Origin: Dehalococcoidia bacterium
GTDB taxonomy: Bacteria > Chloroflexota > Dehalococcoidia > Bin125
Direction: 5' to 3'
NCBI GenBank assembly: GCA_022822375.1
Contig: JAJEBU010000052.1
Location: forward strand, 1-37,837
Length of the DNA stretch: 37,837 bases
Shown here: piece after piece, positions 1-37,837 of the stretch
Layout of the letters: each line of letters opens with the position of its first letter
How positions within the stretch are numbered: position 1 is the first letter of the stretch
Notes under the pieces: model-generated
What the model saw: the letters and a program-made list of their open reading frames with translations, nothing else
What the model was told of the DNA's origin: nothing
The model's database searches: none
Made by a program: the position numbers and the translations under genes

Positions 1-1644
1 CGGCAATACGGCGGCAACTACACGCTGAACATCGTGCCCAACTGGGACGGCTTCGACCCTCACCGCGCCAACCTGGCGACGCCGTTCCAGGTGTTCAACG
101 ACACGTTGATGCGTCTCAACCAGATCTACGACAACAGCGGCCCGGTGTACGCAGCGTCGATCGCCTCGCTTCCGGAGATTCCAGACGACGAAACCTACAT
201 CTTCCGCTTCGACCAAGGAGCGAAGTTCTGGGATCGGTATCCGACCGAGGGCGGCCGAATGTTCACAGCCGAAGATGCGGCGGCCAGCATTCAGCGCCAG
301 ATCGACTCGGTGGACGCCAGCGGACAGCCGGACGCTCGATTCTGGCGTGCGGCGCTGTATCAGGACACGGAATCGATCGACGTCCCGGATGAGACCACGT
401 TGATCTGCAAGACCGACGGGCCCAACGCGACCTATCTCGAGACGACGCACATGGGCTATTCGTTCATGACCTCGATCGAAGCGATCGAATTGTGGGATCA
501 ACAGTGGGTCGACGAACAGACCAACGTTGAGCTGGTCTCGGGCGTGGGTCCGTTCATCCCGACGGAGTTCTCGCCTGAGAGTCATGTACACATGGTCCGC
601 AACCCGGACTTCTGGCAGACGTTGGATGGCCAGCAGTTGCCATTCCTGGACAGCTTGACCTGGCGCTTCCTCGGCGACCCGACGGCTCAGGAGACTGCGT
701 ATCGCACTGGCGCCCTGGACGACTTCTCGGGCAACGCGGTGGCGATTGAAGGAGTGGAGTCGGACTTTCCCGATCACATTCGCTACGACCGCGGCGTGGT
801 ATTGCCGCTGGCGATGCGATTCAACTACAACCAGGAGTGGGACGAGAATCCCTGGCTCGACCGGCGCGTGCCTTACGCGTTCCATCTGGTGATGGACCGC
901 GACACGATCATCGACGCCGTCTACCTGGGCAAGGGCAAGCCTTCGACCCAGCAACACATCAACTGGTATCACGGCTGGTCGATCTCGCAGGAGGAGATGC
1001 GCACGCTGCCCGGCTATCGGCCGACCAAGGATGAGGACATCGCCGAGGCTCGCAAGCTGATGGACGCCGCCGGCGTGGAGCCGGGAACCAACTACCCGAT
1101 GATCGTGGCAGACATCTTCGAAGGGCTGTACCCGGGTTCTTCCGAGCTCTACAAGAACATGTACGAGAACGCCCTCGACATCACCACCGACATCGAACTG
1201 GTCCCCTACGACGGCATCACACAGCGATTGGTCGAGGGTAGGTTCCCAGGCTCCTATCCGATCTGGGTTGGGGCGGGAACCGGAGACCCCACGGGTGAGT
1301 GGAACTCGCGGCTGGTCTTTGGCGCGTCGGGCAACCTGACGCACTACAACTTCAAGCCGGTCGAGGACATCGTGAAGACGATGAAGGTCACGCTGGACGC
1401 CGAGGCCCGCCGGGAGATGGCGACCGAGGTGACGTACATCCTGCTGGGAGAGGATGAGCGCTACGGGATCGACGGCTTTGCCGATTTCTCGATCATGGGC
1501 AACGGCATCGACACGGGAATCTACTGGCCGTACGTGAACGTTCCTGAGCGGAGCCTCCTGGTCTGGGAGCGCGAGGGCTGGCACTGGCGCAAAGAGGTGT
1601 GGATGGACACATCGCACCCCGACTTCCCGGGCGACCGCGCCTGA
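1..1644 (+). CDS. ABC transporter substrate-binding protein, peptide/nickel type (5' truncated)
   Basis: The frame is open from base 1, so the gene begins upstream of the window and the signal peptide is not visible; about 547 residues remain. The protein resembles the SBP_bac_5 (DppA/OppA-like) family of extracytoplasmic solute receptors that deliver oligopeptides or other solutes to an ABC permease. Family-like segments include the early YTLNIVPNWDGFDPH stretch, a GVGPFIPTEFSPESHVHMVRN stretch in the middle (typical of the GTGPF region), and a C-terminal lobe with alternating aromatic and acidic residues. Tryptophan and tyrosine content is high, as usual for these receptors. No permease or ATPase gene follows; the next gene is an unrelated acetyltransferase, so partners are probably upstream. 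The ligand cannot be told from sequence. Family assignment is confident. Confidence 0.85.
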   Translation, partial: RQYGGNYTLNIVPNWDGFDPHRANLATPFQVFNDTLMRLNQIYDNSGPVYAASIASLPEIPDDETYIFRFDQGAKFWDRYPTEGGRMFTAEDAAASIQRQIDSVDASGQPDARFWRAALYQDTESIDVPDETTLICKTDGPNATYLETTHMGYSFMTSIEAIELWDQQWVDEQTNVELVSGVGPFIPTEFSPESHVHMVRNPDFWQTLDGQQLPFLDSLTWRFLGDPTAQETAYRTGALDDFSGNAVAIEGVESDFPDHIRYDRGVVLPLAMRFNYNQEWDENPWLDRRVPYAFHLVMDRDTIIDAVYLGKGKPSTQQHINWYHGWSISQEEMRTLPGYRPTKDEDIAEARKLMDAAGVEPGTNYPMIVADIFEGLYPGSSELYKNMYENALDITTDIELVPYDGITQRLVEGRFPGSYPIWVGAGTGDPTGEWNSRLVFGASGNLTHYNFKPVEDIVKTMKVTLDAEARREMATEVTYILLGEDERYGIDGFADFSIMGNGIDTGIYWPYVNVPERSLLVWEREGWHWRKEVWMDTSHPDFPGDRA

Positions 1645-1836
1645 TAGTCCCTGCCGGCCCGGGCGTCCCTGTAGGCCCCGTGTCGGAGCGCGGGGACTGG
1701 GCTGGCGTGTGAACGTAAACTGCGCGATGGATACCGCACGTGCGTAGCACCTTGCGCCCTATCCTGTTGCGAATACCGACACCTGCGCTCGTGCGGGATT
1801 TCACACACGCATGCACAGTTCGAGAGGCTCGTCCCC

Positions 1837-2427
1837 ATGGCTGATCCAGCGACCGACGCCCACCAGCAGATTTCTGTCCGCTATCCGCGTTCGGCGTCGC
1901 TGCGGGACGGCCACCGCATCACCCTTCGGCTGATGCAGCCCGGCGACGAGGAGACCATCCTGGAGTTTGCCCGCTCGCTGCCCCCCGACGACCTGCTCTT
2001 CCTCCGTCGCGACATCACCCAACGCCCCTCCGTCGACGAGTGGATGACGGAGATTTCGGACGGTCGCACGTTCACCGTGCTCGGCTTCGACGGTGACGAG
2101 CTGCTCGGCGAGGGCGACTTGCACTACTCGTCGGCCGACTGGACGCGGCATCTGGGCGAGATTCGCCTGCTGCTCTCGCCAGCCGCGCGTGGACGCGGAC
2201 TCGGTCGTGTCCTCGCTGAGGAGATCTACGCGATCGCGCAGCTGCTCGAGCTGCAGTTGTTGACCGCGCGGATGGTGCTCGATCAGGCGGCGGCGCAGTC
2301 CGTCTTCCGCCGACTCGGCTTCCAGCGCGAAGCAGTCCTGTGGGATTACGTGATCGACGCCGACGGCAAGACGCACGATTTGCTGATCGCGACGCGTCGC
2401 ATGAAGTCGCCGCGCTCAGGCGCCTAG
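1837..2427 (+). CDS. GNAT family N-acetyltransferase
   Basis: A 196-residue single-domain acetyltransferase. The acetyl-CoA binding signature R-G-R-G-L-G is at about residues 118-123, after the beta strand LGEIRLLLSP, and is followed by the amphipathic helix VLAEEIYAIAQ. The C-terminal half has the usual AAAQSVFRRLGFQREAVL segment, where the 'lone' residue lies between helix and strand. ATG at 1837 is chosen because the fold begins about 20 residues later; a purine stretch (GAGAGG) lies about 10 nt upstream. The gene stands alone: 192 nt of non-coding DNA precede it and it converges on the arylsulfotransferase gene with a 9-nt gap. The substrate (protein N-terminus, amine or antibiotic) is unknown. 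Confidence 0.85.
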   Translation: MADPATDAHQQISVRYPRSASLRDGHRITLRLMQPGDEETILEFARSLPPDDLLFLRRDITQRPSVDEWMTEISDGRTFTVLGFDGDELLGEGDLHYSSADWTRHLGEIRLLLSPAARGRGLGRVLAEEIYAIAQLLELQLLTARMVLDQAAAQSVFRRLGFQREAVLWDYVIDADGKTHDLLIATRRMKSPRSGA

Positions 2428-2436
2428 CTCATGCGC

Positions 2437-3639
2437 TCAGTCGCTCAGACCGTGCAGACGGTTGAAGGCTCTGAACCTGTCCGGGTCCAGCTCGCGGCCT
2501 GAGAGGCCAGGGTGGTCGGCGTCGTAGCGCCAGGCACGGAAGACCCAGTTGCAGATGTCGCCGCGCTGCTTGACCTGGAACGGCGACACCCACTCCCAGA
2601 CCACGGCGCCCTTCGCATCGATCTCGAACAGCCGCCCGGCCGCGCCCTCGGTGATCAGGTAGTTTCCGTTCTGCAGTCTCGAGACGCCGGAGATGTGGGC
2701 CGAGAAGAACTGTTCGCGCGGCTCGCCCTGGTAGACGACCTCGAACGCGTCCGTCTCAGGATCAACCAGCAGAATCCGCGAGTAGCACAGGTCTTGCAGC
2801 CGGTGCATGCCGTTGTCATAGACCAGCACGCGGCCGTCAGCCTGGATCGTGGCGTGGTGTTGATGCGATATCTCCGGCTCGCCGAAGCGCCAGCGGAGCG
2901 TGCCGGGACTCCCCGATCCTGGTTTGGGCGGGTCGACGATGCCGATCGTGCTCACGTTGCGAGCCGAGAACAGCAGTCCGCCGTCGGGAGTCTGCTCCAG
3001 GCTGTTGCAGTGCGTCCACTCCCAACGGTTCTCGAGCGGGCAGATCACAGCGTCCTCGGGCTGCAGCACTCGCCAGAGATTGATCCGCGAGACCACCCGC
3101 CCGTCGGCGTCGATTTCGATGATGTCGTCGCCCAACATGTTGGGCGGCATCGGCTGACCGCTCTGGTGGCCGCCGCCCAACACAGTCTGTTCGACGTCTT
3201 TGGTCGTCGGCACCCATTCGAGGATGAGCGTGTGCCCGTTGTCGAGCCGCTGAAAGTCGTGGTGGATGCCGATGTTGTCGTACTGCCAGACGACGTTGCC
3301 GTCCCAGTCGAGCTCACGCAGGCTGCTGCCGCGTCCGCCGAGGAAGTCGAAGACCTGCGGCGGCCCGCCCGGGTCGAGATTGAATCGGGTGAGTTGTTCC
3401 CCCGTTCGCGGCGGGGGCGGATCAAGCGGCGAGAGCATCGCCAATAGGCGGCCGTTGGGCAGCAGTTCGACGTTGAAGAATCGCCCGTCGTCGACGTGCC
3501 AGCGTTGGACGACGCGGCCTTGCATGTCGAGCAGCACGGCGTCCTGCGCGCCCGTGCCGCAGATCAGCGTGTACCCCTTGGACGAGCGGGCCGGGTCGTG
3601 GTGCGTCAGTCCGGTCGGTCGATGGATGGGCCAGCCCAT
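2437..3639 (-). CDS. Arylsulfotransferase (ASST) family protein
   Basis: A 400-residue six-bladed beta-propeller of the bacterial arylsulfotransferase family, which moves sulfate between phenolic esters without PAPS. Candidate catalytic residues line up with the family's His/Arg set: HHDF at 126-129, THCNS at 209-213, SAR with Arg227, and QHHA at 260-263. Blade repeats of the type DxDGxVVWQ and LxNGxxLI recur along the chain. I start the gene at the ATG at 3639-3637, with AGAGGAG 4 nt upstream, and not in the longer open frame that runs on into the monooxygenase (see that entry). No signal peptide or lipobox is visible, whereas characterised ASSTs are periplasmic, so either the protein is cytoplasmic or the substrate chemistry differs. 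It is the last gene of a minus-strand cluster. Confidence 0.85.
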   Translation of the reverse strand: MGWPIHRPTGLTHHDPARSSKGYTLICGTGAQDAVLLDMQGRVVQRWHVDDGRFFNVELLPNGRLLAMLSPLDPPPPRTGEQLTRFNLDPGGPPQVFDFLGGRGSSLRELDWDGNVVWQYDNIGIHHDFQRLDNGHTLILEWVPTTKDVEQTVLGGGHQSGQPMPPNMLGDDIIEIDADGRVVSRINLWRVLQPEDAVICPLENRWEWTHCNSLEQTPDGGLLFSARNVSTIGIVDPPKPGSGSPGTLRWRFGEPEISHQHHATIQADGRVLVYDNGMHRLQDLCYSRILLVDPETDAFEVVYQGEPREQFFSAHISGVSRLQNGNYLITEGAAGRLFEIDAKGAVVWEWVSPFQVKQRGDICNWVFRAWRYDADHPGLSGRELDPDRFRAFNRLHGLSD

Positions 3640-3667
3640 GGCGCTCCTCTTCAGACCCGGCGCAGCT

Positions 3668-4794
3668 TCAAACTCGGCGCAGCGCGTCGGCGGGTACGGC
3701 AGGTACGGCGCGTACGCGAGGCAGCACATCGCGGGCGATCCGCTCCGCTTCTTCAGATGCGGATAGGCCGAGAGGATGAACTCGTCGAATCCCATCCGCC
3801 AGTAGGCCGACAGTTCGTCGGCTGCTTGCTCGGGCGTGCCGACGATCGCCGTACCGAGATTGACGCGAACGCGCGAGATACCGTTCCAAAGCCGCTGACC
3901 GAGCCGGTCATGCTCAGCACGCCGCGCCTGCGCCGCGGCGCCGACCATCGCGGTCGATGCGACGGCCGCCGCGCGCTGCGCCAGCACGTCGGGATGAGCG
4001 TCCGAGAGCAGCTCCGCGGCTGCGTCCCAGGCCTCGGCCTCGGTATCGCGCACGACCAGGTGGGTGCGCAATCCGAAGCGTGGCGCGCGACCGCCACGAC
4101 CTGCTCGGTCGCAGGCATCGCGCGCGCGATCGAGCAATGCCTGCATCGCCTCGCGAGGTTGGATCCAGCAGAGCAGCACGTCCGCGCGCGACGCCGCCAG
4201 ACGCAGCGCTGCGTCGGAGGCGCCGCCCAGGTACCACTCCGGTTGCGGCGCACTCGGAGTCGGAGCGACCAACGCGCCGTTGAGATGTACCGCGCTTCCG
4301 CGGTAGTCGATCGGGCCGCCGTCATTCCAGAGCTGCGTGCAGGCGTCGATGTACTCGTCGGCCAACGCATAGCGATCAGCGTGCGAGCCGGAGATGCCGA
4401 GTCGTTCGTTGTCGCCCTGAATGCCCCCAGGCACGATGTTGATGTCGATTCTGCCGCCTGAAATCTCGTGCAACGTCGCGGCTTGCTGGGCGAACAGTCC
4501 GACCGGCGTGACGCCCGGACGGACGGCGATGAGCAGACGAATCCGTTCGCTGATCGCACAGAGCGCGGTCGCGGTGGTCCAGGTCTCCGCCAGTGGGGCC
4601 GAGTGCTCGAACGATCCGTTCGCAAATCGGGTGGGAATCAGCAGCGAGTGGAAGCCGAGCCGTTCGGCGTTGAGCACGACATCGCGCAGATACTCGAACG
4701 TCGGCGGCCGCTGCGCGCGCAGCGAGCCGATGCGGTCGCCGTCACCGTCGATCGGCACGAACCAGCTGTATGTGGGCGCGGGACGGTCGAGCAT
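3668..4794 (-). CDS. LLM-class flavin-dependent monooxygenase, SsuD-like, with a -1 frameshift near 3753
   Basis: About 375 residues of a luciferase-fold TIM barrel of the alkanesulfonate monooxygenase type: SWFVPIDGDG at the N-terminus, HEISGGRIDINIVPGG (strand and loop near FMN), GSHADRYALADEYI, PEWYLGGASDAA, and GFDEFILSAYPHL near the end. Family members continue with LEEA... after YPHL. Here the frame reads HLKKRSGSP and then runs through the intergenic region into the arylsulfotransferase. Adding one G after CTG at 3754 restores HLEEAERIARDVLPRVRAV and a TGA stop at 3670-3668. The missing base is either a sequencing or assembly error in a GG pair or a real mutation affecting only the last ~30 residues. 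TAGAAT lies exactly 6 nt before ATG. Substrate unknown; sulfonates are plausible. Confidence 0.85.
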
Positions 4795-4800
4795 GACGCG

Positions 4801-4806
4801 ATTCTA
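4801..4806 (-). promoter_or_regulatory. Candidate -10 element for a leaderless monooxygenase transcript
   Basis: TAGAAT (minus strand) sits 6 nt before the monooxygenase ATG in the 18-nt gap after the hydrolase stop, and no Shine-Dalgarno sequence is present. That geometry would put the transcription start on the start codon. It is one of several such cases in this window. No clear -35 is visible. Confidence 0.45.
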
Positions 4807-4812
4807 CGGGGG

Positions 4813-5700
4813 TCAGCGGTTCAGGAAGTTATTGACGTGACCGAGAAAACTGTCCAGCTGGTCGTGGTGGACCCAGTGGCCGGCATTGTCGACTCCGACG
4901 GTGCTGGCGTTGGGGAACGATCTGGTGCGCTCGTCCTGGCTTGGGTCGCCGGCCGACTCCATCCCGCTGATCAGCAGCGTCGGCATGTTCACGCGGCCCC
5001 AGATTTCGGACGCGTCGTCCTCGTTGAAGGGATACGGCGAGTTGCCGCGCGCGTAGTTGTCGAACTTCCAGACGAAGCTGCCGTCCTCGCTCTGATGCAC
5101 GGCGTGGGTGGTCAGATGCTGCGCCTGGTCGGCCGAAAGGCGCGGATTGGCCTCGCGCATCCGCTCGACCGCGTCGTCGAGCGTGGGATAGCGGCGCGGC
5201 AGACGCCCAGCGAATCGGTGACGCTCAGAAATCCACTCCGACATCCGCTGGTGTGCCGGTACTGACGAATGCTCATCGGTCGCCGAGCGCGAGGGTCCCA
5301 GTCCTTCGATGGCGATCAGCTTGGCGACACGGTCTGGGTAGACGCCGGCGTACTCGAGGCAGATGCGGCCGCCCAGCGAATGTCCGAGCAGGGTGACCGG
5401 TGCGAGGTGCTGCTGTCGGATCAGCTGGGCGAGGTCATAGACATAATCGATCATCGCGTAGCCCGAGCCGTTGACCCATTCTGAGTCTCCGTGCCCGCGC
5501 AGGTCGGGCGCGATCACGTGATAGCGATCCTTAAGCGCCAATGCCACCCAGTCCCACGAACGGCAGTGGTCGCGTCCGCCGTGGACGAGCAACAACGGTG
5601 GTGCCGACGGGTTCCCCCAGTCCACATAATGCAGTCGCAGCCGCTGCGAGAAGAAGATCTTCGAGGCGGGATAGTCGGCCAGCGGATTGAGATGGGTCAT
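4813..5700 (-). CDS. Alpha/beta-fold hydrolase
   Basis: A 295-residue single-domain alpha/beta hydrolase. Visible hallmarks are the oxyanion-hole HG at residues 40-41 (LLLVHGGRD), DLRGHGDS at 66-73, the nucleophile elbow GHSLGG with Ser108, and the catalytic His275 in NAGHWVHH. An acidic residue in the GMESAGDPSQDE segment is the likely third triad member. The family includes esterases, epoxide hydrolases, haloalkane dehalogenases and C-C hydrolases; nothing here fixes the substrate. Its ATG overlaps the proB stop (ATGA at 5697-5700), so the two are probably translationally coupled, although no functional link with proline synthesis is evident. The monooxygenase gene follows after 18 nt. Confidence 0.88.
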   Translation of the reverse strand: MTHLNPLADYPASKIFFSQRLRLHYVDWGNPSAPPLLLVHGGRDHCRSWDWVALALKDRYHVIAPDLRGHGDSEWVNGSGYAMIDYVYDLAQLIRQQHLAPVTLLGHSLGGRICLEYAGVYPDRVAKLIAIEGLGPSRSATDEHSSVPAHQRMSEWISERHRFAGRLPRRYPTLDDAVERMREANPRLSADQAQHLTTHAVHQSEDGSFVWKFDNYARGNSPYPFNEDDASEIWGRVNMPTLLISGMESAGDPSQDERTRSFPNASTVGVDNAGHWVHHDQLDSFLGHVNNFLNR

Positions 5701-6851
5701 CGGTCGGAATCCTCGTCAGGTTGTGCGTCTGGTTGGGGCAGCAGCGCCAGATTGTTGCGGTGGACCACTGCCGATCCGTAGTTGTAGCCGAGCGCGGCGA
5801 GGATGTCGGACGAGCGTTTGCCGCGAATCCGCGCCGTTTCGTCGGCCGAATAGTTGCTGATACCGACGGCGACAGCGACGCCGGCTGGATCGTAGAGCTG
5901 GATCACGTCGCCGCGCTCGAAGCTGCCGCGCACGCCCGAGATGCCGGCCGGCAGCAGGCTCTTGCCCTGCTGCGTCAGTGCGTGGACGGCGCCCGCGTCG
6001 AGGTCGACGCCCGCGCCGTCGTGCAGACCAGCCAGCAACCAACGCTCGCGGCTGTCGCGGACGGTCGCGTCGGCCGGGATCAGCGTGCCGATCCGTTCGC
6101 CGCCGGCGATGCGGCTGATCACGTTGGGCTCGTGTCCCGATGCGATCACCACATCTGCGCCGCCTGCGGCGGCCCGCTGCGCCGCCTGGAGCTTGGCTCG
6201 CATGCCCCCGCGCGAACGCTCGCCCACGGCGCCCGCCGCGTCGAGCATCGACGCGGGATTGCGCAGCACCGAGACCAGCGACGCATCGTCGTGCACCCGC
6301 GGGTCGGACGTATAGACGCCCTCAACATCGGAGAGCAGGATCAACAGGTCCGCGTCGATCAGATTTGCGACCAACGCTGACAGCGAGTCATTCTCGCCGA
6401 ACGCGCCGCCGCGCAGTTCCTCGTCGGCGACGACATCGTTCTCGTTGATGATTGGCACCACGCGGAACTGCAGCAAACGCAGCAGGGTGTTGCGGACGTT
6501 GAGGTAGCCGCGGCGTTGGGTCACGTCGCCGCGCGTGATCAGCGCTTGCGCAGCCGTCAGTCCGTAGCGTTGCAGGAGCGAGTCGTAGCGCTGAACCAGC
6601 TGGGCCTGTCCGATGGCGGCCAAGGCCTGGCGCGCGCCGACCGACGAGCGCACACCGCGCGCGCCGACGCGGGCGCGTCCCGCGGTGACGGCGCCGGACG
6701 TCACGATCGCCACCTGGTCGCCCGCTTCCAGCAGCGCCGCGACTTGCTGCACGACTGCTTCCATGACGCTCGGTTCGAGATGGTCGCCGCCGGCCGTCAG
6801 CAGGTTGGTGCCCAGCTTGCAGATGATGCGGCGAGGCGTGGGATCGGTCAC
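5697..6851 (-). CDS. proB: Glutamate 5-kinase with PUA domain
   Basis: Phosphorylates L-glutamate at the gamma carboxylate, the first step of proline synthesis. The 384-residue length fits the kinase-plus-PUA form. N-terminal amino-acid kinase domain: IICKLGTNLLT (P-loop-like lysine), IVTSGAVTAGR, the INENDVV substrate loop, FGENDSLSALVANLIDADLLILLSDVEGVYTSDP, and GGMRAKLQAAQ. The C-terminal PUA domain (about 280-370) ends in SDILAALGYNYGSAVVHRNNL. I prefer GTG at 6851-6849: it gives VTDPTPRRIICK and has GGGAGGT upstream at good spacing, whereas the longer open frame adds a cysteine-rich, unrelated leader. No proA is adjacent. It diverges from the YihY-family gene across 41 nt. Confidence 0.95.
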   Translation of the reverse strand: MTDPTPRRIICKLGTNLLTAGGDHLEPSVMEAVVQQVAALLEAGDQVAIVTSGAVTAGRARVGARGVRSSVGARQALAAIGQAQLVQRYDSLLQRYGLTAAQALITRGDVTQRRGYLNVRNTLLRLLQFRVVPIINENDVVADEELRGGAFGENDSLSALVANLIDADLLILLSDVEGVYTSDPRVHDDASLVSVLRNPASMLDAAGAVGERSRGGMRAKLQAAQRAAAGGADVVIASGHEPNVISRIAGGERIGTLIPADATVRDSRERWLLAGLHDGAGVDLDAGAVHALTQQGKSLLPAGISGVRGSFERGDVIQLYDPAGVAVAVGISNYSADETARIRGKRSSDILAALGYNYGSAVVHRNNLALLPQPDAQPDEDSDR

Positions 6852-6880
6852 GTCACACCTCCCGCAGCGGGCCGACGGCG

Positions 6881-6887
6881 GATAATG
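6881..6887. promoter_or_regulatory. Overlapping divergent -10 elements between proB and the YihY-family gene
   Basis: The 41-nt gap holds GATAAT on the plus strand (6881-6886), 6 nt before the YihY-family ATG, consistent with a leaderless start. The same bases read on the minus strand give CATTAT (6887-6882), a 4-of-6 match to TATAAT, which would serve proB with its GGGAGGT ribosome site just downstream. Both directions therefore seem to use one AT-rich patch in otherwise GC-rich DNA. Confidence 0.45.
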
Positions 6888-6892
6888 GCAGC

Positions 6893-8011
6893 ATGCGACT
6901 GCGACGGCCAAGTCACGTCTCGTTCAATCTGGAGCGCCGCTGGCGCTGGTTGACGCTGCATCTGCGCTGGTGGCGCACCGATCTGTGGCTGCTCGCGAAG
7001 CGTTCGGTCGCCGAGTTTCTGGACGATCACTCCGCGCAGCTCGCTGCGTCGGTGTCGTACTACATCTTCTTTTCGCTGTTTCCGCTGGCGATCCTCGTGG
7101 TTTCCGTGGTCGGTCTGCTGTTGACCGACGATTCGCTGCGCGAGCAGGTGGTGGACGCCCTCTTCGATCTGTTGCCGGCCGGCGCGGGTCGCGAGGAGCT
7201 GGAGGACTTGATCGATCCGATCGCCCGAGGACGATCGGCTGCTGGTGTGATCTCGGTGCTGGGCCTGATCTGGGCGGCGACGGGCATGATGTCGGCGCTG
7301 CGATTCAGCCTGGACACCGTTTGGGACCTCGAGATTCGGCGACCGTTTGTGCGCGGCAAGCTGGTCGATCTGGGGCTGGTGTTGGGAGTTGGCGCGTTGT
7401 TGGCGCTCTCGATCAGCGCGACCGCTGTCCTGCAGGTTGGTCGCGCGGTGTCCGCGGATCTGGCCGATAGTCTCGGCCCCTTCGGCGCAGAGGCGACGGG
7501 ATTCTTCAGCGCGCTGGCGGTGGTCATGCCGGTGCTGCTGACCTGGCTGACCTTCACGATCATCTACACCGTCCTGCCGAGCGTGACCGTGCGCGTGCGG
7601 GATGTAATCGCCGGCGCGTTGGTCGGCGCGGTCTTGTTTGAGTTGCTCAAGTTTGGCTTCTCGGTGTACTTGCGCAACTTCTCGAACTACGACGCGATCT
7701 ACGGATCGCTGGGCGCGGCGATTGCGCTGCTCTTCTTCGTCTATCTGGGAGCGTGCGTGCTGCTGTTTGGCGCCGAGATTGCGTCGGAGTGGCCGCGCGT
7801 GATGCACGGTCACTATGACGAGGACGACGAGTCCAATGACGACGAGTCCGACCGCGGCGGCACGAGCTGGCGTGAGCGGATCGTGCAGCTGGCGCACGGG
7901 CAGCTGCGGGTGAACATGCCGGAGCCGTCCGAAATCCTGCCGCAAGAGACGCGCGATGCGCGTCGCAGCCGCCGCAGCGAAGAGCGCCGCCAACAGCTCG
8001 GCGGCGAGTAG
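6893..8011 (+). CDS. YihY/BrkB (virulence factor BrkB) family inner membrane protein
   Basis: A 372-residue polytopic protein of the YihY/BrkB family (formerly 'RNase BN'). The family core is clear: LAASVSYYIFFSLFPLAILVVSV (TM1, residues about 50-75), an amphipathic DALFDLLPAG... segment, SVLGLIWAATGMMSALRFSLDTVWD, further membrane helices around 160-190, 205-230 and 245-275, the FxxYLRNFSNYDAIYGSLGAAIALLFFVYL signature, and a final LGAEIASE-like motif. The C-terminal ~80 residues are hydrophilic and charged, with an acidic cluster (DEDDESNDDE) and an arginine-rich end. Function of the family is not settled; permease or transporter roles have been proposed. It converges on ileS with a 13-nt gap. 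Confidence 0.9.
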   Translation: MRLRRPSHVSFNLERRWRWLTLHLRWWRTDLWLLAKRSVAEFLDDHSAQLAASVSYYIFFSLFPLAILVVSVVGLLLTDDSLREQVVDALFDLLPAGAGREELEDLIDPIARGRSAAGVISVLGLIWAATGMMSALRFSLDTVWDLEIRRPFVRGKLVDLGLVLGVGALLALSISATAVLQVGRAVSADLADSLGPFGAEATGFFSALAVVMPVLLTWLTFTIIYTVLPSVTVRVRDVIAGALVGAVLFELLKFGFSVYLRNFSNYDAIYGSLGAAIALLFFVYLGACVLLFGAEIASEWPRVMHGHYDEDDESNDDESDRGGTSWRERIVQLAHGQLRVNMPEPSEILPQETRDARRSRRSEERRQQLGGE

Positions 8012-8024
8012 CCCGCGAACGCCC

Positions 8025-11000
8025 TTAGCCCCGCGTGAGAGACAGGACAACTGCCGCGCCATCGATCTCTGCTTCGCTGGAGTGGTTCAGGACGGGCGCC
8101 GCGCCGTCGATCGCAATGACCGAGGCCAGCGTTTCCGCCGCGATCAGACCCTCGAACTGCGTGAGCGCCGATTGCAGGCGGTCCGTCCGTGGAGCGAGGC
8201 GCAGCTCGATGCGATCGTCAGGATCGAGGCCGGCATCGCGGCGCAGGCGTTGAACTCGGCTGATCACTTCACGCGCCTGACCCTCCGCAATCAGGTCGCC
8301 ATTGAGCTGCGTGTCAAGGCGAACGGCGCAGCGTTCATCCTCCGCCGCTGCGGCGTCGGACGCGGCGTCGGTGTCAACCTCGATCAGCAGATCACTCGGC
8401 TGCAGGTTGATGCCCTCGATCTCGATCGACTGCCCGGCTTCAGCGGCCTGCGCGATGTGCGCGGCGAGCTCGGGCGAGAGGTCACTGATCGCGTTGCGCA
8501 GCGCGGGCAGCTGCTTGCCCAGACGTGGACCGAGCGTGCGCAGGTTCGGCTTGATCTTGTAGCGCGGGCCATCGGCACCGTTGCCGTCGGCGAGGCTGAC
8601 GGCCTTGACGTTGAGCTCTTCAGCAATCGTCGCCTGATGGCGCTCGACGGCTGCCGCATCCTGCGCCGAGCGGACCGCCACGCTGACCGCCGCCAACGGT
8701 TGGCGCACCTTGATTCCTGCGGCGCTGCGGGCGGATCGTCCCAGCGACGCCACCCGCTGCACCAGCGACATTTCGTCGTTCAACGCAGGATCGATCAGCG
8801 AGTCGTCGACGGTCGGCCAGTCGGCCAGGTGGACAGACTCTGCGGCGTCGGCGTCCAGTTCCGCCGCGAGGTTGCGCCAGATGTCCTCGGCCAGGTACGG
8901 CGTCATCGGCGCGAGCAGCCGCGCGATGGTGGTCAGCACTTCATAGAGCGTGCGGTACGCGCTGTGCTTCGCCTCCAGGTCCGCCTCCGCGCCAAGCCGC
9001 GCCGACGACCAGAAGCGGCGACGGCTGCGGCGCACGTACCAATTGGAGAGCGAGTCGACGAACTGGTCGATCTCCCGCGCGGCGGTGGTCGGGTCATAGG
9101 CGTCGAGCGCAGTTGTAACGCGCTCGACAAGAGCGTGCAGCTCGCTCAGGATCCAGCGGTCGATCTCGACCGTCGGCGGCGCGGGATTCGGCGTCGGCCG
9201 CCAGCCGTCGATGTTGGCGTAGGTCACGAAGAATGAGTACGTGTTCCAGAGCGTGTGCAGAAAGCGGCGCTGCGCCTCGGCGACGAGCCGCAGGGAGAAT
9301 CGTCGCGGATTGCCGGCCGGCGATGCGACGTAGCAGTACCAGCGAAGCGCGTCTGCGCCTGATGCGTCGAGCACCGACCACGGGTCGACCACGTTGCCCT
9401 TCGACTTGGACATCTTTTCGCCCGCCTCATCGAGGATGTGGCCCAGCGAGATGACGTTGCGGAAGGAGATCGGCTCGGGCACGGCCTCGGCCTGATGCAG
9501 CATGGCCGCCTCGGCGTGCAGCGAGTAGAACCAGCCGCGCGTCTGGTCGACGGCCTCGCAGATGAAGTCGGCTGGGAATCGCTCGGCAAAGCGATCCTCA
9601 TTCTCGAACGGATAGTGCCACTGCGCATAGGGCATCGCGCCGGAGTCGAACCACGCGTCTGCGACCTCCGGCACCCGCCGCGCGGCGCCTCCACACGATG
9701 AGCAGGCGATCTCGATCTGATCGACGACGGGACGGTGCGGGTCTGACAGGTCTGGCTTGCTGCCGCTGAATGCTTCCGCGCGCTGGCTCAGTTCCTCGAA
9801 GGATCCGATGCACTCCACGTCGGGGCACTCGGAGCAGCGCCAGAAGGGCAGCGGCGTGCCCCAGTAACGCTCGCGGCTGACCGCCCAGTCGACGTTGTTG
9901 GACAGCCAATCGCCGTAGCGTCCTGAGCCGGTATGCGCGGGATACCAGTGCATCAGCTCGGCGTTGGATCGAACCAGCGAGTCTTTGGCTTCGGAGGTGG
10001 CGATGTACCAGCTGGGTTTGGCGTAGTAGAGCAGCGGCGTATCGCAACGCCAGCAATACGGGTAGGTGTGCTCATACAGCTCGCGCTTGAGCAGCATGCC
10101 GCGCGCGTCGAGGTCATCGATGATCAACGGGTCGGCATCCTTGACCCACTTGCCGACGAACGCCGGCGCCGACGCAGCGGCGGGATCGCCCACGATCCGC
10201 CCGCCCAGATCAACGGGCTGGCGGAAGAGCAGCCCCGTCTCGCGGCCGAGCTGGTAGTCATCCTCGCCGAAGGCGGGCGCGATGTGGACAATGCCCGTCC
10301 CGCTCGCCATCTCGACGAACGGTCCCGCGGCGACCCGCCGCGCGGGCGGCGGACCAGCGTCCGCATCGCGCTCAACCAGGCGAGCGCCGTCAAACTCGTA
10401 GATGGGCACGCCCCAGTCGTCGGGTTCGTAGAGTCCGTCGTAGCTCACGCCAACGAGTTCAGCGCCGTCAACAACCGCGACGACCGTCGGCGACTCGACG
10501 ACGCCGCCCAAGGCGGCGTCGAGCAGCTGCCGCGCCAGAATCACACGGTGCGCCTCGTCGAGCTGCACGACGGCGTACGACTCATCGGCGTTGAGGGCCA
10601 GGCCGGAGTTGGCGGGCAGCGTCCAGGGCGTCGTCGTCCAGGCGAGGAAGTCGGTATGGCCCGACCACTGCAGCGACGGCGGCAGCGATTCGTTGTGGGC
10701 TCGGAAGCGGACCGTGACGGCCTGATCGCGGACGCCATCCCGCATGCCGAGCGAGAGCTCGTGGCTGGACAGGGACGACTCGCAGCGGGGACAGTGCGGC
10801 GTGGTGCGGCGCGCCTCGTAGACGAGGTTTGCATCCCACAGCGTCTTGAAAATCCACCAGCACGACTCGATGTACTCAGGCGAGTACGTGCGGTAAGCGT
10901 CGGACATGTCGATCCAGAACGCGACCCGCTCGGTCATGTCTTCCCACTGCTCGACGTACTGCATGACCGACTCGCGGCAGTGACGATTGAACTCGGCGAT

Positions 11001-11393
11001 GCCGTACTGCTCGATGGCGGGCTTGCTATCGAGGCCGAGCGCTTTCTCGACCTCGATTTCGACGGGCAGGCCGTGGGTATCCCAGCCGCCCTTGCGCGGG
11101 ACGCGTTTGCCGCGCATGGTCTGGTAGCGGGGGAACAGATCCTTGAACACGCGCGACAGCACATGGTGGACGCCGGGCGTACCGTTCGCCGTGGGCGGGC
11201 CTTCGTAGAAGGAGAACACATCGTCTGCCGGCCGCTCCTCGACCGATCGGCGAAAGATGTCGCGCTCGCGCCAGAACTCGCGCACGCGCGCTTCCAACTC
11301 CTGGTGCGGCATGAGCGATCCGACGGGTCGGAAGACCGCGCCGTCGTTGGGAGCATCTGCGGGCGTGTCGAGATGAACGGGAGAATCAGCCAT
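8025..11393 (-). CDS. ileS: Isoleucyl-tRNA synthetase, type 2, with altered HIGH motif (GVHH)
   Basis: Charges tRNA-Ile. About 1122 residues, much longer than type-1 bacterial IleRS (~930) and matching the eukaryote-like type 2. Order: class I Rossmann fold with the signature region YEGPPTANGTPGVHHV (residues ~65-78), the CP1 editing insertion (TTPWTLPANSGLALN, GTGIVHIAPAFGEDDY), WYIATSEAKD, WFDSGAMPYAQWHYP, the KMSKS loop GEKMSKSKGNVVDPW, the anticodon-binding helices (WYVRRSRRRFW), and a long C-terminal domain. The usual HXGH is replaced by G74-V-H-H77. ATG at 11393 overlaps the upstream stop (ATGGCTGA); ATG at 11405 is also possible but has GAGG directly against it. The gene follows two small genes on the same strand. 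Confidence 0.96.
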   Translation of the reverse strand: MADSPVHLDTPADAPNDGAVFRPVGSLMPHQELEARVREFWRERDIFRRSVEERPADDVFSFYEGPPTANGTPGVHHVLSRVFKDLFPRYQTMRGKRVPRKGGWDTHGLPVEIEVEKALGLDSKPAIEQYGIAEFNRHCRESVMQYVEQWEDMTERVAFWIDMSDAYRTYSPEYIESCWWIFKTLWDANLVYEARRTTPHCPRCESSLSSHELSLGMRDGVRDQAVTVRFRAHNESLPPSLQWSGHTDFLAWTTTPWTLPANSGLALNADESYAVVQLDEAHRVILARQLLDAALGGVVESPTVVAVVDGAELVGVSYDGLYEPDDWGVPIYEFDGARLVERDADAGPPPARRVAAGPFVEMASGTGIVHIAPAFGEDDYQLGRETGLLFRQPVDLGGRIVGDPAAASAPAFVGKWVKDADPLIIDDLDARGMLLKRELYEHTYPYCWRCDTPLLYYAKPSWYIATSEAKDSLVRSNAELMHWYPAHTGSGRYGDWLSNNVDWAVSRERYWGTPLPFWRCSECPDVECIGSFEELSQRAEAFSGSKPDLSDPHRPVVDQIEIACSSCGGAARRVPEVADAWFDSGAMPYAQWHYPFENEDRFAERFPADFICEAVDQTRGWFYSLHAEAAMLHQAEAVPEPISFRNVISLGHILDEAGEKMSKSKGNVVDPWSVLDASGADALRWYCYVASPAGNPRRFSLRLVAEAQRRFLHTLWNTYSFFVTYANIDGWRPTPNPAPPTVEIDRWILSELHALVERVTTALDAYDPTTAAREIDQFVDSLSNWYVRRSRRRFWSSARLGAEADLEAKHSAYRTLYEVLTTIARLLAPMTPYLAEDIWRNLAAELDADAAESVHLADWPTVDDSLIDPALNDEMSLVQRVASLGRSARSAAGIKVRQPLAAVSVAVRSAQDAAAVERHQATIAEELNVKAVSLADGNGADGPRYKIKPNLRTLGPRLGKQLPALRNAISDLSPELAAHIAQAAEAGQSIEIEGINLQPSDLLIEVDTDAASDAAAAEDERCAVRLDTQLNGDLIAEGQAREVISRVQRLRRDAGLDPDDRIELRLAPRTDRLQSALTQFEGLIAAETLASVIAIDGAAPVLNHSSEAEIDGAAVVLSLTRG

Positions 11394-11697
11394 TGGTGGA
11401 TGCATCCTCAGGGAATCGAGCGGTGATCAACGGCTCGGCGAGCTCGCTGATCCGTTCGCGGACATCGGTGTCGAGCAGGTCTGCAGCTGCATCGAGCTGC
11501 TCGCGAATCCAGCCGCGCGCTTCTCGCGCCGAAGCGGCTTGCCCCTGTCGGCGGGACTGATCGGCCAGTGCCTGCGCCGCTCGCTCGGGATAGCGCGAGA
11601 CGGTCGCGGCCAGCTCGACGCCGCCCGGCGGACGCGCGGTCGGCCGTCCCTGTGCACCCATCAGGCGCATCCAACGCGGCGCCGTTGCCTCTGCCAT
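11386..11697 (-). CDS. Hypothetical protein upstream of ileS
   Basis: A roughly 103-residue hydrophilic protein I do not recognise. It is alanine- and arginine-rich, starts MAEATAPRWMRLMGAQG, and is predicted mostly helical in its second half (REARGWIREQLDAAADLLDTDVRERISELAEPLI). No signal peptide, membrane segment, cysteine pair or catalytic motif is seen. GTG at 11703 is an alternative start two codons earlier. Its stop overlaps the ileS start, and its start lies 40 nt after the zinc-ribbon gene, so it reads as part of one transcription unit. A coding role is supported by that tight packing rather than by homology. Confidence 0.55.
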   Translation of the reverse strand: MAEATAPRWMRLMGAQGRPTARPPGGVELAATVSRYPERAAQALADQSRRQGQAASAREARGWIREQLDAAADLLDTDVRERISELAEPLITARFPEDASTNG

Positions 11698-11737
11698 GCT
11701 CACCCGGGGTTACTCAGCGGTCACTCAGGCTGTTGGC

Positions 11738-12211
11738 TCAGGAGCGGCTGCGCTCGTAGGTCGGCAGCTCGACGCCCGGTTTGGGCTCGATCTCGCCGCG
11801 CCGCAGCTGCTGGTTGATGCCCTCGACCTGGCACGGGTGCACACCCCAGCGCTGTTGAATCTCGTCCATCGGATAGCCCAGCGTCATGATTCGCTTCACG
11901 GTCGTGCAGAAGACGGGCCGATCGCCGCGCGGCATGAATGGCACTTCGATCATGTCGCTGCACATCGCGCAAGCGGCCGGGTGCATCTGACGCGGCGTGC
12001 GTCCGCCGAACGAGGCGGCCCCGTTGTAACGAACGTAGCCGGCCTCGGCCTCGGCGGTGCGGCTCGACGCCTTGCGCACCGAGCGGCAGTCCTGACAGCG
12101 AACCGGGTCGTTCTCCAGCCCCTTGGACTGGTAGAACTCCTGCTCGCCGACAGAGAAGATGAAATCGCTGCCGCAGTCGCGGCAAACGATCGTTCGATCC
12201 TGCAAAGCCAT
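11738..12211 (-). CDS. Zinc-ribbon domain-containing protein
   Basis: A 157-residue protein with the short 'probable zinc-ribbon' domain of many Chloroflexota and Gram-positives. The first ribbon uses CRDC (10-13) and CQDC (39-42) with the typical FxFSVGEQEFYQSKGLENDP between. A second cysteine group, CAMC (81-84), precedes EVPFMPRGDRPVFC (Cys102), the usual second-ribbon context; the expected final CxxC is only C102, with C127 further on, so the second site looks incomplete. ATG at 12211 is chosen because the ribbon motif begins at residue 4 and GAGAGACC precedes it; the longer open frame adds 75 unrelated residues. Probable nucleic-acid or protein binding; true role unknown. Confidence 0.8.
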   Translation of the reverse strand: MALQDRTIVCRDCGSDFIFSVGEQEFYQSKGLENDPVRCQDCRSVRKASSRTAEAEAGYVRYNGAASFGGRTPRQMHPAACAMCSDMIEVPFMPRGDRPVFCTTVKRIMTLGYPMDEIQQRWGVHPCQVEGINQQLRRGEIEPKPGVELPTYERSRS

Positions 12212-12252
12212 GGTCTCTCGCTCGTGCTCTGGAACGGGGGTGCGTTGCGTCA

Positions 12253-12258
12253 ACTGTA
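12253..12258 (-). promoter_or_regulatory. Candidate extended -10 for the zinc-ribbon/ileS unit
   Basis: Minus-strand TACAGT is preceded by TGA, giving a TGnTANNNT extended -10 between the murJ stop and the zinc-ribbon start. This would give a leader of about 35 nt carrying GAGAGACC next to ATG. No convincing -35 is seen. Confidence 0.4.
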
Positions 12259-12300
12259 TCAGAGCGATCTCGGCCGATCGGGCCGGCTGCTCGCGTTCTG

Positions 12301-13959
12301 TTAGCGCCGCAGCGCCCGCGCGAGGGTCTGTTCCACGCGCAGGATCAGCAGCTCCGCCTCCTCCTGACGCATCAGAAGGCTGAGCGCCATGTAGACGGCG
12401 ACCCCGCCGACGACGCAGACTGTCAGCGTCAACCACGAGTCGCGGGCGATATCAAGCGCGCCCAACACTTCGAGTCCGATCCAGACGAGCTGACCCAGGA
12501 TCACAGCCGCGGCCACCGTCTTCAGCGTCGACCACATCAATCTGCGCGACAGCAGTGTCCGCCCCAGCCGCCCGTCCAACAGCAAGAGCAGCAGCACGAA
12601 CTCGACGATGGCCGAGATTGACAGCGCCAGCGCCAGCCCCTCCAGCTCCATCGGCCCGACCAACAGCGCCGACAGGATCACGTTCAGCAGCATCGACGCG
12701 ACCGCCAGCGCGACCGGCGTGCGCGTGTCGCCGAGCACGTAGAAGCCGCGCGAGACAATCTCGATCGCCGCATGCGCGAAGAGTCCAATCGCGTAGAAGA
12801 ACAGCGCGTCGGAGACCAGATCGGCGGCAGCCGCGTCAAACGCGCCGTGTTCGAGCAGCGTGGACACGATCGATTCGCGCAAGAGCAGCATGCCGACGGA
12901 CGCGGGAACAGCCAGGAACAGCGTGAAGCGCAGCGTCTGTGAGACCATCTGTTGGACGGCTGCCGGTCCGCCGCTGGCCGCTCGCTCGGCGAGGCTGGGG
13001 AAGACGGCCGTGGCCAGCGAGATGCCGAACACGCCGACCGGGAACATCAGCAGCAGCCAGGCGAAGTTGAGGGCGGAGATCGAGCGATCGCCGACGAGCG
13101 ATCCGAAGAAGGTGAGCACGATCAGATTGATCTGCGCGGCGGCCAGGCCGAGCGCACGCGGACCCATCAGCCGCAGCACCTCGCGCGCGTCGCGATCACG
13201 GATGTTGAAGTGCAGTCCCAGTCCGCCGCCAGACGCGGCCAACGCTGCAGAGATCGCTGGCAACTGAATCATCAGGTGCAGCCCGGCGCCGGCGACCACG
13301 CCGATCACCAGCGCCTCGACGCCGAGCTCGTGCGGCAGCAGCAGCGCAGCGAGGATGATCGCCAGGTTGTAGAGCATCGGTGAGATCGCCGGCAGCAAGA
13401 AATGCCGACGCGCGTGCAGCATGCCGGTCAGCATGCCGCTGACGGCAAACAGGATCGGCGACAGCAGCAGCACCCTGGTGAGGAAGATCGCGTCGTCGAC
13501 GATGGCGTCCTGGATGCCCGAGTCTTCGCCCAAGCCGGGCGCCAACGCGGGCACGATCCATTCGGCGGCAAGGAAGATCATGGCGGCCAGCGCGACGGTG
13601 CCGAGCATGACCCAGTTAAGAACGATCGAGGCCAACCGCCAGGCCTCGCGGTCGCCGTCGTTCTGCAGCACCCTGGCGTAGACGGGGATAAAGGCAGCGG
13701 CGAGCGTTGCGCCGGCCAGTAGCTGAAAGACGAGCTCTGGCAGTCGCATCGCGACCCAGAAGGCGTCCAGCTCCACGGATGTGCCGTATAGATCGGCGAT
13801 CACCACCGCGCGCGCGGCGCCCAGCAAGCGCGAACCGAGGAACGAGATGCCGATCAGCAAGACCGCGCCAAGCACGCCGCTGCGGCTGGCCGCCAGCCTG
13901 CCGCCCACGCGGCCTACGCTTCCCGATGAACTGCCCGGTGATGGCGGCCTCAGACTCAC
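12301..13959 (-). CDS. murJ: Lipid II flippase MurJ (MviN)
   Basis: A 552-residue polytopic MOP-superfamily protein that moves lipid II across the inner membrane for peptidoglycan synthesis. N-terminal signature: GISFLGSRLLGAARAVVIADLYGTSVELDAFWVAMRLPELVFQLLAGATLAAAFIPVYAR, with the conserved arginines and the aspartate in DAFWVA. Repeated hydrophobic helices cover the chain, and the central PxLYNLAIILAALLL and VAxxxFPSLAERA segments are typical of the family. GTG at 13959-13957 (VSLRPPSPG) is the best start; the open frame upstream runs through the rpsT promoter and gene and is not coding. It is divergent from rpsT. An rpsT-murJ-(ribF)-ileS neighbourhood is also known in Pseudomonas and relatives. 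Confidence 0.93.
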   Translation of the reverse strand: MSLRPPSPGSSSGSVGRVGGRLAASRSGVLGAVLLIGISFLGSRLLGAARAVVIADLYGTSVELDAFWVAMRLPELVFQLLAGATLAAAFIPVYARVLQNDGDREAWRLASIVLNWVMLGTVALAAMIFLAAEWIVPALAPGLGEDSGIQDAIVDDAIFLTRVLLLSPILFAVSGMLTGMLHARRHFLLPAISPMLYNLAIILAALLLPHELGVEALVIGVVAGAGLHLMIQLPAISAALAASGGGLGLHFNIRDRDAREVLRLMGPRALGLAAAQINLIVLTFFGSLVGDRSISALNFAWLLLMFPVGVFGISLATAVFPSLAERAASGGPAAVQQMVSQTLRFTLFLAVPASVGMLLLRESIVSTLLEHGAFDAAAADLVSDALFFYAIGLFAHAAIEIVSRGFYVLGDTRTPVALAVASMLLNVILSALLVGPMELEGLALALSISAIVEFVLLLLLLDGRLGRTLLSRRLMWSTLKTVAAAVILGQLVWIGLEVLGALDIARDSWLTLTVCVVGGVAVYMALSLLMRQEEAELLILRVEQTLARALRR

Positions 13960-14022
13960 CGCCTCACTGTCGCAAACTGCGGCCGAACATGCACGCCGCA
14001 GGTTCGGCCACTGGCGGGGCGC

Positions 14023-14050
14023 TAGACACTGTCCAATCGGCTGATACGAT
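14023..14050 (+). promoter_or_regulatory. rpsT promoter
   Basis: TAGACA (14023-14028, 5 of 6 to TTGACA), a 16-nt spacer, and TACGAT (14045-14050) preceded by TGA, i.e. an extended -10. Predicted start is near 14056, giving a leader of about 20 nt with AAGGGAG before the GTG of rpsT. This is the most complete sigma-70-type promoter seen in the window. Confidence 0.6.
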
Positions 14051-14077
14051 GAGATCGATTGAGCAAGGGAGACCTCC

Positions 14078-14413
14078 GTGGCGAACAAGTCAGCCGCAAT
14101 CAAGTATCTGCGCCAGAGCCAGAAGCGTCGGATGCGCAACAAGCCAATCCGCACGTATGCACGCGGCACGGTGCGCGCGGCGCTCGACGCCATCGACGAT
14201 GCCGTCGACACGCAGGAATGGTCGGACGCCGATGCGGCGCTGCAAACGGCCGTCAGCGCGCTCGACCGAGCGGCGCAGCGGGGTGTGATGCACGCCAACA
14301 CCGCCGCACGGCGCAAGTCGCGCCTGCTGCGTCAGTACCACAGCTCCCGCAACCCAGACGCGTCGCCCCGTCCGCGCACGCGTCCACCCGAGCCGGCGGC
14401 GACGCCGTCCTAG
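14078..14413 (+). CDS. rpsT: 30S ribosomal protein S20
   Basis: Small basic protein binding 16S rRNA in the body of the 30S subunit. Residues 1-~85 match S20: MANKSAAIKYLRQSQKRRMRNKPIR, then helices with AALDAIDDAVDT and a terminal AAQRGVMHANTAARRKSRLLRQY, the diagnostic C-terminal helix (K/R-G-x-x-H-x-N-x-A-x-R). The start is GTG with AAGGGAG upstream. It is longer than the usual ~88 residues: the last ~25 (NPDASPRPRTRPPEPAATPS) are proline-rich and probably disordered. The gene is divergent from murJ and followed by a short tandem repeat. Confidence 0.94.
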   Translation: MANKSAAIKYLRQSQKRRMRNKPIRTYARGTVRAALDAIDDAVDTQEWSDADAALQTAVSALDRAAQRGVMHANTAARRKSRLLRQYHSSRNPDASPRPRTRPPEPAATPS

Positions 14414-14415
14414 CG

Positions 14416-14471
14416 GGTTCGGTGCGCCTGGTTCAGTGCGCCTGGTTCGGTGCGCCTGGTTCGGTGCGCCG
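14416..14471 (+). repeat. Four-copy 14-bp tandem repeat downstream of rpsT
   Basis: Unit GGTTCGGTGCGCCT at 14416, 14430 (one mismatch, GGTTCAGTGCGCCT), 14444 and 14458 (last base differs). It begins 3 nt after the rpsT stop and ends about 30 nt before the dehydrogenase start. The 14-bp period does not keep frame. It lacks inverted symmetry across units and has no T-run, so it is not an obvious terminator; slippage-type microsatellite is the simplest reading. Confidence 0.85.
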
Positions 14472-14489
14472 GGCGCCTCTAGCTCGCGA

Positions 14490-14495
14490 TAGGTT
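14490..14495 (+). promoter_or_regulatory. Candidate -10 for a leaderless dehydrogenase transcript
   Basis: TAGGTT lies exactly 6 nt upstream of ATG at 14502, with no Shine-Dalgarno sequence between. It has the same geometry as the elements before the monooxygenase and the YihY-family gene. Confidence 0.4.
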
Positions 14496-14501
14496 GACAC
14501 C

Positions 14502-15545
14502 ATGCGAGCACTGATCTTCGACCGACCCGGCGAGATTCGGGTCGCCGACCTGCCGTCGCCCAAGCCGGGGCCGGGCGAAGCCGTCGTCGATGTCCGCGCA
14601 GCCTCCGTCTGCGCGTCCGACCTACGTGTCTACCGAGGCGAGAAGTACGCGCTGCCGGGCGTCGTGCCGGGCCATGAGTTTGCCGGGCAGGTCAGCGCGC
14701 TCGGCGAGGGCGTGGACGATCTCGCGCTGGGCGACTGCGTGGCCGTCTACCCAATCATCGCGTGCGGCGGCTGCGGATTCTGCCGTCGTGGATTGCGTAA
14801 CCGCTGCACCTCGCGTCGCACGCTCGGTTACGACGCCAACGGCGGACTCGCCGAGCGTGTGCTGTTGCCCGCGACGCTCGTCGCGCAGGGCCACGCGGTC
14901 AAGCTGGCCGACATGCCCTCCGACGCGGCCTGGGGACGCGCCGCGCTGACCGAACCGACCGCCTGCGTGCTCAACTCGCTGGAATCCTGCCGCTTCCGCG
15001 CCGGCGCCTCCGTTGCGGTGCTGGGCGCGGGGCCCATGGGGCTGCTCCACGTCGCGCTCGCTCGAGCGATGGGCGCGGGTCCGATCGTCGTGGCGGAGCC
15101 GGTGGCGTCGCGCCGCGCCATGGCCGCGGAGCTGGGCGCGACGGCCGTCTGCAGCGGAGAGCCGGACGAGCTCCGCGCGGTCGTCGACGACGCCACGGGC
15201 GGCGACGGCTGCGACATCGTGATCGTCTCCGTCGGACTCGACGGGCTGACGGAAACTGCGCTTCAAGTCGCCGCCAAGCAAAGCTCAGTCAACCTCTTCG
15301 CCGGATTCCCTCCCGAGTCCTCGGCGACCATCGACGTCAATGACTTGCACTACCGCGAGGTCTCGCTGACCGGCACCCAGAACGCGACGCCTGACCAGTT
15401 CCGCCGCACGGCTGCGCTGCTGCCTGCGCTCTCGGACGTCGATCGGATCGTCTCGCACCGCTTCCCGCTCTCGCAGGCGGACCAGTCCTACACGTCGCGC
15501 TCAGACCCTGCGGTGCTCAAGACGGCGGTCTATCCGGATGGCTAG
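14502..15545 (+). CDS. Zinc-dependent medium-chain alcohol dehydrogenase
   Basis: A 347-residue MDR-superfamily NAD(P)-dependent dehydrogenase. Catalytic zinc ligands are Cys37 (SVCASD) and His58-Glu59 (PGHEFAG), probably with Glu151 (LTEPTAC). A structural zinc site is intact: Cys88, Cys91, Cys94 and Cys102 in CGGCGFCRRGLRNRC. The Rossmann fold follows with VLGAGPMG at 173-180 and VVAEP at the end of strand 2, where a glutamate in place of the usual sugar-binding acid favours NAD. The sequence is closest to the sorbitol/threonine dehydrogenase branch (YREVSLTGTQNATPDQF near the end). Substrate is likely a polyol or secondary alcohol, but this is inference. It is followed by the RodZ-like gene after 9 nt. 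Confidence 0.9.
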   Translation: MRALIFDRPGEIRVADLPSPKPGPGEAVVDVRAASVCASDLRVYRGEKYALPGVVPGHEFAGQVSALGEGVDDLALGDCVAVYPIIACGGCGFCRRGLRNRCTSRRTLGYDANGGLAERVLLPATLVAQGHAVKLADMPSDAAWGRAALTEPTACVLNSLESCRFRAGASVAVLGAGPMGLLHVALARAMGAGPIVVAEPVASRRAMAAELGATAVCSGEPDELRAVVDDATGGDGCDIVIVSVGLDGLTETALQVAAKQSSVNLFAGFPPESSATIDVNDLHYREVSLTGTQNATPDQFRRTAALLPALSDVDRIVSHRFPLSQADQSYTSRSDPAVLKTAVYPDG

Positions 15546-15554
15546 GCGGCGCTG

Positions 15555-16355
15555 ATGGCGAACGGCGAGCCCAGCGGGATCGGCGAAGAGCTGCGTCTGG
15601 CGCGCGTCCGCCGCGGTCGTTCGATCGCGCAAGCGCATCAGGCCACCCGCATCGCTCGGCACTATCTGGAGGCGATGGAGGAGGAAGACTGGTCCAAGAT
15701 GCCGGCCGCGCCCTTTGCACGCGGATTCCTCAGCTCCTACGCGCAGTATCTCGGGCTCGACGACGGCCCGCTGCTGGAGCGGTTTCCGTTCGCGCCATCC
15801 GCGCCTGGCGACGGGTTGGGCATGGCCGATCAGTACTCCGAGTCGTTTGAAGCCGCCGAGCGGGCCAGCGGACGTTCGCGCGAGGATCTGCAGCCGTCGC
15901 GGGTGCAGCTGGGGCCGTGGCTGGCCGCGGCGCTGGTGGTCCTGGTGATCATCGCCGGTGTGGTGGCGGTCGTGAGCCTGCGGGAAGAGGTCCAACCCGT
16001 CGCCGAGACGCGCGAAGTGCCCGGCATCGACACCACGATCGAGACGCTCGAGCAGCTGTCCGCGGCCGAGTCGACGAGCCTCGATGTCCCCGTCTTGCCC
16101 GACCTGGCTCAGTTCTCCTCGCGTGAAGCGATCAACTACGTGAAGCTGCTCAACGCGCCGTTTGTCATCGTTGAGGTCTACGATGACTCGCCTGAGGGCA
16201 CCCTGATTGAGCAGTCGCCCGCGCCCGGCGCGGAGCCTGAGGATGACGCCGTGATCACCCTCGTGATCAGCAGCGGACCGCGTCCCGGCGCCACCCCTGA
16301 GCCGGCGGACACAGACGGCGCCGGCAGCGCCGACTCTGCAGCAGGAGGCGGATGA
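15555..16355 (+). CDS. RodZ-like HTH membrane protein with C-terminal PASTA domain
   Basis: A 266-residue bitopic protein. Residues ~8-75 are a RodZ-type helix-turn-helix (IGEELRLARVRRGRSIAQAHQATRIARHYLEAMEEEDW, then the family's PAAPFARGFLSSYAQYLGLD). One membrane helix spans ~121-141 (WLAAALVVLVIIAGVVAVVSL). Outside, residues ~177-242 form a PASTA-like domain (VPVLPDLAQFSSREAINYVKLL... GTLIEQSPAPGA... VITLVISSG), followed by a low-complexity GA/DS tail. Usual RodZ proteins carry a DUF4115 domain outside; PASTA domains bind muropeptides or beta-lactams in kinases and PBPs. It therefore probably links cell-wall state to the MreB/division machinery or to transcription. It overlaps rimO by 4 nt. 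Confidence 0.8.
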   Translation: MANGEPSGIGEELRLARVRRGRSIAQAHQATRIARHYLEAMEEEDWSKMPAAPFARGFLSSYAQYLGLDDGPLLERFPFAPSAPGDGLGMADQYSESFEAAERASGRSREDLQPSRVQLGPWLAAALVVLVIIAGVVAVVSLREEVQPVAETREVPGIDTTIETLEQLSAAESTSLDVPVLPDLAQFSSREAINYVKLLNAPFVIVEVYDDSPEGTLIEQSPAPGAEPEDDAVITLVISSGPRPGATPEPADTDGAGSADSAAGGG

Positions 16356-17656
16356 TGCGGTATCAGATCGTCACGTTGGGCTGTCCCAAGAACACGACAG
16401 ACTCGGACCGCATCGCGCGGGCACTCGAGGCCGCGGGGCATCAGGCGGCCGCCGACCGAACGACCGCTGACCTCGTCATCCTCAACACGTGCGGATTCAT
16501 CGACGACGCCCGCGCTGAGTCTCGGCAGGCGGCTGAGCTGCTGGCGGCCGACCGTGCGCCGGACCAACAGGTCATCGTGACTGGCTGCTGGTCGCAGATC
16601 AAGCATGAACAAGTCATCGCCATCGACGGCATCGACGCGGCCTTTGGCATCGAGGCGTGGCGCGACATCGCAGCGTTCAGCGACGCGCAGTCGGTGCTGC
16701 CGATCGAGGCCGAGCGCGATATCCCCGAGACGTCTCTCGCGCTTGGTCCGTCCGCGTATCTCAAGATCTCCGACGGATGCGCGCGGCCGTGCACGTTCTG
16801 CAACATCCCCGCAATCAAAGGACGACAGTTTCGCAGTGCGCCGCCTGATGAGTTGGTGCGCGAGGCGCAGTCACTGGTCTCGCGCGGCGCTCGCGAGATC
16901 GTGTTGGTCGCACAGGACAGCACCGCCTACGGCGCAGAATGGGGTGACGTCAACGGGCTCGCGCGGTTGCTCGAGCGGCTGGCCGCGGAGTCGGGCGCAG
17001 ACTGGCTGCGGCTGATGTACGCCTACCCCGGCTTCGTGACGCCCAGCCTGATCGAGGTGATGGCCAACACGCCGCAGATCTGCCGCTACCTCGATATTCC
17101 GCTCCAGCACGGTGCGGCATCCGTGCTGCGCCGGATGAAGCGGCCCCACAACACCGAGATGGTGCGATCCACGCTCGAGCGTCTACGCATGGCGATGCCC
17201 GACATCGCAATCCGCACCACCTTCATCGTCGGCTTCCCCGCTGAGACGGACGCGGAGTTCGAGCAGCTGCTCGACTTCGTGGAGGAATCGCAGTTCGATC
17301 GGGCTGGGGCCTTCAGCTACTCGCCCCAAGCGGGCACGCCGGCGGCAGCAATGTCCGAGCAGGTTGACGACGCGGTCAAGCAGCAGCGCATGGACGAGCT
17401 GATGGCGACGCTGGCCGACATCTCAGCCGCCAAGAATGAGGCCCAGGTCGGGCGCCGATTGCCGATGCTGGTGGAATCGGAACCAGGCCAGACCACCGAC
17501 GACGGCGAGCCGATCATCGCCGGCCGCACCTACCGCGAAGCGGCTGAGGTCGACGGCCTCGTGTTCGCGTTCGGGGAGGCGAGCCCCGGCGATCTGCGCG
17601 ATGTGGAAATCGTCCAGGCGCTCGGCCATGATCTCTGGGCCGAGACGGTTGACTAG
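16352..17656 (+). CDS. rimO: Ribosomal protein S12 methylthiotransferase RimO
   Basis: Radical-SAM enzyme that adds a methylthio group to the conserved aspartate of ribosomal protein S12. 434 residues, normal for the family. The N-terminal MTTase domain has cluster cysteines Cys11 (TLGCPKNTTDSD), Cys47 (NTCGFIDDA) and Cys79 (TGCWSQ). The radical-SAM motif is C143-x3-C147-x2-C150 (DGCARPCTFCNIPAIKG). The TRAM domain covers the last ~65 residues. The LGCPKNTxDS and RPCTFCNIPxIKG forms separate RimO from MiaB and MtaB. The start overlaps the upstream RodZ-like stop (ATGATG). A rodZ-rimO pairing is a recurrent neighbourhood, commonly with pgsA, which is not present here. Confidence 0.95.
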   Translation: MMRYQIVTLGCPKNTTDSDRIARALEAAGHQAAADRTTADLVILNTCGFIDDARAESRQAAELLAADRAPDQQVIVTGCWSQIKHEQVIAIDGIDAAFGIEAWRDIAAFSDAQSVLPIEAERDIPETSLALGPSAYLKISDGCARPCTFCNIPAIKGRQFRSAPPDELVREAQSLVSRGAREIVLVAQDSTAYGAEWGDVNGLARLLERLAAESGADWLRLMYAYPGFVTPSLIEVMANTPQICRYLDIPLQHGAASVLRRMKRPHNTEMVRSTLERLRMAMPDIAIRTTFIVGFPAETDAEFEQLLDFVEESQFDRAGAFSYSPQAGTPAAAMSEQVDDAVKQQRMDELMATLADISAAKNEAQVGRRLPMLVESEPGQTTDDGEPIIAGRTYREAAEVDGLVFAFGEASPGDLRDVEIVQALGHDLWAETVD

Positions 17657-17946
17657 AGCGCGATCGATTCCGTCGCCACCTCGCCGACCTGACAGTCGAG
17701 CCGGAGTTCCTCGATGAACGCCAGGACCTGTTGGGCCGTGGCGTGCGATACTTGCGCGTCCGACGACACGGTGGCGAAGGCCAACGCCGCGCGGCTCGGG
17801 TCGTTCTGGTCGCCCACTTCGGCCGCCGCGACGGGGAATTTGTTCCGCGTCCGAGACATCACCTGGCGGATCACCGACCGCTTCTCCTTCAGCGAGGCCG
17901 ACTCGAAGATCAGCAGCTCGACCGTCAGCACGGTCAGATGAGTCAT
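17653..17946 (-). CDS. DUF503 (YlxP-like) protein
   Basis: A 97-residue small protein of the DUF503 family: VLTVELLIFESASLKEKRSVIRQVMSRTRNKFPVAAAEVGDQ is the diagnostic N-terminal half, and the rest matches the short alpha/beta fold. In other bacteria ylxP lies between infB and rbfA and has been tied to ribosome maturation, so a translation-related role is plausible. Its stop overlaps that of rimO head-on (the shared CTAG at 17653-17656), and its ATG overlaps the mtaB stop by 4 nt (17943-17946), so it is translated as the second gene of an mtaB operon. Confidence 0.88.
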   Translation of the reverse strand: MTHLTVLTVELLIFESASLKEKRSVIRQVMSRTRNKFPVAAAEVGDQNDPSRAALAFATVSSDAQVSHATAQQVLAFIEELRLDCQVGEVATESIAL

Positions 17947-19214
17947 GCGAGCACGCGCCCGACCAACGCGCCGTCCGCGACCGACTCGATGGCGACGCTA
18001 CGCAGTTGGTTGGTCAGGTCTCGCGAGTCGTCCACGCGGCAGGGCAGATACGTATCGGTCAGGCCGCTGTCCGTGCCCTCGAAGAGGACGGAATGCAACT
18101 CGCCGACCTGCGCCGCCAGGGCGTCCGCGCGATACCGCCGGCCAAGTGTTCGCAGCTCGGCGGCGCGCTCCCGCTTGACGGCGGGCGGCACGTTGTCATC
18201 GAGCAGCGACGCCGAAGTATGCGGCCGTTGGGAGTACGGGAAGACGTGGACGTCGGTGAAGCGAACTGCGTCCATGACCGCCAGCGTCGCGCGGTGATCG
18301 TCAGCCGTCTCGCCGGGAAAGCCGGCGATGATGTCCGTCGTGATCGACGCGCCGGATACAGCGGCGCGGATATCCGAGACGGCCTGAACGAACCGCTCAG
18401 CGCGGTAACGCCGCCGCATCCGATCCAGCACGACGTCCGAGCCGCTCTGCAACGCCAAATGGAAGTGTCTGCAGAGGCGCGCGTCGTCCCAGCAGGCGAG
18501 CAGCTCGGGCGTGATGTCCTGCGGCTGGATTGACGAGTAGCGGATGCGCGGCGCATCGGTCTGCGCGAGGAGCGCGTTGATCAGCGCCGCGGCCGACGTA
18601 CCGTCCGCTCGGTCGCGGCCGTATGCCCCGGGTTGTGTGCCGGTCAGGACGATCTCCTGTACGCCCGCTGCCACTCGCTCGCGTGCCATCGAGACGATCT
18701 CCGCGATCGGTACCGCCCGCTCGCGGCCGCGCACATAGGGCACGATGCAGAAGGCGCAGACATCGTCGCATCCTTCCTGAATCTTGAGGAAGGCGCGGGT
18801 GCGGCCGGTCTGCGTCGGACGCGGGCGCGCTCCAACATTCGGAGCGTGATCGAGCGCCTCAAGCAGCGCCGAGGCGGCCTCGCCCTTGCGTAGATTTCCC
18901 ACGATCTGCACATTGCCCAGCTCGTTGCCCAGCCGCGTGAGCGCCGCGCCGTCGCGCTCCGCGTAGCAGCCCGTGACGATGACTGGGGCGTCGGGCGACA
19001 GTTTGCGCGCCAGGCGTATCAACCGCCGCGCCTTGCGATCGGCCACGTGCGTGATCGTGCAGGTGTTGATCAGATAGGCGTCCGCTGGCGCCGGGCGGTC
19101 CGTCGTGACGCAGCCCTGCCGCTGCAGCTGACGCGCGGCCGACTGCGTTTCGGCCTGGTTCAGCTTGCAGCCCAGCGTCAACGCGGCGACGACGGGACGG
19201 TTCGAGTCGTGCAT
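17943..19214 (-). CDS. mtaB: tRNA t6A37 methylthiotransferase MtaB
   Basis: Radical-SAM methylthiotransferase converting t6A37 to ms2t6A37 in tRNAs reading ANN codons. 423 residues. MTTase domain: TLGCKLNQAETQ (Cys16), INTCTITHVADRKAR (Cys52), TGCYAER (Cys83). Radical-SAM motif: C149-x3-C153-x2-C156 (EGCDDVCAFCIVPYVRGRERAVP). The LGCKLNQxE and NTCTxTxxAxxKxR forms point to MtaB and not MiaB. A short TRAM-like end (about 360-423) closes the protein. The ATG at 19214 has no ribosome site but TATCGT 8 nt upstream, so it may be leaderless. Confidence 0.93.
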   Translation of the reverse strand: MHDSNRPVVAALTLGCKLNQAETQSAARQLQRQGCVTTDRPAPADAYLINTCTITHVADRKARRLIRLARKLSPDAPVIVTGCYAERDGAALTRLGNELGNVQIVGNLRKGEAASALLEALDHAPNVGARPRPTQTGRTRAFLKIQEGCDDVCAFCIVPYVRGRERAVPIAEIVSMARERVAAGVQEIVLTGTQPGAYGRDRADGTSAAALINALLAQTDAPRIRYSSIQPQDITPELLACWDDARLCRHFHLALQSGSDVVLDRMRRRYRAERFVQAVSDIRAAVSGASITTDIIAGFPGETADDHRATLAVMDAVRFTDVHVFPYSQRPHTSASLLDDNVPPAVKRERAAELRTLGRRYRADALAAQVGELHSVLFEGTDSGLTDTYLPCRVDDSRDLTNQLRSVAIESVADGALVGRVLA

Positions 19215-19221
19215 GGGACAC

Positions 19222-19230
19222 TACGATACT
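19222..19230. promoter_or_regulatory. Overlapping divergent -10 elements, mtaB versus the 41-aa gene
   Basis: Plus strand reads TACGATACT, offering TACGAT (19222-19227) or GATACT (19225-19230) for the small gene at 19254. Minus strand reads TATCGT (19228-19223) 8 nt before the mtaB ATG. The two -10 elements occupy the same bases, as at the proB divergent gap. Confidence 0.45.
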
Positions 19231-19253
19231 GACAGCAGCCGAAGGAGGCTCGC

Positions 19254-19379
19254 ATGGTGGAGATTGGCCTGGCAATTCTGTTCGTCAGCATTCTGATCGG
19301 CGCTGACCGTGGGCGCTACGACACGATCAACGAGAAGATGCGCGATTTCGTGGACTGGCTCGACCGTCCCGAGGAGTAA
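19254..19379 (+). CDS. Small 41-residue hydrophobic-N-terminus protein
   Basis: A short gene with a near-perfect ribosome site (AAGGAGG, 5 nt before ATG). The product starts MVEIGLAILFVSILIG, a hydrophobic run of about 15 residues, then has a charged helix (DTINEKMRDFVDWLDRPEE). It looks like a small membrane-associated protein with a cytoplasmic amphipathic tail. I do not recognise a family. It is the first gene after a divergent promoter and is followed by a second small membrane protein and glycerate kinase on the same strand, suggesting one unit. Coding status rests on the ribosome site, clean stop and non-random composition. Confidence 0.6.
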   Translation: MVEIGLAILFVSILIGADRGRYDTINEKMRDFVDWLDRPEE

Positions 19380-19406
19380 CCGCGCCGCCGCGCGGCTGAA
19401 ATCGCA

Positions 19407-19595
19407 GTGAACAGCTTCGTCCTCGTCATCCTCGTGCTCGGCGTGTTCACGCTCTTCTGGATGAAGGGCTGGATCAACGTGGGCGGGGTCATGTCGCTGT
19501 ACCGCAAGATTCGGCTCGCCGCGCTGCTCTGGGCAGCGGTCATCTTGACCATCGGCATCCTGCGCATCCTCGGCGTCGGCGGCGAGGGATTCTGA
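19407..19595 (+). CDS. Small membrane protein, two predicted TM helices
   Basis: A 62-residue protein starting at GTG. Two hydrophobic segments, about 3-20 (SFVLVILVLGVFTLFWM) and about 38-57 (LAALLWAAVILTIGILRILG), are joined by a short loop with GWINVGG and a basic patch (YRKIR), which by the positive-inside rule faces the cytoplasm. No family is recognised. It ends 4 nt before the glycerate kinase ATG, so the two are probably co-translated. No clear ribosome site precedes the GTG, which leaves the start somewhat uncertain. Confidence 0.55.
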   Translation: MNSFVLVILVLGVFTLFWMKGWINVGGVMSLYRKIRLAALLWAAVILTIGILRILGVGGEGF

Positions 19596-19599
19596 CCGC

Positions 19600-20736
19600 A
19601 TGCGTCCGCGTCGGGTGGTCATTGCTCCGCAGGAGTTCAAGGGCAGCCTCGATGCGGTGACCGCCGCGAGCGCGATCGAGCGCGGCGTGCGGCGCGTCTT
19701 GCCCAACGTCCGCTGCGACCAGGCGCCCGTCGCCGACGGCGGACCCGGCACCGTCGACACCATCGTCCTCGCTGCACACGGCCGGACGTCGCTGGCTCGG
19801 GTCGACGGGCCGCTCGGCGCTCCCGTCGACGCCCGCTGGGGCAGGATCGACGACGGCCGAACCGCCGTGATCGAGATGGCCGCCGCTGCGGGTTTGACCC
19901 TGCTGGACTCCTCAGAGCTCGACCCTCGCCGAGCCTCGACGTTCGGTGTCGGGCAACTGATCACGCACGCCCTCGATGCGGGCGTGGAGCGGATCTTGAT
20001 CGGGGTCGGCGGATCGGCCACCAACGACGGCGGCGCCGGCATGGCTGAGGCGCTGGGTGCGCTGTTCCTGGATGACGATGGTCAGCGGCTGCCGCCGGGC
20101 GGCGCGGCGCTCGCCACGCTGGCCCGCATCGACGTATCAGCGCTTGATCCCAGACTGCGCCGCGTTTCCCAGCGCGTCCTGTGCGACGTGCAGAATCCGC
20201 TGCTCGGCGCTGAAGGCGCGAGCGCGATCTATGGGCCCCAAAAGGGCGCAGACGCGCAGACGGTGGCAGAGCTCGACCGAGCGCTGGCCAACTTCGCCGC
20301 CATCGTCGAGCGGCACCTCGACGTCCGCGTCGCCGACGTACCAGGCGGCGGAGCCGCGGGTGGACTGGCCGCCGGTCTGATCGCATTCTGCGGCGCAGAG
20401 CTGCAGTCGGGCTTCGACGCCGTGTCGGACGCCGTCCAGCTGCGGGAGCGCATTGCTGCGGCTGACCTCGTGATTACAGGCGAGGGCCGACTCGATCGTC
20501 AGTCGTCCTATGGCAAGACGACGGCTGGCGTTGCATCGTTGGCGTCTGATGCAGGCGTGCCGTGCGTCGCGATTGCCGGACTGGTGGATGACCGCGCTGA
20601 TGCGATGCAGAGCCTCGGGTTGGCGGATGTCGAGCAGTCGGCGCCGACCGACATGGCATTGGCGCAGGCGATGACGCAGGCCGAGCCGCTGCTCTGCGAT
20701 GCGGCGGCGCGAGTCGTGCAGCGTGGGCTCTCGTAG
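19600..20736 (+). CDS. Glycerate kinase (GarK/GlxK type)
   Basis: Phosphorylates D-glycerate, feeding glycolate, tartrate or serine-derived carbon into glycolysis. 378 residues, the usual length. Matching family segments: VVIAPQEFKGSLDAVTAASAI at the N-terminus (commonly APDSFKGS; here Q-E replaces D-S), PVADGGPGTVDTIV, GVGGSATNDGGAGMAEALGA (the glycine-rich catalytic loop), CDVQNPLLGAEGASAIYGPQKGA, and ITGEGRLDRQSSYGKTTAGVASLA near the end. The last motif holds the conserved aspartate and lysine. Whether the product is 2- or 3-phosphoglycerate cannot be told from sequence. It converges with the metalloprotease gene, 7 nt apart. Confidence 0.93.
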   Translation: MRPRRVVIAPQEFKGSLDAVTAASAIERGVRRVLPNVRCDQAPVADGGPGTVDTIVLAAHGRTSLARVDGPLGAPVDARWGRIDDGRTAVIEMAAAAGLTLLDSSELDPRRASTFGVGQLITHALDAGVERILIGVGGSATNDGGAGMAEALGALFLDDDGQRLPPGGAALATLARIDVSALDPRLRRVSQRVLCDVQNPLLGAEGASAIYGPQKGADAQTVAELDRALANFAAIVERHLDVRVADVPGGGAAGGLAAGLIAFCGAELQSGFDAVSDAVQLRERIAAADLVITGEGRLDRQSSYGKTTAGVASLASDAGVPCVAIAGLVDDRADAMQSLGLADVEQSAPTDMALAQAMTQAEPLLCDAAARVVQRGLS

Positions 20737-20743
20737 CGCGTGA

Positions 20744-21178
20744 TCAGCCCAGATACTGCTGGCGATGCTCGCGTTGGCGGATGGCGCCACGCACGACATT
20801 CTGACGCCTCGGCGGAGCGATCCCGATCTCGTCCAGACGGTCGTCGGAGATGCCGAAGTGGTGGGCGACCTCGTGCAGCACCGTCTCGCGCACTTGCTCG
20901 ACGACCTCGTCCTCGCTTCGGCAGATGCTCTCGATGGGCTCCTGGTAGATCATGATGCGATCAGGCAGCGTCTCGCCGTACCAGGCACGATTCGTCAACG
21001 GCTGCCCGACGTAGAGACCGAGCAGCGTCTGGCGCGGCCCGAGTCCGAGCGATTCCCGTTCTTCCTCCGTCGGCTGGTTGCGCAGCAGGACGACGACGTT
21101 GTCCATGCGCGCGGCCAACTCGTCGGGGATTTCGTCCAGTGCGCGCTGGACCAGTCGGCGGAAGCGGGAGCGTCGCAT
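20744..21178 (-). CDS. Metallopeptidase family protein (zincin, MPN-less minimal type)
   Basis: A 144-residue minimal zincin of the family once called DUF1025. The zinc motif is complete: H102-E103-V-A-H106-H-F-G109-I-S-D112, i.e. HExxHxxGxxD, with the family's preceding acidic helix (EDEVVEQVRETVL). The N-terminal FRRLVQRALDEIPDELAARMDNVVVLLRNQPT is also diagnostic. No signal peptide is present, so it is cytoplasmic. Substrate unknown; the family is widespread in Actinobacteria and Chloroflexota. It follows the penicillin-binding protein gene by 4 nt on the same strand and is probably co-transcribed. Confidence 0.87.
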   Translation of the reverse strand: MRRSRFRRLVQRALDEIPDELAARMDNVVVLLRNQPTEEERESLGLGPRQTLLGLYVGQPLTNRAWYGETLPDRIMIYQEPIESICRSEDEVVEQVRETVLHEVAHHFGISDDRLDEIGIAPPRRQNVVRGAIRQREHRQQYLG

Positions 21179-21182
21179 GCGC

Positions 21183-23564
21183 TCAGGGTACCCAGCCGTT
21201 GAGAATGGCGCCTTCGAGCACGCGGCGGACGATGGGGCCGGCGTCGTCCGATCCTGAGCGGCCGTCGTCGAGCACGACCGTCACGACCAGCTGCGGCTCC
21301 TCGAAGTTGGCCCACGCGGAGAACCAGGCGTGAGTGCCGATTGGCTGGTCGTCCTCCGCGTCCGTCTCATCTGCTTGCGCATCCTCTGCCTGGGCCTCCG
21401 ATTGCTGCTGATCATCTTCGTCCTCCGCGTCCTGCTCGTCTTGCTCGGCAACTTGTTCCAAGCTCTGTGGGTCGTTGACGAGGTCCTCGGTGGTGCCGGA
21501 CTTGCCGGCGATGCGCAGCGGGCTGCCCTGGAACACGTAGTAGCCCGTGCCGTAGGGCTGCGAGACCGTCGTGCGCAGAGACGCCTGCAGCTGTTCCAGG
21601 GTCTCTCGCGAGACCGGCAGCACGGAGATCGAGCGACGCTCGAGCAGTTGTGGCGGGCTGCTGGAAGCTTCGATCGACTGCACGATCATCGGTGTGCCGA
21701 CCACGCCGTTGGTGGCCAGCGCGGCGTAGGCGTTGGCGACTTGCAGCACGGTCACGGCGACGTAGCCCTGTCCGATGCTCATGTTCAGCGTGTCGCCGGT
21801 GTACCAGGCGTCGTCCAGCTGGTCGCGCTTCCACTCGGGACTGGGAATGAGGCCGGGCTGCTCGTCCAACCCGATGATTCCGGTCAACTGACCGAAGCCA
21901 AAGCCGGACGCCGCCGACGGCAAGATCGTGTCGTCCTGGCGGTCCAGTTCCAGGCCCAACTCGAAGAAGACCGTGTTGCAAGATTCGGCCAGCGCCTGGG
22001 CCAGCGTGATGCGGCCTTGGTCCACCTCTTTCCAGTTGCGTAGCGGCGTATCGCCGATCTTCGTCCAGAGCGCCGGACACGACACGCGGTCGGTGATTTC
22101 GAAGCCGCCGCCCTCCAGCGCCGCCGCCAGGGTGATCGCTTTGAACGTCGACGCCGGCGGATAGAGCTGCTCGATCGCACGATTGATGAACGGTTGCCGG
22201 TCGTCGAAGAAATACGTCTCGTACTCTTCCTCCGTGACGCCGTCGACGATCGTGTTGGGGTCGATGCGCGGATACGAGGCCATGGCCAGGATGTGTCCTG
22301 AGCGGGGGTCGATGGCGACCGTCGCGCCTGGTTGGTCGCCCAGCGCCGACTCGGCCAACTGCTGGACGCGGATGTCCAGCGTGAGGCGGATGTCCGCGCC
22401 GTCCACGGCGGGTCGATTGATGATCTCCCGCACGGGACGGCCGATCTGGTCGATGACCAGCAGGCTGCCGCCGCGCTTGCCCGCCAGCACGCGCTCAAAG
22501 GACTGCTCAACCCCCGAGTTGCCGACCCAATCACCGGCGCGGTAGCCCTCGACGTACCAGGCATCGAGCTCCTCCGGGTTGATCTCGCGCAGATAGCCCA
22601 CGACGTGCGTCGCGGAGTCGGCGAAGGGATAGAAGCGCTGCGTCCGGCGTGAGAGCAGGATTCCTTGCGCGGATAACTGTTCGAACTCCGCAATCACCTC
22701 GGGCGCGGTATCGAAGGGCAGCTTGGCGACCTCGATGTACGGAGACGCCACGTCCTGATAAATCAATGCGCGAACATCCGCCTCTTCGATCTGCAAGCGG
22801 TTGACGAAGAAGTCAATCACCCAGGCCTCATCGGTGATGGCGTCCCAATCGACACCGACCGTGACGATCTCCGCTTCGCCCGCAAGCACTGCGCCGTTGC
22901 GGTCGAGAATCTGCCCGCGTTGCGGCGACTGCACATGCACCGAGATCAGCGTGCCGGGCGTGCCGAGCCCGGAGAAGATCAGCTCCGGCGTCCAATAGAC
23001 GACCCAGTGCGGCTGGCGCAGGACGGGCGCCTGCACGATCTCTTCGATCTCGCCGAAGAACGTGGTCTGATAGCGCAAGATGACCTCGTGAGACGAGGCG
23101 TTTTCATTCTCCTGCGGAATCAGCTCCCAGCTGAAGCCGTTGATCGTGGCCTCGGCCCAGATGTCGCGGTAGCGCTGCTGGAATCCATCGATGTCGATCA
23201 GCTCGCGCGTCTCTCGCGCGGTGCGCTCGTAGGCGTCGGACAGATTTCCGCTGGCGACGAGATGGAAGAAGCTCTGCACCGCAAAGCGGGAGCTTGGCGG
23301 TGCGACTTCGAGATCTTCGAGGCGCTCTGGCGGTGGCGTGTAGACGAGCGGCGCCTCGGACGATGCGCCGCTGTTGGCCGCGTCGTCGGGCTGCTCGTCC
23401 TCAGCGTCCGCCTGTGGCGGCGGCGGGAAGTACTCCGAGAGGTCGCGATCCGACTCACCGCCAAAGACGCAGCCGCAGCAGATTGCGGCCCAGGTGAGCA
23501 GCAGCACCAGTGTCGCAATGGCTCGACGTTCTCGACGTTCCAGCACGTGTGGCATGCCCTGCAT
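21183..23564 (-). CDS. Class B penicillin-binding protein (transpeptidase with NTF2-like N-domain)
   Basis: Peptidoglycan DD-transpeptidase anchored by an N-terminal hydrophobic segment (AIATLVLLLTWAAICCGCVFGG) and a proline/acid-rich linker. Next comes an NTF2-like MecA_N-type domain (FAVQSFFHLVASGNLSDAYER), then the PBP dimerisation domain starting RGQILDRNGAVLA, and the transpeptidase domain. Numbering from ATG 23564, the catalytic triplets are S472-T-F-K475, S528-C-N530 and K688-S-G690, all intact. Right after KSG lies a roughly 45-residue acidic low-complexity insert (about 693-740) before the final strands. Other possible starts are GTG 23630, GTG 23582 and ATG 23555. The domain order resembles MecA/PBP2a and PBP3-type enzymes. 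~790 residues. Confidence 0.9.
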   Translation of the reverse strand: MQGMPHVLERRERRAIATLVLLLTWAAICCGCVFGGESDRDLSEYFPPPPQADAEDEQPDDAANSGASSEAPLVYTPPPERLEDLEVAPPSSRFAVQSFFHLVASGNLSDAYERTARETRELIDIDGFQQRYRDIWAEATINGFSWELIPQENENASSHEVILRYQTTFFGEIEEIVQAPVLRQPHWVVYWTPELIFSGLGTPGTLISVHVQSPQRGQILDRNGAVLAGEAEIVTVGVDWDAITDEAWVIDFFVNRLQIEEADVRALIYQDVASPYIEVAKLPFDTAPEVIAEFEQLSAQGILLSRRTQRFYPFADSATHVVGYLREINPEELDAWYVEGYRAGDWVGNSGVEQSFERVLAGKRGGSLLVIDQIGRPVREIINRPAVDGADIRLTLDIRVQQLAESALGDQPGATVAIDPRSGHILAMASYPRIDPNTIVDGVTEEEYETYFFDDRQPFINRAIEQLYPPASTFKAITLAAALEGGGFEITDRVSCPALWTKIGDTPLRNWKEVDQGRITLAQALAESCNTVFFELGLELDRQDDTILPSAASGFGFGQLTGIIGLDEQPGLIPSPEWKRDQLDDAWYTGDTLNMSIGQGYVAVTVLQVANAYAALATNGVVGTPMIVQSIEASSSPPQLLERRSISVLPVSRETLEQLQASLRTTVSQPYGTGYYVFQGSPLRIAGKSGTTEDLVNDPQSLEQVAEQDEQDAEDEDDQQQSEAQAEDAQADETDAEDDQPIGTHAWFSAWANFEEPQLVVTVVLDDGRSGSDDAGPIVRRVLEGAILNGWVP

Positions 23565-23638
23565 GTCCGGCCCGTCGCTCACCCCGCTGCTTGACAGCTT
23601 ATCAGGAAACGTGATTGGGGACGCTTCCACCGCGCCAG

Positions 23639-23666
23639 ATGACGCCTGCGACGCACGCGTTAGACT
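23639..23666 (+). promoter_or_regulatory. Candidate promoter for acyl-CoA dehydrogenase
   Basis: ATGACG (23639-23644, weak -35), a 16-nt spacer and TAGACT (23661-23666, 4 of 6 to TATAAT). Predicted start near 23673, leaving a leader of about 45 nt with GAGGGG before ATG 23717. Confidence 0.35.
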
Positions 23667-23716
23667 GATTGGAAATCGTGCACCATACTCGGCGTTTCGC
23701 AGAGGGGATTGAGCAG

Positions 23717-24892
<1,176 letters not shown>

Positions 24893-25093
24893 CGAATCCT
24901 CGTCTGCGCCGACTCACCCCACGACCAACCCGCAACCCCCGTGAGCGGATTCCTCCTCTCACGCGGTCGCGTCGGTATCGCACGCGTTGCTAAACCGACT
25001 CTGTCATCGATGGGCGCGGAACCTGAGCCGTGCTGTGCGCGTCTTGTCTGTAGAACCCAATAGATTGACCCATACAAGCTGGGGGAATCTGCC

Positions 25094-27124
25094 ATGACCC
25101 GTTCTCGACTCTGGTTGCTCGCCGCCGTTCCGATCATCGCCGCGCTGATCATCGCCACCGATCACTTCGTTGGCGCGCATCCGCACCATTCCATAGACCT
25201 GCGCAGCTTCGACACCTGCGACGATTTGCATCAGCACTACCTGGATGTCACGGAACTCTTGCAAGACGCCCCCCCGTTCGAATCAGTCAGTGATGAGGCA
25301 GTGCAAGCAGAAGAGGCGGAGTTTGCGGCTGACGAGGACTTCATGCTCGATGACTCAGCCGCAGTCGAGAGCGCTGAAGCCGAGGAAGCCATCGCCGACG
25401 AGGGCGAGGTGTCAGAGACCGGCACCAACGTCCAGGAACGCGGCGTCGACGAATCGGACATCATCAAGACCGACGGCGAGTACATCTACGTCCTGCGGCC
25501 ACAGTCGCTCTTGATCGCCGAGATTGGCGAAGATGGTCCGCTGGTCGAGGTCGGGCGCCTGTCGTTCAAGCAGCAAGGGCTGCGTCAGGAGCTGCTGATC
25601 GGCGACGGCAAGGCGATCGTCATCCAGACTCTCGAGTCGACGTCTGGCGCGGTCAAGTTCGACCCATTCTCGGATCGAGTGCCGCTCGATCCGTTCGAGT
25701 ACACCCGGGAGCAGAGCGTGATCCTCGAGATCGACGTGAGCGATCCGACCGCCCCAACGCTGGCCCGTGAGCTGCATCTCGACGGCGGCTTCCTGACCGC
25801 TCGACTCGTCGGCGACGATCTGCGGGTGGTCTTCCAGCACCACTCGCCGGCCGCTGTTCAATCGCCTTGGGAATACTCCCTCTATCACTGGTCCGATGGC
25901 ACGATCTCAGGCTCCGACGAGTACCACCAGGCGGTGCGCGAGTCGCTCAAGCTGAGCAACTGGTTCCCGCTCTTTGGCCTGCAGGATCACGAGCGCGGCA
26001 CGTTCGACGACGGCTACGCCCTGGAATGCACGCAGCTTTACGCGCCTCGCGCTGATATCCCGTTCCGCTGGGGCGACCAGCCGTCGACCTCCTATCTGCT
26101 TTCCTTCGACCTCTCGGCCGGGATTGACGAGTGGGGCAGCGTCGGACTGCTCGGCACCGCGATCGAGCCGACCGTCTACGCATCGATCGACGCCCTGTAC
26201 TTCGCCTTCGCTGCCAATGTTTGGTGGCAGAACACGGAGATCCACCGGTTCAACATTGCCGACACGCTCAACCCCAGCTACTTCGGCGGGGCGGTCGTCG
26301 AGGGGCAAATCCTCTCGCAGTGGGCGCTCTCCGAGCACGACGGCTACCTGCGTGTCGCCACGACCGAGCATCAGCGCTGGCCGACCGTCAGCAGTGTGAC
26401 GGTCCTGGAGCCGGTCGAGCAGGATGGGTCGGACGCGAATGCGCCCCATGGCAGCCTCGAAGAGGTTGGCAAGGTCACGGGACTCGGCCGCACCGAGAGC
26501 ATCTTTGCCGTGCGCTTCGCGGGCGACGTCGGTTACGTGGTGACGTTCCGACAGGTCGACCCGCTGTACGTGCTCGACCTCTCTGACCCCAGCGACCCGC
26601 GCGAAGTGGGTGAGCTGAAGATCCCAGGCTTCTCGCGCTATCTGCATCCGCTCAGCGGCGGGCTGCTCTTCGGTGTCGGCCGCGACGCCGATCCGCAGAC
26701 CGGCTGGGAACGCGGACTGCAAGCGACCCTGTTTGACGTGTCCGATCCAACCAATCCGACCCAGCTGTCGGTGCTGCCACTCGGCGACGACGCGTTCAGC
26801 CCGGTGGAGTTCGACCATCGCGCCTTCCGCTACCAGGACGGCGTCGCGTGGATTCCCGTGGGGCCGAACGACTGGCACTATCGCGGCGGCCACGACGGCG
26901 CGTTCCTCGGCGTGCGAGTGTCAACCGAGGGCCTGGACCACGAGTCCACGTTGAGAGTGCACGGAGAAGCGAGGCGGGCGATCCCAATCGAAGACCAGAT
27001 TCACCTGCTCAGCGACGAAGAGATTCGCACCTACCGCCTGTCGGACCAGGAGGAACTGGGAGCACTCAGCTTCGCATCAGAATGGGACAACCGCTGGCTG
27101 CCACAGATGCCGGAGTCGGAGTAG
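25094..27124 (+). CDS. Secreted beta-propeller domain protein (Beta_propel family)
   Basis: A 676-residue exported protein. The N-terminus is an uncleaved or cleaved signal (RLWLLAAVPIIAALIIA), followed by DLRSFDTCDDLHQHYLDVTELL, a conserved pre-domain with one cysteine, an acid-rich linker (about 60-115), and the family hallmark NVQERGVDESDIIKTDGEYIYVLR, which opens the propeller. Repeated blades carry DVSDPTxPTLARELHLDG, DLSDPSDPREVGELKIPG and DVSDPTNPTQLSVLPLG, a repeat pattern of 'D(V/L)SDPxxP' shared by this family. It ends in a short EIRTYRLSDQEELGALSF stretch. Function of the family is unknown; similar proteins occur on the surface of Firmicutes, archaea and Chloroflexota. GGGGG precedes the ATG by about 7 nt. 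It stands alone. Confidence 0.87.
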   Translation: MTRSRLWLLAAVPIIAALIIATDHFVGAHPHHSIDLRSFDTCDDLHQHYLDVTELLQDAPPFESVSDEAVQAEEAEFAADEDFMLDDSAAVESAEAEEAIADEGEVSETGTNVQERGVDESDIIKTDGEYIYVLRPQSLLIAEIGEDGPLVEVGRLSFKQQGLRQELLIGDGKAIVIQTLESTSGAVKFDPFSDRVPLDPFEYTREQSVILEIDVSDPTAPTLARELHLDGGFLTARLVGDDLRVVFQHHSPAAVQSPWEYSLYHWSDGTISGSDEYHQAVRESLKLSNWFPLFGLQDHERGTFDDGYALECTQLYAPRADIPFRWGDQPSTSYLLSFDLSAGIDEWGSVGLLGTAIEPTVYASIDALYFAFAANVWWQNTEIHRFNIADTLNPSYFGGAVVEGQILSQWALSEHDGYLRVATTEHQRWPTVSSVTVLEPVEQDGSDANAPHGSLEEVGKVTGLGRTESIFAVRFAGDVGYVVTFRQVDPLYVLDLSDPSDPREVGELKIPGFSRYLHPLSGGLLFGVGRDADPQTGWERGLQATLFDVSDPTNPTQLSVLPLGDDAFSPVEFDHRAFRYQDGVAWIPVGPNDWHYRGGHDGAFLGVRVSTEGLDHESTLRVHGEARRAIPIEDQIHLLSDEEIRTYRLSDQEELGALSFASEWDNRWLPQMPESE

Positions 27125-27132
27125 CCGGGGCA

Positions 27133-27216
27133 ATACGTTGTGTCGACCGATGTGTACTTAGCATTGGACGCCTTCTTATTGGTGTGCTGATGTAAGTGGA
27201 CACCAACAGCACGTAT
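27133..27216. repeat. Nested inverted repeats in non-coding gap
   Basis: The 127-nt gap after the propeller gene holds an inner hairpin TTGGTGT (27179-27185) / ACACCAA (27200-27206) with a 14-nt loop, and an outer pair ATACGT (27133-27138) / ACGTAT (27211-27216). The DNA is clearly less GC-rich than on its left. No T-run follows, so it is not a standard terminator; it marks the left edge of the accessory segment. Confidence 0.6.
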
Positions 27217-27251
27217 CGAAGTGGCGTCGACAGCGGTACCCAGAAGACTAG

Positions 27252-27659
27252 ATGAGTCAGGCAGGCTGCAGAATGCCAAGAGCAATAACGATGTACGAAC
27301 TGAATCGAGCCTACGAGCAGTACGCTAAGGATTCTGATCAGAAGCAAGATACGAGAGACTTGATCGCAAGGGCGATGCAGGGTGCGATCAGATCGCTGTC
27401 AGTCGACGTTGCGGCACATCTGAATCCGGTCCGATACCGGTTAACGAATCAGGGAGCACCGGCGATCAGGCGTGTCAATCAAGCCCGCATGTTCACCAGC
27501 TGCTACTTCGCATCCGCCTCGGAGATTGGAACCGACTTCACGCTATTGGCCGAGCTTGCCGCCGAAGCCATCTGCCACGACTTCTGTGCCATTCTGGGAT
27601 CTTACGCCAAAGATGCTTATGAGGCAGGGTTGTTTGATAGGATCAATCATCAAACGTGA
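27252..27659 (+). CDS. Hypothetical protein in accessory segment
   Basis: Up to 135 residues, not recognised. Mixed helical composition: MYELNRAYEQYAKDSDQKQDTRDLIARAMQGAIRSLSVDVAA at the start and a helix-rich FTLLAELAAEAICHDFCAILGSYAKDAYEAGLFDRI at the end, with no signal peptide, zinc site or HTH evident. ATG 27252, 27273 and 27291 are all possible; none has a strong ribosome site. Codon use is less GC3-biased than the flanking genes, consistent with acquisition. Its TGA overlaps the GTG of the next gene (GTGA), supporting a real two-gene unit next to a toxin-antitoxin pair. Confidence 0.5.
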   Translation: MSQAGCRMPRAITMYELNRAYEQYAKDSDQKQDTRDLIARAMQGAIRSLSVDVAAHLNPVRYRLTNQGAPAIRRVNQARMFTSCYFASASEIGTDFTLLAELAAEAICHDFCAILGSYAKDAYEAGLFDRINHQT

Positions 27660-27886
27660 TAATCCTGCATTGGCACGATGTGACGTTGAACATTAGCCTC
27701 GTACGCGATCTTCAGCTACAGGGTGAGCCGGCACCGCACTATCTGGTGTTTGTGACGTGTCACTACGTTCTTTCAGGTGACCTGCCCAAAGTTCTGGGCG
27801 AGTGGCCGACGGGAGAACCTCCTGACCAAGAGGAGATTATGAACATGATCCCGAAGCGATATCTCCATGCAGGGTTCTGGGACTAG
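27656..27886 (+). CDS. Hypothetical 76-residue protein in accessory segment
   Basis: Small acidic protein starting at GTG in a 4-nt overlap with the upstream stop. Sequence opens MIILHWHDVTLNISLVRDLQL and ends MIPKRYLHAGFWD, with alternating hydrophobic residues (YLVFVTCHYVL) suggesting beta strands. No family recognised. Like its neighbour, it has lower GC codon use. It converges with higA, leaving only 3 nt between the stops. Confidence 0.5.
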   Translation: MIILHWHDVTLNISLVRDLQLQGEPAPHYLVFVTCHYVLSGDLPKVLGEWPTGEPPDQEEIMNMIPKRYLHAGFWD

Positions 27887-27889
27887 GGG

Positions 27890-28201
27890 TTATCCGGCTC
27901 GGATCTCTGCCTCTGTTGTTGCGGCGATCAGAGGTGTAATAGCGCCGATGTCTGTGGTTTGGCGAGCGATGTCGAGGTCATGCATGCGCTGGAGGTTGAG
28001 CCAGTACTCTGGCGTCATGTCAAAGGCGCGGCCCAGACGAAGCGCGGTGTCTGCAGTGATCGACCGTCGCCCGTGGATAATCTCGCTCACCCGAACCTGA
28101 TGGACACCGATTGTCTTCGCGAGTCGGTAGGGAGTCACGTTCAGCTCTTCGAGGAACTCTGCCAGGTGTTCTCCCGGATGGATGGTGTTTGGATGAGTCA
28201 T
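27890..28201 (-). CDS. higA: HigA-family antitoxin (XRE HTH)
   Basis: A 103-residue antitoxin of the HigA/VapI branch: the opening MTHPNTIHPGEHLAEFLEELNVTPYRLAKTIGVHQVRVSEIIHGRRSITADTALRL covers the conserved HPGExLxE(F/E)L start and the XRE helix-turn-helix (about 20-65), followed by AFDMTPEYWLNLQRMHDLDIAR, the usual C-terminal 'WLNLQxxyDL' motif. It should neutralise HigB and repress the promoter by DNA binding. The start is ATG 28201 with GAGGAG 6 nt upstream. Toxin-first order and a 10-nt gap are as in typical higBA operons. Confidence 0.93.
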   Translation of the reverse strand: MTHPNTIHPGEHLAEFLEELNVTPYRLAKTIGVHQVRVSEIIHGRRSITADTALRLGRAFDMTPEYWLNLQRMHDLDIARQTTDIGAITPLIAATTEAEIRAG

Positions 28202-28211
28202 ATCAGTCTCC

Positions 28212-28490
28212 TCAGTGGTAGTCGACGATTTCAATCTCGATTGCTCCGTCAGCGCTCCAAGCAAAGCAAACGCGCCACTGGTCGTTGATTCGAATGCTGT
28301 GTTGTCCAGCGCGGTTTCCGCTCAGTGACTCGAGGCGGTGCGAAGGCGGCAAACGAAGGTCGCTGAGGGCACTGGCAGCAATGACGCGTTGAAGCCTCAT
28401 GCGGGCACGCCTCTGAATCTGGGGTGGGAAGCGTCGGACTGGTATCCCTTCGTGGAGCCTCTGGGTGTCACGGTCTCGAAATCGACCCAT
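28212..28490 (-). CDS. higB: HigB-family toxin (RelE superfamily mRNA interferase)
   Basis: A 92-residue toxin predicted to cleave mRNA on the ribosome. Family features: FRDRDTQRLHEGIPVRRFPPQIQRRARMRLQRVIAAS at the start, LRLPPSHRLESLSGNRAGQHSIRINDQWRVCFAWSADGAIEIEIVDYH at the end, with the diagnostic GxxxGxxSIRINxQWRxCF strand set and terminal DYH. Conserved basic residues and the C-terminal histidine, needed for catalysis, are present. TATCAT lies 7 nt before ATG, so the operon transcript may be leaderless. It is divergent from the CoA transferase gene. Confidence 0.93.
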   Translation of the reverse strand: MGRFRDRDTQRLHEGIPVRRFPPQIQRRARMRLQRVIAASALSDLRLPPSHRLESLSGNRAGQHSIRINDQWRVCFAWSADGAIEIEIVDYH

Positions 28491-28497
28491 GCCCTAC

Positions 28498-28503
28498 ATG
28501 ATA
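28498..28503 (-). promoter_or_regulatory. Candidate -10 for higBA
   Basis: TATCAT on the minus strand, 7 nt before the higB ATG, gives a near-leaderless start. HigA-type antitoxins commonly bind such promoters; no clear operator palindrome could be assigned by eye. Confidence 0.4.
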
Positions 28504-28573
28504 GCGCGACGCGTTACTAGCAATCAAGGATGAGAGTGAGTGTGTCCGCCGCAGGCCGCAAGAAACGCCGCCA

Positions 28574-28579
28574 TATACT
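28574..28579 (+). promoter_or_regulatory. Candidate -10 for the CoA transferase gene
   Basis: TATACT (5 of 6 to TATAAT), 32 nt before ATG 28612, with GGAG in the leader about 10 nt before the start. No -35 match at 16-18 nt upstream. Confidence 0.4.
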
Positions 28580-28611
28580 CGCCTCCAGACGCCTCTTTGG
28601 AGAATCTCCCC

Positions 28612-31017
28612 ATGACGCAAGTACTCACCGACACACGCATCCTTGACCTGTCCACCGGCTCTGTCGGTGGGATTGCGACCATGATCCTCGCCGACTTTGG
28701 CGCTGATGTGGTCAAGGTCGAGCCGCCTGGTGGCGATCCCGCGCGCTCGCTGGCTGCAGCGCCGATGTGGCTGCGCGGCAAGCGCTCTGTCGAGCTCGAT
28801 ATCGCCACTGAGCGCGAGCGCCTGAACGCTCTGATCCGCGAGGCCGATGTCGTCGTCTCCACCGACTCCCCCGCGCAGGCGCGTTCGCGCGGACTGACCT
28901 ACGACGATGTCCGAGCGCTCAACGAGTCGGTCATCTTCTGCGCCATCACGGGGTTCGGCCCGAACGGCCCGTACGCCGAGTATCCCGCCTACGAGGGTGT
29001 CGTCTCGGCCAAGTCGGGCCGCATGATGGCCTTTGCCGGACAGCGCCTGCGCGAGGGTCCGGGCTTTGCAGCCGTGCCCGTCGGCTCGCACGGAGCGTCA
29101 CAGGGCGCGGTGCAAGGCATCCTTGCGGCGCTGCTCGAACGCGAACGCTGCGGACGCGGGCAGATCGTCGAAACCTCGCTCCTGCAAGGGCTGATGCCAT
29201 TCGATCTGCTGCAACTGCTGCTGACCCAGCTGTCGGAGCGCGACCCCGAGACGTATCCGCAGCTGTTCAACATCGGCGGCGGCATGCCGACGCTCAACTA
29301 CCACCCCGTGATGACGCGCGACGGACGCTGGATTCAGCTCGGCAACCTGCTCGAGCACCTCTTCTACGCCTTCATGGACGCCGCTGACCTCACACTGCTG
29401 TTCGCCGAGGAGCAGTGGCAAGGCAGCCAGGCCGAGTGGACGCCGGAGGCCGTGGAAGAAATGCGCGACCGCATCCTCGAGCGGATGCAGGAAAAGACCA
29501 GCGACGAGTGGATGGAGATCTTCCGCGCACAGGGCAACGTCGCGGCGGAGCCGTTCACGCCCACCCACGACGCGGTTGACAATCTTGACATGGCCGCCAA
29601 CGGCGACACTGTCACGCTCGACGACCCGTCCCTCGGTCCAGTGAAGCAGCTCGGCCCAATCGCGCACCTGCGCGAGACGCCAGCTGAGATTTCGCGCCCT
29701 GCGCCAGCGGTCGGCGAGGCGAACGGCTTCTCGTGGACGTCGCGAGACGTCGCGCCAATGTCCACGAGTCCGAACGGCGCGGTTCCCTCGGGCAAGCCGC
29801 TCGACGGCGTGACGATCCTGGAGTTCGCCACGATCATCGCCACGCCGATCGGCGTCTCGATGCTCGCCGATCTCGGCGCGCGCGTCATCAAGGTCGAGCC
29901 GATCGGCGGCGACCCGTTCCGCGAGATGGGCGGAGGACCGCTGCGTGGCCTGCTCGCATCCAAGACCAACGCGGCCAAAGAGTCGATCTGCATCGACCTC
30001 AAGTCGGAAGCAGGCCAGGCGATCGTCGCGGAGCTCATCACGCAGGCCGATGCGATCGTGCACAACTACCGCCCGGGCGTCCCCGACCGACTCGGCATTG
30101 GCTACGAGACCGCGTCGGCGCTGCGGCCGGGCATCGTGTGGGTCTCTGCGAACGGGTACGGCCCCGACTCGCCGGGCGCGCGACGACCGTCGGCGCATCC
30201 GATTCCGGGCGCCGTGATGGGCGGTGCGCTCTATCAGGCGGGATCGGCGATGCCGCCGCAGGGCTGCGAAACGATCGAGGAGATTCGCGAGGCGTCGCGC
30301 CAGCTGATGCGCGCCAACGAGGCCAATCCCGATCCAAACACGGGCGTGCTCGTCGCCTCGGCGACGCTGCTGGGCCTCGTCGCACAGCGCCGCTACGGCG
30401 TCGGGCAGGAAATCTACGTCAACATGCTGACGGCCAACGCGTACGCCAACAGCGACGACTTCCTGCACTACGACGGCAAGCCAGAGCGACGCCAGGTCGA
30501 CGGCGAGCTGCACGGCACCGCGCCCTGGTATCGGCTGTACGAGGCGTCCGAGGGCTGGGTCTTCTTCGCCGCGCTCACCGATGACGAGTGGACCGCCTTC
30601 TGTTCCGAAGCCGCACCAGAGTTGTCCGCAGCCCGTGACGGAGACGAAGCGGCCCTCACCAGGCAACTGGCGGACGTCTTTGCTCAGTCGCCAGCCTCCG
30701 AGTGGGAGCGGCGCCTCACCACGGTCGGAGTGGGCTGCGTCCAGGCCGACGCTGCGGGCAGCGGAGAATTCTTCGCCCACGATCCGCACGTGCTGCAGAA
30801 TGGATTCAGCCCAATCGCCAACCACCGCCGACTAGGCGCGATTCGCCGCTGGGGGCCGTTGACCAAGCTCTCCGGCGGCCGCAACGACTACGGCCCCGGC
30901 GTTCTGGCCGGCCAGGAAACGGACGAGATTCTGGCCGAGATCGGCCGAGCGCAAGAAGAGATCGAACAGCTGCGGTCAGAGGGCATCGTCTGGTCGGAGC
31001 CGGTCGAGCTGGCGTGA
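28612..31017 (+). CDS. Double-domain CaiB/BaiF (class III) CoA transferase
   Basis: An 801-residue protein with two complete class III CoA-transferase folds: residues ~1-375 (DTRILDLSTGSVGGIATMILADFGADVVKVEPPGGDPAR) and ~395-801 (VTILEFATIIATPIGVSMLADLGARVIKVEPIGGDPFR). Single-domain members act as intertwined dimers, so this is an in-cis pair. The catalytic aspartate of the family (Asp169 in CaiB, motif D-x-x-x-G) is present in the second half (Asp574, DPNTG) but aligns with Ser159 in the first. The second half therefore probably carries catalysis and the first may be structural. ATG 28612 is chosen: the earlier GTG precedes the -10. Substrate unknown; likely carboxylic-acid activation. Flanked by higBA and hicAB. 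Confidence 0.92.
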   Translation: MTQVLTDTRILDLSTGSVGGIATMILADFGADVVKVEPPGGDPARSLAAAPMWLRGKRSVELDIATERERLNALIREADVVVSTDSPAQARSRGLTYDDVRALNESVIFCAITGFGPNGPYAEYPAYEGVVSAKSGRMMAFAGQRLREGPGFAAVPVGSHGASQGAVQGILAALLERERCGRGQIVETSLLQGLMPFDLLQLLLTQLSERDPETYPQLFNIGGGMPTLNYHPVMTRDGRWIQLGNLLEHLFYAFMDAADLTLLFAEEQWQGSQAEWTPEAVEEMRDRILERMQEKTSDEWMEIFRAQGNVAAEPFTPTHDAVDNLDMAANGDTVTLDDPSLGPVKQLGPIAHLRETPAEISRPAPAVGEANGFSWTSRDVAPMSTSPNGAVPSGKPLDGVTILEFATIIATPIGVSMLADLGARVIKVEPIGGDPFREMGGGPLRGLLASKTNAAKESICIDLKSEAGQAIVAELITQADAIVHNYRPGVPDRLGIGYETASALRPGIVWVSANGYGPDSPGARRPSAHPIPGAVMGGALYQAGSAMPPQGCETIEEIREASRQLMRANEANPDPNTGVLVASATLLGLVAQRRYGVGQEIYVNMLTANAYANSDDFLHYDGKPERRQVDGELHGTAPWYRLYEASEGWVFFAALTDDEWTAFCSEAAPELSAARDGDEAALTRQLADVFAQSPASEWERRLTTVGVGCVQADAAGSGEFFAHDPHVLQNGFSPIANHRRLGAIRRWGPLTKLSGGRNDYGPGVLAGQETDEILAEIGRAQEEIEQLRSEGIVWSEPVELA

Positions 31018-31220
31018 ACGACCGCGAGTTTCTGAGGCGCGCGAGGAGATACGCTCGGAGGAAGCGGCTCTCCTACGAGGTTGATACAGAACGTGGCAAA
31101 GGAAGCCATTGGCAATTCGTGCTTGGCCCATACAAGGCGACGATCCCGAGCGGCGAGATTCGTACCGGAACCCTGATCGGTATTCTGAAGAAGCTGAGGA
31201 TCGACCGTGAGGAGTTCTGA
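31014..31220 (+). CDS. hicA: HicA-family toxin
   Basis: A 68-residue mRNA interferase of the HicA dsRBD-like fold. N-terminus NDREFLRRARRYARRK (family xxxREFIRxLKxxG), then the catalytic region GKGSHWQF with His32, a strand (YKATIPSGE) and the final helix TGTLIGILKKLRI (family KGTLRSIxRQxGL). GTG 31014 overlaps the CoA transferase stop (GTGA), so its translation may be coupled to that gene. HicB follows after 3 nt, the standard toxin-first order. Confidence 0.85.
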   Translation: MNDREFLRRARRYARRKRLSYEVDTERGKGSHWQFVLGPYKATIPSGEIRTGTLIGILKKLRIDREEF

Positions 31221-31223
31221 CTC

Positions 31224-31703
31224 GTGCGCTATTCCTACCCTTGCCTGATTGAGCGCGACGTTGACGAGTTCCGGGCCTCCGGTCGAGAGGCATACGTAGC
31301 GACCTTCCGCGATGTCGAACCAGCAATCACTGGAGGGTGGTCTTGGATGGAAACGGTCAACATGGCCAGTGACTGCCTCGGTGTGGCTTTGGGATTCTAT
31401 GTCAGCGATGGCAAAGACCTACCCACTCCTACTCCAATGAAGAGTGGCGAGGTGTTGATTTCGGTGCCGCCGCTCGTCGCCTCCAAGCTGGCGGTGTACT
31501 GCGCCATGCGGGAACAACGCATGACTCGTTCAGATCTCGCCGAGCGATTGAATCTGGACGACGAGCAGGTGCGGCGGCTGCTCGATCCGCGATATCGCAC
31601 GCACATGACCACCGTGCAGCGGGCGCTGTCCGCGCTCGGCCGCTCCCTGGTCGTCGAGGATCACGCCTTGGCATCGCCTCCGGAGACTGTTGCCATCGAC
31701 TGA
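31224..31703 (+). CDS. hicB: HicB-family antitoxin
   Basis: A 159-residue antitoxin with the HicB partial RNase H-like N-domain (MRYSYPCLIERDVDEFRASGREAYVATFRDVEPAITGGWSWMETVNMASDCLGVAL), then a linker and a C-terminal helix-turn-helix (MTRSDLAERLNLDDEQVRRLLDPRYRTHMTTVQRALSALG). The FRDVEPAITGGWSWxE block corresponds to the FPDLPGxxTxGxTxEEA motif of the family. GTG start with GAGGAG upstream. It should sequester HicA and autoregulate the pair. Longer than many HicB proteins (about 130). Confidence 0.85.
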   Translation: MRYSYPCLIERDVDEFRASGREAYVATFRDVEPAITGGWSWMETVNMASDCLGVALGFYVSDGKDLPTPTPMKSGEVLISVPPLVASKLAVYCAMREQRMTRSDLAERLNLDDEQVRRLLDPRYRTHMTTVQRALSALGRSLVVEDHALASPPETVAID

Positions 31704-31753
31704 GCCTCTCCTGCGTCGGCGAGTGGGACAGCGTCGCCAGACAGAGGGTTGCG

Positions 31754-33592
31754 ATGCACGTTGCCCTGCTCCCCGCGCTCGTCGGCCTGTTTGTCATCGT
31801 TGCCGCATATGGAGCGGGCGCGATCGAGCCCACCCTGGTCGTACGAGTCCGACATGATGTGCAAGCCAATGCGGGACCTCATCACGACTGGGCCAAGCGC
31901 TTCGCGCTGTATCGAGACGATGAGGTGCGTGTCTTCGAGCGAACGCAGATCTACGAAGATGACGACTTCCGACGCATCGACACCTGGCTGCGCGTATCGC
32001 GTGGAGAAGCGGACGGCTGGATTACTGCGCACGCCGTCTACATCGACGACGAACAGCTGCGTCGCCTGCCGCAAGCGCAGATACCGCCGTTCACCGTCTC
32101 TGCCCGCGTCGGGATCGCGCTGACGGCCAGGTCAGCACCCAATCCTGACTCTCGAACCTTGTTCTCCGTGCCCCCAAGGCTGCCGTTGTACGTGGTCGGA
32201 CGCAGCGACGACCGTCAATGGATCGCTGTGCTGAGTCCACTTGCCTCCACAACGCCAGCTGATCGCATCGGATGGCTGAAGAGCGGGCTGCTCACGTCGA
32301 GCCCCGCTCGACTCGACGAACTTCCTCCCGTTCTGCCCAGCGGCTTGGCGGTGGCATCGGTCATCGGCGATCCTGTCTCGCTGCGGGTGCAGGAACATGC
32401 ACGCTGGGACACATGGGCGTGGAATCCAGAGTCGCCGTCCCTCTGGTTTCACCGCCTGGACAGTGCTTTCGCCGAGGCGTGGTGGGAAGCGCCGGCCCAG
32501 CTCAGCGGGCTCAGACTGTGGAACGGTGATTCACTCAGGACATACGAGACGGAACACGAGCTGTCGGGCAAGATCTTGCCAGCCCCAGTCGGAGGGTCGC
32601 TGCTCGTCCGAGAGCACGGCTCTGGAGAGCATCCTGAGCAACCGGTATTCATCCTGGAACCTGACGGTCGATCCTATGAGATCACCGATCAAGCAGCGCC
32701 ATACCAGACTGATGGCCGCCTGCCGCTGTCGCTCGATGCGCTGTGGTCCCCCGATGGACGTTACGTGTTGTTGTACTTCAGTCAGTCGAGCGGTCGTTCG
32801 ATGATCCTCTACGACCGCAACGGGCGGGTCGCGCACCTTGGCTTCGGCAGTCGTGCCTTGTTCCATCCTGACTCGAAATCGATCTACTACGTCAAGGAGG
32901 ACTTGATTCATCGCATCGACCTGGAGGGACGGCCGTTCTCGAACTTTCGACCGATCCCGACTGCCTGGAATCAGGGCGTTCAACTGTCCGCCGATGGACG
33001 GTACGTCATTTCGTTTGGCGATACGCATGAACTCGTTGCGACGCTCACGACGGCGGACGGCACGTTCATCCGTTCCTGGCCGGTCGATACCGAGCCTCAG
33101 TTGTCGCACGCTGGCGATCGAGCCATGTATGCGCTTGGTGGTGTGCTGTGGGTGCAAGATCTGGGCGATGGCGACTTGCACAAGATTGGTCAGATTGCCG
33201 TCGACAGACCGTTCTTCGCGTGGTCGCCGGACGATGCGTTCGTGGCCTTCGAGTCGGCAGAGGGTTTACGGATCGCTTCGACGATCGGGCGCTCGGACTC
33301 CGGCGAATTGATCGTGCGCGGCCAGAGTCATCGGTCGTTCACATGGTCGCCCAACAGCCGTTGGTTGGCAGTTGAGACACCAAACCAGCGCTGGCCCCAG
33401 GAACAGTTGGCGAACGCGCCTCAGCTATCGGAAGATGGCTTGGCCTGGACATGGAGCAGCAAGCAGATTCGGGTCTACGCCCGCGACGGTCGCTTGCACC
33501 GCATCTGGCGAGTCAATGGAGGCTGCGAAGATCTCGCATGGTCGCCCGACAGCGAGTGGCTCGCCTACGGTGGACCGTCGGGCTGCGCCTAA
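31754..33592 (+). CDS. Secreted SH3-domain and WD/TolB-like beta-propeller protein
   Basis: A 612-residue exported protein. Signal peptide about 1-23 (LLPALVGLFVIVAAYGAGA). Residues ~30-105 and ~110-180 look like two SH3-type modules: the second (VGIALTARSAPNPDSRTLFSVPPRLPLYVVGRSDDRQWIAVLS, then RIGWLKSGLL) follows the bacterial SH3_3 pattern with W-x-x-V and GW-hallmarks. From ~315 on, a propeller with repeats WSPDGRYVLLYF, SADGRYVISF, WSPDDAFVAFES, WSPNSRWLAVE and WSPDSEWLAYGG. Architecture suggests binding at the cell surface or wall, but no ligand or partner is visible. AGAGGGT precedes the ATG. No family name can be given. Confidence 0.75.
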   Translation: MHVALLPALVGLFVIVAAYGAGAIEPTLVVRVRHDVQANAGPHHDWAKRFALYRDDEVRVFERTQIYEDDDFRRIDTWLRVSRGEADGWITAHAVYIDDEQLRRLPQAQIPPFTVSARVGIALTARSAPNPDSRTLFSVPPRLPLYVVGRSDDRQWIAVLSPLASTTPADRIGWLKSGLLTSSPARLDELPPVLPSGLAVASVIGDPVSLRVQEHARWDTWAWNPESPSLWFHRLDSAFAEAWWEAPAQLSGLRLWNGDSLRTYETEHELSGKILPAPVGGSLLVREHGSGEHPEQPVFILEPDGRSYEITDQAAPYQTDGRLPLSLDALWSPDGRYVLLYFSQSSGRSMILYDRNGRVAHLGFGSRALFHPDSKSIYYVKEDLIHRIDLEGRPFSNFRPIPTAWNQGVQLSADGRYVISFGDTHELVATLTTADGTFIRSWPVDTEPQLSHAGDRAMYALGGVLWVQDLGDGDLHKIGQIAVDRPFFAWSPDDAFVAFESAEGLRIASTIGRSDSGELIVRGQSHRSFTWSPNSRWLAVETPNQRWPQEQLANAPQLSEDGLAWTWSSKQIRVYARDGRLHRIWRVNGGCEDLAWSPDSEWLAYGGPSGCA

Positions 33593-33595
33593 ACT
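33590..33595 (+). promoter_or_regulatory. Candidate -10 for the thiolase operon
   Basis: TAAACT overlapping the stop codon of the preceding gene (TAA 33590-33592), 25 nt before ATG 33621, whose ribosome site is GGAGG. No -35 can be assigned. Confidence 0.35.
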
Positions 33596-33620
33596 GATCT
33601 CGAAACGAGCGGAGGTACGC

Positions 33621-34820
33621 ATGGGACTCAGAGGCGAAGCAGCGATCGTCGGGATCGCCGAGTGGACTCCGGAGCGGCGGCCTTCTCGTCCTCCGATCTT
33701 CACGCTGGAGCAGTGGGCGCAGCTGGCTCGCGAGGCGCTGGATGATGCAGGCATCGACCCCTCAGAGGTCGACGGCATCTGCGCGACCAACATTCGCGAG
33801 TCGGACTCGTTCGTCCCATCGACGATCACCGAGTATCTCGGTCTGCATGTCAACTTCGCCGAGGTCGTCGACCTGGGCGGGGCGTCCTGCGCGGCGATGG
33901 TCTGGCGCGCCGCGGCGGCGATTGAGCTCGGACTCTGCAACGTCGTCGTGATCGCCGCGCCGTCCTGGCCCTCGCCCAGACCGCCCAATCCACCCTCGGG
34001 GCCGAGCAGCTGGCGCTACGGCGCGTCGTCGGCCAACTATGGATCGCCGCAGGCGGAGTTCGACATCCCCTACGGCAACGTCGCCCAGAACTGCGGCTAC
34101 GCCCAGATTGCGATGAAGTACGGCGCCGAGTACGGCTACGACCCTGAAGCGCTGGCCAAGATCGCTGTCGATCAACGTGTCTCGGCCAATCACAATCCGT
34201 CCGCCGTCTTCCACAACGTGCCGATCACGGTTGAGGACGTGCTCAACTCGCCGATGATCTCCGACCCGATTCACATGCTGGAGATCGTGATGCCCTGCTT
34301 CGGCGGCGCGGCCATCGTGGTCGCGGGCAAGGATGTGGCGCGGCGCTCGACGCATCGTCCGGCCTGGATCTCTGGCTTCGGCGAGCGAGTCCTGCACAAG
34401 ACACCGACATACGCCGACGACCTGCTCTCGACCGCGCTGATTCCCGCTGCGGAGCAGGCATTCGCCATGTCGGGACGCACGCGCGACGAGGTCGACCTGA
34501 TCTCCGTCTACGACTGCTACACCATCACGGTCTTGATGACGATTGAGGACGCGGGCTTCTGTCCCCGCGGAGAGGGTCAGGCGTTTGTCCGCGAACACGA
34601 CCTCTCGTTCCGCGGCGACTTCCCCTGCAACACGCACGGGGGACAGCTCGGTTTCGGACAGGCGGGCTTGGCCGGTGGGATGTCGCACATCACCGAGGGC
34701 GCACGTCAGCTCATGCGTCGTGCCGACACCCATCAAGTGCCCGACGCCGACGTCGCATTCATCACCGGCAACGGCGGCCTGATGTCCGAGCAGGTCGCGC
34801 TGATTCTGGAGGGCGACTAA
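33621..34820 (+). CDS. Thiolase-family protein (SCP2-like acetyl-CoA acetyltransferase)
   Basis: A 399-residue member of the SCP2-thiolase-like branch. Nucleophile region EVVDLGGASCAAMVW with Cys90; CNTHGGQLGFGQAGLAGG with His339 (family HGG motif); DLISVYDCYTITVLMTIEDAGFC in the C-half, matching the family VxDCFT... pattern. ATG 33621 is chosen (MGLRGEAAIVGIAEW; GGAGG 5 nt upstream). The longer open frame adds 83 residues that overlap the preceding gene out of frame. These enzymes typically pair with a DUF35 OB-fold protein, as here, forming a complex for thiolytic or retro-aldol cleavage, e.g. of steroid side chains, or for acetoacetyl-CoA chemistry. It ends in a TAATG overlap with its partner. 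Confidence 0.9.
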   Translation: MGLRGEAAIVGIAEWTPERRPSRPPIFTLEQWAQLAREALDDAGIDPSEVDGICATNIRESDSFVPSTITEYLGLHVNFAEVVDLGGASCAAMVWRAAAAIELGLCNVVVIAAPSWPSPRPPNPPSGPSSWRYGASSANYGSPQAEFDIPYGNVAQNCGYAQIAMKYGAEYGYDPEALAKIAVDQRVSANHNPSAVFHNVPITVEDVLNSPMISDPIHMLEIVMPCFGGAAIVVAGKDVARRSTHRPAWISGFGERVLHKTPTYADDLLSTALIPAAEQAFAMSGRTRDEVDLISVYDCYTITVLMTIEDAGFCPRGEGQAFVREHDLSFRGDFPCNTHGGQLGFGQAGLAGGMSHITEGARQLMRRADTHQVPDADVAFITGNGGLMSEQVALILEGD

Positions 34821-35236
34821 TGGCGGACGAACTGCAGCCTCCTCTGCCCACGCCGATCGATCGGACGCAGCCATTCTGGGACGGTCTGCGCGAGGGCCGT
34901 GTGCGCATCCAATACTCGCCGTCGAGCGATCAGTGGGTCTTCTATCCACGCTCGCATGCGCCGTTGACGCTGGCCGACGACCTCGAGTGGCGCGACATCT
35001 CGGGCGAGGGAACGATTTACACGTACACGATCGCGCGTCGCCCAACGGCGCCCGACTTCGCTGGCCAAGAGCCGCAGATCATCGCCGTGGTCGAGCTCGA
35101 TGAGGGCCCGCGGCTGACGTCGACGCTGGTCAATGTCGATGAAGATCAGATCGCGGTCGGCATGCGCGTGCGACCCGTCTTTGACCACCTCGCGGACGCC
35201 GACACAACACTCCTGCGTTATGCGCCGGTCGATTAA
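34820..35236 (+). CDS. DUF35 OB-fold protein lacking zinc-ribbon cysteines
   Basis: A 138-residue protein of the DUF35 family, which usually joins a rubredoxin-like zinc ribbon to an OB fold and acts as partner of the thiolase encoded next to it. The helix FWDGLREGRVRIQYSPSSDQWVFYPRSHAPL aligns with the family's FWxGLxxGxLxxQxCxxCGxxxFPPRxxCP, but all four cysteine positions are other residues (Y-S-P-S-S, S-H-A-P). The OB fold follows (GTIYTYTIARRPTAP, PQIIAVVELDEGPRLTSTLVN, VGMRVRPVF). Its start overlaps the thiolase stop; its end overlaps the next gene's start by 17 nt. Acyl-CoA or protein partner binding is likely retained. Confidence 0.88.
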   Translation: MADELQPPLPTPIDRTQPFWDGLREGRVRIQYSPSSDQWVFYPRSHAPLTLADDLEWRDISGEGTIYTYTIARRPTAPDFAGQEPQIIAVVELDEGPRLTSTLVNVDEDQIAVGMRVRPVFDHLADADTTLLRYAPVD

Positions 35237-36587
35237 GGCAGTCCTCGCGGTACTGATCGTGTCGCTTGCCTTGGCCGCCTGTGGCGCCGGCGAGCCGTCA
35301 ACGGCTGAGCCAGGTACCGATGCTGAGCAGACGACTCAATCAACGCTGCAGACGGAACAGCAGGCCGCCCAGCCTGACGAGGCCGCCGAATCTGCACAAC
35401 AAGCCGCCGCAGAACCGTCGGACGACGCGGAGCCGGCCTCGAAGCCGGATACTGAGCAGCAGGAAGCGCTTCAGCCGCAGTCTGAGACGTCCGGGCAGGA
35501 GTCGCCTCCCGCCGACGGTGACGGCAACGTCGAACTCACATGGGCGCCAGCATTGAATGGTGTCGTTTTCGAGCAGCCCACTGAGATGGCGGTGCTCGCC
35601 GATGGATCGGTGCTGATCGCCGAGCAGCGCGGATCGATCAGCCGATTCCGGATCTCCGGCGACGAGACGCAGCAGTTTGGCGTTCTCGATCTGACCGATC
35701 AGGTGACGTTCAGCGGGGAGCGCGGGTTGCTCAGTGTCGCGCTGCATCCCGACCTGGATGCGCAGCCGTTCATCTTCGTCTACTACTCGCCGTCCGACGC
35801 CGCGCTGACGCGTCTGTCGCGCTTCCGCCTCACCGCTGACCATGCTGCTGCCGATCCAGGCTCGGAGCTGGTGATGCTCGAGATTCCCCAGCCGTACGCC
35901 AATCACAACGGCGGCGCGGTCCGATTTGGACCCGACGGGATGCTGTATCTCGGCATCGGCGACGGCGGCGCGGCAAACGATCCGCAGGGTCACGGACAGA
36001 ACCGCGAGACGCTGCTGGGCACGATCATTCGCATCGACGTCAGCCGCAGCAGCGCGTCGGAGCCCTATCGGATCCCGACCGACAACCCATTCCTCGGCGT
36101 GAGCGGCGTGCGGCCGGAGATCTGGGCGTATGGCCTGAGAAACCCCTGGCGGATGGCGTTCGACTCGGTGACCGGCGACCTGTACGTCGCTGACGTCGGG
36201 CAGGACCGCTGGGAAGAGGTCGCCGTCGTCCGCGCCGGTGAGAATCACGGTTGGAACGTCTACGAGGGGAACGAGTGCTTCCGCTCGCAGGACGCCTGCG
36301 ACCAACTGACGGATCACACGCGGCCGATCGCCGTGATCCCGCATCCCGATGGTTGCTCGATTACGGGCGGCATGGTCTATCGGGGCACGGAGATTCCCGA
36401 GTTGGTGGGACACTACGTCTTCGCCGACTACTGCTCGTTCCGTCTCTGGACGATCGATCCAGCCGGGCAGTTGACAGAGCGCATACCGGTCGACGTGTCG
36501 ATCATTGCCTTCGCCACAGATCAGGCGGGCGAAATCTACGCGCTGACGCCGCGCGGGCCGATCTTGCAGCTGATCGCCGCACGCTAG
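35220..36587 (+). CDS. PQQ-dependent sugar dehydrogenase lipoprotein (GSDH/sorbosone family)
   Basis: A 455-residue extracytoplasmic lipoprotein: signal MRRSIKAVLAVLIVSLALAAC with lipobox LAAC (Cys21), a Gln/Glu/Ala/Pro-rich linker to about residue 100, then a six-bladed propeller of the glucose/sorbosone dehydrogenase family (oxidises aldoses or related alcohols with PQQ). Family segments: PTEMAVLADGSVLIAEQRG, ERGLLSVALHPDLDAQPFIFVYYS, NHNGGAVRFGPDGMLYLGIGDGG, GLRNPWRMAFDSVTGDLYVADVGQDRWEEV, HGWNVYEGNECF, and SITGGMVYRG...GHYVFADYCSFRLW. The likely calcium/PQQ ligands (His, Arg, Asn in these loops) are intact. The ATG at 35220 places the lipobox correctly. The selenoprotein candidate follows after 38 nt. 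Confidence 0.9.
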   Translation: MRRSIKAVLAVLIVSLALAACGAGEPSTAEPGTDAEQTTQSTLQTEQQAAQPDEAAESAQQAAAEPSDDAEPASKPDTEQQEALQPQSETSGQESPPADGDGNVELTWAPALNGVVFEQPTEMAVLADGSVLIAEQRGSISRFRISGDETQQFGVLDLTDQVTFSGERGLLSVALHPDLDAQPFIFVYYSPSDAALTRLSRFRLTADHAAADPGSELVMLEIPQPYANHNGGAVRFGPDGMLYLGIGDGGAANDPQGHGQNRETLLGTIIRIDVSRSSASEPYRIPTDNPFLGVSGVRPEIWAYGLRNPWRMAFDSVTGDLYVADVGQDRWEEVAVVRAGENHGWNVYEGNECFRSQDACDQLTDHTRPIAVIPHPDGCSITGGMVYRGTEIPELVGHYVFADYCSFRLWTIDPAGQLTERIPVDVSIIAFATDQAGEIYALTPRGPILQLIAAR

Positions 36588-36625
36588 CCTGTGGACAAGA
36601 TGCAGCGGACAGGCAGGAGCCGCCG

Positions 36626-37837
36626 ATGACGACCTCACGCGCCTTTGGCCAGACGCCAGCGCCCGACGTGCCGGCTGGCATGACCTGGCTCAATGCGGGC
36701 CGCGAACTGTCGCTCGACGACTTCCGCGGCCGACTGCTGATCCTCCACTTCTGGACCTACGCTTGAATCAACTGTCTGCATGTCCTTCCGCAGTTGCGGA
36801 AGCTCGAACGACGCTACGCCGACACCCTGCAAGTGGTCTCGGTTCACTCTCCGAAGTTCCCGACGGAGCGCGAGACTGAGAATCTGCGGCAAGCGATCCT
36901 GCGCTTGCGGATTGAGCACCCCGTGCTCAATGACGCCGATTTCAAGTACTGGCAGACGTTCGGCGCGCGGGCCTGGCCGACGCTGTACTTCATCGACCCG
37001 CGCGGCAACGTGATCGGCATCCACGAGGGCGAACTGACGGAAGAGCAGGCCGCGCCGCTGATCGACGGATGGCTCGCCGAGTACGACGCGGAACAGGTGC
37101 TGACCCGCCGCGACCTCGGACTGGAACGGGAAACCGGGCGCGACAGCGCGCTCTCGTTCCCCGGTAAGGTCGCCTGGGACGACGCGTCGGGCCGATTGGT
37201 GATCTCCGACAGCAACAATGACCGCATCATCGTGTCCGACATCAATGGCAACGTGTCGCGGGTGATCGGCGGCTCGCAGGCCGGCTTCACGGACGGCTCG
37301 GCTGAGGCGGCGACGTTCAACCAACCGCAGGGCGTGACCATCCATGGTGACCACGTCTTCGTCGCCGACAACGAGAACCACGCGGTGCGCAGGATCGATC
37401 TGTCCGACGGCAGCGTCACGACGATCGCCGGGAACGGTCAACAGGCTCGAATGATGCCTCAAGGCGAGCCGGCGAGACAGACGGCGCTCAGCTCGCCGTG
37501 GGATGTCGCGGTGCACGACGGAGACTTGTACATCGCGATGGCTGGCATCCACCAAATCTGGCGGCTGCCATTGGGCGACCACGCCGGCGACGGCTCTTAC
37601 GTCGGACCGTGGGGCGGCTCAGGACGCGAGGGCATCGTCGACGGCCCGCGCATGCAGGCCGAGTTGGCGCAAGTCTCAGGACTCGCGCCCGGTCCGAGCG
37701 GACTCGCCTTCGCCGACTCCGAATCGTCGGGCGTCCGCGAGGTCAGCTGGGACCCGAACGGCGCAGTGCGCACGTTCATCGGCAAGACTGGCAATGGCGG
37801 TCTCTTCCACTTCGGCGACGAGGACGGCGGCCGCAGC
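36626..37837 (+). CDS. Thioredoxin-like/NHL-repeat selenoprotein candidate (in-frame TGA = Sec47; 3' truncated)
   Basis: 404 codons to the window end, interrupted once, at codon 47 (TGA 36764-36766). Residues ~25-150 form a thioredoxin-fold domain of the NHLRC2 type (LSLDDFRGRLLILHFWTYA-U-INCLHVLPQLRKLERRY, later ARAWPTLYFIDPRG with the cis-proline). Family members read FWTY-C-C-I-N-C; here TGA replaces the first Cys of CxxC, giving U47-I-N-C50. From ~175 on are NHL repeats (VISDSNNDRI, VADNENHAVRRIDLSDG). Downstream of the TGA all 357 codons stay open and family-like, and a hairpin fitting a bacterial SECIS follows 25 nt later. Start ATG 36626 has AGGAG 6 nt upstream. Predicted cytoplasmic redox enzyme; substrate unknown. 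Alternative: point mutation or base error. Confidence 0.8.
36785..36802 (+). promoter_or_regulatory. Candidate bacterial SECIS hairpin
   Basis: CTTCCGC (36785-36791) pairs perfectly with GCGGAAG (36796-36802) around a 4-nt AGTT loop. The loop starts 25 nt after the TGA. Bacterial SECIS elements are described as stem-loops with the apical loop about 16-37 nt downstream of UGA and a G among the first two loop bases; both hold. The coding sequence here (LPQLRK) uses CTT and TTG leucine codons, uncommon in this GC-rich DNA. Confidence 0.65.

Follow-up and report, generated by a model that had tools for sequence, protein, structure and literature searches.

We analyzed a 37,837-nucleotide stretch of DNA, hereafter the window, from the draft genome of a Dehalococcoidia bacterium (2.72 Mb, 95.6% complete). 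The frame opened by ATG 36626 meets a sole in-frame stop, TGA 36764-36766 (codon 47), and its other 357 codons are open to the contig end, as the sequence-only reading had claimed; 357 open codons were reached in 22 of 20,000 draws from a dinucleotide model of the window. Because contig C29 stops at the window end, the gene is cut, with 404 of about 502 codons present; copies in the same genus have a length of 502 codons. The gene specifies a thioredoxin-like (Trx-like) domain and an NHL propeller, and is referred to below as Trx-NHL. Its features are collected in Table 1.

Table 1. Features of the Trx-NHL locus in the window, with the evidence for each
Feature	Coordinates	Strand	Evidence
Likely ribosome-binding site, AGGAG, 6 nt before the ATG	36615..36619	+	Sequence; inferred
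Sec-containing Trx-NHL CDS, ATG to contig end	36626..37837	+	Open frame; homology; full-length relative of 502 aa
Trx-like domain, residues 35-129, Thioredoxin_8	36728..37012	+	Pfam match; model pLDDT 94.7
TGA, predicted selenocysteine codon 47, first position of UxxC	36764..36766	+	Aligns with Cys of SOQ1 FWTYCCINC
TGT, Cys50, second residue of UxxC, predicted resolving Cys	36773..36775	+	Invariant in alignment
Predicted bSECIS: arm CTTCCGC 36785-36791, apical loop AGTT 36792-36795, arm GCGGAAG 36796-36802	36785..36802	+	Folds; RNAalifold; covariation; absence from Cys forms; synonymous constraint
Pro118 of AWPT, counterpart of the conserved cis-Pro by the active site	36977..36979	+	P118 invariant; cis-Pro163 of NHLRC2 (PMC6107167); inferred by alignment
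NHL beta-propeller, first part; remainder past contig end	37151..37837	+	Pfam; structure searches; model

Just upstream of the Trx-NHL gene, on the same strand and across a 38-nt gap, lies a gene for a glucose/sorbosone dehydrogenase (GSDH) propeller (35133-36587); a GSDH gene is placed upstream in the window's genus and recurs in relatives of the window genome (L149, L171, L174, L181, and L215). At L105, L111, L114, and L143, a DsbH/DUF255 thioredoxin-like gene (PF03190) is found within about 130 nt downstream, and other Trx-NHL loci have an unassigned gene upstream. None of these neighbors is general, and gene neighborhood was set aside as too weak a clue to function.

Pfam matches in the window protein are Thioredoxin_8, AhpC-TSA, and NHL, and the segments on both sides of the TGA make up one Trx-like domain, with the NHL propeller following. 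Searched against solved structures, the whole reading matches Arabidopsis SOQ1 (7djj; E = 1.3e-89) and human NHLRC2 (6gc1; E = 5.2e-85). The earlier claim that the same thioredoxin and NHL domains continue past the TGA therefore held, given the Pfam matches and homology to SOQ1 and NHLRC2 throughout. So did the placing of the TGA on the first Cys of the C-x-x-C of an NHLRC2-like family, as SOQ1 FWTYCCINC aligns with FWTYA-U-INC of the window. The CC(I/V)NC motif of NHLRC2 and SOQ1 is itself absent from the window protein, which has A-U-I-N-C instead; most other TGA forms read C-U-I-N-C or G-U-I-N-C. As A-U-I-N-C is a Sec variant of CC(I/V)NC, the window protein is a homologous variant, not a strict NHLRC2/SOQ1-like member. 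Scores for the Redoxin profile (PF08534) fall near its cut-off of 26.6, at 27.4 bits for the window protein and 22.9 for a full-length relative.

An AlphaFold2 model of a full-length relative (L171), in which U47 was modeled as Cys, has a pLDDT of 94.7 and a pTM of 0.93. Its best match in the PDB is NHLRC2 (TM 0.91), followed by SOQ1 (TM 0.92), and domain matches, model, and structure search all give a Trx-like domain and, after it, a six-bladed NHL propeller. U47 directly precedes helix 48-63 in the model, like the corresponding residue of thioredoxins, and no variation is seen among 24 diverse sequences at C50, at W117-P118, and at many positions of the propeller. In NHLRC2, the motif is situated in the cleft between both domains, beside the cis-proline (PMC6107167).

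Three sets of relatives frame the comparison. Human NHLRC2, at about 40% identity, shares the Trx-like domain, the six-bladed propeller, and, in the cleft, a CxxC where alpha-1 begins, but has CCINC, with Cys for Sec, and an extra C-terminal beta domain. The lumenal part of SOQ1 (7djj, 7djk; E 1e-89) has the same two domains, whereas SOQ1 is a Cys form in which they are fused to HAD, transmembrane segments, and a C-terminal domain, and it acts in photoprotective qH. Cys Trx-NHL homologues of the same class (e.g., L077-L102) have the same architecture and about 42-48% identity to the window protein but differ in having TGC at the site and no SECIS-like hairpin.

The TGA is not peculiar to the window. 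Of 20 genomes of the GTDB family, one (G016) lacks the gene; all those that have it show a single in-frame TGA wherever the match extends over the site. In a class sample of 393 genomes, the gene was found in 93, 44 with the TGA and 49 without a stop, and in a phylum sample (Chloroflexota; 400 genomes, gene called at E below 1e-60) it was found in 78, 57 with the TGA and 21 without. Cys forms whose site was inspected have TGC there. Both close and distant relatives keep the TGA at the same codon with the downstream frame intact, which is what the proposed check on homologues had looked for, and a local sequencing error is excluded by its recurrence across many independent assemblies.

When 84,980 species genomes were scanned with the pattern FWTxx-U-(I/V/M)NC, at least 119 loci were returned, of which at least 104 have a further match to the NHL segment of the window protein. 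By record title, TGA-form Trx-NHL loci come from Chloroflexota including Thermomicrobia, Methylomirabilota and Rokubacteria, Gemmatimonadota, Actinomycetota, Acidobacteriota, Planctomycetota, Armatimonadota, Bacillota, and Pseudomonadota, about nine phyla overall. The carriers are mostly metagenome-assembled genomes (MAGs), and single phylum labels may be wrong; at least one carrier, Thermomicrobium sp. CFH 73360 (L200), is not labeled as such. This wide spread, like the identification of NHLRC2 and SOQ1 as the closest solved relatives, goes beyond the sequence-only reading.

Some TGA forms depart from the main type. L112, L119, L126, L152, L163, and L172, from other phyla, have long extra segments or diverged motifs (e.g., C-U-INCHHNV), and their hairpins are unlike the main type. 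L108, L117, L160, and L186, hosted by Methylomirabilis, Caldilineae, and a Deltaproteobacterium, are short genes that share the UINC motif but have the Trx part alone, with about 108 residues following U and no propeller. The short genes form a separate Sec subfamily, perhaps the 'Redoxin family' selenoprotein already listed in the literature.

Coding constraint continues past the TGA. Across the genus and its nearest neighbor, dN/dS has a median of 0.084 past the TGA and 0.112 before it, which indicates translation of the downstream segment and purifying selection on it.

The predicted bSECIS follows the UGA codon after an 18-nt spacer, and its 7-bp stem is capped by an AGUU loop at a distance of 25 nt from the UGA. 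Published limits for bacterial SECIS elements (PMC13188914) cover a UGA-loop distance of 25 nt, a stem of 7 bp, and a loop of 4, and the loop, with G second and then U, conforms to the bSECIS model (PMC13188914). Taken alone, the window hairpin folds no better than shuffled sequences (z about -1), and an Rfam search of the window gave no match. A search of the host genome for the same hairpin matched exactly only at the Trx-NHL gene; L223 and L224, which match nearly, are inside other genes and have no in-frame TGA before them. As the hairpin by itself is unremarkable, the case for a SECIS element rests on comparison.

Compared across sequences, it stands out. RNAalifold on 59 sequences selects exactly the 36785-36802 hairpin; in this alignment, 97.6% of cells are paired, 34 cells are changed on both sides, and compensatory changes occur at four of the seven pairs. 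The covariation score exceeds those of all 500 shuffles and all six slid controls. The 59 sequences were picked from the scan, and most with divergent hairpins were left out. A complete stem is present in 98 of 130 distinct TGA forms versus none of 26 Cys forms, while 15 of the 130 keep fewer than five of the seven pairs and might use hairpins of a different shape. Codon usage points to the same element: when the conserved columns of each amino acid are compared within TGA forms, codon entropy is lowest at Pro +8, Gln +9, Leu +10, and Arg +11, respectively; for Leu, the values are 0.46 bits at +10 and 1.55 at the next-lowest column. As the scan pattern fixed codons only up to +5, the low synonymous entropy at +8 to +11 was not made by the pattern.

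The host genome has the means to insert selenocysteine. A tRNA-Sec was identified (RF01852, 66.4 bits; ARAGORN anticodon tca), as were selA (516 bits), selB (323 bits), and selD (350 bits), so that all four genes named for checking in the sequence-only reading (selA, selB, selC, and selD) are present. TGA also serves as an ordinary stop, ending 9 of 20 long ORFs here, and global UGA recoding was rejected on this ground. The host SelD (L018; genome G000, contig C110:7468-8409) has an in-frame TGA of its own, in GG-U-GSKF, with a hairpin downstream. Hence a second gene of the genome appears to use Sec, and SelD is likely a selenoprotein as well.

Possession of the TGA form tracks selA. Among tested genomes of the class, selA is present in 35 of 35 with the TGA form versus 32 of 44 with the Cys form (one-sided Fisher p = 4e-4); one of the 35 calls rests on a sub-threshold, partial match at a contig, and kinship among genomes inflates the significance. 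In other lineages, 45 of 49 TGA-form genomes have selA. A tree of 105 sequences, built with the active-site columns left out, requires five Sec/Cys changes, at least three of which are forced by well-supported branches. L054 (genome G167) is a Cys form inside a largely TGA clade; its hairpin is broken, selA was not found in G167, and reversion from Sec to Cys is its likely history. For the other changes, the sampling (Cys forms from a single class only, TGA forms partly by pattern) does not reveal the direction.

By computation, then, a conserved TGA, a SECIS-like hairpin, the Sec machinery, and the fold of the product are all shown. That the window gene encodes a selenoprotein, with UGA 36764 read as Sec, has very strong support, all of it computational, as there are no protein or 75Se data; the earlier suggestion of a probable selenoprotein is thus supported, without experimental proof of Sec translation. 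Two alternatives concern how the codon is read. The TGA could be a real stop, in a pseudogene, through an assembly error, or between two cistrons (a 46-residue peptide and a reinitiated downstream protein). In its favor, TGA is a normal stop in the host, and a TTG-started ORF of 348 aa follows it. Against it, the TGA is kept at one codon in independent assemblies across phyla and its presence tracks selA, dN/dS downstream is 0.08, the Trx fold needs a strand before the TGA and a helix after it, and the codon constraint and covarying hairpin are not accounted for. We consider a real stop very unlikely; pseudogene and assembly error in particular were rejected on conservation, dN/dS, and SECIS constraint. 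Equally improbable, in our view, is readthrough in which Trp or Cys is inserted by a near-cognate or suppressor tRNA. The open frame by itself demands nothing beyond readthrough, but UGA alone is used, it stands at a Cys position, and both a SelB-type hairpin and the full Sec machinery accompany it; moreover, the Cys form L054 within the TGA clade has lost its hairpin, in a genome where no selA was found.

Under the selenoprotein reading, UGA 36764 would be decoded as selenocysteine by the host SelA/SelB/SelC/SelD, guided by the stem-loop at 36785-36802. The product would be a cytoplasmic-looking Trx-like domain with a six-bladed NHL propeller, as in NHLRC2 and lumenal SOQ1, and its active site, a Sec-x-x-Cys couple, would lie in the propeller-facing cleft where helix alpha-1 begins. 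We infer that the selenolate may attack a disulfide or other oxidized group on a cleft-bound partner (the substrate is unknown) and that Cys50 may resolve the mixed bond. This redox mechanism is inferred, the chemistry of the protein being untested, and we favor it only by a modest margin. A thiol-disulfide role is not established for the NHLRC2-type family, as human NHLRC2 showed no activity in an insulin reduction assay (PMC6107167). A third, less likely alternative rivals the mechanism but not Sec insertion: the Trx-like domain of the selenoprotein may not be an oxidoreductase, in which case Sec would bind a metal or ligand, or take part in a one-selenol reaction, and the propeller would be a scaffold. 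The NHLRC2 result favors it, as does a SOQ1-dependent change in its target that is not reversed by DTT. Weighing against it, the UxxC, the invariant second Cys, and Pro118 as the cis-Pro counterpart form the standard Trx layout, and SOQ1, whose redox activity had been debated, was later reported to supply reducing power to its target (PMC6107167, PMC10173003).

The sequence-only reading had also suspected that Trx-NHL proteins are not among the commonly listed bacterial selenoprotein families. This held for the 119 prokaryotic selenoprotein families and subfamilies tabulated in a 2026 review (PMC13188914), which include no NHL or propeller family, and for 18,950 NCBIfam models, none of which scored above cut-off for the window protein or full-length L171, with one ambiguous entry in the review table. 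That entry, 'Redoxin family protein' (UxxC, PF08534; Table 1 of PMC13188914), with HEU0032618.1 or MBA3499694.1 as its representative, shares a UxxC in a Trx-like domain but is given without mention of a propeller, and an earlier table gives it no conserved domain. The selenoprotein thioredoxin and the Prx-like thiol:disulfide oxidoreductase likewise have Sec first in UxxC and a Trx fold, but they belong to the PF00085 and PF00578 families and lack an NHL propeller. No Trx-NHL selenoprotein was found in the main text of the GOS, Sargasso, ISME J 2016, deep-Sep, and Asgard papers, supplements being outside the scope, and the literature searched, which did not cover subscription papers or a 2026 groundwater survey, held no report of a selenoprotein with NHL, NHLRC2, or a propeller. 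A 2018 survey of NHLRC2 (PMC6107167) noted prokaryotic CC(I/V)NC homologues, some in Chloroflexi, without mentioning selenocysteine. It is likely, therefore, that the Sec form of Trx-NHL is an unlisted selenoprotein family, the loosely described Redoxin entry not being excluded.

The finding adds a widespread family to the selenoproteome, one whose gene a standard annotator would truncate at the UGA. In most selenoprotein families, Sec occupies a catalytic redox residue. That Sec is kept at exactly this Cys across many lineages is independent evidence of redox chemistry at this residue, and it names the residue to test. NHLRC2 is essential in mammals, mouse included (PMC6107167), and is mutated in FINCA disease, yet has no known function. 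A bolder reading, for which we judge the evidence evenly balanced, is that Trx-NHL is an unlisted, multi-phylum Sec family of NHLRC2/SOQ1 proteins, with Sec the widespread state in parts of Chloroflexota. If this is true, the whole family, including essential human NHLRC2, would carry out redox catalysis at the motif on a partner held by the propeller.
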